From positions 186,001-250,000 of the forward strand of contig NZ_CP122961.1 of the NCBI RefSeq assembly GCF_029854215.1: a stretch of 64,000 bases of DNA, written 5' to 3'. A model generated the notes under the pieces. That model did not search any database. It saw only the letters and a list, made by a program, of their open reading frames with translations, and was not told the DNA's origin. A program made the translations under genes and the position numbers. Shown here in pieces: positions 1 to 64,000 of this stretch. How positions within the stretch are numbered: position 1 is the stretch's first letter; each line of letters begins with the position of its first letter. The DNA comes from Halomonas alkaliantarctica (lineage in GTDB: Bacteria; Pseudomonadota; Gammaproteobacteria; Pseudomonadales; Halomonadaceae).

Positions 1-495
1 CGTACGGCGCAAGTCTATCGGCAAGCCATTGATGACGCCGTCGCTGGGCGCCCCTTTAACAAGCGACTAATGGATGAGCTTGAGAACCTGGCGAATAGAG
101 GGTACACCGAAGGCTTCTATCAACGGCATGTGCACGGTGAGTTCCAAAGCTATGAGCAGGGTAATTCCATCGGCATTCACCAGCAGTTCGTCGGTGAAGT
201 GCTGGGTTTTGATCCTGCTCGTGGCACGTTAGAGGTCGAGGTTAAAAATCGCTTTGAAGTGGGGGATGGCATGGAGCTGATGCTGCCGGGTGGCAACCAT
301 CGCTTCGTACTTGAGCATATCGAGAATTTGCGAGGTGAAGCGCAAAGCGCAGCGCCTGGCTCGGGACATCGCGTGCGCATCCCCCTCCCCAAGGTCAGCA
401 TCACCCCTGAACAGCTTGAGTTTGCGCTGTTAATGCGTGATCTCAAGCCTTCCAAAGCAGCACAGCCTGAATCGTTAGGAGTAGCGATCAGCTAA
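1..495 (+). CDS. trhP: U32 peptidase-family tRNA hydroxylation protein TrhP (YegQ-like), 3' end only
   Basis: The reading frame is open from the first base and gives about 164 residues of a C-terminus. The stretch ELENLANRGYTEGF, followed by a beta-rich domain with QQFVGEV, VGDGMELM and LEHIEN, matches the C-terminal part of YegQ/TrhP, a U32-family protein. In E. coli TrhP works in prephenate-dependent 5-hydroxylation of tRNA wobble uridine. The catalytic U32 core lies outside the window, so activity cannot be judged. The gene converges on the next one, and the two stop regions overlap by 8 bp. RlhA or another U32 paralogue is possible, but the tail fits TrhP better. Confidence 0.8.
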   Translation, partial: RTAQVYRQAIDDAVAGRPFNKRLMDELENLANRGYTEGFYQRHVHGEFQSYEQGNSIGIHQQFVGEVLGFDPARGTLEVEVKNRFEVGDGMELMLPGGNHRFVLEHIENLRGEAQSAAPGSGHRVRIPLPKVSITPEQLEFALLMRDLKPSKAAQPESLGVAIS

Positions 496-1225
496 ACGCA
501 TAAACGTCCATCGCAAGCACACCGTGCTCTACGCTGTGGTGCAGCTGTTTTGCGCCGCCTCCTGCCCCCATGGCCACCAGCAACGGCTGGAAGTGTTCAG
601 GGGTCGGGTGGTTCTCCCGCGCGCTGGGGGCGTTCTCCCAGTTAAGCAGTGCCTCACGTTCATTGGCGATTAGGCGGTCGCTCACCCATGTGGCAAATTC
701 ATCTACCCAGGCGGGCATAGGGCTCTCCTGGGGCATAATTTCATACAGGTTATGGGTCAGGCTGCCCGAGCCGATAACCAAAATCCCCTCTTCCCGCAGT
801 GCCGACAGCTGCTCGCCCAGCTTCACCAGCTCCGCATTGCTCCAGCGCACCGGAAGCGACAGCGAGACAACCGGCACATTGGCGTCAGGAAACATCAACG
901 AAAGGGGCACCCAGGCGCCATGATCCAGGCCGCGCTCGACCCGCTCGGCACCCAGCAATACCGCCAGCCGTTCGGCCAGTTCAGGTTCACCAGGGGCGGG
1001 GTACTGGCACTCGAAAAGCGCCCGAGGGAAGCCACCAAAGTCGTGAATGGTTTCTGGCTTGGCGCTGGTGCTGACCTTGAGCGCCAGGCTCTCCCAGTGC
1101 GCTGAGACCACCACCACCGCCTTGGGCGAAAGCTGCCTGCCCAGTTCGCGGAGAAAGGCGTGCGCCGGGGTTTTATTGAGGGCCAGCATGGGCGAACCAT
1201 GGGAAATAAACAGGCTAGGTAACAT
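488..1225 (-). CDS. DODA-type extradiol ring-opening dioxygenase (YgiD-like)
   Basis: The 245-residue product belongs to the class III extradiol dioxygenase family that includes E. coli YgiD (4,5-DOPA dioxygenase). Candidate metal ligands are His9 in ISHGSP and His43 in SAHWES, with further conserved histidines in LDHGAWVP and HPTPEHF. YgiD-type enzymes open catechol rings using a metal; the natural substrate here is unknown. I chose the ATG at 1225 because AGGAG lies just upstream and the family start MLPSLFISHGSP begins there, rather than an in-frame start 15 codons earlier. It follows a DoxX gene in the same direction. DoxX and DODA genes are often neighbours and may share a LysR regulator. 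Confidence 0.85.
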   Translation of the reverse strand: MLPSLFISHGSPMLALNKTPAHAFLRELGRQLSPKAVVVVSAHWESLALKVSTSAKPETIHDFGGFPRALFECQYPAPGEPELAERLAVLLGAERVERGLDHGAWVPLSLMFPDANVPVVSLSLPVRWSNAELVKLGEQLSALREEGILVIGSGSLTHNLYEIMPQESPMPAWVDEFATWVSDRLIANEREALLNWENAPSARENHPTPEHFQPLLVAMGAGGGAKQLHHSVEHGVLAMDVYAFS

Positions 1226-1311
1226 GAGTGAGTCTCCTCTGCAGCGTTGCCAGCGCTGGCGGTGAAGCATGCGCTGGCAATGGGGTTAGGCGATAGCGTT
1301 AGGTGATAGTG

Positions 1312-1764
1312 CTAGGCGAATCGGTTGCTTAACACCCCGCGGCCGCTGCCCAGGCCCGCTTGCACGATTAACGCCAGCGTCCAGAACACCGGGAATTCCC
1401 AGCCGCCACCGGTATTTGAGAACATCCAGCCGTTGCCAAGGTGCACCCACGCAGCGCCCAGCAGTACCGGCACCAGTGCTAGGCTCACCCAGCGGGTATA
1501 AACACCCAGAATCAGAGCGGCTCCACCGCCTACTTCGGCAGCAATGGTCAAGTAAGCCAGAAACCCTGGTAAACCCAGTGATTCAAAATAGCCGACGGTG
1601 CCCGGCAGGGTAAACACAAACACCTTGAGCAAACCGTGGGCAAGGGCCATCACACCCAGTGCGACGCGCAGTAGCAAGATGGCCTGGGGTTGTAAAGAGG
1701 GCTGTACAGAGGGCTGTAGAGAGGGGGCGGAGTGAGTATGCGTTGTCATTGGGGTAGCTTCCAT
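1312..1764 (-). CDS. DoxX family membrane protein
   Basis: The product has 150 residues and about four transmembrane segments, for example LLLRVALGVMALAHGLLKVF, a stretch around GFLAYLTIAAEVGGGAALILG, and a third near WVSLALVPVLLGAAWVHLG. The segment G(Y/W)xFSNTGGGWEFPVFW towards the C-terminus is typical of DoxX proteins. DoxX-family proteins are poorly defined integral membrane proteins linked to redox or sulfur chemistry. The start could be the first ATG or the MTTHTHS methionine five codons later; I kept the first. The N-terminus holds a short SLQPSVQPSLQPQ repeat. It lies between the LysR gene and the dioxygenase on the same strand. Confidence 0.85.
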   Translation of the reverse strand: MEATPMTTHTHSAPSLQPSVQPSLQPQAILLLRVALGVMALAHGLLKVFVFTLPGTVGYFESLGLPGFLAYLTIAAEVGGGAALILGVYTRWVSLALVPVLLGAAWVHLGNGWMFSNTGGGWEFPVFWTLALIVQAGLGSGRGVLSNRFA

Positions 1765-1827
1765 TGAGTGGTTGATAAAGCTACTTTACCGTCGAGCGTG
1801 CGCGAGATAATCAGTGTGTTTTGCACA

Positions 1828-2748
1828 TCACTGTTGCGTAATAGGCGACAATCCAATGTGCTGCTCCCAAACCGGCGGATCGCCCCACGCCTCGGTAAGC
1901 AGGTCGATGAAGCGCTCCACCTTGGCGGGCAGGTAGCGCCGGGCGGGGTAGAGCGCATGAACATCGAGCCGCACCGCTGGCTCACTGGTCAAGATGGGCA
2001 CTAAACGCCCGTTGGCGATACTCTCTGTGACCAGAAAACTGGGCTGCTGAGCGATGCCGAGGCCCGCTTCCGCGGCGTGGGTGATGACATCGCCGTTATT
2101 GCTTTCCAGTGGGCCATTGATCGTCAATGACTGGGTGGCAATCTTCCAGTCAGCGCTCTGTTGGCCGCTGCGGTAGCGCAGGCAACGGTGCTCGGCAAGG
2201 GCTTTAACGCTGCTGGGTTCACCGTGGGTGGTAAGATACGCCGGTGAGGCACAGAACAGCAGGCGGCAACGGGTCAGGCGGCGTGCCACCAGGCTGGAGT
2301 CCGGCAAACTGCCGATGCGGATCGCTATATCGTAACCCTCTTCCAGCAGGTCGACGCGGCGGTCGTTCAAATCCAGGCGTACTTCAAGCGCCGGGTGGGT
2401 TTGCATAAATTGGGCGACGAGTGGCGCTAGATAGCGGGTGCCAAAACTCATCGGCCCATTAACGCGCAGCCGCCCACGCACATCGCTGGTACCTTGGCCC
2501 ACTTCTGCGGCTGCCTCATCGAGCGCTTGCAATATACCTTGAGCGCGGACTAGATAGCGTTCCCCCGCCTCAGTGAGATGTAGCCGTCGCGTGGTGCGTT
2601 GTATCAGTCGTGCGCCCAATGTCTCTTCCAGTGCCATGACCTGGCGAGAGACGCGGGTGCGGGAAATATCCAGCGCTTCGGCGGCGCGGGTATAGCTACC
2701 CAGCTCGGCTACCCGCACAAAAGCGACGATATGCTCTAACTGATTCAT
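1828..2748 (-). CDS. LysR family transcriptional regulator
   Basis: The 306-residue protein has a winged helix-turn-helix at residues 1-60 (FVRVAELGSYTRAAEALDIS, RVSRQVMALEETLGARLIQR) followed by a periplasmic-binding-type effector domain (RLRVNGPMSFG onward). The subgroup resembles CrgA/DhcR-like LysR proteins, which often control dioxygenase, quinone or DoxX genes. The ATG overlaps the thiE stop codon as ATGA, so translation may be coupled to thiE, although a promoter inside thiE is possible. An in-frame start 22 codons upstream was rejected because the family begins at MNQLEHIVAF. The downstream doxX and dioxygenase genes are likely targets (inference). Confidence 0.85.
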   Translation of the reverse strand: MNQLEHIVAFVRVAELGSYTRAAEALDISRTRVSRQVMALEETLGARLIQRTTRRLHLTEAGERYLVRAQGILQALDEAAAEVGQGTSDVRGRLRVNGPMSFGTRYLAPLVAQFMQTHPALEVRLDLNDRRVDLLEEGYDIAIRIGSLPDSSLVARRLTRCRLLFCASPAYLTTHGEPSSVKALAEHRCLRYRSGQQSADWKIATQSLTINGPLESNNGDVITHAAEAGLGIAQQPSFLVTESIANGRLVPILTSEPAVRLDVHALYPARRYLPAKVERFIDLLTEAWGDPPVWEQHIGLSPITQQ

Positions 2749-3377
2749 GACACCGAAGCGGTTTGGAAAACCTGAAAAGCGCGCGCTGCCTGATAAGGAT
2801 CGGGCTGACCACAAATGGCCGATATGACCGCTAAACCGTTCGCTCCCGCCCGCTGCACGCTAATCTCATGACTGGCTTTCAGCCCGCCGATGGCCACGCT
2901 GGGCAGTGGGCAAGCCTTGACCAGCGAAGCCAAGCCGCCAAAACCGATGGGCTGGGCGTGATCCTGTTTACTCTCGGTGGCAAACACCGGGCCAATCCCC
3001 ACATAATCGAGTAGCTCAAACGGGGTGGCTTGCAGCTGGGCGATAGTATTGATCGACAGGCCGATAATCGCCTGCTCACCTAACAATCGACGCGCTTCCT
3101 GAACAGCGGCGTCGCTCTGGCCGACATGCAGGCCATCGGCCTGGCTTTCTTGAGCCACCTGCAAACGGTCATTAATGATCAGCGGCACGCCGGTACCCGC
3201 CAGTAGCGCCTTTAACCGTTTGGCTTGGGCAATCATCTGTGCATCGCTGGCATGCTTATCCCGCAACTGTACGATGGTGACACCGCCCCTTACCGCTTGC
3301 TCAACCGTCTGCTCCAAGCCAACATCGCTGCACAGCGCAGCATCGGTTACTAGATATAGCGATAGATCAAGCGGCAT
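2745..3377 (-). CDS. thiE: Thiamine-phosphate synthase
   Basis: ThiE joins the thiazole phosphate and HMP pyrophosphate halves to make thiamine phosphate in the cytoplasm. The 210-residue product has the TIM-barrel signatures IVQLRDKH, PLIINDR, ADGLHVGQSDA, YVGIGPVFATESK and PSVAIGG. I chose the ATG at 3377, which overlaps the end of thiM by 11 bp; the longer frame reading upstream would run through thiM. The gene is the second of a thiM-thiE operon below a TPP riboswitch, so it should be shut off when thiamine pyrophosphate is plentiful. Confidence 0.93.
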   Translation of the reverse strand: MPLDLSLYLVTDAALCSDVGLEQTVEQAVRGGVTIVQLRDKHASDAQMIAQAKRLKALLAGTGVPLIINDRLQVAQESQADGLHVGQSDAAVQEARRLLGEQAIIGLSINTIAQLQATPFELLDYVGIGPVFATESKQDHAQPIGFGGLASLVKACPLPSVAIGGLKASHEISVQRAGANGLAVISAICGQPDPYQAARAFQVFQTASVS

Positions 3378-4176
3378 GGATTGCCTCCAGTTGGGCATGA
3401 GTAGTGAGGTCATCAGGGGTGAGTCGATAAAGCGCATCCAGCAGTGCCACTTGAAAGCTACCAGGCCCTTGGGCGTTGCTGCCTGCACGTTCACCGGCGA
3501 CGGCAAAGCAGGCCAGCGCGGCCGTTGTTGCTCCCAGTGGGGTATCGCGATTGGCAGCTACAAAGCCCGCTACTAACGCGCTTAGCCCACAGCCGAGCGT
3601 TGTTACACTGGGCATCAAAGGGTGGCCACCGTTAATGCGGTAGTGCTGTGTGCCGTCCGTCACCCAGTCGCTTTCGCCGGTCATCGCGACAATACAGCCG
3701 TGTGTTTGCGCCAGCGCTATCGCTGCGTCTACCGCTTGGTCGGTGGCGGCTGTCGAGTCCACGCCGCGGCCTTGGCTGGCTAAGCCATTAAGGGCAAGAA
3801 TTTCAGACGCATTGCCGCGAATCACGCTGGGTTTAGCGGCCAGAAGCTTCGCGCACAGCGTTTGGCGATAGCGCGTGGCGCCAACGGCGACGGGGTCTAA
3901 TACCCAGGGGATATCATGTTGCTGGGCGGTCGCTGTGGCGGTCAGCATGGCATCAGCCCAGTGGGCAGAGATCGTGCCGATGTTAATCGAAAGCCCCGCG
4001 GAAATAGCCGTGAACTCTGCCACCTCTTCTGGCGCATGCAGCATGGCGGGCGACGCACCTGTGGCTAACAGCAGGTTGGCAGTGCTGTTCATGGCCACAT
4101 AGTTGGTCATGCAGTGAATCAGTGGTGTCACTGCGCGCAGCGTCTCAAGGTAGTCGCCAAGCGGGCGTACGGTCAT
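3367..4176 (-). CDS. thiM: Hydroxyethylthiazole kinase
   Basis: ThiM phosphorylates 5-(2-hydroxyethyl)-4-methylthiazole and so salvages the thiazole half of thiamine. The 269-residue product shows the ribokinase-like ThiM pattern: PLIHCMTNYVAMNSTANLLLA near the N-terminus, WVLDPVAVGAT, SVIRGNASEI, VAMTGESDWVTDG and TTLGCGLSALVAGF near the anion hole. It heads the thiM-thiE operon. The ATG is preceded by GGGAGG, which can be trapped in a short hairpin next to the TPP riboswitch, so the control is probably on translation initiation. Confidence 0.95.
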   Translation of the reverse strand: MTVRPLGDYLETLRAVTPLIHCMTNYVAMNSTANLLLATGASPAMLHAPEEVAEFTAISAGLSINIGTISAHWADAMLTATATAQQHDIPWVLDPVAVGATRYRQTLCAKLLAAKPSVIRGNASEILALNGLASQGRGVDSTAATDQAVDAAIALAQTHGCIVAMTGESDWVTDGTQHYRINGGHPLMPSVTTLGCGLSALVAGFVAANRDTPLGATTAALACFAVAGERAGSNAQGPGSFQVALLDALYRLTPDDLTTHAQLEAIHAA

Positions 4177-4181
4177 AGCAT

Positions 4182-4197
4182 CCTCCCGGCAGGGAGG
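4182..4197 (-). promoter_or_regulatory. Hairpin able to hide the thiM ribosome binding site
   Basis: On the minus strand CCTCCC and GGGAGG can pair around a 4-nt loop. The GGGAGG arm is the thiM Shine-Dalgarno, which sits six bases before the ATG. This small stem directly follows the TPP riboswitch and is a natural expression platform that would block translation when TPP is bound. Confidence 0.6.
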
Positions 4198-4211
4198 TGG
4201 TAAGCGTTACC

Positions 4212-4300
4212 ACGACTCCCTACGCCGGTGTTATCCGGTTCAGGTTCAAAGGGTGCTTCTCAGCCCACCCGTAACGGAGGGCGCCCCTGTCGAGGGATTA
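4212..4300 (-). promoter_or_regulatory. TPP riboswitch (THI element)
   Basis: Read on the minus strand, the region contains the conserved thi-box parts in order: GGGGCGCCC, GGGTGGGCTGAGAAGCACCC, TGAACCTGAACCGGATAACA and CCGGCGTAGGGAGTC. CTGAGA and the ACCTGA...GGATAA core are the TPP contact regions of this class. It lies about 35 bp upstream of thiM. The position next to a hairpin holding the ribosome binding site suggests control of translation. Confidence 0.95.
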
Positions 4301-4352
4301 CTATCCTTGCCTGAAGTAGCCCTGTAAAGCCCCGGATGCGGACGATGGTAAT

Positions 4353-4697
4353 CTAGCGAAACGAAATGCGTGTACCGTAGGTAAGCATTTCATCAGGTGT
4401 CATCGCTTTACCTTCGACGCCAATCATCTCGTCACCGCACTGGTCGGTGAAGGTCAGCACGCCGTGGGTCAAACCCAGTTGACCCAGGGTGTCGCGGATT
4501 TCACCGGTGCCCAGAAAAGTGCTGACGTGGCCCTTATTATCGCTCAGGTCTGAAACGCCGTTAGCGTGGTGAAAACGCACTTTGTAGATCCCATCCATCG
4601 ACTCAACTTCAACAATCGGCGAAAAACCGTTGTGAAGCGCATTGGCAAGTTGTTTCAGGGTCAGCTGGTCTCCCAGCGTCATATCAATCGCACTCAT
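4353..4697 (-). CDS. Small protein, possibly DUF6482 family
   Basis: The product has 114 residues, is acidic to neutral, and has no signal peptide or membrane segment. The middle and end (YKVRFHHANGVSDLSDNKG, then FTDQCGDEMIGVEG) resemble DUF6482-type proteins of Pseudomonas and Halomonas, which share a final DEMIG-like motif; this assignment is tentative. GGAG lies a few bases before the ATG. It is single and faces away from gloA. Function unknown. Confidence 0.7.
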   Translation of the reverse strand: MSAIDMTLGDQLTLKQLANALHNGFSPIVEVESMDGIYKVRFHHANGVSDLSDNKGHVSTFLGTGEIRDTLGQLGLTHGVLTFTDQCGDEMIGVEGKAMTPDEMLTYGTRISFR

Positions 4698-4941
4698 GGA
4701 AAACTCCTGGTAGACGCCTCAAAGGTGTGGCGTCACGCATGTTGCGGGAACTACTTTTGTAAAGCTTGTGAATAATAAGTGTAGGGTTTTTGTTTAGTAT
4801 TGCCAGTGCGCTTATCGGTGCCCCGATACGACACTGTCTACGTGCCTGTCAGGACTAGCATTCTGGCAATAAAGCCCCCATGGTAAGCGGTATGTGAAGC
4901 TCAATAGAGTCAATGAACAGTATTAGCGAGAGGAGAGCGAA

Positions 4942-5478
4942 ATGAGTTTTCAAGGCGAGCAGCATCCCGGCGTTGTGCCCGCACCACCTCAGACCCAAGG
5001 GTTTCGTTTAAATCACACCATGCTACGGGTGAAAGATCCTGAGCAGGCACTGGCGTTCTACTCTAAGGTGTTTGGTATGCAGGTGATGCGGCGGCTGGAT
5101 TTCGAAGAGATGCAATTCTCGCTCTACTTCCTGGCCAACCTTGAGCCTAGCGACAGCGTGCCGGAAGATGCGCAAGCGCGTACCGCCTGGACGTTTAGCC
5201 AGAAAGGGCTGTTGGAGCTGACCCACAACTGGGGGACCGAAAACCAAGAAGATTTCGCCTATCACGATGGCAATGCCGAGCCCCAAGGCTTTGGGCATAT
5301 ATGCTTTAACGTGCCGGATTTGGCAGCGGCCCAGGCGTGGTTCGACGAACACGACGTTACCTTCGTCAAGCGCGCCGATCAGGGCAAGATGAAAGATGTT
5401 ATCTTCGTTAAAGACCCGGACGGCTACTGGATCGAAGTGATTCAAGCAGACCTGATGGTGGGTAAGAGCGACTCTTGA
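4942..5478 (+). CDS. gloA: Lactoylglutathione lyase (glyoxalase I)
   Basis: GloA converts the hemithioacetal of methylglyoxal and glutathione to S-lactoylglutathione, detoxifying methylglyoxal in the cytoplasm. The 178-residue product has the typical start FRLNHTMLRVKDPEQALAFY and metal ligands visible as His25, Glu92 (LELTHNWGTE), His119 (GFGHICFNV) and Glu165 (YWIEVIQ). AGGAGAG lies before the ATG. The length and the loop between the two VOC repeats fit the proteobacterial enzyme. A DUF6164 gene follows ten bases later and is probably co-transcribed. Confidence 0.95.
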   Translation: MSFQGEQHPGVVPAPPQTQGFRLNHTMLRVKDPEQALAFYSKVFGMQVMRRLDFEEMQFSLYFLANLEPSDSVPEDAQARTAWTFSQKGLLELTHNWGTENQEDFAYHDGNAEPQGFGHICFNVPDLAAAQAWFDEHDVTFVKRADQGKMKDVIFVKDPDGYWIEVIQADLMVGKSDS

Positions 5479-5487
5479 GGCACGCCA

Positions 5488-5856
5488 ATGGCTGAACTAC
5501 TGTTCCGATTGCGCCATGTGACCGATGAAGAAGCCATGGAAGTGCGTGACCTGCTGGCCGCCCATGGCTTTGATACCTATGAAACCCAGGCGGGCTTTTT
5601 CCGCCTGGGGGTCGATGCAATTTGGCTGCGCAATCCGCATCAGCATGACGCTGCCATCGCGGCGTTAGAGGCCTATCAGGCGGAGCGTCTTGAACGTGCC
5701 CAGCGCGAGCACCAGGCGGCGGTTGAGCGGGGTGACGCCGAGACGCTATGGCGTCGCTTGGCCGCGCATCCGCTGCAGGTGGTGCTGGTGCTGTTAGCTG
5801 TGGGGCTTATTGCTGCCCTTACGCTACTGCCGTTCCTGGGCCTATCACGCGCCTAA
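5488..5856 (+). CDS. DUF6164 family protein with C-terminal membrane anchor
   Basis: The product has 122 residues: a small alpha-beta domain (ELLFRLRHVTDEEAMEVRDLLAAHG), a helical charged middle (ERLERAQREHQAAVERGD) and a C-terminal hydrophobic helix (VVLVLLAVGLIAALTLLPF). The N-terminal pattern suits binding of a small ligand in the style of DUF2007/DUF6164 proteins, but no activity is known. It starts 9 bp after gloA and its last four bases overlap the end of the opposing cupin gene. Confidence 0.8.
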   Translation: MAELLFRLRHVTDEEAMEVRDLLAAHGFDTYETQAGFFRLGVDAIWLRNPHQHDAAIAALEAYQAERLERAQREHQAAVERGDAETLWRRLAAHPLQVVLVLLAVGLIAALTLLPFLGLSRA

Positions 5857-6518
5857 GCCGCAGGCAGGTGGCCGCGCTTGAGGTACATCATCGCGCCATC
5901 ATCACCGGCTGTTAATGCCGGAGCCGCACCGCTGGGGTAGCGGCACCAGGTGCCGGCCGTATAACTCTGCTCGCTATCGCTCAACGAGCCTTCCAGAATC
6001 AAAAACTCCAGACCGCCCAGCAGCGTGGGGTACGTGATAGAGGTGCCCGCCGACCAACGCTCCAGGCTGGTGCGCTCCTGCTTGTAGGTGTGCAGCATCT
6101 TGTAGGCAATGCGCGGGCGCCGGTCTGGCTGCCAGGGCAGTCGGTGAGCAGGCACCGCCAGCTGTAGCGTATCGTTAGGATCGAACTGGTGCAGTTTGAC
6201 AAAGATCAGCGCGCCTTCCTCGCCAATCTTCGGCGTATGGCCGGTGCCGATGGGGTTTCTTAAGTAGCTGCCCGCCGCGTAGCGCCCATGCTCATCGGCG
6301 AACACGCCTTCCAGCACCAAAATCTCTTCGCCGCCGCCGTGGGTATGCCGTTCAAACTGCGTATTGGGGGCGTAACGGACAAGGCTGGTGGCGCGGGCAA
6401 CTTCATCACCAATTCTGTCAAACATCATGCGCTCGACCCCGGCACTCGGGGAATCGACCCACTGATACTCTTCTGGGGTAACACAGGCAAAGTGGCTAAA
6501 ATCGGCGTTTAGACGCAT
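5853..6518 (-). CDS. Cupin protein, ChrR-like
   Basis: The 221-residue product contains two cupin barrels. The first has the metal-site motif HTHGGGEEILVLEGVF followed by GSYLRNPIGTGH; the second has LEFLILEGSL and GTWCRYPSG and has lost most of the histidines. This matches the cupin half of ChrR-type anti-sigma proteins, but the zinc-binding anti-sigma domain and a neighbouring ECF sigma gene are absent, so it is more likely a stand-alone cupin. I started at the ATG at 6518, MRLNADFSHFA, which is the usual family start. Function unknown. Confidence 0.8.
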   Translation of the reverse strand: MRLNADFSHFACVTPEEYQWVDSPSAGVERMMFDRIGDEVARATSLVRYAPNTQFERHTHGGGEEILVLEGVFADEHGRYAAGSYLRNPIGTGHTPKIGEEGALIFVKLHQFDPNDTLQLAVPAHRLPWQPDRRPRIAYKMLHTYKQERTSLERWSAGTSITYPTLLGGLEFLILEGSLSDSEQSYTAGTWCRYPSGAAPALTAGDDGAMMYLKRGHLPAA

Positions 6519-6693
6519 GGGAAAGGGCTCTTCGCAGTGAAGGTAAGTGACGGGAAGGGGTAATAGTGTCCTTATCGACAGCGCAGAATGCAACTTTTGG
6601 TGTGTCTCGGGGAGCGGAACCGCCCTTTGCGGGCTGATTCCGGTCCTACGCTCAGTGCCATTGTTATTAACAGCGTATAACTAATGCCACCGC

Positions 6694-7929
<1,236 letters not shown>

Positions 7930-8033
7930 TCACCAGCCGCAAAGAGGGTGACTGTGGTTAACTTACGGCGCGCTATGGCAATTCACAAACAGCGATATTT
8001 TGCGTAAGCCATTAGAAAAACTTGGGGGTCAAC

Positions 8034-8909
8034 GTGGTGCGTCCCTACCTGCCGTTGAAGGCGCTGCGCGCCTTTGAAGCATCGGCCAGGCATTTAAGCT
8101 TTACCCGCGCGGCAGAAGAGCTTCATGTGACCCAGGCGGCGGTCAGTCACCAAGTTAAATTGCTCGAAACGCTGTTGAAGGTTCCGCTGTTCAAGCGTTT
8201 GCCTAGGGGGTTGATGCTTACCCAGGAGGGTGAGCTGCTGCTGCCGGTATTGAGGAGTTCATTCGATCAGATAGCCCACACGCTGGAACGGGTGGGCGAG
8301 AGCAGCTATCGGGAAGTATTAAACGTTGGGGTTGTGGGGACTTTTGCCGTTGGCTGGCTGCTGCCGAGACTGGGGGATTTTCGGCGCCAGTACCCTTATG
8401 TCGATTTGCGCCTTTCCACTCATAACAACCGCGCGGATATTGCAGGTGAAGGGCTGGATTTTGCGATCCGCTTTGGCACGGGGGCCTGGCACGGTACTGC
8501 AGCGCAGCCACTATTACCGGCGTCACTCTCGGTAATGTGCATACCCGATATCGCCGCGCGGCTTAAAACGCCTGCCGATGTATTAGGCGAGACCTGGCTG
8601 CGCTCTTATCGCGCCGATGAGTGGACAGAGTGGCTGTTAGCAGCGGGGCTACCGCGCAGCTTTCCGATGACCAACAGCATCGTGTTTGACTCCTCCATCG
8701 CTATGGTAGAAGCCGCTTTGCTAGGGGCAGGGGTGGCACTGGCACCACCGCTGATGTTCCCACGCCAGTTGAAAAGCGGCGCGCTGGTACAGCCTTTCGA
8801 CACCACTGTCAGCCTGGGCGGTTACTGGCTGACTCGCCTGCAGACACGCCCGGAAACCCACGCCATGGCGTCCTTCCGGGAGTGGCTGCTCACGGCCATC
8901 AATGCCTGA
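8034..8909 (+). CDS. ampR: LysR family regulator, AmpR-like
   Basis: The roughly 291-residue product opens with RPYLPLKALRAFEASARHLSFTRAAEEL, the standard AmpR start, followed by the LysR helix-turn-helix (VTQAAVSHQVKLLETLL) and an effector domain (GVVGTFAVGWLLPRLGDF). In AmpR systems the effector domain senses muropeptides and UDP-MurNAc-pentapeptide. The start is GTG at 8034 or the next GTG at 8037, with GGGGG a few bases upstream; a TTG at 8022 is less likely. It is divergent from the class C beta-lactamase with about 150 bp between, where the shared operator should lie. Confidence 0.88.
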   Translation: MVRPYLPLKALRAFEASARHLSFTRAAEELHVTQAAVSHQVKLLETLLKVPLFKRLPRGLMLTQEGELLLPVLRSSFDQIAHTLERVGESSYREVLNVGVVGTFAVGWLLPRLGDFRRQYPYVDLRLSTHNNRADIAGEGLDFAIRFGTGAWHGTAAQPLLPASLSVMCIPDIAARLKTPADVLGETWLRSYRADEWTEWLLAAGLPRSFPMTNSIVFDSSIAMVEAALLGAGVALAPPLMFPRQLKSGALVQPFDTTVSLGGYWLTRLQTRPETHAMASFREWLLTAINA

Positions 8910-8931
8910 GCAGCGCTGTTGACGTTAACGG

Positions 8932-10029
<1,098 letters not shown>

Positions 10030-10064
10030 ACAACACTCCTTACGATAAGCATGAAGACTAACAA

Positions 10065-10955
10065 TTAAGCCCCTTGCTCCACTTCCAGCGGCGTAGTTTT
10101 ACGCCGCAGCTTGGCTGCCAAGCTGTGGTAGCGACCAAACAGGGCCGAAAAGAGATAACCAAACCCGGCCAGTAGAATAATGCTCGGGCCTGAAGGGATA
10201 TCCAGATGAAAAGAGAGCAGCAGACCGCCGGTGCTCGCCACCATGGCCAGCACAATCGCGATGCCTATCAAACCCTCTAAGCGTTTACTCCAAAAGCGCG
10301 CCGAGGTGGCGGGCAGCATCATTAAGCCGACGGCCATTAGCGTGCCCAGAGTTTGAAAGCCTGCGGTTAGGTTCAGCACCAGCAGCCCCAAAAACACGCT
10401 GTGTACCCAGCCGCTGCGGCGACTCTGGCCACGCAAAAACAGCGGGTCCAAGCACTCCACTACCAAGGCGCGAAACACCACCGCCAGGGTCAACACAATC
10501 AGCGTACTGATGCCCGCTATCAGCAGCAGCGCGGTGGAGTTGATCGCCAAAATCGAGCCAAACAACACATGGGTAAGGTCAACGCTGCTGCCGCCCAGTG
10601 AAATCAGCATCACGCCTGCGGCTAGCGAGATAATAAAAAAGCTCGCCATGGCGGCATCTTCGCGCTGACCGCCCATTTTTGAGACCGCTCCCGCCAGCAG
10701 CGCCACCATTAACCCAAACAGCACCCCGCCAATGCTCATAATCGGCAGTGAAAACCCTGCCAGCAGAAACCCCAGCGCGACGCCGGGCAGAATTGCGTGG
10801 GCCATGGCATCGCCAATCAGGCTCATACCGCGCAGCACCAAAAAAACCCCCAACGGCGGCGCGGCCAGCGAAAGCGCTAAACCACCCACCACCGCGCGGC
10901 GCATAAAGCCGTAATCGAACGGGCTGACAAACCACACATTAAGCAGATCCAGCAT
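10065..10955 (-). CDS. znuB: Zinc ABC transporter permease
   Basis: The 296-residue product is an ABC-3 family permease with about eight membrane helices. Typical segments include RRAVVGGLALSLAAPPLGVFLVLRGMSLIGDAMAHAILPG near the N-terminus and FQTLGTLMAVGLMMLPATSARFW. It forms the inner-membrane channel of the ZnuABC importer. It overlaps the end of znuC by 17 bp and precedes znuA by 35 bp, so the three genes form one transcript. Confidence 0.95.
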   Translation of the reverse strand: MLDLLNVWFVSPFDYGFMRRAVVGGLALSLAAPPLGVFLVLRGMSLIGDAMAHAILPGVALGFLLAGFSLPIMSIGGVLFGLMVALLAGAVSKMGGQREDAAMASFFIISLAAGVMLISLGGSSVDLTHVLFGSILAINSTALLLIAGISTLIVLTLAVVFRALVVECLDPLFLRGQSRRSGWVHSVFLGLLVLNLTAGFQTLGTLMAVGLMMLPATSARFWSKRLEGLIGIAIVLAMVASTGGLLLSFHLDIPSGPSIILLAGFGYLFSALFGRYHSLAAKLRRKTTPLEVEQGA

Positions 10956-11673
10956 GGCGTCCTCCCAGGGTAAACGGCACCACCTGAGCGGGCGCTTGTT
11001 GATGCGTCAGCGCACTGGGCGCAACCCAGCGACCATGGCCGCCGTTTAGCATCAACACTTCGTCGGCCAGTCGGCGCAGGTGATCCATATCGTGGAGTAC
11101 GACAATAATGGTCGCACCATCGTCCGCCATCTGGCGCAGAATGCGGATCAGAATATCCACGGTTTCACTATCCACGTTGGCAAACGGCTCATCGAGCAGA
11201 AGCAGTTCGGCTTCCTGCATTAACGTACGGCCAATCAGTGCACGCTGGCGCTGACCGCCGGAAAGCTCACCCAGCGGGCGATGGGCCAAGTGCGAAATAC
11301 CTAGTCGCGCCATGATCTCGCGACCCTTGCGGTAGTGACTCGCGCAGTAGCCGGTTAACGCCCCGTGGCTGGGCCAACTGCCGGTCATCACCAGCTCTTC
11401 CACGCTCATAGGAAAGGTCAGGTCCAGCGCTAACTGCTGGGGCAGCCATGCCCGACGCTCTTTGGTGATGGTACAGACCACTTCGCCGCTAATAGGCCGA
11501 AGTTCGCCCATAATCGCCTGAATAAGCGTGCTTTTACCGGCACCGTTAGCACCAATCAGCGCGGTAATCGCGCCCGGCTTAAAGTCGCCTTCGATATGCT
11601 CCAGCACCGTGCGTCGCGCCTGGGCCAAGTGCAGATTGTGCAGCTGTAAACGTGATAAAGAGCGCTGACTCAT
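10939..11673 (-). CDS. znuC: Zinc ABC transporter ATP-binding protein
   Basis: The 244-residue ATPase has Walker A GANGAGKS, Q-loop LPQQ, signature LSGGQRQR, Walker B LLLLDEP and the switch histidine in VLHDMDH. It powers zinc uptake through ZnuB. I chose the ATG at 11673 because it forms an ATGA overlap with the small upstream gene, indicating translational coupling. The protein lacks the His-rich C-terminal extension found in some ZnuC proteins. Confidence 0.95.
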   Translation of the reverse strand: MSQRSLSRLQLHNLHLAQARRTVLEHIEGDFKPGAITALIGANGAGKSTLIQAIMGELRPISGEVVCTITKERRAWLPQQLALDLTFPMSVEELVMTGSWPSHGALTGYCASHYRKGREIMARLGISHLAHRPLGELSGGQRQRALIGRTLMQEAELLLLDEPFANVDSETVDILIRILRQMADDGATIIVVLHDMDHLRRLADEVLMLNGGHGRWVAPSALTHQQAPAQVVPFTLGGRHAGSA

Positions 11674-11819
11674 CCTAACCACCCGCTAGCCCAAACCACC
11701 AAGCCCCAAAGCGCCAATAGCGGCACGGCAACGAACAGCAGCCGTTTAACAGCCGATAGCGACATCAAGGAGAAGTGGCATGGGCCCTCCTTGTTGTGGC
11801 GGTGCGTATGCTCACTCAT
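11670..11819 (-). CDS. Small His-rich membrane protein, first gene of the zinc operon
   Basis: The 49-residue product starts MSEHTHRHNKEGPCHF, with four histidines and a cysteine in a potential metal-binding N-terminus, and ends with one hydrophobic helix (LLFVAVPLLALWGLVVWAS). Its stop overlaps the znuC start as ATGA, and its ATG lies 27 bp downstream of a Zur-box palindrome. It is therefore the leading cistron of the zinc operon. I do not recognise a named family; a role in zinc sensing or handling is inferred only from position and composition. Confidence 0.75.
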   Translation of the reverse strand: MSEHTHRHNKEGPCHFSLMSLSAVKRLLFVAVPLLALWGLVVWASGWLG

Positions 11820-11846
11820 CAAGTGGCCTCGTATAATTTCAAATAG

Positions 11847-11859
11847 GTTATAACATAAC
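11847..11859. promoter_or_regulatory. Zur box
   Basis: The sequence GTTATAACATAAC is a perfect palindrome of GTTAT and ATAAC arms with three bases between. This is the core of the gammaproteobacterial Zur operator. It sits directly upstream of the small protein-znuC-znuB-znuA operon, where zinc-loaded Zur would block transcription. Confidence 0.8.
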
Positions 11860-11975
11860 GTTTGGCAAAGCCAAAAAATTGCTGGATATTTTACTCGTTC
11901 ACGCTGCGCTGGCAATAACAAAGCGCTGGAGGCACGCCGCCGCCAGCGCTTTAGAGGAATAACAACAAGAGGGTA

Positions 11976-12659
11976 TCAATAGCGCCAGGTAGCACCTAGC
12001 TGCTGAGGGGATACATGCAGCGCATATTCACCGGGAATCGTCATCGGCCCCAGCGATAGATTGGCGGGCTGGAAGCGATTAATCGCGGAAGACGCCTGAT
12101 TAGGCTGTGTCCAAATTTGCAGCTCGTTGACCAGCATGCCGGTGGCAAAGTTGATCGCACCATCGCTTTCCCGACCATCGGCGGCAATCACCGCGCCCGC
12201 CACGCCATTGACCACGAGCGAACTCACGCGGGCGCCCCAGCCGCGCCGCTCTCGCTCCGCTTGGGCAAGCTGCAAGCCTAGCGCCTGCACGCCGCTTAAA
12301 TCACCGTTGGCTTTCAAGCGCTCATACTCGGCCAGCGCCGCGGGGTGCGGCTGGCGGTCGGTCAGCATGCCGCCCACGGCCAGCGCTGATTTCACCACGC
12401 CCACTCGCGCATCAAAGCGGTCATCCTCGTCGCTCGCTTCACTCGACTGGTAAGCGTTCACCGCCAGGCTGGTGGCGTAAATGCCGGTCCAGCCCCACTG
12501 CCAAACGTTGGCATGGCGGGCGCCGTCCTCAAACACATCATCGTACTCACTCCACTGCCCGTTGGTTTGTGCCTGGGCTTGTGCCGGGTTTTGTAGAGAG
12601 AAAGGCAGGGCGATCACCAGCGTGGTAACCACGGCGGTGAGAAGACGAAAAGGATGCAT
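11976..12659 (-). CDS. Exported protein of unknown function
   Basis: The 227-residue product starts MHPFRLLTAVVTTLVIALPF and has a signal peptide ending near NPAQAQAQT. The mature part has Trp-rich WQWGWTGIYATSLAVNAYQ, a Glu/Asp-rich patch (EASDEDDRFDAR) and a glycine-rich stretch with VVNGVAGAVIAADGRES that could insert into a membrane. I do not recognise the family. I chose the ATG at 12659 because the frame upstream of it has no signal and no ribosome binding site. The gene faces away from cas1 and is probably not part of the CRISPR locus. Confidence 0.75.
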   Translation of the reverse strand: MHPFRLLTAVVTTLVIALPFSLQNPAQAQAQTNGQWSEYDDVFEDGARHANVWQWGWTGIYATSLAVNAYQSSEASDEDDRFDARVGVVKSALAVGGMLTDRQPHPAALAEYERLKANGDLSGVQALGLQLAQAERERRGWGARVSSLVVNGVAGAVIAADGRESDGAINFATGMLVNELQIWTQPNQASSAINRFQPANLSLGPMTIPGEYALHVSPQQLGATWRY

Positions 12660-12816
12660 AGTGAAGTGCCTATATAAGGGGAGCGGGAGCGCTAAGCGTA
12701 GCACGCAAATCAAATGAGACGAGGGTGGATTCAGGGTTGGCGAAGTATGACTAAGGTCAATGGTGTTGCGTGGTGAAGAATGGTTAGATGTGGAAGACGA
12801 TAACCAGGAGCGCCGC

Positions 12817-13791
12817 ATGGATGACTTTTCGCCCAATGACTTAAAAACCATTCTTCACTCCAAGCGCGCCAATCTCTATTACCTGCAACATTGCCGGGTA
12901 TTGGTAAACGGGGGGCGCGTAGAGTACGTCACCGATGAGGGCAGCAAATCCCGCTACTGGAATATTCCCATAGCCAACACCACCTCAATACTGCTGGGCA
13001 CCGGCACCTCGATTACCCAGGCGGCCATGCGTGAGCTTGCCAAAGCAGGTGTATTAGTTGGATTTTGCGGTGGTGGTGGCACACCGCTATTTGCGGCGAA
13101 TGAAGTCGATGTGGATGTCGCCTGGCTGACCCCGCAAAGCGAATACCGGCCCACAGAGTACCTGCAATACTGGGTGCGCTTCTGGTTTGACGATGCAAAA
13201 CGCCTGGATGCCGCCCGTGCGTTTCAGCAGGCGCGCCTTACGCGTATCGAAGCGCTGTGGACAAGCCGTGTAATGAAAGATGCAGGCTTTGGTATTTCCG
13301 CCGATCACCTGCACAGCGCTCTTGTCCATCACCGCGAAGCGATCAACAAAGCCCCCAGCACCGTCGACCTACTAACCTTAGAGGCACGTTTAACCAAAAC
13401 GCTCTTCAAGCTGGCGGTGAACGCTGTCGACTACGGTGAGTTCACACGCGCCAAGCGCGGCACAGGCACCGACCCCGCCAACCGCTTTCTCGATCACGGT
13501 AACTACCTTGCCTATGGCTTGGCGGCGACCGCCACCTGGGTGCTGGGCATTCCCCACGGCCTCGCGGTGCTCCACGGCAAAACCCGCCGGGGCGGCCTAG
13601 TCTTTGATGTGGCGGATTTGGTGAAAGACGCGGTGATTCTGCCCCAGGCGTTTATTTCCGCCATGCGCGGTGATGAAGAGCAAGAGTTTCGTCAAGCCTG
13701 CATCGAGCGCTTAACCCGCACCGAATCCCTCGACTTTATGATCGATACCCTCAAGGAAGTTGCCCAAGCGTTGGGGAGTGGCGAAGCATGA
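12817..13791 (+). CDS. cas1: CRISPR-associated endonuclease Cas1, type I-F
   Basis: Cas1 integrates new spacers as a complex with Cas2-3. The 324-residue protein follows the I-F pattern: DLKTILHSKRANLYYL, the IPIANTTSILLGTGTSITQAA segment, and GVLVGFCGGGGTPLF. Likely catalytic residues are Glu189, His253, Asp264 and Asp267, offset by one from the Pseudomonas aeruginosa I-F Cas1 residues. I chose ATG 12817 because AGGAG is six bases upstream and I-F Cas1 begins at MDDxSPxDLK; an earlier in-frame ATG at 12760 adds 19 unrelated residues. The stop overlaps the cas2-3 start as ATGA. Confidence 0.97.
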   Translation: MDDFSPNDLKTILHSKRANLYYLQHCRVLVNGGRVEYVTDEGSKSRYWNIPIANTTSILLGTGTSITQAAMRELAKAGVLVGFCGGGGTPLFAANEVDVDVAWLTPQSEYRPTEYLQYWVRFWFDDAKRLDAARAFQQARLTRIEALWTSRVMKDAGFGISADHLHSALVHHREAINKAPSTVDLLTLEARLTKTLFKLAVNAVDYGEFTRAKRGTGTDPANRFLDHGNYLAYGLAATATWVLGIPHGLAVLHGKTRRGGLVFDVADLVKDAVILPQAFISAMRGDEEQEFRQACIERLTRTESLDFMIDTLKEVAQALGSGEA

Positions 13792-16700
13792 ATGTGCTTT
13801 TGATTTCCCAGTGCAACAAAAACGCCCTGAAAGAGACACGCCGCATCCTCGACCAGTTTGCCGAACGCCGAGGCGACCGTACTTGGCAAACGCCGATCAC
13901 CCAGGCCGGGCTGGACACCCTGCGCAAACTGCTGCGTAAAAAAGCCCGCAAAAACACCGCCGTCGCCTGCCACTGGATTCGTGGCCACGACCATAGTGAA
14001 TTGATGTGGGTGGTGGGGGATGCCTCGCGGTTTAATTCGCGAGGTGCCACACCGACTAATACGACACGGCGGAATATCCTGCGCACAAAAGACGAAAACG
14101 ATTGGCACAGCGGCCAATTGATTCATTTGCTTGCCTCTATGGCGGCGCTCTTCCATGACCTGGGAAAAGCGATGGAGGCTTTCCAGCTTAGGTTGGTCGG
14201 TAAGTTAGAGGGCCGCAACCGTTATCGTCATGAGTGGGTGTCGCTCAGGCTATTGGAAGCATTCGTTGGTGATGACGATGATGAGAGCTGGTTGGTCCGG
14301 CTGCAAAACCCGACCGCACCGAACGATGCACGCTGGCTAGGGCAGCTAAAGTGTGATGGCTTGGATGGTGCGCGCGAAGAGCCATCACCGTTTCTTCATC
14401 TGCCGCCTATTGCCAAAGCAATCGGCTGGCTAATTGTCAGTCATCACCGCTTACCAGCACAGCCTGCTTTTGATGAAAAAACCGGTGCGCAGAAGTGGCT
14501 GGGTGCCAAGGCGCCTATCAATGCCGGTAGCCTGCCTATGCTTCCTAATGACATAACGGCAGCTTGGAACGAGCGCGTAGAGCCCGCAACCCCCGCTGAC
14601 ATAACACCTTATTGGACATTTCCACACGGTTTGCCGGTCACCACTAGAGCATGGCGGGAGCGTGCTCAGCGTCTCTCTCGTCAGCTAAGCACGGTGCGCT
14701 TCATAACGCCCCCGCTCGATTCTCCCTACGTTATGCACTTAGCGCGCATGGCGTTGATGCTGGCTGATCACCATTACTCAAGCCTGACAGTTGATGGTCG
14801 CTTATCGGGTAAGTGGTCTCTGCCTCTGTATGCCAATACGGCAAATGTTAACGGTAAACGACAGCTAAGCCAGCCATTGGAAGAACACCTGCTAGGAGTA
14901 ACTCGCGCAACAGGGGAGATCGCTCATCGCTTGCCCGATATGGTCAAAGCAATGAGCGGTATTACTGGGCACAAAGGTTTTAAAGCACGTAGCAAAAATC
15001 CTCGTTTTCGCTGGCAGGATAAAGCCTATGATCTTGCCGTTGGGGTGCGTGAGAAAAGTCAGCGCCAAGGCTTTTTCGGTATCAATATGGCCTCGACGGG
15101 GTGTGGCAAGACAATTGCCAATGGGCGTATTTTTTATGGTTTGAGCGAGCCGGAAATCGGGGCGCGTTTTGCTATTGCTCTTGGGCTGCGCACATTGACC
15201 CTCCAAACAGGGCAAGCCTATCGTGAGCGCTTAGGGCTTGGGAGCGATGATCTTGCGATCCGCGTTGGAGGAGCAGCCAGCCGTGAGCTGTTTGAACATC
15301 AGCAGTCTCAAGGTGGGTCAGACTCCCGGGCTGAATTACTGGATGAGCAGAGCCACGTACATTTTGAGGGCAACGTCGATGCGCATCCCGTCCTTAATAA
15401 GGCTGTCGCCGACCCTCGTGCGCGCTCTTTGATTTGTGCTCCTATTCTCGTCTCCACCATCGACCATCTGGTGCCCGCTACAGAAAGCCTGCGTGGCGGC
15501 CATCAAATTGCCCCAATGCTGCGCTTGATGAGCAGCGATCTTGTGCTGGACGAGCCAGATGATTTCGATATCAATGACTTGCCCGCTTTGACGCGGCTGG
15601 TCTATTGGGCCGGTATGCTGGGCTCTCGAGTGCTGCTTTCCTCTGCCACTTTGCCGCCTGCGTTGGTTCGCGGCCTTTTCGATGCTTACCGCGAAGGCCG
15701 CGCCGAATACCAGCGCCACCGGGGCGTGCTGGGAGCGCTCGTTGAGCCGGTATGCGCCTGGTTCGATGAGCATGGCTGCACGCAGGAAAGCTGCGCTGAC
15801 GGCATGCGCTTTGATGCTGCTCATGACGCTTTTGCCCGTAAACGGGCTGCCAAGCTGGCAGCGCAGCCGCCACTACGGCGTGGCTACCTTGTTCCTTTTT
15901 CGGTGTCTTCATCTCTGGATGTCATTGCCGAGGCCTTGGCGCAAACGGTGGTCGAGCAGGCGCTTAAACTGCATAAAGCACACCATACGATAGACCCGCA
16001 CAGCGGCAAGAGAGCAAGTTTCGGACTCGTGCGCATGGCCAATATCGCGCCTCTAGTAGCCCTTGCTCAGGCGCTCTATCGCACCGATATTCTTGAAGGT
16101 TGCCAGTTTCATCTGTGCGTCTATCACTCGCAATTTCCGCTGCTTCTGCGCTCTCGGCTGGAGGCACGGCTTGACCGTGCACTGGATCGCCGTGATGAAC
16201 TGGGTGTCTTTGAACTGCCCGATATTCGCGCTCGTTTGAAGGGTGAGGCGAACGACCAGTTGTTCATCGTACTGGGATCGCCAGTCACCGAGGTAGGGCG
16301 CGATCACGATTACGACTGGGCCATTGTCGAGCCGTCTTCCATGCGTTCGATCATTCAACTTGCCGGGCGCGTTCGCCGCCATCGTCTAAATCCGATTAGC
16401 GAAGCCAATATCGCTTTGCTCAGCACCAACGTAAAGCATCTTGAAGGAATGCGGCCTGCCTTTAGCCACCCAGGTTTCGAGACCGAGCAGTACTGGCCAC
16501 TGAAAACCCACGATCTCAACACTCTGCTACGGGCAGAAGAAATTGATCCTATCGACTCCCGTCCACGTTTAATGGCGTCAGATGCGCTCGAACCCAGCGG
16601 CAAACTGGTAGATCTGGAGCATGCGCGGCTGGCCTCGCTGATGGTTGAGGGAGCTGAAACGCCTAGCAAGACGCAGCGCCGTAAACGCCGTGGGGAGCCG

Positions 16701-17120
16701 CAAAAGATCGACCTTTGCGCCTATCTTTTCTACCGGCCTACTTCGATGACGCTGGGGGCGGTGGCTATGCAACACGCGCCGTTTCGTGAGGATAATGCCC
16801 AAGAGAGCGAGTTCGTATTGATACCGGATGAGGCCGAGGAGGATTACCTGTTTCGCCGTGTGGAGCGCAACGGTCTTGACGAGGAGTTCAAGGAGGTTGA
16901 AAGGGATCTCGATAGGTTGCCCGAGGGGCTATTGGAAAATCTGCGTATCACTCCCTGGAACGAGCCCGACTATATAAAAGCCCTTGCCGAACAGGCTGAT
17001 GCCATGGAGATGGACATTGAGCGTTGTGCAAAGCGCTTTGGGCGCATCCGACTCAAAACCGACTATGCACCTCACGGGTGGCATTTCCATCCTGCGCTGG
17101 GATTTGTGAGAAAGAAATGA
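13788..17120 (+). CDS. cas2-3: Cas2-Cas3 fusion nuclease-helicase, type I-F
   Basis: In type I-F the effector nuclease-helicase Cas3 is fused behind a Cas2 domain, joining adaptation to target destruction. The 1110-residue protein has an N-terminal Cas2 part (MNVLLISQCNKNALKETRRI, residues 1-90), the HD nuclease with His123-Asp124 in ALFHDLGKA, Walker A STGCGKT near 437, the DEPD Walker B box near 587, SSATLPP near 618 and motif VI QLAGRVRRHR near 856, then a C-terminal domain. All core motifs look intact. Its start overlaps cas1. The 3' end overlaps the terminator of the antisense mini-CRISPR RNA described at 17110-17225. Confidence 0.97.
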   Translation: MNVLLISQCNKNALKETRRILDQFAERRGDRTWQTPITQAGLDTLRKLLRKKARKNTAVACHWIRGHDHSELMWVVGDASRFNSRGATPTNTTRRNILRTKDENDWHSGQLIHLLASMAALFHDLGKAMEAFQLRLVGKLEGRNRYRHEWVSLRLLEAFVGDDDDESWLVRLQNPTAPNDARWLGQLKCDGLDGAREEPSPFLHLPPIAKAIGWLIVSHHRLPAQPAFDEKTGAQKWLGAKAPINAGSLPMLPNDITAAWNERVEPATPADITPYWTFPHGLPVTTRAWRERAQRLSRQLSTVRFITPPLDSPYVMHLARMALMLADHHYSSLTVDGRLSGKWSLPLYANTANVNGKRQLSQPLEEHLLGVTRATGEIAHRLPDMVKAMSGITGHKGFKARSKNPRFRWQDKAYDLAVGVREKSQRQGFFGINMASTGCGKTIANGRIFYGLSEPEIGARFAIALGLRTLTLQTGQAYRERLGLGSDDLAIRVGGAASRELFEHQQSQGGSDSRAELLDEQSHVHFEGNVDAHPVLNKAVADPRARSLICAPILVSTIDHLVPATESLRGGHQIAPMLRLMSSDLVLDEPDDFDINDLPALTRLVYWAGMLGSRVLLSSATLPPALVRGLFDAYREGRAEYQRHRGVLGALVEPVCAWFDEHGCTQESCADGMRFDAAHDAFARKRAAKLAAQPPLRRGYLVPFSVSSSLDVIAEALAQTVVEQALKLHKAHHTIDPHSGKRASFGLVRMANIAPLVALAQALYRTDILEGCQFHLCVYHSQFPLLLRSRLEARLDRALDRRDELGVFELPDIRARLKGEANDQLFIVLGSPVTEVGRDHDYDWAIVEPSSMRSIIQLAGRVRRHRLNPISEANIALLSTNVKHLEGMRPAFSHPGFETEQYWPLKTHDLNTLLRAEEIDPIDSRPRLMASDALEPSGKLVDLEHARLASLMVEGAETPSKTQRRKRRGEPQKIDLCAYLFYRPTSMTLGAVAMQHAPFREDNAQESEFVLIPDEAEEDYLFRRVERNGLDEEFKEVERDLDRLPEGLLENLRITPWNEPDYIKALAEQADAMEMDIERCAKRFGRIRLKTDYAPHGWHFHPALGFVRKK

Positions 17121-17225
17121 AGCAGTCAGCCCTTAAATGGGCTGACTGCTGCTGCCTGGGCGGCAGAATAAATTCCCGCCTATGGCTAGGCAGTAGTTTT
17201 CTAAGCTGCCATTGCGGCAGACCAT
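17110..17225 (-). ncRNA. Candidate CreR/CreA-type mini-CRISPR RNA antisense to the cas leader
   Basis: Read on the minus strand this is a repeat-guide-repeat unit. The first pseudo-repeat (17225-17198) matches the array repeat at 20 of 28 positions. It keeps the Cas6f hairpin CTGCC-GCAAT-GGCAG and the 8-nt 5' handle CTTAGAAA (array: CTCAGAAA). A 31-nt guide (17197-17167) follows. The second hairpin (17166-17152), CTGCCGCCCAGGCAG, is identical to the array repeat stem-loop. Immediately after it a 12-bp terminator hairpin with a T-rich tail ends the unit. Cas6f (Csy4) cleavage would give a 54-nt crRNA-like RNA, six shorter than the normal 60. CreR/CreA RNAs known from other CRISPR types guide Cascade to repress cas or toxin promoters. 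No transcript evidence is available. Confidence 0.8.
17121..17150 (-). terminator. Terminator of the antisense mini-CRISPR RNA
   Basis: AGCAGTCAGCCC and GGGCTGACTGCT form a perfect 12-bp stem with a 6-nt loop. On the minus strand it is followed by TCATTTCTTTCTC, a T-rich tract; on the plus strand no T-run follows. It therefore fits a terminator for leftward transcription, directly abutting the second pseudo-repeat, and it lies right at the cas2-3 stop codon. Confidence 0.75.
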
Positions 17226-17242
17226 ACATTGTATATAATGTA
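17212..17242 (+). promoter_or_regulatory. Candidate promoter of the csy operon, overlapping a divergent promoter for the mini-CRISPR
   Basis: A perfect TATAAT (17234-17239) has a weak -35 TTGCGG 16 bp upstream (17212-17217). It lies in the palindrome TACATT-gtatat-AATGTA (17225-17242). On the opposite strand TACAAT (17233-17228) could serve as the -10 of the antisense RNA, placing its start at the first pseudo-repeat. The two -10 boxes overlap, so the two transcripts may compete. A second possible rightward promoter uses TAGACA or TTACAG near 17272-17284 and AATATT near 17295. Confidence 0.5.
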
Positions 17243-17257
17243 GTCTCGCTGTGCAGT

Positions 17258-17291
17258 TATCTCCAAACCTCTTACAGTTAGACAGTAGTGG
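17258..17291 (-). other. Protospacer-like target of the mini-CRISPR guide, with CC PAM
   Basis: On the minus strand CC (17291-17290) is followed by ACTACTGTCTAAC. The mini-CRISPR guide begins ACTACTGCCTAGC. Positions 1-7 are identical, 10 of the first 11 match and 16 of the first 22 match; the match is lost after position 22. CC next to the protospacer is the type I-F PAM. Two of the six mismatches (12 and 18) fall at every-sixth positions that type I guides flip out. Such partial matches favour binding without cleavage. The site lies just downstream of the TATAAT promoter and upstream of csy1. Confidence 0.75.
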
Positions 17292-17310
17292 TTAAATATT
17301 AAGGATCAGA

Positions 17311-17559
17311 GGTGTAACGTAGAAAGCGTGAGGCAGGCCAGTGCCTCACGCCAAATGAATCAATGCTGACGGGCCATGTTAGCCCCAAGCTCTCTGGGAC
17401 AGTGAGGGCAGGAGGATATGCATCGTGGCTAGGCACCACCGCAAGATAATAATCCTGTGACGGGTTTAGGCCTGTCCATATCCAAGCCCCGAGGCAGCAA
17501 TGCTTCGGGGTTCATTATGCCATGCCGATGGCATGTCACCCAACTAGGGCAGAGAATTT
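17311..17559 (+). other. Structured untranslated leader before csy1
   Basis: This stretch has no long reading frame but several strong inverted repeats: GCGTGAGGCA/TGCCTCACGC (17326-17351), GGGC/GCCC near 17371, GGATATG/CATATCC (17414-17420 with 17477-17483) enclosing two smaller stems, GACGGG/CCTGTC near 17460-17477, CCCCGAGGCA-GCAA-TGCTTCGGGG (17487-17510, GNRA loop) and ATGCCAT-gccg-ATGGCAT (17517-17534). The hairpin at 17487 is followed by TTCATT, only a weak terminator tail. The density of stems suggests a folded 5' leader or a small RNA; no known riboswitch class was recognised. Confidence 0.5.
17425..17460 (+). CDS. Candidate CreT-like mini-ORF with tandem rare codons (speculative)
   Basis: A perfect AGGAGG (17410-17415) lies nine bases before a GTG that opens an 11-codon frame: M(V)ARHHRKIIIL and TGA. 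It contains AGG and then ATA-ATA-ATC; AGG and ATA are rare in GC-rich genomes. An alternative ATG at 17418 is only two bases from AGGAGG and gives MHRG. CreT toxins are very short ORFs with strong ribosome binding sites and rare codons that tie up scarce tRNAs, usually beside a CreA mini-CRISPR. Position and form fit, but so short a frame can arise by chance. Confidence 0.3.
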   Translation: MARHHRKIIIL

Positions 17560-18948
17560 ATGTCAGAACCCCAACCCCCTGGTTCATTGCGAGAACTGAT
17601 TGAGCAATTTATTCACCAGCGCTTTGCGACCAAAACAGAGAAAATGGCGTCAGATGACCCCGCCTATATCAAATTGCAGGAACAGTTCGTGCCACAGACG
17701 TGGTTGGCCGATGCTGCTCGGCGCGTCAGTCAGCTTCAAGTCGTAACCCACTCCCTCAAAGCGATCCACCCAGATGCCAAGGGCACCAATCTATATGTGG
17801 AGCCCCGGTCGCTCGAACAGGGCGATCTAGTGGGTAGCCATTGCCTGCCTGATGACTTCCAAGGCGACGTTGTCGGCAATGCAGCTGCCCTTGATGTCTA
17901 CAAGTTCCTCAAGCTCGAATGGCAAGAGCGTTCACTACTGGAGCTGGCGCTTGAAAATGACGATACGTTAGTCGGCGCCCTCAGCAAAGAGCGTGAAGAA
18001 GCGCAAGCGTGGGCTCAGGCCTTTGCCAACATTGTTGAGCCAAAGGGAACGCCTAGCTCGCATGCGCGAGGCAAGCAGGTGTACTGGCTGGTTAACGACG
18101 ATCCTACTGATAATGCCAGCTATCATCTATTAGCTCCGCTTTATGCCACCGCCTTGACTAACCCGTTTCATGCGCGGCTTAGCGAAGCCCGTTTTGGCGA
18201 ACACGCCAAGGCGGGGCGTAAGGCGCGCCGCGATAACGCCGCGTTTGAGGGTGGCTACAGCGACTATCTCAACCTGGCCGTGCAGAAGCTCGGCGGTACC
18301 AAGCCGCAAAATATCTCTCAGCTCAATAGTGAGCGGGGCGGGCAGAACTATTTACTCGCTTCGCTGCCACCGAACTGGATTTCCCGTGATGTAACCCCTC
18401 CGCTTCGTACGGAGTCGGTGCTACCTCGCTTTGGCCGGCGAGCGCCGGTTCGCCAACTGATCAATGATTTGGTCAATTGGATCAAACAGAATATGAAAGA
18501 GGATGAACGCCGAGCCCAGTCCGGAAAAGCGCCACGAAAGACGTATCAGGATCGGGATTTACATGACGACCTGACGGCAATGTTATCCGATGAGCTTTTG
18601 ATGTTTACGTATGAGCTTCACCGTTTAACACCTGGCTGGTCAAAAGACAGTGAGTGCCGATTGGTGACTGCTGAATGCTATTGGCTCGACCCAGGACGAA
18701 GCGAGCTGGATTCTGATTTTGCAACCGCACGACGGCGATCTGATTGGCATGAAGACATTTCTCATCGAGTAGCGGGTTGGCTAAAAAACACGCTTACCAA
18801 GCGTATGAAGATCAGCCTGGATGATCCAGTACACGACTTTTGGGCAGCCCAGGTTGAGCTTGTGTTACGCAATTTCCGCCGACAGCTAGAAGACTTGGAA
18901 GACGCCTTGCGTGACGATGACGAAAGCCTTCAAGGAGAGCTTGCATGA
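17560..18948 (+). CDS. csy1: Type I-F Cascade subunit Csy1 (Cas8f1)
   Basis: Csy1 is the large subunit of the I-F surveillance complex; with Csy2 it forms the tail that recognises the CC PAM. The 462-residue product starts SLRELIEQFIHQRFATKTEKM and has the Csy1 segment THSLKAIHPDAKGTNLYVEP, then YWLVNDDPTDNASYHLLAPLYATALT and LGGTKPQNISQLNSERGG, typical of this family. The start is the ATG at 17560 with a weak GGCAGAG ribosome site. A structured 439-bp gap holding the mini-CRISPR separates it from cas2-3. The stop overlaps csy2 as ATGA. Confidence 0.95.
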   Translation: MSEPQPPGSLRELIEQFIHQRFATKTEKMASDDPAYIKLQEQFVPQTWLADAARRVSQLQVVTHSLKAIHPDAKGTNLYVEPRSLEQGDLVGSHCLPDDFQGDVVGNAAALDVYKFLKLEWQERSLLELALENDDTLVGALSKEREEAQAWAQAFANIVEPKGTPSSHARGKQVYWLVNDDPTDNASYHLLAPLYATALTNPFHARLSEARFGEHAKAGRKARRDNAAFEGGYSDYLNLAVQKLGGTKPQNISQLNSERGGQNYLLASLPPNWISRDVTPPLRTESVLPRFGRRAPVRQLINDLVNWIKQNMKEDERRAQSGKAPRKTYQDRDLHDDLTAMLSDELLMFTYELHRLTPGWSKDSECRLVTAECYWLDPGRSELDSDFATARRRSDWHEDISHRVAGWLKNTLTKRMKISLDDPVHDFWAAQVELVLRNFRRQLEDLEDALRDDDESLQGELA

Positions 18949-19928
18949 TCAATCATCTCCTTGTGTTGCCCCGGCTGCGTATCCAGAACGCCAATGCTAT
19001 CTCCAGCCCGATGACCTGGGGATTTCCTGCCATGAGCGCTTTTGTAGGTGTTCAGCAAGTGCTGGAGCGAAACCTGCCCGATGACATCAAACTGGTATTT
19101 AACGAGATTGGCGTGGTGTGTCATCACATAGAGCCACAAGTAACCGAGGGCGGTTTTATCAAGGCGTTTCACCTGACGCGTAACCCCGTCGACAAGAGTG
19201 GTGGCACGGCCGCCATCGTCGAGGAAGGACGCTCGCATCTGGAGGTCACCCTGTTAATTGGCGTGGAGTCGGAAGGCGACGATCTCAGCAGCGCCGAGCG
19301 CCGTCGTGCCATTGCCCAAACGTTATTCGATCAAGTGCAAGGGATGCGTATTGCGGGTGGTAGCGTCATGCCAGCGTTCGATACTCAACAACGCAATCGC
19401 CCTGAACTGATTAGCTTTAGTGCCACTGAATCGGAGAGGGTGAAACAGTGGCGACGCCTCAAACGTCGTTTATTACCGGGGTTTGCGCTGGTGTTGCGTG
19501 ATGACCTGCTTGCCGAGCATACCGCCACGCTTAAAGCGCAAGACGAAAGTGCCACCACCCTGGACGCCTGGCTTGATCTTTCCCGGCTTAACCATGAATG
19601 CCTCGTTGAGCAAGTGGAAGACGAAAAAGATGGAAAGGAGAAAGAGGTCGTGCAGTGGAATGTACGCCGACCCTATCGCGGCTGGCTGGTGCCTATTCCG
19701 GTTGGCTACGGCGCTATCTCCGATCAGTACGACCCCGGTGAAGTAGCCAATGCCCGCGATCCTAGCGTTCCATTTCGGTTCGTGGAAAGCCTTTACTCCA
19801 TCGGCGAATGGGTTAGCCCGCACCGCTTTCAAAAGCCCGACGATCTGATGTGGTTCGTGGAGAACGACCTGGGTCGCGGTATCTATCGTCTACAAAACGA
19901 CTACGCCAACACTGTTACACAAGACTAA
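18945..19928 (+). CDS. csy2: Type I-F Cascade subunit Csy2 (Cas5f1)
   Basis: The 327-residue Csy2 holds the 5' handle of the crRNA and pairs with Csy1. Family features are the start LLVLPRLRIQNANAISSPMTWGFPAMSAFVG, the EIGVVCHHIEPQV segment, RRPYRGWLVPIPVGYGAI and FVESLYSIGEWVSPHRF near the C-terminus. The start overlaps csy1 by four bases. Csy2 must contact the CTCAGAAA handle of array crRNAs and, if it is made, the CTTAGAAA handle of the mini-CRISPR RNA. Confidence 0.95.
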   Translation: MINHLLVLPRLRIQNANAISSPMTWGFPAMSAFVGVQQVLERNLPDDIKLVFNEIGVVCHHIEPQVTEGGFIKAFHLTRNPVDKSGGTAAIVEEGRSHLEVTLLIGVESEGDDLSSAERRRAIAQTLFDQVQGMRIAGGSVMPAFDTQQRNRPELISFSATESERVKQWRRLKRRLLPGFALVLRDDLLAEHTATLKAQDESATTLDAWLDLSRLNHECLVEQVEDEKDGKEKEVVQWNVRRPYRGWLVPIPVGYGAISDQYDPGEVANARDPSVPFRFVESLYSIGEWVSPHRFQKPDDLMWFVENDLGRGIYRLQNDYANTVTQD

Positions 19929-19946
19929 TCATTAAGGGGAAACGAC

Positions 19947-21002
19947 ATGGCCAAGAATGACACGCTTAAAACTGCATCCGTTCTCGCTTTTGAACGTAAA
20001 CTCGATCCGTCTGATGCGCTGTTTCGTGCTGGCAATTGGGAAGACCGCGCTCAGGTTACACAATGGGCTTTTATTCCAGTTCGCGAAAAATCAGTACGGG
20101 GTACCATCTCCAATCGACTTAAAGCGAAAGATCAAGACCCGCTAAAGCTCGACGCCGCCATCGAAAATCCCAACCTGCAAACCGTCGATGTGGCTACTTT
20201 GCCCCACGAAGCCGATACCCTAGCGGTTCGCTTCACGCTGCGGGTTTTGGCGGGAGCCGGTACGCCTTCCGCCTGTAACGATGCCGAATACCAGAAAAAG
20301 CTGGCACAGACAGTATCGGGATATGTTAACGAACACGGTTTCGATGAGTTGGCCCATCGCTACGCCTGTAACCTCGCCAATGGTCGCTTCCTCTGGCGTA
20401 ATCGCATCGGTGCCGAGGAGGTTGAAGTCGTCGTCAGCCAGATGAAAGAGGGGCAGCCTGAAAAGACATGGACTTTCAATGCGCTTGAACAGTCTACTCG
20501 TGACTTTACCGGTGACGCTCAGACCCGTGAGCTAGGGGGGACCATTGCCCAGGCGTTGGCAGGCAAGCAGTATCTCCTGCTTGACGTCGTCGCTTTCGCC
20601 CGCATTGGTGCTGGCCAGGAAGTGTTCCCCTCGCAGGAGCTGATCCTTGACCGCTCTCGTGGCGACAAGAGCAAGACGCTCTACAGTATCGGTGACGGTG
20701 ATGACAAAAAGGCTGCCATCCATTCTCAGAAACTTGGTAATGCCCTGCGCACCATTGATACCTGGTATCCGGTGCCGGAAGACAGTAACGGCCTGGGGCC
20801 CATCGCCATCGAACCTTATGGCTCGGTCACGACCCAAGGTACTGCTTACCGTCAGCCCAATCCTGGCAAAGGAAAAGAGAAATTAGATTTCTACAACCTG
20901 CTGGATAACTGGCTGCTGAAAGATCAAATTCCACCCGTAGATCAGCAGCACTTTGTCATGGCAACCCTGATTCGCGGTGGCGTCTTCGGCGATGCGGGGT
21001 AA
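19947..21002 (+). CDS. csy3: Type I-F Cascade backbone subunit Csy3 (Cas7f1)
   Basis: Csy3 polymerises, normally as six copies, along the crRNA spacer to form the backbone. The 351-residue protein has the expected [19 protein letters not shown] start, VRGTISNR, a stretch [17 protein letters not shown], the [20 protein letters not shown] segment, and [13 protein letters not shown] with a C-terminal [20 protein letters not shown] lies eight bases before the ATG. It follows csy2 by 18 bp and precedes csy4 by 3 bp. Confidence 0.96.
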
Positions 21003-21005
21003 GCC

Positions 21006-21575
21006 ATGGATCATTATATTGATATTCGACTTAGGCCCGACCCTGACTTTGCCCCGGCGATGCTGATGGGCGCGCTTTATAACAAACTGCATCGGGCGCT
21101 TTTCGACTTACAGGCAACGGATCTAGGCGTTAGCTTCCCAGCCCATAAACACGGTGTCCGCGCTCGCACGTTAGGCGATCACCTGCGTTTGCATGGCACT
21201 CAGGGACGGCTGGAGCAATTGATGGGCGCTGACTGGCTTACCGGTATGCGCGATCACACGCAAGTCAGCGAGCTGCTTGCGGTACCTGACAACGCTCAGC
21301 ACATCAACGTGGCGCGCAAGCAGTTCAATACTGGAAGTCCAAGCCGTGCCAAACGCTATGCCAAGAGGCATGACATTTCGGAAGGCGAAGCGCAGCAGAT
21401 TTATGCCAATCTAGCGGCACGGCGAATTGAGCTGCCGTTTGTGCAGATCAATAGCCGTTCCACCCAGCAGCGCTTTAGCCTGTTTATTGAACACGGCATG
21501 TCTCAGGAAAAACTGGTGGCTGGTTCATTTAATCACTATGGCTTAAGCCCTGACGCCACAGTGCCTTGGTTTTGA
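21006..21575 (+). CDS. csy4: crRNA-processing endoribonuclease Csy4 (Cas6f)
   Basis: Cas6f cuts pre-crRNA at the base of each repeat hairpin and stays bound to it. The 189-residue product has the catalytic histidine at position 29 (NKLHRAL), as in Pseudomonas Csy4, an Arg-rich helix (PSRAKRYAKRHDISE) for the RNA groove, the INSRSTQQRFSLFIEHG segment with active-site serines, and the C-terminal GLSPDATVPWF signature. Its predicted substrates are the 57 array repeats and both hairpins of the antisense mini-CRISPR, one of which has an identical stem-loop. Confidence 0.97.
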   Translation: MDHYIDIRLRPDPDFAPAMLMGALYNKLHRALFDLQATDLGVSFPAHKHGVRARTLGDHLRLHGTQGRLEQLMGADWLTGMRDHTQVSELLAVPDNAQHINVARKQFNTGSPSRAKRYAKRHDISEGEAQQIYANLAARRIELPFVQINSRSTQQRFSLFIEHGMSQEKLVAGSFNHYGLSPDATVPWF

Positions 21576-21608
21576 CCCTTTTTTCTAGCATGAAAATAGA
21601 CGGCCAAT

Positions 21609-21688
21609 AATCAATCACTTAGCGGTATCGCTCGAAAAAGGGTGATGCCGCTTTTTTCGACTAAAGCTCTTTAACAATCAGCATGTTA
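21609..21688 (+). promoter_or_regulatory. CRISPR leader with IHF-like sites and array promoter
   Basis: AATCAATCACTTA (21609-21621) is a full match to the IHF consensus WATCAANNNNTTR, and AATCAGCATGTTA (21676-21688) differs at one base. I-F spacer integration by Cas1-Cas2-3 is known to depend on IHF bending the leader. A possible array promoter is TTAACA (21671-21676), 17 bp, GATAAG (21694-21699), which would start transcription at the first repeat. Confidence 0.6.
21622..21657 (+). terminator. Terminator of the csy operon inside the leader
   Basis: GCGGTATC and GATGCCGC pair (one G-T) around a 14-nt loop and are followed by TTTTTT. It lies 46 bp after csy4 and between the two IHF-like sites, separating csy transcription from that of the array. 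Confidence 0.7.
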
Positions 21689-21704
21689 ATTTTGATAAGC
21701 TCTA

Positions 21705-24700
21705 GTTAGCTGCCGCCCAGGCAGCTCAGAAAAGCCGATGCAATGCCCCTCGCATTAACTGAAAGTTAGCTGCCGCCCAGGCAGCTCAGAAACAGAATCG
21801 ATCCCACGCCCGTTATCCCAGCCTGTTAGCTGCCGCCCAGGCAGCTCAGAAACGATGATCACATCGTTAAAGTCACCGAAGTAGGTTAGCTGCCGCCCAG
21901 GCAGCTCAGAAATTGGCGGTCTGGGCGTTGACGATCTGCAGGGCGTTAGCTGCCGCCCAGGCAGCTCAGAAAATCACATCACGGGCAGCGCTTAGCTGGT
22001 CGCTGTTAGCTGCCGCCCAGGCAGCTCAGAAACTCGCTTGTGCCGTAAATCGACGCCAGTGCGGGTTAGCTGCCGCCCAGGCAGCTCAGAAAAAGCTGCT
22101 GCAGGCATTGGTAGAGGCCGCGAAGTTAGCTGCCGCCCAGGCAGCTCAGAAATTACGCGGCAAACGGTTCCGGATGATTATCGAGTTAGCTGCCGCCCAG
22201 GCAGCTCAGAAATGAAGGCTTTGAACGCTATTCTGAAACTCTTCGTTAGCTGCCGCCCAGGCAGCTCAGAAAATTTTGTTGGGATATTGGCTTGCGATTA
22301 CTTGGTTAGCTGCCGCCCAGGCAGCTCAGAAAATTGGCGCGACCTCGTCAGGGCTGATCGTGGCGTTAGCTGCCGCCCAGGCAGCTCAGAAATCGTGGCG
22401 GACGAAGATAGTCTGACGGGGAGCGTTAGCTGCCGCCCAGGCAGCTCAGAAAAACGCCACGTCAAATGGCTGACTTGGGAACGGGTTAGCTGCCGCCCAG
22501 GCAGCTCAGAAACTAAGGAACGCTACGCTTTAGCATTGAAAAGCGTTAGCTGCCGCCCAGGCAGCTCAGAAAATGATGCAATGGGGTCGAAAAGCTCCAA
22601 GATTGTTAGCTGCCGCCCAGGCAGCTCAGAAATGGTAGGCGTGAACCCCAGCAGCTTTAGAAAGGTTAGCTGCCGCCCAGGCAGCTCAGAAATGTCAGTG
22701 ATTGTCACGCTAATAGCGTTGTCAGTTAGCTGCCGCCCAGGCAGCTCAGAAAGACTGTGATTACGACTACGGTGAGCCGATGGAGTTAGCTGCCGCCCAG
22801 GCAGCTCAGAAAATCATGGCCATGATCTTTTGCACCATCAGCTCGTTAGCTGCCGCCCAGGCAGCTCAGAAATGCAGGCGGTTTTTTTGTGCCTGCTGTA
22901 AAGGGTTAGCTGCCGCCCAGGCAGCTCAGAAAAGACAGCGAATGACCGATAATCGGCTGCCTTTGTTAGCTGCCGCCCAGGCAGCTCAGAAATGGTAATC
23001 AAACGTGCCGGCGTCGATCGATGAGTTAGCTGCCGCCCAGGCAGCTCAGAAAAGCAGGCGACCGCTCTGTTTATCGTGGTAGGAGTTAGCTGCCGCCCAG
23101 GCAGCTCAGAAAGCCATTCCCTGCGGCTTTTTTTATTCGAGGCAGTTAGCTGCCGCCCAGGCAGCTCAGAAACACTTGCGCTGGAGGTTCACGGCCAGCG
23201 CCAGGTTAGCTGCCGCCCAGGCAGCTCAGAAAGTGGATTCGTGAGCTGCCTCAAGCGCCACGGCGTTAGCTGCCGCCCAGGCAGCTCAGAAAGCAACAGC
23301 GACGACTTCACGACCACCGATACAGTTAGCTGCCGCCCAGGCAGCTCAGAAATCGCCTGGAGCATCGCAACATCCGCATCATTGGTTAGCTGCCGCCCAG
23401 GCAGCTCAGAAAGTCGACGCTTATGTCATAACCAACGGCGTTAAGTTAGCTGCCGCCCAGGCAGCTCAGAAAAAACGGGTTAACGACAGTTGCCGCCCGG
23501 TCGCGTTAGCTGCCGCCCAGGCAGCTCAGAAAGTGGTCACTACGCTGGTATGCCCCATCTGTTTGTTAGCTGCCGCCCAGGCAGCTCAGAAAAAGCTGCA
23601 ACAGCTATGTGAAAGCAGCACTTAGTTAGCTGCCGCCCAGGCAGCTCAGAAATGTGTAATTCGTGATCCATCGAAGTAGCGGCTGTTAGCTGCCGCCCAG
23701 GCAGCTCAGAAAATAAGCGAAGGCAATCAGCTCGACGCCCTGGTGTTAGCTGCCGCCCAGGCAGCTCAGAAACAGCTCATACGCGACATACAGCATCATG
23801 GGACGTTAGCTGCCGCCCAGGCAGCTCAGAAAGGCCGCGCCTGCGTGAAGCGATTGCACATAGCGTTAGCTGCCGCCCAGGCAGCTCAGAAAAGCAACTT
23901 CCAGTAATCCCAATTCGATATCAAGTTAGCTGCCGCCCAGGCAGCTCAGAAAGGGATGACGCCGCCGTCTTCGTCGGATTCGTAGTTAGCTGCCGCCCAG
24001 GCAGCTCAGAAAAATTCGCTCTTGTAGTCTGGGGCGGGGGCTGTGTTAGCTGCCGCCCAGGCAGCTCAGAAATATGGAGGCTAGCGAATGAAAGACATGA
24101 CCGCATTAGCTGCCGCCCAGGCAGCTCAGAAAAACATGAACGCATCTGGCGATGTGGCACCGCTGTTAGCTGCCGCCCAGGCAGCTCAGAAATGAAATGC
24201 GCTGTTCGAGTTCTGCTGTATTGCGTTAGCTGCCGCCCAGGCAGCTCAGAAAATTAAACGAACTCCTTACCGTTGCGTGTCTTGGTTAGCTGCCGCCCAG
24301 GCAGCTCAGAAAACGAGCGAACCTTCACCAGTAAACGACCCGGTGTTAGCTGCCGCCCAGGCAGCTCAGAAAGCCACCAACATCGCAATAGGCGGCAGCG
24401 ATGAGTTAGCTGCCGCCCAGGCAGCTCAGAAAGCTTCGGTGTCGCGGATGCGCAGCATTAACTCGTTAGCTGCCGCCCAGGCAGCTCAGAAATGCATGCC
24501 GATCATTGCTTTCTTGCCATTGACGTTAGCTGCCGCCCAGGCAGCTCAGAAATTGGAGGTTGAGCGCAGCGTGTTAGGCGCTTCGTTAGCTGCCGCCCAG
24601 GCAGCTCAGAAACAATAAATACGGACGAATTGAGCTAGGTCTGGGTTAGCTGCCGCCCAGGCAGCTCAGAAAATGCCCCAGGCAGCAACGATTGACGGAT

Positions 24701-25092
24701 ACTCGTTAGCTGCCGCCCAGGCAGCTCAGAAATCACCTAGATTGGCGAAGTGCCGCGACTGAATGTTAGCTGCCGCCCAGGCAGCTCAGAAAACGACACC
24801 CGCCAGTTCTCGCTAACGCTGTTAGTTAGCTGCCGCCCAGGCAGCTCAGAAATGTGTGCTGGGAAGTATTAAAGGATCGACCAGGTTAGCTGCCGCCCAG
24901 GCAGCTCAGAAATCGGTGGGTATCCGGCAAGCCTCAACGACCTGGTTAGCTGCCGCCCAGGCAGCTCAGAAATACATCGACAACCAGGTGACCAGTTACG
25001 AAGCGTTAGCTGCCGCCCAGGCAGCTCAGAAATCTCATAGAATTAGGCGCGCCGCCTCGGCAACGTTAGCTGCCGCCCAGGCAGCTCAGAAT
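21705..25092 (+). CRISPR. Type I-F CRISPR array, 57 repeats and 56 spacers
   Basis: A 28-bp repeat recurs with an exact 60-bp period, so every spacer is 32 bp. The repeat consists of GTTAG, the stem-loop CTGCC-GCCCA-GGCAG and the tail CTCAGAAA, the I-F plan. The first repeat starts at 21705 and the last at 25065. Only two variants were seen: repeat 41 (24105) begins with A, and the last repeat ends in T, marking the old, leader-distal end. The leader is at the left, after csy4. Spacers look non-repetitive; one (from 24073) carries a ribosome site and ATG as in a phage gene start. Confidence 0.99.
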
Positions 25093-25097
25093 AGGTT

Positions 25098-25122
25098 TAG
25101 GAGTTCGAGTCTCTCCATCCTC
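25098..25122 (+). other. tRNA 3'-end-like fragment beside the array
   Basis: GGAGTTCGAGTCTCTCCATC reads like a T-arm (TTCGAGT loop) plus the 3' acceptor strand of a tRNA, but no 5' half, D-arm or anticodon arm is present on the left, where the array lies. It could be an attachment-site remnant left by recombination next to a tRNA gene. The T-stem is imperfect, so this may also be chance. Confidence 0.25.
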
Positions 25123-25183
25123 ACTGTGTAAGGTATGTGTCTTGGCATCACTGCGCTTGTACCGCTTGGTAGTTCAACTGCAC

Positions 25184-25209
25184 AAAAAAGCCACCGCGTT
25201 TGGGTGGCT
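25184..25209 (-). terminator. Terminator of the 25241 gene
   Basis: On the minus strand AGCCACC and GGTGGCT pair around a 7-nt loop and are followed by TTTTT. It ends transcription of the leftward hypothetical gene before it reaches the CRISPR array. Confidence 0.8.
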
Positions 25210-25240
25210 GTGACTACTGAGTTTCGATCAAGGCGAGGTT

Positions 25241-25546
25241 TCAATCTTCTTGCGGCGGTGCTTCTAGGGCGCGTTTGTCGTCGGGTACTCTGACGATATG
25301 GCCGACTTCCAGCGTGTTATGGCTTTGGTGGCGGCCGCCTTTGGTATCAATGATCGCGGCGACTTCGCCAATACTGACCGCGTCGTCTTCGCGGTAGGCT
25401 TCTACTTTGACGCGCACCGTGACGCCTTGGTAGCGAGCGGAAATAATGTCGCCTGGGTCGGGTTGGCTGCTTTGATCCGGGTGCTTTTTAAAGTACTGCA
25501 TAACACTGGCGCTGCCGGGTTCGTCCCATTCGATATGCTGATGCAT
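25241..25546 (-). CDS. Conserved-looking small hypothetical protein
   Basis: The 101-residue acidic product has a beta-rich middle (DIISARYQGVTVRVKVEAYREDDAVSIGEVAAIID) and no signal or membrane segment. I do not recognise the family. GGGAAG lies before the ATG and a clean terminator follows the gene, which supports it as a real single-gene unit. It is not obviously linked to the CRISPR locus. Confidence 0.65.
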   Translation of the reverse strand: MHQHIEWDEPGSASVMQYFKKHPDQSSQPDPGDIISARYQGVTVRVKVEAYREDDAVSIGEVAAIIDTKGGRHQSHNTLEVGHIVRVPDDKRALEAPPQED

Positions 25547-25782
25547 CGCTGTCTTCCCTGTCGAGTTGAGTGTCGTGATGAGTGTTGCTTCAGTGTAGTC
25601 CCTTCAACGGGGTTGTGTATGCTCTTCATCCTCCGCCCTGTTCGTCTCATCCTCTAGGCTGGCGCGCCATACCTGCCATGTATGAACGTCGGGGTAGAGG
25701 TCGATGCGCACATCATTTGTTCATCATAGCCTTACAAAAGAGCCCGTTAGCAAATCCATGCATCACGCCATTTGTGATCAGC

Positions 25783-26073
25783 ATGGCGTACTGGTTTGAC
25801 GTTGACCTGCCAGATTACCTGCTGTGGGTTGCACCGCTGGGGCGGCCCGCCTGAATGCAGTAAATGGCCCGACCGTTGTGGTGGGCGCTAATGGTGGCAC
25901 TGATTATCGCCGCCCATTGGCGTGTATGCGCTGGTGCTTATGGCGGTTGGTGTGGTGGGGCTTAATTAGCTCGCCAATACTACGACACTGGGTGCGATAT
26001 TGTTCGGCAAGCGATTGAAGGTCAGTTAGTAAGGGATGAGTTAGTAAAGGACGTGGTAGAGGAGAGTGGCTGA
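25783..26073 (+). pseudogene. Decayed small membrane protein gene
   Basis: Between two leftward genes there are coding-like pieces in shifting frames: MAYWFDVDLPDYLLWVAPLG (25783 on), MVALIIAAHW (25891 on), then IGVYALVLMAVGVVGLN ending at 25969, and YYDTGCDIVRQAIEGQLVRD... ending with TGA at 26071. Joined, they resemble a short protein with one or two membrane helices and a charged tail, broken by at least two frameshifts and stops. I do not recognise the parent family. The rest of 25547-25782 shows nothing clear. Confidence 0.4.
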
Positions 26074-26080
26074 AAGCGTA

Positions 26081-26704
26081 TTACGGGGGGGGCGTGAAAG
26101 TCGCATCGGATGCGTTAGGCAGCGAGAGGGCGTCTGGGTCATCTCCTTGGCGAAGCAGGTGCCCGTTGTAGTTTTTCAAGCGGGTGGGGCAGGCGTGTAA
26201 GCGCTGCAGAAAATCGTCAATCGCGCTGTCATCGTCCAGCTCAGGGTCAAACCCACCCAAACGCTCAAGCCAAGCTCGCCTAACGGCAATGTATGGCGGC
26301 AAAATTAAGACGCTTGCCAATAAGCGCCGTAGGATACGTTCCGGCAGCGATGGCCGGGTGAGGCCGATAATTAAGGCATCAAGAGTGTAAGTGTTGAGCT
26401 GTGGATAGAGCGAACCCCAAAGATTGGCCGGCAGCGGCTTTTTCTGCAGTGCAATGATAAGCCACTCTGCTTGGCTGGTAGATGCGGCTTTATTGAGGCG
26501 CACGCCCAGCGGACGCGCTGGGGTAATCAGCGAGTGAGTGTGGTAGCGCTGCTCTATAGCGCTCAGGCGTTCCTGTGCTTGAGTGGCCGTTACCAAAATG
26601 GGCAGCAAGTGATCGGCAACACCAGATTCACGTATCGATTTTAAGTGGCGTGGCAACATCTCACCCGTCACCATGGCATCAACAATAAAGCAAACCGATC
26701 CCAT
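26081..26704 (-). CDS. Glycosyltransferase-2-like protein of unknown role
   Basis: The 207-residue product lacks a signal peptide. The C-terminal half, IAVRRAWLERLGGFDPELDDDSAIDDFLQRLH, is the acceptor-side pattern of GT-A family 2 glycosyltransferases, but the N-terminal part is short and the usual DxD motif is not evident (MGSVCFIVDAMVTGEMLP...). It may be a degenerate or specialised member. It stands alone upstream of the glnA regulatory region, facing away from glnA. Confidence 0.6.
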   Translation of the reverse strand: MGSVCFIVDAMVTGEMLPRHLKSIRESGVADHLLPILVTATQAQERLSAIEQRYHTHSLITPARPLGVRLNKAASTSQAEWLIIALQKKPLPANLWGSLYPQLNTYTLDALIIGLTRPSLPERILRRLLASVLILPPYIAVRRAWLERLGGFDPELDDDSAIDDFLQRLHACPTRLKNYNGHLLRQGDDPDALSLPNASDATFTPPP

Positions 26705-26820
26705 TTGCCGACTCCAAGTGTGAGTAAACCTATCAAATTGTAATTTATTGTAGTATCTGGTTTATTTGGGTAGCAAGTAAAAAAGCTTGTGAGCTAAAAA
26801 AGAGTGCTCATTATATTTAA

Positions 26821-26868
26821 TGCACTATATTCGCGCATTAGCCGTTATTTTTGGTCTATTTTGGTGCG
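26821..26868. promoter_or_regulatory. Two NtrC-box-like sites upstream of glnA
   Basis: TGCACTATATTCGCGCA (26821-26837) differs at two positions from the NtrC dyad TGCAC-N5-TGGTGCA, and TGGTCTATTTTGGTGCG (26852-26868) at three. They lie about 160-200 bp upstream of the sigma-54 promoter, as enhancers do. The remainder of 26705-27237 is AT-rich and shows no convincing gene. Confidence 0.55.
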
Positions 26869-26997
26869 TTAATGGTTTTTTAGGAGGCGGCAGAAACCCA
26901 GTTTAGCCTTTATGCCTCATCAAGAGGCATCCTGACTTACTTTTTATCCAATATAAAACAATAGCTTGACGTTTTTTTATGCCATATTGGTGCAGAG

Positions 26998-27014
26998 TTG
27001 GCATGCTCTCTGCA
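26998..27014 (+). promoter_or_regulatory. Sigma-54 promoter of glnA
   Basis: TTGGCATGCTCTCTGCA has GG and GC separated by exactly ten bases (27000-27001 and 27012-27013), the -24/-12 pattern of sigma-54 promoters. Transcription would start near 27025, leaving about a 210-nt leader to glnA. Confidence 0.7.
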
Positions 27015-27237
27015 TTGTATTTGGCAGCGGCAAGCGGGCCGTAGGCATAAGCCTTGCGGCGTGCTAAAACGATAGCCGGTCTGAAATGCTCGCTGAGCGA
27101 TTTGTTATTAAATGTCAGGCAAACGTTGAGCGAACAAGAATGACAAACGTGCTGTTTAGCGCGTATTTTGTCGAACAACACTTTTATCGGTAGCTTACTG
27201 TCGTTAGCTTTAAGCCACGCTCATACCGGAGGACACT

Positions 27238-28644
27238 ATGTCAGCCAAGACTCTCGCGCTAATTGAAGAACACGATGTTAAATGGGTAGATCTGCGTTTT
27301 ACCGACACTCGCGGTAAAGAACAGCACGTTACCGTGCCTGCTCGCGATGTGAACGAAGAATTCTTCGAGAATGGCCAAATGTTTGACGGCTCTTCTATTG
27401 AAGGTTGGAAGGGCATTAACGAATCCGACATGATTCTGAGCCCGGAAGATGGTACTGGTTACCTCGACCCCTTCACCGAAGATGCCACGCTGGTTCTGCG
27501 CTGCGACATCATCGAGCCGGCCACTATGCAGGGCTATGATCGTGATCCGCGCTCCATCGCCAAGCGCGCTGAAGCTTATTTAGAGTCTACTGGCCTGGGT
27601 GATACCGCATTTTTCGGTCCTGAGCCTGAGTTCTTCATCTTTGACGAAGTGCATTGGAAGTCTGATATTCAGGGCTCCATGTATAAAATCACTTCTGACG
27701 AAGGTGCATGGGCGACCAATAATCAGGTAGAGGGCGGCAACTTAGGTCACCGTCCGCGCGTTAAAGGCGGCTACTTCCCGGTTCCCCCGGTGGATAGCTT
27801 CCACGATATCCGTGGTGCGATGTGTAACACCCTGGAAGCGATTGGCCAGACCGTCGAGGTTCACCACCACGAAGTTGCTAACGCGGGTCAGAACGAAATC
27901 GGCGTTAAATTCAACACGCTGGTGAAGAAAGCTGACGAAGTTCAGGAAATGAAGTACGTGATTCACAACGTAGCGCATGCTTACGGCAAAACGGCGACCT
28001 TCATGCCGAAGCCGCTGGTTGGCGATAACGGTTCGGGCATGCACGTACACCAGTCGTTCTGGAAAGATGGCCAAAACCAGTTTGCCGGTGACGAGTACGC
28101 TGGCCTGTCTGAAATGGCGCTTTTCTACATTGGCGGCATCATCAAGCACGCCCGTGCACTGAACGCCTTTACCAACGCTTCTACCAACTCGTACAAGCGT
28201 CTGGTGCCAGGTTTTGAAGCGCCGGTTATGCTGGCTTACAGCGCCCGCAACCGTTCTGCTTCAATCCGTATTCCTTACACGGCAAGCCCGAAAGGCAAGC
28301 GCGTTGAAACTCGCTTCCCTGATCCGACCGCCAACCCCTACTTGGCATTCTCTGCCATGTTGATGGCGGGTATCGACGGTATCAAGAATAAGATCCATCC
28401 TGGCGATGCCATGGATAAAAACCTGTACGACCTACCGCCAGAAGAAGGCAAGTCTGTACCGACCGTGGCGCACAGCCTGGATCAAGCACTGGAAGCCCTC
28501 GACGCTGACCGTGCGTTCTTGACCGAAGGCGGTGTGTTCACCGACGAAATGATCGATGCCTACATCGAACTCAAAATGGAAGAAGTGGAGCGTATTCGCA
28601 TGACCACTCACCCCATTGAGTTTGATATGTACTATAGCTGTTAA
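27238..28644 (+). CDS. glnA: Glutamine synthetase, type I
   Basis: GlnA makes glutamine from glutamate, ammonia and ATP as a cytoplasmic dodecamer. The 468-residue product has [20 protein letters not shown], the FDGSSIEGW segment, the metal-site [26 protein letters not shown] and RSASIRIPY. The adenylylation site is present as NLYDLPPEE (the GSI-beta type), so activity should be tuned by GlnE. Upstream sigma-54 and NtrC-like sites tie it to the ntrBC genes that follow at 29.6 kb. AGGA lies before the ATG and a strong terminator follows. Confidence 0.98.
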
Positions 28645-28726
28645 GTACAGCTGCTAAACAGCGCTGTTAACGGCTAGCTGCTACCATCACCCTGGCGGTG
28701 GCAGACGTTGTTAAAAAACGCTACTC

Positions 28727-28751
28727 AAACCCCGCTTCGGCGGGGTTTTTT
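28727..28751 (+). terminator. glnA terminator
   Basis: CCCCGC-TTCG-GCGGGG forms a UUCG-capped hairpin followed by TTTTTT. Confidence 0.92.
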
Positions 28752-28785
28752 GTTATTGGGGCTGGGCAGCGTTGTAAGGGGTGTT

Positions 28786-29340
28786 ATGAGTAAGATCAAT
28801 ATATTAGCGGTGAGTGGCCTGCTGGCTGCTGTCTTGGGCGTAGCGCTTGCTGGCAGTGCAGCGACGGCGTTCGGGCAAGCGGTTTATCGGGTGACCGATA
28901 AGCACGGCAACGTTACCTTCACCGATAATCCTGGCCGCGGTGGCAAGGCCTTGGAGTTGGCACCGTTGCCTAGCCTACCGCCAGCGTTAAGCGCCGCGCT
29001 CGCCAACCCTAACGTCACAACACCTGCTGATGTACGACCGCGCGGCAAACCGGGGCAGCCCTTTATGCCCTACGATCACTTTTCGATCGCTCTGCCCCAG
29101 CAAGGCGCACAGGTGCCAGAGGGGATGACCGCGGTGGAGGTGGCTATTGCGCCACCGTTGCGCGACGACCACCAGGTGCGCCTGTTAGTGGATGGAGACA
29201 TCAGCCAGACCGCGTTGCACAGCGACGTGTTTTGGCTAACCGGGCTTCCTGCAGGGCGTCACGAGATTCAGGCAGAGCTGCTGGATAGCAGCCAGCGTTT
29301 ACAGCACCGCACGGCAGCGGTGACGATTACGGTTCCTTAA
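28786..29340 (+). CDS. DUF4124 domain protein, exported
   Basis: The 184-residue product has a signal peptide (ILAVSGLLAAVLGVALAGSA, cleavage near AFGQA) followed by the DUF4124 start VYRVTDKHGNVTFTDNP. The rest has an Ig-like or carbohydrate-binding-like beta pattern (VRLLVDGDISQTALHSDVFWLTGLPAGRHEI). GAGTAAGGGGTG precedes the chosen ATG at 28786; an earlier in-frame ATG overlaps the glnA terminator and is unlikely. DUF4124 genes often lie between glnA and ntrB in this group. Function unknown. Confidence 0.88.
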   Translation: MSKINILAVSGLLAAVLGVALAGSAATAFGQAVYRVTDKHGNVTFTDNPGRGGKALELAPLPSLPPALSAALANPNVTTPADVRPRGKPGQPFMPYDHFSIALPQQGAQVPEGMTAVEVAIAPPLRDDHQVRLLVDGDISQTALHSDVFWLTGLPAGRHEIQAELLDSSQRLQHRTAAVTITVP

Positions 29341-29413
29341 AAGCGCTTTCATAAGCGAGATTAGAAAAACGCTACCAAACAGCAACCCTAAAGATTCCCT
29401 TTCAAAAACTATG

Positions 29414-29430
29414 TGCACTAAAATGGTGCA
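29414..29430. promoter_or_regulatory. NtrC box upstream of ntrB
   Basis: TGCACTAAAATGGTGCA is a perfect match to the NtrC dyad TGCAC-N5-TGGTGCA and lies about 110 bp upstream of a sigma-54 promoter. A second, weaker dyad is seen near 29505-29524. Confidence 0.85.
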
Positions 29431-29525
29431 TTAATGAGAGCGTTTGACGCAGTGAGTGCGCTAAAACGATTCACCCTCTTCCGTTGCGATGCCCGCAAGC
29501 CGTGCAAATGGGCATAGGTGCATAG

Positions 29526-29542
29526 TTGGCGCGCTTTTTGCA
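29526..29542 (+). promoter_or_regulatory. Sigma-54 promoter of ntrBC
   Basis: TTGGCGCGCTTTTTGCA has GG and GC ten bases apart and the usual T-run between, close to the consensus -24/-12 element. Transcription would start near 29554, about 30 nt before ntrB. Confidence 0.85.
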
Positions 29543-29582
29543 GTTCCCTCATTGATCATCCACCTGTAGGTCTGTATCGGCG

Positions 29583-30671
29583 ATGGAAGACGTGATTTTT
29601 CAGGACACCACTATGCATCAGCGTTTGCTTGAACATCTCACCACGGCGGTATTGCTGCTAGACGGCGAGCTGCGTGTGCGCTGGATGAACCCTGCCGCTG
29701 AAGCGTTGTTAGCGGTCAGCCTTAGCCGCGTTCAAGGGATTAGCCTGGATACGCTACTCGGCGGGGATCAAAGCATTGACGATGTATTAGCCAAGGCGCG
29801 GGATGCGTTTCACCCTTTTACCCAGCGTGAAGCGCGCATTACGCCGCTTAATAGTGAATCGCTCACCGTTGACTACACGGTGACGCCGCTATCCGAGGAT
29901 GAGCTGTTGCTGGAAGTGGAGCCGCGGGATCGGCTGATGCAGATCTCCCGTGAAGAGGCGCTAACTACCCGCCAGGAGACCATTAAGGTGCTGGCCCGCG
30001 GGCTCGCCCACGAAGTCAAAAACCCCCTGGGTGGCATCCGCGGGGCAGCACAGCTACTAGAGCGAGATCTAGACGACCCGGCGCTGCGCGAATATACCCA
30101 TATCATTGTGGAAGAGGTGGATAGGCTGCGCGACCTGGTCGATTCCATGCTCGGCCCTAACCGAATTCTTAAACACGAGCCGGTCAATATTCACAAAGTG
30201 CTTGAGCGGGTGCGGGCGCTGATGATTGCCGAGCACCCTTGCGTGTCGATTAGCCGTGATTACGACCCCAGCTTGCCCGACCTTTCCGGCGATGAGTCAC
30301 AAATGATTCAGGCGGTTCTCAATGTGGCTCGCAACGCAGTTCAGGCCATGAGCGATGCGCAAACGCCGGAGCCTTGTTTAATACTGCGCACCCGCGCCCG
30401 TCGCCAGTTCACCCTTGGCGCTGAACGCCACCGGCTGGTCAGTGAAGTCGCGGTCATCGATAACGGCCCCGGCATTCCCGTCGCGCTGCAAGAAACGCTG
30501 TTTTACCCCATGGTGTCGGGGCGCGCGGAAGGCAGCGGTCTTGGGCTCTCTATCGCCCAATCGATCTTGCACCAGCATCAAGGCTTGATCGAATGCGACT
30601 CACGCCCTGGACACACCGAATTTCGTTTACTGATTCCCATGGTTGTTAATTTCACCGGAGAAGCGTCATGA
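29583..30671 (+). CDS. glnL: Nitrogen regulation sensor kinase NtrB
   Basis: NtrB phosphorylates or dephosphorylates NtrC under control of PII. The 362-residue cytoplasmic protein has a PAS domain (AVLLLDGELRVRWMNPAAEALL), the phospho-accepting H-box near His143 (GLAHEVKNPLGGIRGAAQLLE), the N-box (NVARNAVQAM), DNGPGIP and GSGLGLSIAQSI. It has no membrane segment, as expected. Its stop overlaps the ntrC start as ATGA. Promoter elements indicate NtrC-dependent autocontrol. Confidence 0.96.
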   Translation: MEDVIFQDTTMHQRLLEHLTTAVLLLDGELRVRWMNPAAEALLAVSLSRVQGISLDTLLGGDQSIDDVLAKARDAFHPFTQREARITPLNSESLTVDYTVTPLSEDELLLEVEPRDRLMQISREEALTTRQETIKVLARGLAHEVKNPLGGIRGAAQLLERDLDDPALREYTHIIVEEVDRLRDLVDSMLGPNRILKHEPVNIHKVLERVRALMIAEHPCVSISRDYDPSLPDLSGDESQMIQAVLNVARNAVQAMSDAQTPEPCLILRTRARRQFTLGAERHRLVSEVAVIDNGPGIPVALQETLFYPMVSGRAEGSGLGLSIAQSILHQHQGLIECDSRPGHTEFRLLIPMVVNFTGEAS

Positions 30672-32095
30672 CTGAGGCTGCACGTAATGATGTTGCGCGG
30701 GTGGTCATTGTCGATGATGACCGAGCTATCCGCTGGGTTCTGGAACGCGCGTTGGCGCAACCCGACCTTGACGTTGAGTGTATTGAGCGTGCCGACGTTG
30801 CCCTGACGCGCTTGTTGGAAAACCCACCCGACGTGTTGGTCACCGACATCCGCATGCCGGGTATCGACGGGCTGGACTTGATGGCGCGGGTGCGTGAAGC
30901 GCATCCCGACCTGCCGGTGATCGTGATGACCGCGCACTCCGACCTGGACAGCGCCGTGGCATCGTATCAAGGCGGGGCGTTTGAATACCTACCCAAGCCG
31001 TTTGATGTCGACGAGGCCCTGGCGCTGGTGCGCCGCGCCGTGGCCCACGCTCGTGAACGCCAGCGTCCGGTCACCGTGCCGGAAGGTTTAAACGCCGAAA
31101 TTATCGGTGAGGCGCCGGCCATGCAGGAGGTGTTTCGCGCCATTGGTCGCCTTTCCCATTCGCATATCACGGTGCTGATTAACGGTGAGTCGGGTACCGG
31201 CAAAGAGCGCGTTGCCCAGGCACTCCATCAGCATAGCCCGCGGGCGGGCAAGCCGTTTATCGCCCTCAATATGGCGGCGATTCCCCGCGACTTGATTGAA
31301 TCTGAGCTGTTTGGTCACGAAAAGGGGGCGTTTACCGGCGCGGCTCAGCAGCGCCAGGGGCGGTTTGAGCAGGCCAACGGCGGTACGCTGTTTTTAGACG
31401 AAATAGGCGATATGCCCTCTGAAACCCAAACGCGCTTACTGCGCGTGTTGGCCGATGGGGAGTTCTATCGCGTTGGCGGGCATACGCCGGTCAAAGTGGA
31501 TGTACGTATCATCGCCGCTACCCACCAAAACCTGGAAGTGTTGGTGGACGACGGTCGCTTCCGGGAGGATTTGTTCCACCGCCTGAACGTGATCCGTATC
31601 CACCTGCCCAAGCTTGCCGAGCGCCGCGAGGATATCCCGCGCTTAACGCGGCACTTTTTAGCCGAAGCGGCGAAGGAGCTAACGACCGATATCAAGGTGC
31701 TGACCAGCGAAGCGGAAGCCCACCTAACGCGTTTGCCGTGGCCCGGCAACGTGAGGCAGTTAGAAAATATCTGCCGCTGGCTCACCGTGATGGCGTCAGG
31801 GCGTGAAATTCTGGTTGAAGATTTACCCCCGGAGCTGCGTTCACCCAGCGCTTCGGAAAGCAGTGCCCACGGCGATTGGCGCACGGCGTTTCGCGACTGG
31901 GCAGATCATGCCTTGGCCGAAGGCCATACCCATTTGCTGGAAGAAGCGGTGCCCGATTTTGAGCGGATTCTGATTGAGACAGCGCTAAAACATACCGGCG
32001 GGCGTAAAGGTGAAGCCGCAGAGCTGTTGGGCTGGGGGCGCAATACGCTCACGCGTAAACTGAAAACATTATTACCGGCACTCGCTGACGAGTAA
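30668..32095 (+). CDS. glnG: Nitrogen regulation response regulator NtrC
   Basis: NtrC is the sigma-54 activator for nitrogen-starvation genes. The 475-residue product has a receiver domain with Asp60 ([12 protein letters not shown]), an AAA+ domain with Walker A GESGTGKE and the sigma-54 contact [14 protein letters not shown] as Walker B, and a Fis-type helix-turn-helix at the C-terminus ([23 protein letters not shown]). It is translationally coupled to ntrB. The last codons lie in a 15-bp palindrome shared with the end of chaN. Confidence 0.97.
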
Positions 32096-32114
32096 TTGCT
32101 ACTCGTCAGCGAGT
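32080..32114. terminator. Bidirectional terminator shared by ntrC and chaN
   Basis: ACTCGCTGACGAGTA and TACTCGTCAGCGAGT form a perfect 15-bp stem with a 5-nt loop spanning both stop codons. The palindrome is coding on both strands: it ends both proteins with the same residues LADE. TATATAT follows on the plus side; the T-run is modest. Confidence 0.7.
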
Positions 32115-32971
32115 ATATATATCACATCGGCCAGGGTGGGGTCGGGCAGTGTGCAGTCGCTCATTTCCCAGGGCAGCAGGCTCACGGTGTCGTTAACACC
32201 AAAGGCCTTGAGCTGGTAGGCAATGCCTTCGTTGTAGGTCACATGGCCTAGCCCTATTAAGCCCACTGCCAGGGCACCGCCCTGCGTGGCTTCTGCTAAG
32301 CGCTGGGCCATGGCGGTATCCCAGGTGAGCTGGGCTTGAATAAAGCGCTCAAGTGCTTCGGGGTCATCGCCCATCGCGTGCTGATTAAACACCTCGGTGA
32401 GCCTTGAGCGGTAACTGACGCTGGCGGGCTGTGGCGGCTGCATTGCATGGCGTTCATCCGCGGGCACGTGCTCCCAGCCATCATTGACCAGTCGCTGGCG
32501 CAGGTCGGGGGCGATATTGAGCGCGACCAACGGAATATTTGCCATCCGGGCAAACTCTAAAATCGGCATATACAGCGCTGAATCAAATCCCCACGCCTCG
32601 TCCCACTGCGTTTGTTCAAGCATGGCGTCTGTATCTAATTCGCCGGCGAGCCAGGCATCAAGGGTCGGTTGAGCGCTGCGCGGAAGCATCTCCAAGCCAA
32701 TGACAAGATCATCGCGAAGAGCATGCAGTCCCGCGAGGGTATGCAGCTGCCAGCGGTGGTGGGCTATTTCATCGTGCTGCTCACCCAGCAATACCACTTG
32801 TTGCTGGGCAACGGTCGGCAGCAGATCACTACTGGCGAGTGGCTGCTCTTCCTGCCACCACTGCCCTGGGCTTGGGCAGGCCGCCAAAGCGACGCTGGGC
32901 AGCAGGTTAACTAGCGCTAAAACCGCTAGTAAGCCATAGCGGTGTCTATGGCAGTTATTGTGTCGCTTCAA
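32099..32971 (-). CDS. ChaN-like haem-binding uptake protein (DUF399)
   Basis: The 290-residue product resembles ChaN, an iron-regulated haem-binding lipoprotein of the Tiki/TraB-like fold: VVLLGEQHDEIAHHRWQL near the start, GLEMLPRSAQPTLDAWLAG, then MAQRLAEATQGGALAVGLIGLGHVTYNEGI. The N-terminus has a hydrophobic stretch (YGLLAVLALVNLLPSVALAACPS) with a cysteine after the signal, so it may be a lipoprotein. The start is uncertain: I used a TTG at 32971, inside the end of the upstream DUF6435 gene; longer frames would overlap that gene completely. Confidence 0.75.
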   Translation of the reverse strand: MKRHNNCHRHRYGLLAVLALVNLLPSVALAACPSPGQWWQEEQPLASSDLLPTVAQQQVVLLGEQHDEIAHHRWQLHTLAGLHALRDDLVIGLEMLPRSAQPTLDAWLAGELDTDAMLEQTQWDEAWGFDSALYMPILEFARMANIPLVALNIAPDLRQRLVNDGWEHVPADERHAMQPPQPASVSYRSRLTEVFNQHAMGDDPEALERFIQAQLTWDTAMAQRLAEATQGGALAVGLIGLGHVTYNEGIAYQLKAFGVNDTVSLLPWEMSDCTLPDPTLADVIYILADE

Positions 32972-33128
32972 TGCGCCTGATCTCGGCAAGTAACGCTTCT
33001 GCTTCTTCGGTAAGCGTGGCATTGGCACGCATATCGCCATTGCGTGAAGCCTCCATGGCGGCTTGTAGTTTGCGCTCATACTCTTGCTGAAGCTTCTTTT
33101 TGGGGTCGCGCTTAAACATGCCTAACAT
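32955..33128 (-). CDS. DUF6435 family small protein
   Basis: The 57-residue product MLGMFKRDPKKKLQQEYERK... is a charged, probably helical protein with the FKRDPKKKLQ start and NGDMRANATLTEEAEALLAEI tail typical of DUF6435. AGGAG lies seven bases before the ATG at 33128. It overlaps or abuts chaN and may be its operon partner. Function unknown. Confidence 0.85.
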   Translation of the reverse strand: MLGMFKRDPKKKLQQEYERKLQAAMEASRNGDMRANATLTEEAEALLAEIRRIEATQ

Positions 33129-33217
33129 GAGTAATCTCCTCACTATCTACGTTATGGTGTACACCATTTGTATAGGTTTAGAGCGCTCGTGTCGAATGTT
33201 TGTTTCAGCTAGCCTTT

Positions 33218-33745
33218 TTAATCGTAGTGAGTAGGCGCGGCGCACTGACGTAAAAAACGCTCAAAATCGCATAAAATAGTTTCCAGGCTGGCGTGCAGGC
33301 GATGATCATCGTCGACCATCCGCAGCGACAGGCGCTGTAGACGGGCACGCTCAATCACTGGTTCAGGAGCCACCACATCGTCACGCCAGCCGTGAATGAT
33401 GTGCGTGTGCTGTGCCTGGATCGTGAGTGACGTTTGAGGGTAATCAGCTAAGCCCAGCGCTGGAGCTAGCAGAAAGCAGCCCAATACCGGCTGTTGAGCG
33501 CTAACCGCCGCGCTTAGCCAGCCCCCTAAACTGGAGCCCGCCAGCACACACTGGGCAGGGTCGTCACCGCGCTCGGCTAACACCCCCAGCAAGTGTTGAA
33601 GGCGCTGCTGTGGCTCTGCCATGCCCCGGTAATCCATAACAACGGGCTCACAGTCATCCAACTTTTCAGCGACCCCTTTCAGCGCCTGGGTTTTCAGTGC
33701 GCCCGGCCCGCTCTCAAGGCCATGGGACAGATAAACAGTCATCAT
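33218..33745 (-). CDS. YqiA/YcfP-like alpha/beta hydrolase
   Basis: The 175-residue product is a small esterase-like hydrolase: YLSHGLESGPGALKTQAL start, nucleophile elbow AGSSLGGWLSAAV, FLLAPALGL, IIHGWRDDVV with a likely catalytic Asp and DDDHRL with the His. Members of this family hydrolyse short acyl esters; the cellular substrate is unknown. Either of two adjacent ATGs could start it. It ends just before an entericidin-like gene on the same strand would begin. Confidence 0.85.
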   Translation of the reverse strand: MMTVYLSHGLESGPGALKTQALKGVAEKLDDCEPVVMDYRGMAEPQQRLQHLLGVLAERGDDPAQCVLAGSSLGGWLSAAVSAQQPVLGCFLLAPALGLADYPQTSLTIQAQHTHIIHGWRDDVVAPEPVIERARLQRLSLRMVDDDHRLHASLETILCDFERFLRQCAAPTHYD

Positions 33746-33750
33746 AACGT

Positions 33751-33882
33751 TTAGCTCGCTGCGCGCTGGATAGCTTCACCACCCTGTTTTAGGTCTTCTC
33801 CAGCACCACGAACGGTATTACAGCCACTCACGAGCAGCAGCGTCACCAACATTACGGTACTAAGGGCAATAATGCGTTTCAT
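33751..33882 (-). CDS. Entericidin-like small lipoprotein
   Basis: The 43-residue product MKRIIALSTVMLVTLLLVSG-CNTVRGAGEDLKQGGEAIQRAAS is an entericidin A/B-type lipoprotein: a short signal with lipobox LVSGC, then the NTVRGAGEDLKQGGEAI core. AAGGAG precedes the ATG at 33882. Entericidins are outer-membrane-associated peptides linked to stress and programmed lysis. The gene is too short to be caught by usual length filters. Confidence 0.9.
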   Translation of the reverse strand: MKRIIALSTVMLVTLLLVSGCNTVRGAGEDLKQGGEAIQRAAS

Positions 33883-34581
33883 AGAAGTCTCCTTGAAGGC
33901 ATGTGATTCAAAGGCAGTTAATAAATAGAAAATAACCGCTGTCGTGACGAATCGCTACGGTTTTCAATGCGTTTAGGCATCGAGGGCTTAACAGTGTGTC
34001 CCAAACCCGGGTGCTTATGTCGCATGTGTCACTTCTATACATGAAAATGCGAATTGGAAGAGGTTTTCTTATCAAGTTTTGTTTTTATAAATCATTGTTT
34101 ATTAATTGAATTTTTAGTTATTGGCATGGATTGGCTTATTGCCTGCAGGTACTGTATGTGTGCTAGTTAGTTAGCTAAAAAATGCAGTTATTGAGTTTTA
34201 GCCATTTTGAGATTTTTCACCAGAAACTAAGTGAGTGGGCTAACAGTAAAAAGGAAGGCAGGGAGCCGAAAAACGAACAGGATGTTAAAGGACACTTAGC
34301 TCACTCACTGGTTGCAGCGCAAGGAGGCGCTGTTCATCAAACCAAGGAGTGGGGCGATGCGAAACGACCATCCCATGAAAATGGGGTGGTTTTTTTGCGT
34401 GCGCAATTTGCTATAAGTGTTTGATTTTAATTTTCTTTTTTAGCATCCGTTGTTATGCGGCACTCGCACGGAGTGCAACCACACAGATTAATGCGTTGTT
34501 TTGGTCTATCCTTCGATGAAATCAAAATGCAGCGGTTAGAAAACGTCAACGTAACGACCGCGCACCATCAGGGACAAGATT
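33883..34581. other. Gene-poor, AT-rich intergenic stretch
   Basis: This 700-bp stretch is clearly richer in A and T than its surroundings, especially at 34040-34180. A frame at 34182-34424 lacks a ribosome site and runs through a terminator, so I do not call it. The only clear element is the terminator at 34367-34396, which has no obvious upstream gene and may end a small RNA. Confidence 0.6.
34367..34396 (+). terminator. Orphan rho-independent terminator
   Basis: ACCATCCC and GGGGTGGT pair around an 8-nt loop and are followed by TTTTTT. No clear gene ends here. A 19-codon frame (ATG at 34357, MRNDHPMKMGWFFCVRNLL) with AAGGAG upstream overlaps the hairpin and is probably not a gene. Confidence 0.75.
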
Positions 34582-34713
34582 ATGGCTATGGCATTGATGT
34601 TATGCATGTTTGTTTTGTTCTTAGGGTTTTCAGGGCTGGGCGTGTATATGATGTTTAAGACATCATTCATGGCTAGAATTGATGAGTGTGATGATATGCC
34701 CCCCGATATCTAA
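34582..34713 (+). CDS. Small single-pass membrane protein
   Basis: The 43-residue product MAMALMLCMFVLFLGFSG... ends MARIDECDDMPPDI: one long hydrophobic helix and an acidic tail. The ribosome site is weak (GGGACAAG), but a good terminator follows 30 bp later, which supports a real transcript. No family recognised. Confidence 0.5.
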   Translation: MAMALMLCMFVLFLGFSGLGVYMMFKTSFMARIDECDDMPPDI

Positions 34714-34742
34714 CTCTTTGCTTTGAAAGAAAAAGCAGTAAT

Positions 34743-34764
34743 GCCCGCATCGGCGGGCGTTTTT
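34743..34764 (+). terminator. Terminator after the small membrane protein
   Basis: GCCCGC-ATCGG-GCGGGC followed by GTTTTT. Confidence 0.8.
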
Positions 34765-34798
34765 GCGTTGGCTGTCTATAAAGTGACAATAACGCGCT

Positions 34799-35338
34799 TC
34801 ACCCCATCCAGTAGAGGCTGGTCAAGGCAAAAGCGTAGCCCATCGCGGCCCCAGCCAGTACATCGCTGACATAGTGCAGCCCTAACCCTACCCGCGAGAT
34901 CGCTATTAGTAACGTTAATGGCAACACTACCGGCAACAGCCAGGGCGTGTGGGCGGCGACTAAGACGCTAAACATCACCGCGTGCATGGTGTGGCCGCTG
35001 GGAAAACTATAACGGTCGCGGGCCGGTTCACAGCACTCAATGCCTCCACCGTAAGTAATAAAGGGCCGTTCACGGCATAAGCGTGTTTTTACTAGCCGAT
35101 AAACTGCCACGGCAAATAGAGCGATAACGCTGTACTGAAATACCCGCCAAACGCCATTGGGTTGAAGCCAGGGCTGGGCGAGAATCAGCAACACCCAAAC
35201 TGGCCAATCGCCTAAGCGGCTGGCGGCCTGAAGCGTGATTCGCCAGGGGCGGTAGATCGATAGCCGCGATACACGCTGGCAGAGTTGCCACTCCAGCAGG
35301 TCAAGACGGTCAAATACGACAAGCGGACGCGGGCGCAT
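34799..35338 (-). CDS. PAP2-family membrane phosphatase
   Basis: The 179-residue product has the three motifs of type 2 phosphatidic acid phosphatases: KTRLCRERPF, SFPSGHTMHAV and SRVGLGLHYVSDVLAG, with about five membrane helices. Such enzymes remove phosphate from lipid phosphates such as PA, PGP or undecaprenyl pyrophosphate. The ATG at 35338 lies inside the end of the glycosyltransferase gene, a 29-bp overlap, so the two are co-transcribed and may work together on a glycolipid. Confidence 0.85.
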   Translation of the reverse strand: MRPRPLVVFDRLDLLEWQLCQRVSRLSIYRPWRITLQAASRLGDWPVWVLLILAQPWLQPNGVWRVFQYSVIALFAVAVYRLVKTRLCRERPFITYGGGIECCEPARDRYSFPSGHTMHAVMFSVLVAAHTPWLLPVVLPLTLLIAISRVGLGLHYVSDVLAGAAMGYAFALTSLYWMG

Positions 35339-36464
35339 GATGAGCCTCCTGGGCTTGGTGTAGGTAACGCAAAAATTGCTCGGCAATACCCGTCCAGCTC
35401 TGCTCAAGGGCACGTAAACGCGCCACTCGACCTAAACGAGCGTAGTCAGCGGCGTGTTGGCATAGCGCCACCGCTGCCTGTTGAAAAGCATCACTATTGC
35501 CAGCGGGAACGGTGACACCGTTATGGCCGCTGTTAATGAGTTCGGCGCTGGCCGCGTGGTCATAGGCCACCACGGCCAAGCCGCTGGCCATGGCTTCCGC
35601 CACCACATTGCCCCAGGTTTCGGAAAGCGAAGGGAAAATAAACAGGTCGGCGCTGGCATAGTGGCGAGCGAGTGAATCCTGCCCCACGAAACCGGTGAAA
35701 TGGGCATCGGGTAGCGCCTTTTCCAGCTGCGCCCGTGCGGGGCCGTCGCCGACGATCACCTGTGCGATATCGGGCCGCACTTCACGCATGGCTTGAAAGC
35801 TTTCATGGAGCAAGGTGAGGTTTTTTTCTGCGGCTAAACGGCCAACGTAAAGGGCCACCGGCTGATGCTCGCTAACCCCCCAGCGCTGGCGCAATTGCGC
35901 ATCGCGATGGTTGGGGGAGAAGCGCTCACCATCCAGCCCGCGTGACAGCACATGGACACCCCTAATCCCTTGACGATGCAGTGCTTTAGCCTGCTGATGG
36001 GTAGGTACTAACGTTAGGTCACAGCCATTATGGAAGTAGCGTAGATAGCGCCGAGTGGTCGAGGACAGCCAATTGACACCATAATCTTCGCAGTAGTGGT
36101 CAAAGTTGGTGTGCCAGCCCGCTACCAGGGGGATATTGAGTTGCCGCGCCGCTTGGCGTGCCGCCCAACCGAGGGGGCCTTGCGTTGCTAAGTAGATAAC
36201 GTCGGGGCGATGTTGGCGCCAAAAACGGCGTAGCGTGGCGGGCCTCACCAGTCCTACCTGCACATCTGAGTAGCCGGGTAAGGCAAGGCGCTGTACCTGT
36301 AATTCGCGGTTAATGCCGGTCGCATTACCCGAGACCCGTGGGCGAGGGCGGATCACATCAACCGGCACTCCTTGCCGGTTAAGTTCATAGCTTAACCGGC
36401 TAAGCGTATGAGCAACGCCATTAATGTCCGGTGACCATGTTTCACTAACGATGCAGAGCCGCAT
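35310..36464 (-). CDS. GT4 family glycosyltransferase
   Basis: The 384-residue product starts MRLCIVSETWSPDINGVAHTL, the pattern of MgtA/PimB-like GT4 enzymes that add glucose or mannose to diacylglycerol or other lipids. The GT-B acceptor part includes TQGPLGWAARQAARQ and HTNFDHY; the donor part has VGDGPARAQLEKALPDAHFTGF and the E-x7-E motif FPSLSETWGNVVAEAMASG. It precedes and overlaps a PAP2 phosphatase gene; a lipid glycosylation role is inferred. Confidence 0.88.
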   Translation of the reverse strand: MRLCIVSETWSPDINGVAHTLSRLSYELNRQGVPVDVIRPRPRVSGNATGINRELQVQRLALPGYSDVQVGLVRPATLRRFWRQHRPDVIYLATQGPLGWAARQAARQLNIPLVAGWHTNFDHYCEDYGVNWLSSTTRRYLRYFHNGCDLTLVPTHQQAKALHRQGIRGVHVLSRGLDGERFSPNHRDAQLRQRWGVSEHQPVALYVGRLAAEKNLTLLHESFQAMREVRPDIAQVIVGDGPARAQLEKALPDAHFTGFVGQDSLARHYASADLFIFPSLSETWGNVVAEAMASGLAVVAYDHAASAELINSGHNGVTVPAGNSDAFQQAAVALCQHAADYARLGRVARLRALEQSWTGIAEQFLRYLHQAQEAHHAPASACRI

Positions 36465-36686
36465 GAGCGATTCATCCCTTTATCACGTTTTCATACAGTC
36501 TGGGAGGGAAGAGTGACACTGCCGCGTCAAAGAGGTGAATAAGTGATGACACGCTTAGAAAATTTAGCCAGTAAGGGTAATAAAGTGCGGCGAACATAAT
36601 GCGCTGGCCTCGAACGCATAACATCCTTCGATGGACTCTCTTTACTGCTAAGGTGTCTGAACACCGATATGAAAGGAGTCATTTAA

Positions 36687-36975
36687 ATGCGATTTCATTG
36701 CTACGGCATAGCGCTAGGGACAGCGTTGCTCGCCACCATTTCTCCCACCTTGGATATGGCAGCGACCCCAGCATAGGCAATGACCTGCTGCTGGCGGCGA
36801 CGGTCATACGGTACTCGGCGCTGCCTACGAAGATGACCGCAATACCATCGTTGGCAATACGGACTGGGAGATGCTGCGCGACTATATAGTGGAACGAGAA
36901 GAGGTGTTCTATCAGGTTGAAGGGCGGGTGACTGATGTGGCTCAAGAGAATATGGCCCAGGAAGCGTCGCAGTGA
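36687..36975 (+). pseudogene. Frameshifted small exported protein gene
   Basis: AGGAG and an ATG at 36687 begin MRFHCYGIALGTALLATISP, a signal peptide, which stops at TAG 36774. In the +1 frame from 36784 the sequence continues GDGHTVLGAAYEDDRNTIVG... to a TGA at 36973 with good coding character (EVFYQVEGRVTDVAQENMAQ). One indel near 36770-36785 would join them into a roughly 95-residue periplasmic protein. It may be a true pseudogene or a sequencing error. Family unknown. Confidence 0.55.
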
Positions 36976-36996
36976 GTCCCGGGCCACTGATCGCGT

Positions 36997-37365
36997 TTAT
37001 TCATCAATGATGCTTTTAAAGCCGCCAAAGATCAGCCGCTTGCCATCAAACGGCATCGGATTAACGTCCATCTGCAAGCGCGGGTCTTGCATGACTTTGG
37101 GCATGGCCTCGTCGCGCACGGCGCGGGATGGCCACTCTATCCAGGAAAAGATGACACTTTCGTCGTCCTTGCGCTTAACCGCCATGGGGAAGGAGGTCAC
37201 TTCTCCTTCGGGGACATCGTCTCCCCAGCACTCCACGACCCGCAGTGCGCCGTGCTCCTTGAAAACAACGGCCGCGGCACGGGCATGCTCAATAAACGCA
37301 TCTTTATTAGCGCTGGGCACGGCAGCGACGAAACCATCTACATAAGGGTGTGTAAGCTTGCTCAT
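36997..37365 (-). CDS. DUF1428 family protein
   Basis: The 122-residue cytoplasmic product starts YVDGFVAAVPSANKDAFIEHA and has VVECWGDDVPEGEVTSFPMAVKRKDDE and the tail FDGKRLIFGGF, matching DUF1428 (YbaA-like) proteins of the dimeric alpha-beta barrel type. Such genes frequently accompany ECF sigma factor genes with DGPF partners, as here. Function unknown. Confidence 0.9.
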   Translation of the reverse strand: MSKLTHPYVDGFVAAVPSANKDAFIEHARAAAVVFKEHGALRVVECWGDDVPEGEVTSFPMAVKRKDDESVIFSWIEWPSRAVRDEAMPKVMQDPRLQMDVNPMPFDGKRLIFGGFKSIIDE

Positions 37366-37386
37366 GGCTGTTCTCCTATTACTGTT

Positions 37387-37749
37387 TTATTCTGTTTTAG
37401 GGGGGAGTTCTCGAACGGGGCGTACCTCAATGCTGCCCAGTCGGGCTGGTGGGATGCGGCTAGCCAGCTGCAGTGCCTCATTCAAGTCGTGGGCTTCGAG
37501 CAGATAGAATCCCGCCAGTTGTTCCTTGGTTTCCGCAAAGGGGCCATCGGAGATTAATGTCTCGCCATCACGCACGCGCACGGTGGTGGCGGTCTCAGTC
37601 GGTTGTAACGGCTGGCCAGCCAGGTAGTGGCCGCTGGCGCTCAGGCGCTCAACCCCAGCAATGCACTCCTGGTTGAGGTCTTGCCACGCCTGTTCGCTCA
37701 TGGCGTTGATAATCTGCTCTTGGTAATACACCAGCGCAACGTACTTCAT
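37387..37749 (-). CDS. YCII/DGPF domain protein
   Basis: The 120-residue product has the YCII fold with TTVRVRDGETLISDGPFAETKEQLAGFYLLEA, the DGPF motif that names this group. DGPF proteins are standard partners of ECF42 sigma factors and are thought to regulate or form the output of that system. It overlaps the VOC protein gene upstream by four bases (ATGA) and is followed by the DUF1428 gene 21 bp later. Confidence 0.9.
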   Translation of the reverse strand: MKYVALVYYQEQIINAMSEQAWQDLNQECIAGVERLSASGHYLAGQPLQPTETATTVRVRDGETLISDGPFAETKEQLAGFYLLEAHDLNEALQLASRIPPARLGSIEVRPVRELPPKTE

Positions 37750-38219
37750 GCGCAGTCTCCTTCAGTGGCCATGGGGCAGTTGTCTGACGCAACGTTTACC
37801 ATCCAGTGAATGCCGAAGCGATCGGTTGCCATGCCGAACCCTGGTGACCAGAAGGTAGCCTCAAACGGCATGGTGATCTTTCCACCCTCCGCTAGCTGGG
37901 CAAAGGTTCGTGCGGCCTGTTCGATATCCTGGTACTCCAACTGAACTTCTACACCTTGCGGCGGTGTATAGGTGTCAGCCGCCATATCGGCACCCATTAA
38001 GCGGCGGCCCCGTAGGTTCAGCGAGGCATGGATGATGCGGTCATGGAGTTCCGATGGTGAGTGTTCAGCAGCTGGCGTTTCAGCATAGGTCAACAGGCAC
38101 TCCAACTGGCCGCCGGTAACGTCGGCATAGAACTGCATGGCTTCCCGACAGGTGCCTGGAAAAGCGACATGCACATTCATGGCATCCGGTATGCGGGTAT
38201 CTTCTTGGGGGCTAGTCAT
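37746..38219 (-). CDS. VOC family protein (PhnB-like)
   Basis: The 157-residue product is a glyoxalase-fold PhnB/3-demethylubiquinone-like protein: VAFPGTCREAMQFYADVTGGQ, HDRIIHASLNLRGRRLMGAD, WSPGFGMATDRFGIHWMVN. It contains two beta-alpha-beta repeats but not the metal-ligand set of glyoxalase I. It sits between the ECF sigma factor and the YCII gene in a likely four-gene operon. Confidence 0.9.
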   Translation of the reverse strand: MTSPQEDTRIPDAMNVHVAFPGTCREAMQFYADVTGGQLECLLTYAETPAAEHSPSELHDRIIHASLNLRGRRLMGADMAADTYTPPQGVEVQLEYQDIEQAARTFAQLAEGGKITMPFEATFWSPGFGMATDRFGIHWMVNVASDNCPMATEGDCA

Positions 38220-38300
38220 TGAGAGACTCCTGGGTGGTCAGGGGAGTTACTCTCTTTAGTCGTTTGTCATCGTCTTGAATCGACACAGCCTTACATTTTT

Positions 38301-39548
38301 TTATGAAGAGTGTTCTAGCTCAGCCAGCCGCCTGTGCAAAAAGCGTTTTTCCGGATCCAGGGTGGCCAATTGCAGCGCCTGTTGATAGGCACTGCGCGCA
38401 GCCTCATGCTGGCCTTGGCGACGCAGTAAATCCGCTTTAGCGGCATGAAATAGATGATAGCGACTGATTTGCGGGTGATGAGCGATGTCGTCGAGTAACT
38501 TCAAACCGGTATCGGGAGCACCATTCATGGCGATGGCGACCGCACGATTCAGTGCCAGGATTGGCGATGGAAAGCGTCGACACAGGGCATCGTAGAGCCT
38601 AACGATACGCCCCCAGTCGGTTTGCTCTGCGCGGCTAGCCTGGGCGTGTACTGCGGCAATCGAAGCTTGAAGGGTGTAGTATCCGGTGGGGGTGAGCGCC
38701 AGCGCCTGTTCCAGCCACGCTATGCCGACCTGGATATCCTCTTGGCGCCATAGGCGCCTGTCCTGAGCATCCAGGGTCACCAGTTCCCCGTCGCTATCCT
38801 GGCGTGCTTCCCGGCGGGCATCATTTAGCAACATCAACGCCATCAGCCCAAACACTTCACCCTGGGGCAGTAGCCTTGCCAGCTCCTTGCCAAGTCGCAT
38901 GGCTTCTTGGGTTAGGCTGATATCGACCACGCTGGCTCCCGTGCTGCGTGAGTAGCCTTCATTGAAAACCAGGTAGATCACCTTGAGCACATCGGGGAGG
39001 CGCTCGGGTAGTTCTGCCTGGGTAGGGACAACATAAGGGATATGTGCATCGCGAATCTTGCGTTTGGCTCGCACGATACGCTGTGCCAACGTCGTAGGCT
39101 TCATCAGTAGCGCGCTGGCTACCTGTTCGGTGGTCAAACCGCACATCTCGCGAAGGGTAAGGGCGATCCGTGCTTCCATGCTCAAACTTGGGTGGCAGCA
39201 GGTGAACAGTAGCCGCAAGGCGTCGTCTTCGATGGTGGTGGGCTCAAGATCCAGCGCCTCTTCTGTAGGTAACAGCTCTGTAGGTAATAGCAAGTGAGCC
39301 CGACGGCGAGCAGTACTGCGTCGGCGGATTTGGTCTATTCCGCAGTGGTAGCCGGTGCGAATTAGCCATGCCGTGGGGTTGTCAGGTTTGCCGTTAACCG
39401 GCCACTGTTGAACAGCTGCCACAAAGGCATCCTGCATGGCTTCTTCGGCTAGTTCAAAATCTCCCAGCAGGCGTATCAGCGTCGCCTGCACGCGCCGGGA
39501 GTGCTCACGATACAGATCATCGACGTATGAAGGTTGAGTACTCATCAA
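38301..39548 (-). CDS. ECF42-type RNA polymerase sigma factor
   Basis: The 415-residue product has sigma region 2 (LYREHSRRVQATLIRLLGDFELAEEAMQDAFVAAVQQWP), region 4 (REMCGLTTEQVASALLMKPTTLAQRIVRAKRKIR) and a long C-terminal extension (DUF6596 and TPR-like, from about residue 175). This is the ECF42 architecture, where the C-terminal domain replaces an anti-sigma factor as the control element. No anti-sigma gene is present; the downstream VOC, YCII/DGPF and DUF1428 genes are the expected regulon. Confidence 0.9.
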   Translation of the reverse strand: MMSTQPSYVDDLYREHSRRVQATLIRLLGDFELAEEAMQDAFVAAVQQWPVNGKPDNPTAWLIRTGYHCGIDQIRRRSTARRRAHLLLPTELLPTEEALDLEPTTIEDDALRLLFTCCHPSLSMEARIALTLREMCGLTTEQVASALLMKPTTLAQRIVRAKRKIRDAHIPYVVPTQAELPERLPDVLKVIYLVFNEGYSRSTGASVVDISLTQEAMRLGKELARLLPQGEVFGLMALMLLNDARREARQDSDGELVTLDAQDRRLWRQEDIQVGIAWLEQALALTPTGYYTLQASIAAVHAQASRAEQTDWGRIVRLYDALCRRFPSPILALNRAVAIAMNGAPDTGLKLLDDIAHHPQISRYHLFHAAKADLLRRQGQHEAARSAYQQALQLATLDPEKRFLHRRLAELEHSS

Positions 39549-39636
39549 GGGAAGTCCGTAAGCTTTATCTCAAACGTAGTGCATGGCTTCTCCGTTGACT
39601 TGTTTTTTTATTGTCTTGTTTTAGGGAGGTAAGCAT

Positions 39637-40692
39637 TCAATCCCCTGTGCGTTTTCCCGTGGCGCTATTAAAAGGATGCAAAGCGTCCCGGGTCACAAAA
39701 AACCGCAGGGTTTCGCCTTCGGCGACCGGCGGCTGGCCCGATACGCGGATCACCGTGGGCTGGTCGCTATCGGCGAGGGTCACATACAGGTGGCTTTCGG
39801 CTCCCGCGGCTTCAAACAGCGCCAGCGTTGAATCAACAATTAGGTGAGGCGCGGCAGGCGGCGCTAGATGCATATCATCCGGGCGAATGCCGACGGTATC
39901 GGTGCCGTCGGGCAGGTTATCCAGCAGACCGTTGGCGCCTTGTTCGTTCAAGTAATCCACCGGCAGCATATTCATGGCAGGGGAACCGATAAACCCGGCG
40001 ACAAACATGCTGGCGGGGCGGGCATAGATCTCCATCGGCGTGCCCACTTGCTCAATCTGCCCGGCGTTAAGCACCACTAAACGGTCTCCCAGTGTCATGG
40101 CTTCCAACTGGTCGTGGGTCACATAGAGGCTGGTGGTTTTCAGGCGCCGCTGCAGCTGTTTGATCTCCACGCGCATCTGCACCCGCAGTTTGGCATCCAG
40201 ATTGGAAAGCGGCTCATCGAACAAGAATGCCGCCGGTTCGCGCACCAGGGCTCGGCCCATGGCTACCCGCTGGCGCTGGCCCCCAGAGAGCTTGCGCGGT
40301 TTGCGCTCTAGAAAGTCTTCGATCTCGAGCATTTTGGCGGCAACGCGCACGCGCTTTTCAATCTCGTCTTTTTTAAACCCGCGGTTCTTGAGGCCGTAAG
40401 CTAGGTTGTTGTACACCGTCATGTGCGGGTAGAGCGCATAGTTCTGGAACACCATGGCGATATCACGCTCGGCGGGCTCTAGCTTATTGACCACCCGGTC
40501 ACCGATTTTGAGCGTGCCTTCGGTAATGGTCTCAAGCCCCGCCACCATACGCAGCAGAGTAGATTTGCCGCAGCCGGAAGGCCCCACCAGCACCACAAAC
40601 TCGCCATCTTCAATCTGTAAGTCGATGCCTTTGACGGCATGAACATCGCCGCTATAGGTTTTCTTGAGCCCTTCCAAGGTAATACTGGCCAT
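39637..40692 (-). CDS. ugpC: Glycerol-3-phosphate ABC transporter ATP-binding protein
   Basis: The 351-residue MalK-type ATPase has Walker A GPSGCGKS, signature [19 protein letters not shown], Walker [14 protein letters not shown], the H-loop [11 protein letters not shown], and a C-terminal TOBE domain. It powers the UgpAE permease. The gene follows ugpE with one base between. The assignment to the Ugp system rests on the neighbouring UgpB; such ATPases can serve several sugar importers. Confidence 0.92.
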
Positions 40693-40693
40693 C

Positions 40694-41536
40694 TTATTTC
40701 TCCGTCTCGGTCAGGCCTTTCACAAATAGGCGTTGCATAAACAGAATCACTAGCACCGGCGGCAGCGCGGCCATCACCACTGCCGCCATCACCAGTTGCC
40801 ACTGTGGGTTCTCTTCCGAGGTCATGCGCTGAATGCCCATCACGATGGTGTAATAATCAGGGTCGGTGGTGATAATGAGCGGCCAGAGGTACTGGTTCCA
40901 GCCGTAGATAAACATGATCACAAACAGCGCGGCGATATTGGTTACCGACAGCGGCATCAGTATGTCTTTAAAAAACTTCAGCGGCCCGGCGCCATCGACC
41001 CGGGCGGCTTCGAGCATCTCTTCGGGAATGGTCATAAAGAACTGGCGGAACAAGAAGGTTGCGGTAGCCGAGGCAATCAGCGGGATCGACAGCCCGGCAA
41101 AGCTATTGAGCATATTAAGATCCGCGACGACCTGAAAAGTCGGAATAATGCGCACTTCTACGGGCAGCATTAACGTGACGAAGATTACCCAGAAGAAGAA
41201 CATCCGAAAGCGGAAACGGAAGTAGACGATGGCAAAGGCGGAAAGCAGCGAAATCGACAGCTTACCCACCGTGATCGCCATGGCCATGATAAAACTGTTC
41301 CACAACATCAGGGCGGCGGGCGGTGCACCGGCATTAGAGACGCCCGACTGCCACATGCGCGTGTAGTTTTCGATCCCGTGTCCCCCAGGCAGCAGTGGCA
41401 GCGTGCCCTGCAGCAAGCCCGAGAGGGAGTGGGTAGAGGCGATGATCGCGACATACACCGGAAAAGCCACCAGCGCGACACCAGAAATCAAAACAATATG
41501 GGCTATCAGGTTAGCCCAAGGGCGGTTTTCAACCAT
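40694..41536 (-). CDS. ugpE: Glycerol-3-phosphate ABC transporter permease
   Basis: The 280-residue product has six membrane helices and the EAA loop [25 protein letters not shown] that contacts the ATPase. The [11 protein letters not shown] segment is typical of UgpE/MalG-type permeases. It partners UgpA. It starts 18 bp after ugpA and ends one base before ugpC. Confidence 0.92.
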
Positions 41537-41554
41537 TAACGTTCTCCCAAAGGC

Positions 41555-42439
41555 TTAGTAGTTGACTCGGCGCTCAATAAAGCGGAATTGAATCATCGTT
41601 AAGGCCACCACAATCACCATCAGAATCACCGACTGAGCCGCAGAGGAACCCAGGTTGAGGCCTACAAAACCGTCGGCATATACTTTGTAAACTAGGATGT
41701 TGGTCGACTGAGCTGGGCCGCCTGCAGTAGTGGCATGAATAATCGCAAAGGTGTCGAACATGGCGTACACCACGTTAACCACCAGCAGGAAGAAGGTGGT
41801 GGGCGTGAGCAGCGGAAAAATAATCGTCCGGAAGCGCTTAGTCGGGCTGGCGCCGTCAATGGAGGCGGCTTCAATCAGCGATTGGGGAATGGACTGTAAA
41901 CCCGCCAGAAAAAACAGGAAGTTATAGGAGATCTGCTTCCAGGCGGCGGCAAAAATCACCAGCAGCATGGCGTCACTGCCGGAGTTACGGTGGTTCCACT
42001 GGTAACCCACCATTTCCAGCATATAGGGCACAATGCCGATAGAGGGGTTAAAGATAAACCACCACAACACGCCCGCAAGCGCGGGGGCGATGGCGTAGGG
42101 CCACACCAGGAGCGTGGTGTAGGTGCTGCGTGAGCGAATCATCCGATTGACGGTACTGGCCAATAAAAGCGCCACTGTCATCGATAGCAGGGTAGTGCCC
42201 ACGGCGAATACCACCGTCACCGATAGCGAATTGACATAACTGCCGTCACGAAATAGACGGGCAAAGTTCTCGAGACCCACAAACGTTGAGCGCAGCCCAA
42301 AGGCGTCTTCGCGCAACAGCGACTGATACAGCGCCTGGCCCGCCGGCCAGATAAAGAAAATCAGCGTCACAATCACCTGGGGCGCCAGCAGCGCGTAGGG
42401 CAAAAAGCGACCAGGGTAGGTCATGCGTTTGGTTTGCAT
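41555..42439 (-). CDS. ugpA: Glycerol-3-phosphate ABC transporter permease
   Basis: The 294-residue product has six membrane helices and the EAA loop [27 protein letters not shown]. The segment [22 protein letters not shown] follows the first helix as in UgpA. It follows ugpB after 90 bp that include a stable hairpin. With UgpE it forms the inner-membrane pore. Confidence 0.92.
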
Positions 42440-42487
42440 GGGCAGCTCTGCAAAAGGTTAGTAAATATAAGCATCAATAAACGAAAT

Positions 42488-42515
42488 CGCCGCCTGCCCA
42501 AGTAGGCAAGCGGCG
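42488..42515 (-). terminator. Hairpin between ugpB and ugpA
   Basis: CGCCGC-TGCC and GGCA-GCGGCG arms form a stable stem in the ugpB-ugpA gap with only a partly T-rich tail. Such hairpins often protect or partially terminate transcripts so that the binding protein is made in excess of the permease. Full termination is unlikely. Confidence 0.55.
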
Positions 42516-42529
42516 AAGTGAGTGCTTAT

Positions 42530-43855
42530 TTACTGGTTGGCAGCTTCAAAGTCACGCAGCAGATCATTGCCGCGCTCCACTGCGTCATCTGCTGCTTCCT
42601 GGCCTGATTTGTCACCGGTCATCACCGCTTCCATCTCTTCGGAGATGATGTCGCGAATCTGCACGAAGTTACCAAAGCGTAGGCCCTTGGAGTTCTCGCT
42701 CGGCTCGTTGAGTGTCATCTGCTTCAACGAGATATCCGCACCGGGATTATCTTCGTAGTAGCCCTGCTCTTGGCTCAAATCCCAAGCGGCTTGCGTGATG
42801 GGCAGGTAGCCGGTTTGCTGATGCCACTGTGCCTGTACTTCGGGCTGGGAGAGGTACTCAAAGAACGCTGCAACGGCTTCGTACTCTTCGTCGCTATGGC
42901 CCTGCATTGCCCACAAGGTAGCGCCACCGATAATCGAGTTTTGCGGAGCGCCTTCTACGTCGGCGTAGTAGGGCTGCATGCCAAAGCCCACTTCAAACTC
43001 TGAATTGGCGGCGACATCCGCCCGTGAAGCAGAAGAGCCGAAGAATATCGCGCAGTCCTGGGAGTAGAACATCGGCTCTGAGTCGGGGCCGGAGCCGGGG
43101 CCACCCCATTTAAAGACACCCTCTTCCTGCCAGTCGTGCAGATTGTCCCAATGGCGTGCGACCAGCTCATTGTTGAAGTTCAGCTCGGTCTCCATGCCGC
43201 CAAAGCCATTTTCCAGCGTGCCCAGCGGCAGGTTATGCCAAGCGGAGAAGTTTTCCAGCATCACCCAGCTAGGCCAGGAGGTGGTAAAGCCACAGCTGGC
43301 CGCACCAGACTCGACGATCTGACGTGAAAAATCGGCCACTTCTTGCCATGTTTCGGGGGGCTGCTCGGGATCCAGGCCCGCTTCCTCAAACATGTCACGG
43401 TTGTAATACATGATAGGCGTAGAGGAGTTGAACGGGAACGACAGCATATTGCCGTTGGTATCAGTGTAATAACCCACGACGGCGGGCAGAAAAGCTTCGT
43501 TATCGAAAGCGCGACCATGCGCTTCCATCAACTCGTACACTGGGTAGATGGCGCCTTTGGCGTTCATCATGGTGCCAGTGCCGACCTCAAACACCTGCAG
43601 GATATGCGGCTGCTCATTGGCGCGGAAGGCGGCGATCGCGCCGGTCATCGTTTCGGTATAGGTGCCGCGATAGCTGGGGGTAACGTGGTAGTCGTCCTGA
43701 GACTCATTGAAGTCTTGGGTCATCTCTTCGAGAATTTCGCCCAGTTGGCCGCCCATGGCGTGCCACCAGCTAATCTCTGTTGCCGCCTGAGCAGACAGGC
43801 TAAGGCTGGCAGTAGCCACACCAACGGCAAGTGCGTGCAGTGTAAAACGAGACAT
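42530..43855 (-). CDS. ugpB: Glycerol-3-phosphate ABC transporter binding protein
   Basis: The 441-residue product has a signal peptide (ALAVGVATASLSLSAQAATEI) and the UgpB pattern: ISWWHAMGGQLGEILEEMTQDFNESQ, YRGTYTETMTGAIAAFRANEQPHILQVFEVGTGTMMNAKGA, MFYSQDCAIFFGSSASRAD. UgpB captures sn-glycerol-3-phosphate and glycerophosphodiesters in the periplasm. AAGGAGC precedes the ATG. In enteric bacteria ugp is PhoB-controlled; a single half-like CTGTCAC is near 43970 on this strand but no convincing Pho box was seen. Confidence 0.95.
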   Translation of the reverse strand: MSRFTLHALAVGVATASLSLSAQAATEISWWHAMGGQLGEILEEMTQDFNESQDDYHVTPSYRGTYTETMTGAIAAFRANEQPHILQVFEVGTGTMMNAKGAIYPVYELMEAHGRAFDNEAFLPAVVGYYTDTNGNMLSFPFNSSTPIMYYNRDMFEEAGLDPEQPPETWQEVADFSRQIVESGAASCGFTTSWPSWVMLENFSAWHNLPLGTLENGFGGMETELNFNNELVARHWDNLHDWQEEGVFKWGGPGSGPDSEPMFYSQDCAIFFGSSASRADVAANSEFEVGFGMQPYYADVEGAPQNSIIGGATLWAMQGHSDEEYEAVAAFFEYLSQPEVQAQWHQQTGYLPITQAAWDLSQEQGYYEDNPGADISLKQMTLNEPSENSKGLRFGNFVQIRDIISEEMEAVMTGDKSGQEAADDAVERGNDLLRDFEAANQ

Positions 43856-44070
43856 AACAGCTCCTTGTGGGCCTGAGCTTAGTCAGGCGTGCAGTGCGTT
43901 TGTTGAGATTTTTGGATGCACTGAACAGTAAGAAGTGTCGATGACGCTTTAGTGAATGCACGATGAACCTGCCGTGACAGTCAACATTATGCTACCAGCA
44001 GGCCCACCGAGTAGGAAAAGGATGATGGCGATGATAGGGTGATATAAAGAGTCCAACTAACGAGAGCAGC

Positions 44071-45234
44071 ATGACTGACGTGACCACTTTACTGACGAAG
44101 TTGGTGTCATTCGACACCACTTCCAGTGAATCCAATCTGGCGCTGATTGAGTACGTGGAAGGTTATTTGGCCGAGTACGGCGTTAGTGCCGAGCGGGTGA
44201 TGAGCCCCTGCGGCACCAAGGCTAATTTAATCGCAAGGATCGGCCCAGAGGCTCCGGGCGGGGTAATGCTTTCCGGGCATACCGATGTGGTGCCGGTAGC
44301 GGGGCAGCCCTGGTCGAGTGATCCTTTTACCCTGCGCGATGGTGGCGATGGCCGCTTATACGGGCGTGGCACCTGCGATATGAAAGGCTTTATCGCCTGC
44401 GTATTGTCGATGGTGCCCACTTGGACGAAAGCGCCTCTGCAGCAGCCGATTTATCTGGGGTTCTCGTATGACGAAGAGATTGGCTGCGTAGGCGCGCCGA
44501 GCTTGATCAAGCGCTTCTACGAGCACTACTCCACTACGGCTCACGTTATTGTCGGCGAGCCCACCAGCATGCAGCCAGTGGTGGCGCAGAAGGGTGCAAC
44601 CAATTTACGCACCACGGTGACTGGCCGAGAAGCCCACAGCAGTCAGGTCAACCAAGGCACCTCAGCCATCCACGTGGCGGCAAGGCTGGTGACCTTTATT
44701 GAGGACACCATGGCGGCGTTGGTGGAAGAAGGGCGCGTCGATGAGGCCTTTAACGTGCCTCACACCAGCTTGCACGTCGGTAAAATAAAAGGCGGTACAG
44801 CGATCAATATTATGGCGCGGGAGTGTCAGTTTGAGTGGGAAATTCGCCATCTGCCTACGGACACCTTCGACGAAATATATGCGCGGTTTGAGGCGTTTTG
44901 CGCGCAGCTAAGCACTGAGCTGCAGGCCAAAGGCAAGCACGTTGAAATTACCACCGAGCCGCTTAACGTCACGGTGCCAGGCCTGGCCGACAGGGATAAC
45001 GATCAGGTGCTGCGCTTAGCGAAAGATCATCTGCCTAGCGCTTGCTGCAACCATGCAGTGGCTTACGCTACAGAAGCAGGGCAGTTCCAAGGCCAGGGAC
45101 TACAAACCATTATTCTCGGCCCCGGCAGCATCGATCAAGCGCATCAGCCTGATGAGTATATCGATATTGAGCAGCTTGAAGCGTGCGAGGATTTTCTAGC
45201 CAAAATGGGCCGTGCGCTCGAAACGCCCGCATAA
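44071..45234 (+). CDS. argE: Acetylornithine deacetylase
   Basis: ArgE removes acetate from N-acetylornithine in arginine synthesis. The 387-residue M20-family metallopeptidase has SGHTDVVPV, LYGRGTCDMKGF, GFSYDEEIGCVGAP and IVGEPTSMQPV, which carry the two-metal site and the acidic catalytic residue, and the dimerisation domain with EAHSSQVNQG. It is followed by its own terminator. No other arg genes are in the window. Confidence 0.95.
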   Translation: MTDVTTLLTKLVSFDTTSSESNLALIEYVEGYLAEYGVSAERVMSPCGTKANLIARIGPEAPGGVMLSGHTDVVPVAGQPWSSDPFTLRDGGDGRLYGRGTCDMKGFIACVLSMVPTWTKAPLQQPIYLGFSYDEEIGCVGAPSLIKRFYEHYSTTAHVIVGEPTSMQPVVAQKGATNLRTTVTGREAHSSQVNQGTSAIHVAARLVTFIEDTMAALVEEGRVDEAFNVPHTSLHVGKIKGGTAINIMARECQFEWEIRHLPTDTFDEIYARFEAFCAQLSTELQAKGKHVEITTEPLNVTVPGLADRDNDQVLRLAKDHLPSACCNHAVAYATEAGQFQGQGLQTIILGPGSIDQAHQPDEYIDIEQLEACEDFLAKMGRALETPA

Positions 45235-45257
45235 AGTGGTTAGCACCACCTAAGAAA

Positions 45258-45289
45258 AATCCCACCCTTTAAAGGAGTGGGATTTTTTA
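45258..45289. terminator. Terminator after argE
   Basis: AATCCCAC and GTGGGATT pair around an 11-nt loop and are followed by TTTT; A-runs on the other side allow it to work both ways for the opposing gene. Confidence 0.88.
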
Positions 45290-45311
45290 TACCGTGCCAA
45301 TTTATATCAAT

Positions 45312-45623
45312 TTAATGTTGAGGGTGTTCTTCAAACAGCTCAGCTTTGGCATGGCGCATCACATCTTCGCACGCCTGCTGTTGGGCTAACTGCGTTAGCA
45401 GGCGCTGAGTTACTTCGAAGCCCTTGCCTAAGCAAGTGTCGACTTCCTGTGGGCTAACCGCTGGCGTCACTCGATAATCGATTTTTACCGTGCGTCCGCC
45501 ACCTTCCAGCCGATCCGCAACTCCCCTGAGTCTCCACGCGATTCTCTCTTTCCAAGTTGCTGATTCTTCCGCGCCTTCGTTTACGCTAAACGTGCACTGC
45601 CATTCCGGTTTAAAGACCTTCAT
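45312..45623 (-). CDS. Small hypothetical protein
   Basis: The 103-residue product MKVFKPEWQCTFSVNEGAEE... is soluble, with a helical C-terminus (EVTQRLLTQLAQQQACEDVMRHA). GGAGG with good spacing precedes the ATG and a terminator follows, so it is likely real. Family not recognised. Confidence 0.65.
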   Translation of the reverse strand: MKVFKPEWQCTFSVNEGAEESATWKERIAWRLRGVADRLEGGGRTVKIDYRVTPAVSPQEVDTCLGKGFEVTQRLLTQLAQQQACEDVMRHAKAELFEEHPQH

Positions 45624-45809
45624 AGGAGAACCTCCAAAAAAATTTGGAAAGAATGATCAATCGTGATTCGTACCCCATCGTCTGAATGTATTGCCCCACT
45701 ACTATATACCTAACGCAGCATAAATATCGAAACAATAGTCGTACAACCTGAGCGACGCGCATAGGACGTATCGGTTAGGCTATTGAAGATGTAACTAAAG
45801 AGCTTTTTT

Positions 45810-46307
45810 ATGACCCGCACAACCGAACTAAGTTGCCCCTGTGGTAGCCAATTAACGCTTGATACCTGCTGTGGGCGCTATCATCAAGGCGAGTTTGCCC
45901 CCACGCCTGAAGCCTTGATGCGCTCTCGCTATTCGGCTTTTGTATTAGGGCTTAGCGACTACCTGTTGACGACATGGCACCCTACTACACGACCTGCAGA
46001 GCTTGCGCCTGATCCTGACGCTGAGTGGAAATCACTATCTATCGTCTCCGCGGAACCGCCGCTCGACAATAGTGGCTATGTGCATTTTCGTGCCTGTTTT
46101 TATGAGAGAGCGCGTGAGCATAAGCATGAAAGAGGACGAGAGCCAAAAGGCTGGCATGTCTTAGAAGAAGTGTCTCGCTTCATTAAAGAGCAGCAACGCT
46201 GGTGGTATATCGATGGCACGCCCACCCTTAGCCGCTTAAAACCACGTCGAAACGACCCATGCTTATGTGGTAGCGGGCGTAAATTAAAGGTATGTTGCGG
46301 TGAGTAG
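45810..46307 (+). CDS. ychJ: YchJ family protein with two SEC-C motifs
   Basis: The 165-residue protein has an N-terminal zinc-binding SEC-C motif (CPCGSQLTLDTCCGRYH) and a second at the C-terminus (NDPCLCGSGRKLKVCC), with a NTF2-like domain between (ALMRSRYSAFVLGLSDYLLTTWHP). This is the UPF0225/YchJ family, function unknown. Confidence 0.92.
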   Translation: MTRTTELSCPCGSQLTLDTCCGRYHQGEFAPTPEALMRSRYSAFVLGLSDYLLTTWHPTTRPAELAPDPDAEWKSLSIVSAEPPLDNSGYVHFRACFYERAREHKHERGREPKGWHVLEEVSRFIKEQQRWWYIDGTPTLSRLKPRRNDPCLCGSGRKLKVCCGE

Positions 46308-46339
46308 GCGCGAAGCGCTAATCAAAATGAGGCATAAAA

Positions 46340-47368
46340 ATGAGCCCGAAACTGGGATTAGCGTTAAGACACCAGAAGAAAAGTGGCGGCATTAGGGGGC
46401 GCTTAAGGATAACGCTTACGTGGTGGCTGGGAGCGTGGTTATGCATCTGGAGCTTTGCCACGCTGGCAGATAAGCCCTTTCCCACCTCAGACATTACGCT
46501 AGTTGTGCCATTTGGTCCCGGTGGTGCCACCGATGTACTGTTTCGTGAAATATCAGCGGAAGCACAAAGCTATCTAGATACCTCCATTAATGTCGTTAAT
46601 ATTGCGGGCAGCGGTGCGACGCGTGGGTCTCAAGTCGTTAAAGAGGCTGATGCCGATGGTCATACACTGCTTGGCAGCCACCAAACCATTGACCTTGCAT
46701 ACTTTGCGGGACTGTCCGCTTATTCTCATCATGCCTTTGCGCCTGTCGCCCTACTCACACGAACAGTCAATATACCCGCTACTTATCCCGGTCACGCTGC
46801 TCAACGCGCCAGTGATATTCCAGCGTTAGTCGCTGAGCAAGACGAACCGCTGATGTTTGGCGTGGTGCCCAGCTCCACGGACCATCTTTTTTGGCTGCAC
46901 TTCTTCCATCAAACCGGTATCGACGCCCAAGAGGTAGCGTTTATTCATTACCCTGGTACAGGGTCACAAGTGGCTGGTTTGCTCGCTGGTGAGATCGACT
47001 TTGCAATGCTTAACTTGCCCTCAGCAAGCCAGTTATTTGCTACCAACGCACTCACGCCGTTGGGCGTGGCAGGTGAGGCTAGGTTAATGGCATTACCATC
47101 GATCCCCACGTTACAAGAGCAGGGGATTGATTTAGTGAACACGACGGATCGCGGCGTTTTTGCACCGTTGAACACTCCCCCCGAAAGATTGGCGATACTG
47201 GCCAGTGCCTTCGAGCACGCATTGGCTCAGCCAATGCTGGCACGCACCATTGAGCATACCCATGGCTCCCTAATCGATTACCGTCCACTTAACGATTATG
47301 GCGATTATCTTAACAATCAATACACGCTGTTGAAGTCGCTGTCGGAAAGCGTCGCATTTGAACGTTAG
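46340..47368 (+). CDS. TctC/Bug family periplasmic binding protein
   Basis: The 342-residue product has an N-terminal hydrophobic signal (WWLGAWLCIWSFATLADKPF) and the tripartite tricarboxylate receptor pattern ITLVVPFGPGGATDVLFREISAEAQ and GSGATRGSQVVKEADADGHTLL. Bug proteins bind dicarboxylates or tricarboxylates in the periplasm, normally for TctAB transporters; no tctAB genes lie nearby. Instead the next gene, 36 bp downstream, is a membrane LOV-GGDEF-EAL protein, so a sensory role is likely (inference). Confidence 0.85.
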   Translation: MSPKLGLALRHQKKSGGIRGRLRITLTWWLGAWLCIWSFATLADKPFPTSDITLVVPFGPGGATDVLFREISAEAQSYLDTSINVVNIAGSGATRGSQVVKEADADGHTLLGSHQTIDLAYFAGLSAYSHHAFAPVALLTRTVNIPATYPGHAAQRASDIPALVAEQDEPLMFGVVPSSTDHLFWLHFFHQTGIDAQEVAFIHYPGTGSQVAGLLAGEIDFAMLNLPSASQLFATNALTPLGVAGEARLMALPSIPTLQEQGIDLVNTTDRGVFAPLNTPPERLAILASAFEHALAQPMLARTIEHTHGSLIDYRPLNDYGDYLNNQYTLLKSLSESVAFER

Positions 47369-47404
47369 CCCTCAGTGTCGTGCTAAGTAGGAGTTCCGTA
47401 GCAC

Positions 47405-50400
47405 ATGCCAATTAATAGCCGAGATTTGGCGTTGGAAACACTGCTCTTAATGGTCGCATCAGCGCTACTTTTTATGGGGGTGGCGGGGCTAGTGTTTGGA
47501 ATTGGTGCTCAGTACTCGCTGTTCGCAGTGTCATTGGTGCCGGACGCTGCCCTCATCACGTTGCTGTTAGGTATCGGCCTGCTGGCAGCATTGCAGCATT
47601 GGCGGACGCTGCGCCTGCTCTGTGCTTGTTTATTGATGGTCGTGCTGGTGTATACCCTGGTGCACAATCAATGGGCGGGAGGGCAACAAGGATCATGGTT
47701 AACCGGCCAGCTGCGGATTACTTCAATAGCCGCTTTAATGCTACTAGTAGTGGCGCTGTGTTTATTGATTGGGTTTGCCACCTCTAGGCGCCGGTGTCTA
47801 TGGCTGGTGACTGGCATTGTTTTATGGCTCTTTGCAGGCTTAGTCATTGCACGTTTATGGAGTGGCGTCGAAGTAGATAGCCCACTTTTTTCCTCATCAC
47901 CTGTGGCGGTGGTGGTTTTCGCTATGCTGCTTGGGGCCGCTTTGGTCGCGATTGGGAGGCGCCAACAACCAGAACGCCTTAATCCAGGCCGTTGGGCTTT
48001 CGTTGCGGCGGTGACAGGCGTGGCGATTAGTAGCATTGTGTGGCTGCTACTCAGCATGCAGCAACATTCAGCCACGCATCAACAAGCCATGTACCTACTG
48101 GATAATGTCCAGCTCAGTGCCGAACAGGCGATGCGTACCCGTTTAGACCAGATGGAGCGTATGGCCAAGCGATTGGATGCAGCGGGAGGCAATGTTGACG
48201 CGGCCTTATTGGCCCAAGATGCCCAGAACTATCTCGACGATATGCCCAGCTTAAAAGCCATAATGCTACTCAATGAAGAGACACAACGCGTGTGGTCGAT
48301 CGCTCGCACTTCTAAGGAGCAGATGTGGTTTCAACAGCAAATAACCAAGCCGCGAGTAACTAACTGGTTGGGCGTTCCGCTTGGCCGGCCACGCTTAATG
48401 ATGCCAGATGCGGGTCACCCCCAGCGGATACTGCTGACTATTCTTACCGAGAGAAGTAACCAACAGTTACTGTCGACGTTCGATATCTCGCAAATGCTCA
48501 ATAATGAGCTGCGAATGGCGCTAGGACCTTTTCAAGTCAGCATTAATCGTGGCTCAGAGCCGCTGCTTATACTGCACCCGGCAGGGTTTAATGCTGACCC
48601 TGTGTTAACGCCAGATATGGCGCTGGCATCGCGGCGCGCTGGTTTGCCGGGAGGCGTCAACTTCACATTACACGCCTACCCGGGGGCCCACTATAACTGG
48701 TATATGATGAGCTTTATGCCCGTTACCGTTGCCATGGGAGGGCTGCTGCTCAGCTGGTTATTGGCATTTAGTTTAGGTTTGGTGGAAGCGGGTATTGCAC
48801 GTACTCGAGAGTTAACAGCGGCGCAGCTTTCACTGGAAGAGAGTGAGCAACGTTATCGCTCGCTTTTTACCCATCACCCTGATGCGGTGTTTTCACTCGA
48901 TGGAGAAGGCCGCTTTGTTACCGCTAATGCGAGTTGCGTTACCATCACCGGCTATACGCATCGTGAAATCTTAGACCAGCATTTTACGCATTTTATTAAT
49001 ACAGACGACATGGAGCGTGTAGGTAAGCATTTTCAAGCGACCATCCAGGGAAAGATTACGCGTTTTGAGCTTTCTATTGTTGATCGCAACGGGGAACCCC
49101 ATCTTTTAGACTTGATTGCCTTACCGATTAGCATCAATAACAACGTTGTCGGCATCTATTGCATTGCCCAGGACGTCACGGTCAGCCGCGCGCAGCAAAC
49201 TCAATTACGAACCTTAGAGCGCAGTGTTGAAGCGAGTGTTAACGGGGTACTGATCGCGGATGCCAATCTGCCTGATATGCCAATCCTGTATGCAAACAGG
49301 GCGTTTACCACCATGACGGGCTATACGCAGGAAGATGTTATCGGTCACAACTGTCGGTTTCTGCAGGGCAGAGATAGCGACCCTGCAAGCGTGGCGAAAA
49401 TTCGTCGCCACCTTGCTCAACAGCGTGATGTTCACGTCACCCTTTGCAATTATCGTAAAGATGGAACCCCCTTTTGGAACGATTTATATATTTCTCCAGT
49501 GCGTGATCAAGAGGGGCGCGTTACCCATTTTGTGGGGGTTCAACACGACATTTCTAAACACAAGGCGTATGAAGCGCGTTTGGCTTATCATGCCAGTCAT
49601 GATGATTTAACTCGTTTACCCAATCGTGCGCTGTTTGAAGATAAGCTGCTGGCGCAATTTACCCTTTTACAGCAAGGCGAACTGCGGTTAGCGGTGCTAT
49701 TTGTTGACTTGGATGATTTCAAACCAATAAACGATAACCTCGGCCATGCCGTAGGGGATCGAGTATTAACCGAGGTGGCTGGGCGCCTGCAAGCTACTTT
49801 AGGGCCAAAAGATACAGCGGCGCGGCTAGGTGGCGATGAGTTTGTGATGCTACTTACCGATATCGCAGAAGAAGCGCAGGTCGTAGAACGTGTAGAGTGC
49901 ATGTTAACGACATTGGCGCGACCCTATTGCCTAGATGGACAAGAACTTTACCTCACTGCCAGTATTGGCATTGCGCTCAGTCAAGACACTACCCTACAGC
50001 CGCAAATGCTGATTCAGCAGGCAGATATGGCGATGTACAAAGCCAAGCAGCAGGGGCGCAACGCCTATGAGTGGTTTACCGAGGCCTTTACCGACTCAGT
50101 CAGCGAGCGGATGGTGTTACGCAATGACCTGCAAGAAGCCATCGAGCGGGAGGCCTTCCAGCTGCATTATCAGCCATTGATCGACCAGCGTGGTCAGTTG
50201 GCGGGCGTTGAGGCTTTGCTACGCTGGCAGCACCCGAGTAAAGGTTGGATTTCACCATCACGCTTTATACCGCTCGCTGAGGCCACCGGCCAGATCATAC
50301 CGATTAGTGAATGGGTGCTTAAACGTGCTTGCCTAGATATGCAGGCGTTAACCCTAGGCGGGTTGGGGCCGGTTCAAGTCGCTGTTAACCTATCACCGCT

Positions 50401-50905
50401 TCAATTTAACCGTGCTAGTTTTCTGACCACGCTGCGTCAAACGTTGTTAGACACTGGCTTGCCGCCGGAACAGTTGTCGTTAGAACTGACCGAAGGAATC
50501 CTGATGGATAATACCGAAGCCGCGATTGATACCCTTCAAGCGCTGCGGAGTATGCAGATAAGCGTATCGATCGATGATTTCGGCACCGGATTTTCAAGCT
50601 TAAGCTATTTAAAACTCCTGCCGATCAGCACAGTAAAAATAGATCGTAGCTTTATCCGTGAGCTTATCCATAGCGGCGATGATGCCGCCATCGTGCAAGG
50701 CATTATTTCCATGGCGCACCACCTGGGGCTAAGAGTGGTAGCGGAAGGCGTCGAGACTGAAGAGCAACATCTACGTTTAATGGCCTATCAATGCGATGTA
50801 TTTCAAGGTTTTGGGCTAGCGAAGCCGATGTCAATTGAGGCATTGAAAAACTTTATTGCTTCGCTATCGACCGATTCAAGTCCCTATTACGAGGCAAACG
50901 AGTGA
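47405..50905 (+). CDS. Membrane LOV-PAS-GGDEF-EAL protein (blue-light and c-di-GMP)
   Basis: The 1166-residue product has about seven N-terminal membrane helices (residues 1-235), a periplasmic sensor domain, and another helix near 445. Cytoplasmic domains follow: PAS (~478-595), a second PAS of the LOV type (~605-725), GGDEF (~740-900) and EAL (~910-1155). The LOV signature GHNCRFLQG, with the flavin-adduct cysteine near 648, and NYRKDGTPFWNDLYISPV and FVGVQHD are complete, so blue-light sensing is expected. GGDEF near 809 and EALLRW near 936 are intact, so both cyclase and phosphodiesterase activities are possible. It overlaps the next gene by four bases and follows a Bug protein gene. Confidence 0.93.
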   Translation: MPINSRDLALETLLLMVASALLFMGVAGLVFGIGAQYSLFAVSLVPDAALITLLLGIGLLAALQHWRTLRLLCACLLMVVLVYTLVHNQWAGGQQGSWLTGQLRITSIAALMLLVVALCLLIGFATSRRRCLWLVTGIVLWLFAGLVIARLWSGVEVDSPLFSSSPVAVVVFAMLLGAALVAIGRRQQPERLNPGRWAFVAAVTGVAISSIVWLLLSMQQHSATHQQAMYLLDNVQLSAEQAMRTRLDQMERMAKRLDAAGGNVDAALLAQDAQNYLDDMPSLKAIMLLNEETQRVWSIARTSKEQMWFQQQITKPRVTNWLGVPLGRPRLMMPDAGHPQRILLTILTERSNQQLLSTFDISQMLNNELRMALGPFQVSINRGSEPLLILHPAGFNADPVLTPDMALASRRAGLPGGVNFTLHAYPGAHYNWYMMSFMPVTVAMGGLLLSWLLAFSLGLVEAGIARTRELTAAQLSLEESEQRYRSLFTHHPDAVFSLDGEGRFVTANASCVTITGYTHREILDQHFTHFINTDDMERVGKHFQATIQGKITRFELSIVDRNGEPHLLDLIALPISINNNVVGIYCIAQDVTVSRAQQTQLRTLERSVEASVNGVLIADANLPDMPILYANRAFTTMTGYTQEDVIGHNCRFLQGRDSDPASVAKIRRHLAQQRDVHVTLCNYRKDGTPFWNDLYISPVRDQEGRVTHFVGVQHDISKHKAYEARLAYHASHDDLTRLPNRALFEDKLLAQFTLLQQGELRLAVLFVDLDDFKPINDNLGHAVGDRVLTEVAGRLQATLGPKDTAARLGGDEFVMLLTDIAEEAQVVERVECMLTTLARPYCLDGQELYLTASIGIALSQDTTLQPQMLIQQADMAMYKAKQQGRNAYEWFTEAFTDSVSERMVLRNDLQEAIEREAFQLHYQPLIDQRGQLAGVEALLRWQHPSKGWISPSRFIPLAEATGQIIPISEWVLKRACLDMQALTLGGLGPVQVAVNLSPLQFNRASFLTTLRQTLLDTGLPPEQLSLELTEGILMDNTEAAIDTLQALRSMQISVSIDDFGTGFSSLSYLKLLPISTVKIDRSFIRELIHSGDDAAIVQGIISMAHHLGLRVVAEGVETEEQHLRLMAYQCDVFQGFGLAKPMSIEALKNFIASLSTDSSPYYEANE

Positions 50906-51201
50906 CTAGCTCGCCAAGCGATAGCCAGCTTGCTGAAAATCAATGGTATGTTTATCTATTAGAGTGCCAGCGCGGCACCTACGCGGGCATTACCAATAAC
51001 CTTGCGAAGCGCTATCAAGCACACTGCACAGGCAAAGGGGCGCGTTATACCCGTGCGAATCCTCCCGTTGCACTGCTGGGCGCCGAACCGTTTGAAGATC
51101 GCGCCGCCGCAAGCCGGGCTGAATATCAGTTAAAGCAACAAACGCCGAGCCAAAAGCGCCGCTGGGCCAAGCAGTGGCCTGTACACTTAGAAGCTAACTA
51201 G
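50902..51201 (+). CDS. GIY-YIG nuclease superfamily protein
   Basis: The 99-residue product has the UPF0213 pattern WYVYLLECQRGTYAGITNNLAKRYQAH with the catalytic-type Tyr and Arg, KGARYTRANPP, and LLGAEPFEDRAAASRAEYQLKQ with the glutamate. The start is a GTG overlapping the stop of the upstream gene by four bases. YhbQ-like proteins may act on nicked or damaged DNA. Confidence 0.88.
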   Translation: MTSSPSDSQLAENQWYVYLLECQRGTYAGITNNLAKRYQAHCTGKGARYTRANPPVALLGAEPFEDRAAASRAEYQLKQQTPSQKRRWAKQWPVHLEAN

Positions 51202-51236
51202 TAATTTTTCCGTTAGGCGTAGTTTAAGGAACCCGC

Positions 51237-52271
51237 ATGCTGACGTTTTACTCAGAGGACAGCCGTTTGCGCCAAGCGCGCACGGAATTACACGACGGCG
51301 CGTTGGTGACCCCGTTTGAGTGCCCCGAACGCCTTGATCTAGTGCTTAAGCATCTTCGCCAATCCGGCCTTGGCGATATTCGTACCCCCAGCGCCTATGG
51401 GTTGGCGCCTGTTTTAGCGGTACACGATAAGGACTACGTGACGTTTTTAGCCAACTGTTGGAAAGCGTGGGGCGCAGCCGGACACGAGGGTGAGGCGATT
51501 CCCAATATTTGGCCAGCCCGCACCATGCGCAGTGACCGCATTCCGCGCTCTATCAGTGGACAGTTAGGCTACTACGCTTTGGCAGCAGAAACGTCGATTT
51601 CAGAAGGTACTTTTGAAGCTGCCATGGCGAGTAAAGACGTGGCGTTAGGCGCGGTAGAACATACGCTACACACCGGTGAGCCCAGTTTTGGCCTCTGCCG
51701 ACCGCCAGGTCATCATGCCGCTTTTGATCAGTTTGGCGGGTACTGTTTCTTCAATAATGCGGCCATTGCTGCCCAACGAGCGCTGGATGCAGGCAAGCGC
51801 CGGGTCGCCATTCTTGACGTTGACTTCCACCACGGCAACGGCACTCAGCAAATTTTCTACAAACGTGACGATGTGCTGTTTATCTCGCTGCACGGCGACC
51901 CAGAAGTCACCTTTCCTTACTATTTGGGCTACGCTGATGAAAACGGCGAAGGAAGAGGCGAGGGCTTTAACGTCAATTACCCATTGCCCCCAGGTACCAG
52001 TGTCACCACATGGATGGCCACACTTGAACAGGCCTTGGCGAAAATTCACACCGCAGAGTGTGAGTGTCTGATTGTCTCGCTAGGGGTCGATATCTTTGAA
52101 GGTGATCCAATAAGTGCCTTCACCTTTACCAGCGCTGATTTCATCGCCTTAGGTGAGCGTTTGGCACAAGCAGGTCTGCCTTGCGTATTTCTGATGGAAG
52201 GGGGCTATGCGGTAGATGAAATAGGTGTCAATGTAGTCAACGTGTTACAAGGTTTTGAACAGGCCTCATAA
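51237..52271 (+). CDS. Histone deacetylase-like amidohydrolase
   Basis: The 344-residue product is a zinc-dependent class II HDAC-like enzyme: RPPGHHAAFDQFGGYCFFNNAAIAA with the catalytic His-His pair, VAILDVDFHHGNGTQQIFY and SLGVDIFEGDP with metal ligands, and a C-terminal EGGYAVDEIGVNV. Bacterial members deacetylate acetylated polyamines or acetylated lysine and related amides; the substrate is unknown here. A GGAACC motif lies before the ATG. Confidence 0.9.
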   Translation: MLTFYSEDSRLRQARTELHDGALVTPFECPERLDLVLKHLRQSGLGDIRTPSAYGLAPVLAVHDKDYVTFLANCWKAWGAAGHEGEAIPNIWPARTMRSDRIPRSISGQLGYYALAAETSISEGTFEAAMASKDVALGAVEHTLHTGEPSFGLCRPPGHHAAFDQFGGYCFFNNAAIAAQRALDAGKRRVAILDVDFHHGNGTQQIFYKRDDVLFISLHGDPEVTFPYYLGYADENGEGRGEGFNVNYPLPPGTSVTTWMATLEQALAKIHTAECECLIVSLGVDIFEGDPISAFTFTSADFIALGERLAQAGLPCVFLMEGGYAVDEIGVNVVNVLQGFEQAS

Positions 52272-52372
52272 AAAGTCTGGAACAGCATCTAAACAAGGGT
52301 ACAGGTTAACCGTGACAGCGGCCCCTAAATCGGGCAGGCTATCGCCCTTTAAACGGGGCAGGGAGCTCAAGC

Positions 52373-52723
52373 GTGGCAGTGTATGGTGGAATTCAGGCAC
52401 ATGAATTGGAGCGTTGGCTTAACGCGTTAACCAACGCCGCCTATGACCGACGCTGCCCGCTGGCAAAAGTGCACGGTGGCAATGCCCGTGCGCGTACCGC
52501 CCGTCAAGACCTCCTTCACCTAGCAAACGACTACCGCTGCGGTGAGTCTAGCCGTGAAGAGAGCGCCGCTGCACTGGGACGCTGGTGCCAAACCTGCCTT
52601 TCCGAGGCAGAATGGTACGTCCTTGTCGGCACCCGCCAGATGCCTTCCCAACCGTACAGCGAAGAACAGCTAAGTGAAGAAGAGCGAAGCCTCACCGTGC
52701 TCAAGCAGCACCGGGTGGGGTAA
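52373..52723 (+). CDS. Small hypothetical protein
   Basis: The 116-residue product from a GTG start has GGGAG upstream. It has an ALTNAAYDRRCPLAKVHGGNARARTARQ segment and an acidic tail (EEQLSEEERSLTV). No family recognised; no signal or membrane segment. Confidence 0.55.
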   Translation: MAVYGGIQAHELERWLNALTNAAYDRRCPLAKVHGGNARARTARQDLLHLANDYRCGESSREESAAALGRWCQTCLSEAEWYVLVGTRQMPSQPYSEEQLSEEERSLTVLKQHRVG

Positions 52724-52738
52724 ATTTAGCAGTAACCT

Positions 52739-53869
<1,131 letters not shown>

Positions 53870-53909
53870 GTCGGGTTCCTTGCGGGTCGGGCGGTTACTC
53901 GAATTGTGT

Positions 53910-54674
53910 TTACCAGAGGGTGTAGCCGCCATCCACCACGACGATGGAGCCGGTCATGAAACTCGATGCATTACTGGCCATATAGACGATGGTGGGGCCG
54001 AGCTCTTCGGGAGTGGCTGCGCGCTGCATGGGTGCGTCGTCAATCCAGCGTGGCTTGAACCTGGGGTTGTCGACCGGCGCCATGCTGGTCTTGACGTAGC
54101 CGGGAGCTAGCGCGTTGACGCGAATACCGTAAGGGGCCCATTCCGCGGCTAGTGACTTGGTCAATTGATGTACGGCGGCCTTGGAGGCGTTGTAGGCGGG
54201 CTGCATCTGTGGTCGGTTGACGATCATCGCCGAGATCGAGCCAATGTTGATGATCACACCGCCGCGCGACTGCATCCGCCGTCCGGCAGCCTGGGCGCAG
54301 TACCAGAGTCCATGCACATTGATATCGAAGATGTCCTGCCAGCGCTCCGGGGTGACATCCAGCGCCGGAGCGTGATGGCAGGCGCCGGCGTTGTTGAGGA
54401 AGATATCGACCGGGCCGAGGGTGGCCTCGACCTCGTCGAGCAGGGTGTCAGCCGCTTCGGGTTGGGTAATGTCGACTTCCACCGCCATGGCGCGATGCCC
54501 CGAGTCCTGCAGAGCCTTAACCACTTCCAGGCTGCGCGTTTGCCCACGGGCGGCGATGGCGACCTGAGCGCCGGCCTGGGCCAGTGCATGGGCGAATGCC
54601 TCTCCGAGCCCGCCGTTGCCGCCGGTGACGACTGCGACCTTACCGCTGAGATCGAACTGTGACATCACGTTCAT
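53910..54674 (-). CDS. Short-chain dehydrogenase/reductase, polyol-type
   Basis: The 254-residue SDR has the cofactor motif [14 protein letters not shown], catalytic YNASK, and [13 protein letters not shown]. It follows the permease genes in the polyol cluster, so it probably oxidises a sugar alcohol (sorbitol, mannitol, arabitol or a relative) to a ketose; the exact substrate is not shown. ADAGGGAG-like AGGGAGAC lies before the ATG. Confidence 0.9.
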
Positions 54675-54755
54675 GGCTGTCTCCCTGTTTATTGTAGAGC
54701 CGTTGTTCCTGAATTCAGGGTTGTAAGGCCGTTGGTCGCTGTTGTAGGGGAGGGG

Positions 54756-55586
54756 TCATTTCACAGCGCCCAGGGTCAACCCCTTGACCAGCCAGCGCTT
54801 GACCAGCAGCCCGGCAATCGCCATTGGGCAGACCACGATGGTCCCAATCGCCAGCAGCTTGCCCCAATCAATGCCAGTCTGGGTCAGCAGCTGCGCTGCG
54901 GCGATGGGAATGGTCTGCGTGCTGGGCCCGGAAAACGTTTGGGCGAAGGCGTAATCGTTCCAGGCGAAGATGAAGCATAGGATGGCGGTGGTCACCAGCC
55001 CAGGGGTCATCAGTGGCAGCACGACGTAGCGGAACGCCTGGAGCTTGGTGGCGCCGTCGATCATCGCCGCTTCCTCTAGGTCGGGAGGCAGATCGTCGAA
55101 GAACGCGGTCATTAGCCAGATGGCGAACGGCAGGTTGAAACTCAGATAGGCGACGATCAGACCGACGTGGGTGTCGAGCAGGTAGAGGTAACGGAACAGC
55201 AGGTACAGCGGCACGATGACCGCGGCGATCGGCGCCATACGGGTACTGATAATCCAGAAGGCCAAGTGCTGCTTGCCCTTGATTCTTATCCGTGACAGCC
55301 CGAAGCCGGCCATGCAGCCGAGCACTACGGCGATCAGCGTCGAGACGCCGGCGATGAACAGGCTGTTGAGCAGGTAAGGCCAGAGGCTGTTGCCGCTGCT
55401 GAACAGTGAGGTGTAATGCTCCAAGGTTGGGGTAAAGAAAACGTGTGGCGTACTGGCGGTGATGATGTCGTTTGGTTTGAAAGAGGACAGCACCATCCAG
55501 ACGATGGGTATCAGCGTCCATAACAGCAGAAGTGTTAGCAGAGCGATTTTGAACGTGAGGGGCAGCCAGCGTTTGGAGGTGTTCAT
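54756..55586 (-). CDS. Polyol ABC transporter permease (MalG/SmoG type)
   Basis: The 276-residue product has six membrane helices and the EAA loop DLEEAAMIDGATKLQAFRYVVLPLMTP, with ATPHVFFTPTLEHYTSLF between the first helices. The start overlaps the end of the upstream permease gene by four bases (ATGA). Confidence 0.9.
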   Translation of the reverse strand: MNTSKRWLPLTFKIALLTLLLLWTLIPIVWMVLSSFKPNDIITASTPHVFFTPTLEHYTSLFSSGNSLWPYLLNSLFIAGVSTLIAVVLGCMAGFGLSRIRIKGKQHLAFWIISTRMAPIAAVIVPLYLLFRYLYLLDTHVGLIVAYLSFNLPFAIWLMTAFFDDLPPDLEEAAMIDGATKLQAFRYVVLPLMTPGLVTTAILCFIFAWNDYAFAQTFSGPSTQTIPIAAAQLLTQTGIDWGKLLAIGTIVVCPMAIAGLLVKRWLVKGLTLGAVK

Positions 55587-56479
55587 GAACTCGTCTCCTG
55601 GCGTTTGAGCAGTTTCGTGAATGCCGTAGCGACCATGATCGAGAACACCAGCATGGTGATACCCACAGCGGCGGCATAGCCCAGATCAAAGAACCGGAAG
55701 GCAATATCGTAGAGCCTAATGGGTATGATCTTGGTGGAATCCGCAGGGCCGCCGTTGGTGGTGATAAAGATGATCGCAAAGAAACGAATCGCGTCCATGG
55801 CGCGTATCAGCAGCGCCACCAGTAGAATGTTGGAGATCGATGGCAGAATGATATAGATCAGCTTCTGGCTGTACTTGGCGCCGTCCATCTCGGCCGCTTC
55901 CAGGGTGTCTTCGGGTACTGAAGCAAGCCCCGCCAGGACGATCAGCGCGACCAGCGGGGTCCATTCCCAGACATCCATGAGGATGACCGCAACCATCGCG
56001 GAGCCGACGCTGCCCAGGATGTTGCCGTCGAACAGACCGCTTTCATTTAGCAGCCAGGCATACAGGCCATGACTAGGGTCGAGCATGAAACGCCCTAGCA
56101 GCCCGACGATAACCGGCGCGATGAACATCGGGATCAGCAGCATCGAGATAATGATGTTGCTGCCCCGCGTCAGGCTGTAAACCAGCAGCGCCATCACCGT
56201 GCCGATTACCATCTCTAGGCCCACCGTGGCCAGGAAGTAGACTAGGCTGATCAGCCAGCTGGAGCGAATGTCGGGGTCCGTGAACACCCGCTTCCAGTTC
56301 TCGAGGCCCGAGAATTCGAAGGCCAGACCGCCCATCAGGCTGACGTCGTTGAAGCTCATCCAGATGATCGAGAAGAACGGGACCAGCGTGATCAGGGCGA
56401 GTAGAAAGAGTGCTGGCGACATCATCGCCAGCTCAAATCCCTGTCGCTGCGCAGAGGGTTTTCCGGTCGTCAGCGCCAT
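55583..56479 (-). CDS. Polyol ABC transporter permease (MalF/SmoF type)
   Basis: The 298-residue product has six membrane helices and the EAA loop DTLEAAEMDGAKYSQKLIYIILPSISN. It overlaps the next permease by four bases and starts three bases after the binding-protein gene. It forms the channel of the cluster's importer. Confidence 0.9.
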   Translation of the reverse strand: MALTTGKPSAQRQGFELAMMSPALFLLALITLVPFFSIIWMSFNDVSLMGGLAFEFSGLENWKRVFTDPDIRSSWLISLVYFLATVGLEMVIGTVMALLVYSLTRGSNIIISMLLIPMFIAPVIVGLLGRFMLDPSHGLYAWLLNESGLFDGNILGSVGSAMVAVILMDVWEWTPLVALIVLAGLASVPEDTLEAAEMDGAKYSQKLIYIILPSISNILLVALLIRAMDAIRFFAIIFITTNGGPADSTKIIPIRLYDIAFRFFDLGYAAAVGITMLVFSIMVATAFTKLLKRQETSS

Positions 56480-56482
56480 GGA

Positions 56483-57916
56483 TCACGCCCCAACGATGCG
56501 GTCAATGCGCTGCTTAGCGCTCTGCATAGTTTCCTCTGGAGACATCTGCCCCGCCAGCATCTTGGAAAGCTCGGTGAAGATCACCGTGTCGACCTCGTTC
56601 CACTGAGCGATCTTGGGCCTCAAGCCGATGTGATCGTCCTGCCAGGCGGTCAGCATGGTGTCCGCTGTGAGCATGTTGGGCATGTCGGTGGGCGGGGTGC
56701 TGGCGGCCTTGACCTCGGGCATGTCATAAACCGATTGGCGTGTCGGGGTGCCGCCGCCGACCTCGCTCTTTAGCCCCATCAGTTGGGTTTGTGGTGAGGT
56801 CGCCCAGACCAGGAATAGCCAGGCTGCTTTCTGCTTTTCGGCCGATGCGTTGGCGTTTATTCCGATCCCGGTGCCGCCCCACAGGTTGGCGCTGCGCGCT
56901 GGCCCCTTAGGCAGCGGGGCGTAGCCAATTTTGCCTTGTAGCGGAGAGCTTTCCAGTGAGCCAGCGAACTCGTGCCACTCTGGCATCATCGCGAACTCGC
57001 CGTTCTGGAAGGCGTTGGCGACGCCGGTCCAATCCCAGCTGGTGCTGCCGGGGTGGGCGACCTTGAGCAACTTCTGGTAGAAGCGCGCGGCTTCCAAAGC
57101 GGGTTCGCTGGTCAGTTGGCATTCGCCAGGGGAGTCGGTGCCGAGTAGACCGACCTGCTGGCCGTTGGCAAAGTAATCTCCGCCGTAGGCGAACAGCACA
57201 TTGGAGAAGTCGCACATCAGCGAATCGTACTGTAGGGCCTGGTGACCGGTGCCGTACTGAACCTCGCTGGCGTTGCCATTACTGAACCACTCGGCGATCT
57301 GGTAGTACTGCTCCCAGGTGGTGCTGTCCGACGGGGTTGGGTCAAAGCCGAGATCCTGTTGCATCTGGTCGTGGTATTTTTCGAACAGGTCACGCCGGTA
57401 GATCCAAATCATCGTCGGGCAGTCGTAGGGTAGGGTATACAGGCTTTCGCTGTCTTTGAAACGGCCCGCGGCGGCCAGTTGCGAGGGAATGAAGTCCTCA
57501 ATACCCTGGGGCACGACCGGCTGCTGGTCGTCGTTGATGAAGGTATTGAGATCGACTAGGCCTCGGTGATATGGCGCGAGTACTTGGTAAGGATCGGCAT
57601 AGATCACATCGAAGGCGCTGCGCCCAGCGCCGAAGTCCAGCGCAACTTTCTGTACCAGGGCACCCAGCTGCATTTCGGTGATGTTGACGGTGATGCCGGT
57701 GAGTTCCTGGAAAGACGCCAGGTTGGCGGCGATGGCGGTGGTCGGCGGCGTGTTCTCGGAGATGAATTGGATGGTGGTGCCACTGGCCTGCTTCCAAGCC
57801 TCATCGCTGGCCATGCCTTGGGCTAGAGCCGTGCGCAGTGGGCCTGCGCCCATCAACGATAGGCCGGCGAGTCCACCCATTCCTTTTAATATGTCGCGAC
57901 GCTTGAACTGGGTCAT
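56483..57916 (-). CDS. Extracellular polyol-binding protein with a Tat-like signal
   Basis: The 477-residue product begins MTQFKRRDILKGMGGLAGLSL, a twin-arginine signal, with cleavage near ALAQG. The mature protein is a large solute-binding protein of the SmoE/MalE group (WKQASGTTIQFISENTPPT, YTLPYDCPTMIWIYRRDLFEKY, WGGTGIGINANASAEKQKAAW). Tat export would move it folded, perhaps with a cofactor or in response to salt. It heads the transporter genes after the dehydrogenase. Confidence 0.88.
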   Translation of the reverse strand: MTQFKRRDILKGMGGLAGLSLMGAGPLRTALAQGMASDEAWKQASGTTIQFISENTPPTTAIAANLASFQELTGITVNITEMQLGALVQKVALDFGAGRSAFDVIYADPYQVLAPYHRGLVDLNTFINDDQQPVVPQGIEDFIPSQLAAAGRFKDSESLYTLPYDCPTMIWIYRRDLFEKYHDQMQQDLGFDPTPSDSTTWEQYYQIAEWFSNGNASEVQYGTGHQALQYDSLMCDFSNVLFAYGGDYFANGQQVGLLGTDSPGECQLTSEPALEAARFYQKLLKVAHPGSTSWDWTGVANAFQNGEFAMMPEWHEFAGSLESSPLQGKIGYAPLPKGPARSANLWGGTGIGINANASAEKQKAAWLFLVWATSPQTQLMGLKSEVGGGTPTRQSVYDMPEVKAASTPPTDMPNMLTADTMLTAWQDDHIGLRPKIAQWNEVDTVIFTELSKMLAGQMSPEETMQSAKQRIDRIVGA

Positions 57917-57952
57917 TGTTGTTTTCCTCTCTTGGGTTCAGGTCTGGCGGGT

Positions 57953-58999
57953 TTAGGTATCAAGCGTGATCTGTAGCTTGACATCATTGGGTCGTGCGCT
58001 TGCAGCACGTTCGAACGCATCGATACTTTGTTCGAAATCAAAGGTCTCCGTAATCAGTGGTTTGAGGTCTACCTTGCCCGAAGCGATCAGGTCGATCGCC
58101 CGATCGTAGACGTTGGCGTAGCGGAACACCGTCTCAATGCGCAGTTCCTTGGCTTGCGCCGAAACGATGTCGAAGGTGACCGGATCGACGGGCATGCCAA
58201 CCAGCACAATCGCACCGGCAGGCCGGGCACAGGCCAGAATGTCATCGTAAACGCTAGGGCTGCCGCTGGCCTCGAACACCACATCGGCCCCCCAGTCGTG
58301 GCCACAACGTTTGTCGACGGCTTCTCGCAGGGATTCTCGTGAAACGTTGACCGGCGTGATGCCATCATAGTGGGCCGCGATCGCTAACTTTTCCTCAACC
58401 AAATCGGAGACCAGCACCTCGCTGGCACCGCCCGCAATCGCAGCCAGGGCGACCATCAGGCCGATCGGTCCGGCACCGGTCACGACGCAGACGTCGCCCG
58501 GTTGCATGCGCGCCTTAATGACCGCTTGCATGCCGATCGCAAACGGCTCAATCATGGCCCCTTCGGCAAAGGAAACCGACTCGGGAAGTGCGAAGGTGAA
58601 CGCTGCTGGATGGACGACCTCGGCGGTTAAGCAACCGTGTACGGGTGGCGTGGCCCAGAAACGGACGCTGGGGTCGACGTTGTAGACACCCAGTTTGGCG
58701 GCGCGCGAGCTGGGGTTGGGGATACCAGGCTCCATGCACACCCGCTCGCCCACATGAAGGTGGCTTACGTTACGGCCGATTTCAGTCACTACGCCCGATG
58801 CTTCATGGCCGAGTACCATTGGCTCGCGGACAACGAAGGGGCCGATTTGGCCGTGGGTATAGTAATGCACGTCGCTACCGCAGATGCCGACGGTATGGAT
58901 GCGCACGCGAACGTCATCCGGGCCGAGCTGATCGGGGAGGTCGATCTCACGTAACGACAGTTCGTGTTTCTTCTCCAGCACCAGAGCTTTTGCTTTCAT
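57953..58999 (-). CDS. Zinc-dependent polyol dehydrogenase (xylitol/sorbitol DH-like)
   Basis: The 348-residue MDR-family product has [13 protein letters not shown] (catalytic zinc Cys), [10 protein letters not shown] with His-Glu, [23 protein letters not shown], and the NAD(P) motif GAGPIGLM. This pattern is shared by xylitol, sorbitol and related polyol dehydrogenases that oxidise the C2 hydroxyl. It is the first gene of the cluster facing left; a divergent AraC gene lies 347 bp away. Confidence 0.92.
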
Positions 59000-59346
59000 G
59001 ACGCTATTCTCGGATCGTATTAAAAATGGGCGAGAACCGGCCTTTCATGGGTCTAGCCAACCTCGCTTTAGGCTTACAACAAATCTACGCGCCATGCGGA
59101 AAAAACCGCTAGGCTATAATTTTCTTGGTAATGATACTTTTTTGCAGACTTTCTCGGCGCGGCAGTTAACTGTCTGTTTTAAATAGCGATTTCTATGAGA
59201 TTTGAGTACTGATTTAAGGAGGGGAAAGACGTTTTGTGACCAAAGTATAAAAGGCCAGCGGCTTGCTTTAATTCAGGATAGTAAGAGATCAGGCATAGGT
59301 GTCTTATCCAGACATCGCTGATAGCGGAAAGAGGCACTGATAAACT
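59000..59346. promoter_or_regulatory. Divergent regulatory region between polyol operon and araC-type gene
   Basis: This 347-bp gap must hold the promoters of the leftward dehydrogenase-transporter operon and of the rightward regulator. A TATAAT is present on the plus strand (59115-59120) but no convincing -35 or AraC repeat was seen by eye. It contains no convincing gene. Confidence 0.5.
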
Positions 59347-60252
59347 ATGATGACTTCGCATCTCAACAATACGCCTCTCGGTGCGCCTGTTTTCGAGTGC
59401 ATCAGTCAGGATCCGAAATTCAGTTTCTACTGGCACTGCCATGATTTCCCCGCCCCTATTGCCCGCTGGAATTACCATCCTGAATACGAGTTACATCTCA
59501 TCCGTTATTCGGCGGGGTATTATTTTGTAGGGGATTATATCGGCCGCTTCGAACCCGGTAACTTAGTGCTGGTGGGACCGAATATGCCGCACGCCTGGTT
59601 TAGCGAGCTCAATGACGTGCAGCCAGTCATAAAGGGACGTGACGTCGTCCTTCAGTTCAAGGGTGAGTGGCTGGAGCACATGATGGCGCTCTGCCCGGAG
59701 CTCAACTGCCTGTCGACGCTCATTGAGAACTCGGCCTTGGGAGTGGAGTTCGAGGGTGAAGCTGCAGCGCGCTGTGCCGAGCTTCTGGTCAGGATGGGCG
59801 AGCAGGACAATGCCGGTAGGTTACTGACCATGTTGACCATTTTGCGCAGCCTCTCGCAAAGTGAATATCATACCCTGGCTGGTCGTGGGTACGCCCTGGA
59901 TGCTAAGGGTGCCTCCTCCGAACAGGTTGATGCCGTACTGCGCTATATTCACGACCACTTCAATGAAGAACTGCGCATGTCGACACTGGCTAAGAATAAC
60001 GGCATGACGCCTTCTACCTTTTCGCGTTTTTTTAAGCACGCCACCGGCGACACCTTCGTTGCCTTCCTCAGGCGGATCCGCATCGGGCACGCTTGCCGCC
60101 TATTGCTTGAAGGTAGGCAGTCCATCGCCGATATATGCTTCGAGGTTGGTTACAACAACCTATCCAATTTCAACCGTCACTTTCGTGAGCTAAAGGGCAT
60201 GACGCCCCGTCAGTACCAGCAGAACACGGCTGACCTTGTACCTAAGGAATGA
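59347..60252 (+). CDS. AraC family transcriptional regulator
   Basis: The 301-residue product has an N-terminal cupin-like sensor domain (YHPEYELHLIRYSAGYYFVGDYIGRFEPGNLVLVGPNMPHAW) and two C-terminal helix-turn-helix motifs (LRMSTLAKNNGMTPSTFSRFFKHATG and SIADICFEVGYNNLSNFNRHFRELKGMTPRQY). It is divergent from the polyol transporter operon and is its likely regulator, with a polyol or its product as ligand (inference). Confidence 0.93.
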   Translation: MMTSHLNNTPLGAPVFECISQDPKFSFYWHCHDFPAPIARWNYHPEYELHLIRYSAGYYFVGDYIGRFEPGNLVLVGPNMPHAWFSELNDVQPVIKGRDVVLQFKGEWLEHMMALCPELNCLSTLIENSALGVEFEGEAAARCAELLVRMGEQDNAGRLLTMLTILRSLSQSEYHTLAGRGYALDAKGASSEQVDAVLRYIHDHFNEELRMSTLAKNNGMTPSTFSRFFKHATGDTFVAFLRRIRIGHACRLLLEGRQSIADICFEVGYNNLSNFNRHFRELKGMTPRQYQQNTADLVPKE

Positions 60253-60371
60253 CAGTAACGAGTTATTACGCTTGAGTAGTCCGAGCTTGCAGACTGCCAA
60301 CTGAAATAGTTCTTTCTAATCTCCATGACGGCGAGACTGTCACAATAGCGTTGCACTGATACAATGGATGA

Positions 60372-62063
60372 ATGAACAGTGCTTTCGCGACACCTACCGC
60401 CTCCCTCGATGACCCCTTCTATTACCTGACGAACTTTCGCTTCGTTTTGGCCTGGGTGGGGGAGCGCCACGCTGATCTGCTCGCAGCAGACGAGCTGGCC
60501 TTTCTTGAACAGTTCAAAACCTTGCCGCAGGCTTCTCAAGCGCTGCTGGTGCGCATGGTAATGCGTAAAGGCGAGCTGTTTCGGCTTAGCAAATTACGCT
60601 ATACCGAGGTAGGCGACAGCGCAGAGGCGATAGCGCCACTGGTCGCGCTGGGCTGGGTCGAGGGTGATCCAGCTCTTAGCGTCGATGAGTTGTTTAACCA
60701 ACTGCGCCTTGCCGAGCTGCGTCAGGTGTTTGCCGACGAGATACGCGCCGCTGGACTTAGCGCCTCTAGCGCCAAAACCGTGCTCTACGGCACACTGGAA
60801 AGCCAGCTCACACACGCCGCTACGCTGCAGACCTGGTGGGCTAACGCGACTGACCGTGTGGTGCGCCTCACCATCATGCATATTTGCGACCGCCTGCGAC
60901 TGATGTTCTTTGGTAACCTGCGCCAGGACTGGGCCGAGTTCGTGTTGACCGAACTGGGGCTGCAGCGTTTTGACTTTGTACCTTTTACGCCGCAATCCCG
61001 CGCTTTCCAATCGCGTCAGGAAGTCGATACCTACTTAGCGCTCCATCGCCTGCGTGAACGTCTCGATGCAGGGGGCCAGCCTGCCGACCTACATCTTGAG
61101 GTGCCGCCGCCCACGGCCAACCGCTGGTTAGCTACGCGGCGCGCCCGATTACTGCTGCAGTTGGGTAGAGAGGCGGAGCGTAGCGGCGATTCGGTGCTAG
61201 CGCTGAAACTATATAGCGAGTCAGGTAGCAGCGAGGCGCGCATTCGGCAATTGCGGGTGCTGGAGCGGCAGGGCGAACACCAGGCGGCCTTTGAGCTGGC
61301 CACCCATGCACTTAAGAGCAGCCCTAACGAAACCGAGCACCAGGCGCTGGCGAGAATTCTGCCACGCGTGCAGCGGCGGCTTAAACTGCCTGCTGAACCG
61401 AGCGACCCCGAACCCGCCCATGAGCGCTGGGACTTATCATTGCCTGGGCCGCAGTGGGTCGAACGCGCTGTGGTCGAAGCACTCAGCGAGCCTGAGGCGC
61501 CGGTCAACTACGTGGAAAACGCGCTGCTGACCGGGCTGTTTGGTCTGCTCTGCTGGCCAGTGATTTTCGCCCCCCTGCCAGGGGCCTTCTTCCATCCTTT
61601 CCACAATGGCCCGGCGGATTTATACCGCGACGATTTTGTGGCACGGCGGCGAGACGCCTTCGATGCTTGCCTTGCGCGTCTGGAAGACGGCAGTTACCGC
61701 GAAGTGATTCGATCCACCTGGCGGGAGAAACACGGCCTGGCGTCCCCCTTTGTGCACTGGGCGATTGTTGATGAACCGCTGGTTGAGCTGGCGCTTTCGT
61801 GTATTCCCGCTGTGCACCTACGGCTGTGCTTTGAGCGGCTGCTAGGTGATTTGAAAGCCAACCGGGCCGGGCTGCCCGACTTGATTCAATTTATGCCCGA
61901 TGCGGCTGTTGGCGAGCCGCGCTATCGGATGATTGAGGTCAAAGGCCCCGGTGATCGGCTGCAGGATAACCAGCGCCGCTGGCTGACGTTTTTTCACCGT
62001 CACGAGATGCCCGTCGCGGTATGTTACGTGCGCTGGGCGGAAAGCGACGAGCTTGAGGTATGA
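60372..62063 (+). CDS. VRR-NUC domain protein (FAN1-like)
   Basis: The 563-residue product has a helical N-terminal and middle part with TPR-like ARILPRVQRRLKLP elements, and a C-terminal VRR-NUC nuclease core (LPDLIQFMPD, then RYRMIEVKGPGDRLQDNQRRWLTFF) with the acidic and Lys residues of a PD-(D/E)XK fold. Bacterial FAN1-like proteins cut structured DNA in crosslink repair. It is coupled (ATGA overlap) to a Rad3/DinG-like helicase, which suggests a joint repair role. Confidence 0.9.
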   Translation: MNSAFATPTASLDDPFYYLTNFRFVLAWVGERHADLLAADELAFLEQFKTLPQASQALLVRMVMRKGELFRLSKLRYTEVGDSAEAIAPLVALGWVEGDPALSVDELFNQLRLAELRQVFADEIRAAGLSASSAKTVLYGTLESQLTHAATLQTWWANATDRVVRLTIMHICDRLRLMFFGNLRQDWAEFVLTELGLQRFDFVPFTPQSRAFQSRQEVDTYLALHRLRERLDAGGQPADLHLEVPPPTANRWLATRRARLLLQLGREAERSGDSVLALKLYSESGSSEARIRQLRVLERQGEHQAAFELATHALKSSPNETEHQALARILPRVQRRLKLPAEPSDPEPAHERWDLSLPGPQWVERAVVEALSEPEAPVNYVENALLTGLFGLLCWPVIFAPLPGAFFHPFHNGPADLYRDDFVARRRDAFDACLARLEDGSYREVIRSTWREKHGLASPFVHWAIVDEPLVELALSCIPAVHLRLCFERLLGDLKANRAGLPDLIQFMPDAAVGEPRYRMIEVKGPGDRLQDNQRRWLTFFHRHEMPVAVCYVRWAESDELEV

Positions 62064-64000
62064 GTGTGACCTACCGCGTGGCGGTGCGGGCGCTGTGTGA
62101 CTTTACTGCCCGGGAGGGAGATCTCGATCACCGCTTTACCCCGGCCCCCAGCGCGCGCGAAGGCATCGAAGGGCACACCCTTGTAGCCAGCCGACGCGGG
62201 GCAGACTATATCGCCGAATTGCCGCTGACCGGTGCCTTTGAAGGGCTAACCGTCACTGGCCGCGCCGATGGTTTTGACCCAACGGCCAACAGCTTGGAAG
62301 AGATTAAAACCCACCGCGGCAGTTTAGAGCGGATGGGAGATAACCAGCGCGCCCTCCACTGGGCACAGGTGAAGGTATACGGCGCGCTGCTGTGTGCGGA
62401 ACGCGGCCTGGAAACCCTTACCTTAACGTTGGTTTATCTGGATATTACCAGCGGAAAAGAGACCCTGATTAGCCAGAACGCCGCTGCCGACGAACTCCAG
62501 GCGTTCTTTGCCGAGCAGTGCCAACGCTTCCTTGCCTGGGCAAAACAGGAGGCCGGGCACCGTCAGGGGCGCGATAGTCGCCTGCAGGCCCTGCGCTTTC
62601 CCCATGCTGCGTTTCGCCCCGGTCAGCGGGAACTCGCCGAAGACGTTTATAAAGCCGCCAGCACCGGGCGCTGCCTGCTCGCCCAGGCGCCCACCGGTAT
62701 TGGTAAAACAATGGCCACGCTGTTCCCGATGCTTTCGGCCATGCCTCGCCAGCAGCTCGATCGCATCGCCTTCCTCACCATGAAAACCCCCGGCCGCCGT
62801 TTGGCGTTGGACGCCTTGGCAATGCTGCGCGCTAGTGATGAAACACTTCCTCTGCGGGTGTTGGAGCTGGTGGCGCGAGAGAAGGCCTGCGAATACCCCG
62901 ATCGAGCCTGCCACGGCGAGTCATGCCCACTGGCCGCAGGCTTTTACGATCGCCTGCCCGCGGCTCGCCAAGCGGCAGTAGAGCAGGCATGGCTGGATCG
63001 TGACGCGTTGCGCGAAGTGGCGTTGGCCCATGACGTGTGCCCGTATTACCTGGGTCAGGAGCTGGCGCGCTGGGCCGATGTGATCGTCGGCGACGTCAAT
63101 CACTGGTTCGATAGCCACGCGCTGCTGCACGGTTTGGCCCAAGCCAACGATTGGCGCACGGGCGTGCTGGTCGACGAAGCGCATAATCTGATTGAGCGCG
63201 CCCGCGGCATGTACAGCGCCGAGCTCGATCAGCAGCGTTTCAATCGCGTGCGTCGCGCTGCCCCAAAGCCGCTCTCTCGACCCTTGGGTCGTTTGGCCCG
63301 CCAGTGGCAGGCGGTGATTAGAGATGCGGGGATTGAGGAACAGGGCGAGCCGAGACGCCCGGCCTACCGCCTGCTCACGGCGCTGCCCGAAAAGCTGGTA
63401 ACCGCTGCCCAGCAGGTCGGCGCTGCGATTACCGATCACTTGGGTGAGCACCCCGAAGACGCCAGTTTGGAGCTCCAGGAAGTGTTATTTGAAGCGCTAG
63501 CGTTTTGCCGCCTGGCAGAGCACTTTGGTGAGCACTCCCTGTGTGACCTTACCCGCTACGGCCGTGGGCGAGCGGTGCTGGGTCTCCGCAATCTGATACC
63601 CGCCGATTTTCTGGCCCCGCGGTTTAAAGCAGCCCGTACAAGCGTGCTATTTTCGGCAACGCTAACCCCTGCTCACTACTATCGGGATCTCCTCGGCCTG
63701 CCGGAGAACACGGTATGGCGTGAAGTTGCCTCCCCCTTTGCTGCGCGTCAGCTTGAGGTGCGAATACGCAGCGATATCTCGACGCGCTATCGTGATCGAG
63801 AGGCTTCGATCGATCCTATCGTCGCGACCATGGTGCAGCAGTATCAGCGCAAGCCCGGCCACTATTTAGCGTTCTTCAGCAGCTTTGCCTACCTGGAAGC
63901 AGCGCTGGCGCGATTTCGCGAGGTGCACCCGGAAGTGCCTGTGTTCAGCCAAACCCGCGGGATGCCGGAAGCGCAGCGCGAAGCGTTTCTGGCGCGCTTT
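62060..64000 (+). CDS. Rad3/DinG-like iron-sulfur helicase with N-terminal nuclease-like domain, 3' end cut off
   Basis: The frame runs open to the window end (647 codons). The N-terminus has a PD-(D/E)XK-like core (GLTVTGRADGFDPTANSLEEIKTHRG). Helicase motifs follow: Walker A APTGIGKT near 212-218, the DEAH box VDEAHNL near 371 and SATLTP near 535. A cysteine group (CEYPDRACHGESC near 276-288 and VCPYY near 326) is the iron-sulfur cluster site of the XPD/DinG family. It is a DNA repair helicase by family. The rest lies beyond the window. Confidence 0.9.
   Translation, partial: MSVTYRVAVRALCDFTAREGDLDHRFTPAPSAREGIEGHTLVASRRGADYIAELPLTGAFEGLTVTGRADGFDPTANSLEEIKTHRGSLERMGDNQRALHWAQVKVYGALLCAERGLETLTLTLVYLDITSGKETLISQNAAADELQAFFAEQCQRFLAWAKQEAGHRQGRDSRLQALRFPHAAFRPGQRELAEDVYKAASTGRCLLAQAPTGIGKTMATLFPMLSAMPRQQLDRIAFLTMKTPGRRLALDALAMLRASDETLPLRVLELVAREKACEYPDRACHGESCPLAAGFYDRLPAARQAAVEQAWLDRDALREVALAHDVCPYYLGQELARWADVIVGDVNHWFDSHALLHGLAQANDWRTGVLVDEAHNLIERARGMYSAELDQQRFNRVRRAAPKPLSRPLGRLARQWQAVIRDAGIEEQGEPRRPAYRLLTALPEKLVTAAQQVGAAITDHLGEHPEDASLELQEVLFEALAFCRLAEHFGEHSLCDLTRYGRGRAVLGLRNLIPADFLAPRFKAARTSVLFSATLTPAHYYRDLLGLPENTVWREVASPFAARQLEVRIRSDISTRYRDREASIDPIVATMVQQYQRKPGHYLAFFSSFAYLEAALARFREVHPEVPVFSQTRGMPEAQREAFLARF

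What the first reader, a model, noticed from the sequence alone, without database searches (positions are those of the whole stretch)
17110..17225. Antisense mini-CRISPR between cas2-3 and csy1: a candidate CreR/CreA guide RNA
Seen: on the minus strand, a pseudo-repeat with an intact Cas6f hairpin and a CTTAGAAA handle, a 31-nt guide, a second hairpin identical to the array repeat stem-loop, then a perfect 12-bp terminator with a T-rich tail. The unit has no other spacers, sits in the only large gap of the cas cluster, and has a possible -10 exactly upstream. Known: CreR/CreA RNAs are degenerate mini-CRISPRs that use the host Cascade as a repressor of cas or toxin genes. Inference: this locus makes a 54-nt crRNA-like RNA that is loaded into the Csy complex. 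The terminator abutting the second repeat and the complete handle-hairpin order argue against random decay of an old array.
Basis: partly seen in the sequence, partly recalled or inferred. Interest (0 to 1): 0.95.

Follow-up and report, generated by a model that had tools for sequence, protein, structure and literature searches.

The report
CRISPR-guarded RNA toxin with rare codons
Between two CRISPR defence genes, this relative of Halomonas carries a tiny guide-RNA-like gene whose guide matches a nearby spot ahead of an 11-codon reading frame holding two rare codons in a row; the pair likely works as an addiction switch in which the CRISPR complex would hold down a toxic RNA, so that cells losing CRISPR would be poisoned.

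Summary
On the minus strand, 17121-17220 is a mini-CRISPR: degenerate repeat hairpin, CTTAGAAA handle, 31-nt guide, second repeat hairpin, terminator. Such units stand in 47 of 97 measured cas3-csy1 gaps of I-F loci (window included); with the best CC-flanked site per gap chosen on all 18 positions equally, positions 1-5 and 7 match in 47/47, but 6, 12 and 18 in only 11, 12 and 15, the every-sixth-base signature of a Csy-loaded guide. No other PAM dinucleotide works. Guide and target change together. Downstream of the target the window has a strong SD and an 11-codon mini-ORF with ATA ATA at codons 8-9. Thirty loci (window included) have such mini-ORFs; the pair is ATA ATA, AGA AGA, AGG AGG, AGG AGA, TTA TTA or (once) AGA ATA. 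This fits CreTA, known at this slot in Acinetobacter, with a predicted tRNA-trapping CreT as in archaea. Some relatives lack the mini-ORF and have the target 7-22 nt before csy1, which is CreR-like. Transcription, repression and toxicity are untested.

The parts
17121..17150 (-). predicted rho-independent terminator of creA (12-bp stem, T-rich tail)
   Evidence: sequence
17152..17166 (-). psiR2: second repeat hairpin, predicted 3' handle of CreA; same 15-mer as the array repeat hairpin
17167..17197 (-). CreA guide, 31 nt up to the psiR2 stem (array period 60 nt)
17198..17205 (-). 5' handle CTTAGAAA left after predicted Csy4 cleavage
   Evidence: CTNAGAAA in 41 of 47 units; a handle-like string was used to find units, so this count is partly by construction
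17206..17220 (-). psiR1: degenerate first repeat hairpin (predicted Csy4 site)
   Evidence: compensatory changes across relatives
17228..17233 (-). creA -10 TACAAT (with TGCACA 16 nt upstream)
17234..17239 (+). TATAAT, candidate creT -10; candidate -35 TTGCGG at 17212-17217 lies inside psiR1
   Evidence: found in the window and close relatives, not above shuffles family-wide
17290..17291 (-). CC PAM of the CreA target
17259..17289 (-). CreA target (protospacer); 12 of 15 scored positions of guide nt 1-17 match
17326..17351 (+). 10-bp hairpin in the predicted CreT leader
   Evidence: z -5.4
17410..17415 (+). Shine-Dalgarno AGGAGG of the mini-ORF
17425..17460 (+). candidate creT mini-ORF GTG GCT AGG CAC CAC CGC AAG ATA ATA ATC CTG TGA
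17425..17439 (+). possible hairpin that holds the start codon (GUGG/CCAC, 7-nt loop), same register as described for Acinetobacter WCHA45 CreT
   Evidence: not the free-energy minimum of the window's own sequence
17446..17451 (+). tandem rare codons ATA ATA (codons 8-9)
   Evidence: ATA 0.44% of codons in 47 window ORFs
17487..17510 (+). stable hairpin before csy1, terminator- or attenuator-like without a clear T run
   Evidence: z -5.5
13788..17120 (+). cas2-3 (cas3f)
17560..18948 (+). csy1 (cas8f); csy2, csy3, csy4 follow to 21575

Best explanation
The cas2-3/csy1 gap carries what is likely a CreTA pair: a minus-strand mini-CRISPR (creA) whose guide matches a PAM-flanked site ahead of a plus-strand mini-ORF with a strong Shine-Dalgarno and two ATA codons in a row, predicted to make the Csy complex repress an RNA (creT) that would be toxic by trapping the rare isoleucine tRNA. 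Steps shown by sequence: the repeat hairpins, handle, guide and terminator; the CC-flanked partial match in the same gap; conservation of such a match across relatives with free positions at every sixth base; the SD, mini-ORF and tandem rare codons, with the codon identity swapped between relatives. Steps inferred: creA is transcribed; Csy4 cuts it to a 54-nt crRNA-like RNA; Csy loads it and blocks creT transcription, without target cleavage because pairing beyond about nt 17 is poor; on loss or inhibition of Csy the creT RNA is made, ribosomes initiate strongly, stall at AUA AUA and tie up tRNA-Ile(CAU); cells that lose the cas genes are thereby slowed or killed.
For: Guide-target: 46 of 47 units score 11-15 of 15 at a CC-flanked site in their own gap; of 2162 guide-against-other-gap controls 1896 score 6-9 and 69 score 11 or more, those of 12 or more mostly between near relatives. 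The exception, L066, lost its site to an exclusion zone in that script; one search shows the site. With the site chosen on all 18 positions equally, matches are 47/47 at 1-5 and 7 but 11, 12 and 15 of 47 at 6, 12 and 18; 31 units with distinct seeds show the same (9, 7, 8 of 31); CC gives 45/47 scores of 12 or more, each other dinucleotide 0 or 1. The 34 units parsed without help by eye show it too: 34/34 at 1-5 and 7; 8, 9, 11 at 6, 12, 18. The window's guide scores 12 on its own target and 8-11 on seven relatives' targets; the L061 guide 13 on its own and 6 on the window's. Toxin: a pattern of SD plus codons 1-5, blind to later codons, finds 20 sites in 275 genomes, 18 of them in cas3-csy1 gaps and 2 elsewhere. 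All 26 mini-ORFs aligned on that core (including these 18) carry a pair at codons 8-9: 12 ATA ATA, 10 AGA AGA, 2 AGG AGG, 1 AGG AGA, 1 TTA TTA. In each of the 26 the codons of the pair are among the five rarest in long ORFs of the same stretch; TTA TTA is used where TTA is rare (L004 0.00%, L097 0.19%; window 1.30%). Fewest changes of amino-acid class on a quick Csy1 tree of 30: 8. Start-codon hairpin: 90% of cells paired against 76.8% shuffled, 22 against 9.8 double-sided changes. Precedents: PMC10097628, PMC8501985.
Against: No expression or toxicity data. The window's own guide-target match is among the weakest of the family (12/15, p 0.001 within its gap); in its whole genome 8 other CC-flanked sites have as few mismatches, and the reversed control pattern gives 13 matches against 12. 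The window's start-codon hairpin is not the predicted energy minimum (z 0.37), and free CreA folds its own guide. By sigma-70 consensus neither the creT promoter (median 61 of 100 shuffles as good, 27 loci) nor the full creA promoter (median 40) stands out family-wide; only a creA -10 close to psiR1 does. Per the paper, in Acinetobacter WCHA45 only synonymous changes of codons 2, 3 and 5 are named as removing toxicity, and its authors favour rRNA contacts. The mini-ORF list was drawn up with the rare pairs in view; L066 (AGA rank 15) and L102 (AGA ATA; ATA rank 18) fit the rarity rule badly. Shared ancestry inflates all counts.
Confidence: 0.72

Rival explanations
1. CreR-type autorepressor: the guide directs Csy to the leader of the csy1-csy4 transcript, so that the complex limits its own synthesis; the mini-ORF is a leader peptide or attenuator rather than a toxin.
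For: In L013, L015, L008 and L010 the same kind of unit has its target 7-22 nt before csy1 and no mini-ORF of this kind (sequences of L008 and L015). In the window any transcript from about 17246 that passes the hairpin at 17487-17510 would run into csy1.
Against: In the window 268 nt lie between PAM and csy1, with an SD, a mini-ORF with swapped rare-codon pairs in relatives, and a stable hairpin. Of the 29 loci with a gap under 100 nt, 24 have csy1 14-49 nt after cas3, which suggests that csy1 need not have this promoter.
Confidence: 0.2
2. Both at once: one repressed promoter drives a toxic leader RNA and, by read-through, csy1-csy4, so that CreA sets the Csy level and punishes Csy loss (overlaps with the best explanation).
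For: Gene order, single target, no clear T run after the hairpin at 17487-17510; CreR-like relatives in the same slot.
Against: No promoter or transcript data; promoter evidence is weak family-wide.
Confidence: 0.3
3. CreTA as published for Acinetobacter: the toxin acts through SD, start codon and hairpin loop on rRNA, and the rare codons are incidental.
For: Same slot, same orientation, same hairpin register and a 7-nt UUGGCUA/UUAGCUA-type loop.
Against: The pair at codons 8-9 stays a tandem rare pair while its letters change between ATAATA, AGAAGA, AGGAGG and TTATTA, and the codon used is among the five rarest of its own locus in 26 of 26 core loci; an RNA-only mechanism does not predict this.
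Confidence: 0.25
4. Decaying piece of an old CRISPR array, or a solitary-repeat RNA anti-CRISPR, without a regulatory role.
For: psiR1 is degenerate.
Against: PAM specificity, guide-target covariation and every-sixth-base pattern; compensatory hairpin changes; two repeats, a guide and a terminator inside a cas operon rather than a lone repeat.
Confidence: 0.03

Closest known systems
CreTA of Acinetobacter sp. WCHA45, type I-F (PMC10097628)
   Same: Sits in the cas3-csy1 gap (about 400 bp); creA with psiR1, short guide and psiR2 divergent from creT; CC-flanked partial target between them; SD plus a mini-ORF (33 bp there, 36 bp here); start codon inside a hairpin with matching register.
   Different: Here the guide runs 31 nt to the psiR2 stem (20-nt psiS plus 20-nt 3' handle there); unpaired guide positions are 6, 11 and 18 there, and 6, 12 and 18 are free in this family; a tandem rare-codon pair is kept at codons 8-9. 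The published mechanism is rRNA contact; the only codons named there as sensitive to synonymous change are 2, 3 and 5.
CreT of Halobacterium hubeiense / Haloarcula hispanica, type I-B (PMC8501985)
   Same: Mini-ORF with two consecutive AUA or AGA codons and strong initiation; a close homologue swaps AUA for AGA.
   Different: Archaeal, I-B; the pair lies close to the start there but at codons 8-9 here, after a start-codon hairpin; the terms I-F and Halomonas have 0 occurrences in that main text.
CreR (seen in passages of the review PMC12737573)
   Same: crRNA-like RNA using the host effector as a repressor inside the cas locus; matches the relatives whose target abuts csy1.
   Different: CreR is described as acting on the cas promoter, generally without a toxin; the window has a toxin-like mini-ORF.
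Racr RNA anti-CRISPRs (PMC10651486, start of abstract in search listings only)
   Same: Repeat mimics outside arrays.
   Different: Solitary repeats in viral genomes; here two repeats with a guide and a cognate target inside the cas operon.

Membership tests
CreTA (type VIII toxin-antitoxin) | creA built of one or two degenerate CRISPR repeats with Cas6-type handles | tested here: met
   by sequence; processing itself untested
CreTA (type VIII toxin-antitoxin) | spacer-like guide partly matches a PAM-flanked site at creT | tested here: met
   CC only; 12/15 in the window, 11-15 in 46 of 47 units
CreTA (type VIII toxin-antitoxin) | target at or just downstream of the creT promoter | tested here: inconclusive
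   TATAAT at 17234 in the window and close relatives; not above shuffles family-wide
CreTA (type VIII toxin-antitoxin) | small creT RNA with strong translation-start signals and a mini-ORF | tested here: met
   by sequence; the RNA itself untested
CreTA (type VIII toxin-antitoxin) | creT is toxic and is repressed by the Cas effector with CreA | not testable with these tools
   needs cells
tRNA-sequestering CreT | two consecutive rare codons in a strongly initiated mini-ORF | tested here: met
   ATA ATA at codons 8-9; a rare pair in 26 of 26 core mini-ORFs
tRNA-sequestering CreT | toxicity lost by synonymous codons or rescued by the cognate tRNA | not testable with these tools
   needs cells
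Acinetobacter-type I-F CreT | start codon inside a short hairpin with a 7-nt loop | tested here: inconclusive
   family-wide pairing and covariation (26 of 30 mini-ORFs given), but not the minimum-energy fold of the window's own sequence
CreR | target in the promoter or leader of its own cas genes, no toxin | tested here: inconclusive
   window: target 268 nt before csy1 with a mini-ORF between; met by layout in L008, L010, L013, L015
Racr | solitary repeat in a viral genome | tested here: not met
   two repeats, guide and target between intact cas genes

The most novel reading that the evidence does not exclude
I-F CreT of Halomonas relatives is an exchangeable-cartridge tRNA trap: a start-codon hairpin and strong SD load ribosomes onto a mini-ORF whose codons 8-9 are swapped in evolution between pairs read by different rare tRNAs (Ile AUA, Arg AGA/AGG, Leu UUA), tracking which codon is rare in that host; and the same cas3-csy1 slot moves between such toxin pairs, plain Csy autorepressors (CreR) and protein toxin-antitoxin genes (HicAB, ParDE), many of them under a Csy-loaded guide.
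Probability: 0.5. Interest if true: 0.82.

Novelty: new variant of a known kind. Interest (0 to 1): 0.7.

Why it matters
It would extend CRISPR-regulated RNA addiction modules to many I-F loci of the Halomonas family and some others of its order, suggests that bacterial I-F CreT may poison translation by trapping rare tRNAs as the archaeal ones do, in tension with the published rRNA reading, and offers natural codon-swap variants with which to test this. The every-sixth-base pattern in 47 guide-target pairs is a natural experiment on how Csy reads partly matched targets, and the CreR-like relatives in the same slot make the passage between CreTA and autorepressors testable.

Tried and rejected
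A start-stop ORF (GTG TAA, SD AAGGA, 248 nt before csy1) was dropped: one search lists none like it in L061 or L063. Other SD-preceded small ORFs (such as GTG ATC GCA TAA in L021, L025, L034, and GTG ATC GCA AAG ATA CGC TAA in L033) were not counted as creT. A pattern for the WCHA45 mini-ORF, inferred from the paper's text, was searched in the 8 held genomes of one genus (that of L088): 0 matches; whether WCHA45 has a rare pair at codons 8-9 stayed unknown. The paper mentions 19 further modules and a supplementary list that I could not read, so Halomonas modules may already be listed there. A family-wide creT promoter by consensus was not supported. psiR2 and array hairpins are identical in only 2 of 22 loci with a readable array (window, L036).

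L073/L074 and L038/L051 are near-duplicates but were kept. Units were found by a handle-like string plus a psiR2-like hairpin. Thirteen were parsed by eye (L006, L019, L025, L055, L062, L086, L088, L091, L092, L097, L098, L099, L104). Of these, L062 and L055 had failed with the automatic parse and L019 had scored only on the other strand before I re-read them, and targets of L006 and L019 had been seen by eye first. The 34 automatic units give the same pattern alone. Mini-ORFs of L097 and L102 were found by reading with the rare pair in view. To I gave 29 of 47 psiR1 units, chosen to thin near-duplicates; three of them (L008, L010, L013) have a 4-nt loop and sit out of register.

Full report
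What is there. The gap between cas2-3 (ends 17120) and csy1 (starts 17560) holds a minus-strand unit: hairpin CTGCC-GCAAT-GGCAG, handle CTTAGAAA, 31-nt guide, hairpin CTGCC-GCCCA-GGCAG, 12-bp terminator stem with a T-rich tail. The neighbours are I-F cas1, cas2-3, csy1, csy2, csy3 and csy4, each above its NCBIfam cut-off. The array repeat hairpin occurs 55 times in the locus (one search shows the 60-nt period).

The target. On the same strand, nearer csy1, the sequence reads CC followed by ACTACTGtCTAaCtgTA, against the guide ACTACTGcCTAgCcaTA: 12 of 15 positions match when nt 6 and 12 are left out, which about 1 in 1000 shuffled guides reach in this gap. In the whole genome this match alone is not unique: 8 other CC-flanked sites also have three mismatches to the pattern used, and the reversed control pattern has 13 matches against 12. 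The case therefore rests on relatives.

Relatives. Csy1 was found in 79 of 275 genomes of the family and in 52 of 390 drawn from the order, which include members of the family. Of 97 loci with a measured cas3-csy1 distance (window included), 29 have a gap under 100 nt and 68 have 100 nt or more. Of the 68, 47 hold a parsed unit. Their guides differ: 31 have distinct seeds. In 46 of 47 the best CC-flanked site of the own gap scores 11-15 of 15; in L066 the site fell in an exclusion zone of that script and is seen. Of 2162 tests of a guide against another locus's gap, 1896 score 6-9 and 69 score 11 or more. When the best site is picked with all 18 positions equal, positions 1-5 and 7 match in 47 of 47, and 6, 12 and 18 in 11, 12 and 15; any dinucleotide other than CC leaves 0 or 1 of 47 matches of 12 or more. 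The 34 units parsed by the script alone give 34 of 34 at 1-5 and 7, and 8, 9 and 11 at 6, 12 and 18. That every sixth base of the guide is turned away from the target in Csy is recalled knowledge; here it shows as positions that match at about the chance rate. Guide and target change together: L061, 92% identical in Csy1, scores 13 with its own target and 6 with the window's. The psiR1 stem, in 29 of the 47 units, has 8 double-sided changes against 1.3 in shuffles. CTNAGAAA is kept in 41 of 47, partly by construction, since a handle-like string was used to find units.

The partner. Downstream of the target the window has AGGAGG and, 9 nt on, GTG GCT AGG CAC CAC CGC AAG ATA ATA ATC CTG TGA (17425-17460). 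A pattern of SD plus codons 1-5 (which the window's own variant does not match) hits 20 places in 275 genomes; 18 are in cas3-csy1 gaps, and of the other two one looks like the start of an ordinary gene and one like a chance match (read by eye). In all 26 mini-ORFs aligned on that core (window and those 18 included) codons 8-9 are a pair of rare codons: 12 ATA ATA, 10 AGA AGA, 2 AGG AGG, 1 AGG AGA, 1 TTA TTA. Four further mini-ORFs with another core carry AGA AGA (two, at codons 6-7), TTA TTA and AGA ATA. The codons of the pair are among the five rarest in long ORFs of the same stretch in 26 of 26 core loci and in 28 of all 30; the misfits are L066 (AGA, rank 15) and L102 (ATA, rank 18). TTA TTA occurs only in L004 and L097, where TTA is 0.00 and 0.19% of codons, against 1.30% in the window (samples other than the window are small, 762-2454 codons). 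On a quick Csy1 tree of the 30 loci, with long branches flagged by the tool, the amino-acid class changes at least 8 times. The start codon lies in a short stem in the family (26 sequences, 20 distinct: 90% of cells paired, shuffled 76.8%; 22 double-sided changes, shuffled 9.8), in the register described for Acinetobacter WCHA45 CreT (A1-U15, U2-A14, G3-C13, U4-G12). For the window alone this stem is not the minimum-energy fold.

Mechanism. By analogy with two characterised kinds, the I-F CreTA of Acinetobacter (PMC10097628: outline, abstract, Results parts 1-3 of 4, Discussion and passages) and the archaeal CreT that sequester tRNA-Ile(CAU) or tRNA-Arg (PMC8501985: outline, abstract and passages), I infer that CreA is cut by Csy4, loaded by Csy and blocks transcription toward the mini-ORF, and that loss of Csy would release an RNA that stalls ribosomes on AUA AUA. 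The tension is that in WCHA45 the codons named as sensitive to synonymous change are 2, 3 and 5, so either the two families poison differently or both features contribute. A creA -10 close to psiR1 is supported (mean 4.2 of 6 in a fixed window, shuffled 2.5, 27 loci); full promoters on either strand are not above shuffles family-wide, though TATAAT stands upstream of the target in the window and several close relatives.

The slot. Eighteen of the 47 units have no mini-ORF of this kind. In L013, L015, L008 and L010 the target ends 7-22 nt before csy1 (script index minus 5), which looks like CreR. In L021, L025 and L034 the gap holds a HicB-like gene (Pfam tested for L021). In L038 a ParDE pair (Pfam) sits between creA and its target and the mini-ORF region is missing from the alignment; L051, of the same gap length, also lacks the mini-ORF. 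The small ORFs of L083, L098 and L104 gave no Pfam hit. Ten loci with a 223-224-nt gap have no parsed unit.

Novelty. The library searches (open-licence PMC papers only, listings capped at 10-20 papers) showed me no paper on CreTA in Halomonas or on tandem rare codons in an I-F CreT, judging by the listings and the passages read (also PMC9458426 and PMC12737573, passages only). The original CreR paper and the supplement of PMC10097628 were not read. I call it a new variant of a known kind.

Noticed in passing
L021, L025, L034 (cas3-csy1 gaps of 843-925 nt): HicB-like gene (Pfam HicB hit tested for the L021 copy) with a neighbouring small ORF on the minus strand of the gap; L021 and L025 also have a creA-like unit whose target is close to csy1.
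   Followed up: partly
L014, L016, L017, L020, L022, L023, L026, L027, L028, L030: Ten loci share a 223-224-nt gap without a parsed creA unit; a minus-strand ORF of about 60-70 aa seen in L014 and L027 resembles by eye the start of the HicB-like protein, but gave no Pfam hit (L027).
   Followed up: partly
L038, L051 (gap 1133 nt): In L038 a ParDE toxin-antitoxin pair lies between creA and its target and the mini-ORF region is missing; L051 has the same gap length and likewise no mini-ORF.
   Followed up: partly
L019, L104: The best CreA target lies on the opposite strand from the usual one, still CC-flanked (14/15 and 13/15).
   Followed up: no
L055 gap: The creA unit has a second spacer-like stretch and a further repeat, like a two-spacer mini-array; the mini-ORF ends right after AGA AGA.
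   Followed up: no
L083, L085, L098, L099, L104: Small ORFs (about 60-80 aa) in the cas3-csy1 gap where the mini-ORF would be; those of L083, L098 and L104 have no Pfam hit; possible protein partners (CreP-like).
   Followed up: partly
L062: Csy1 groups with Arg-pair loci on the quick tree but the mini-ORF is of the window's Ile type, which suggests exchange of the module by recombination.
   Followed up: no
window 10939-11682 (-): ABC transporter ATP-binding protein, best NCBIfam match zinc AztA (below its cut-off), next to the cas locus.
   Followed up: no
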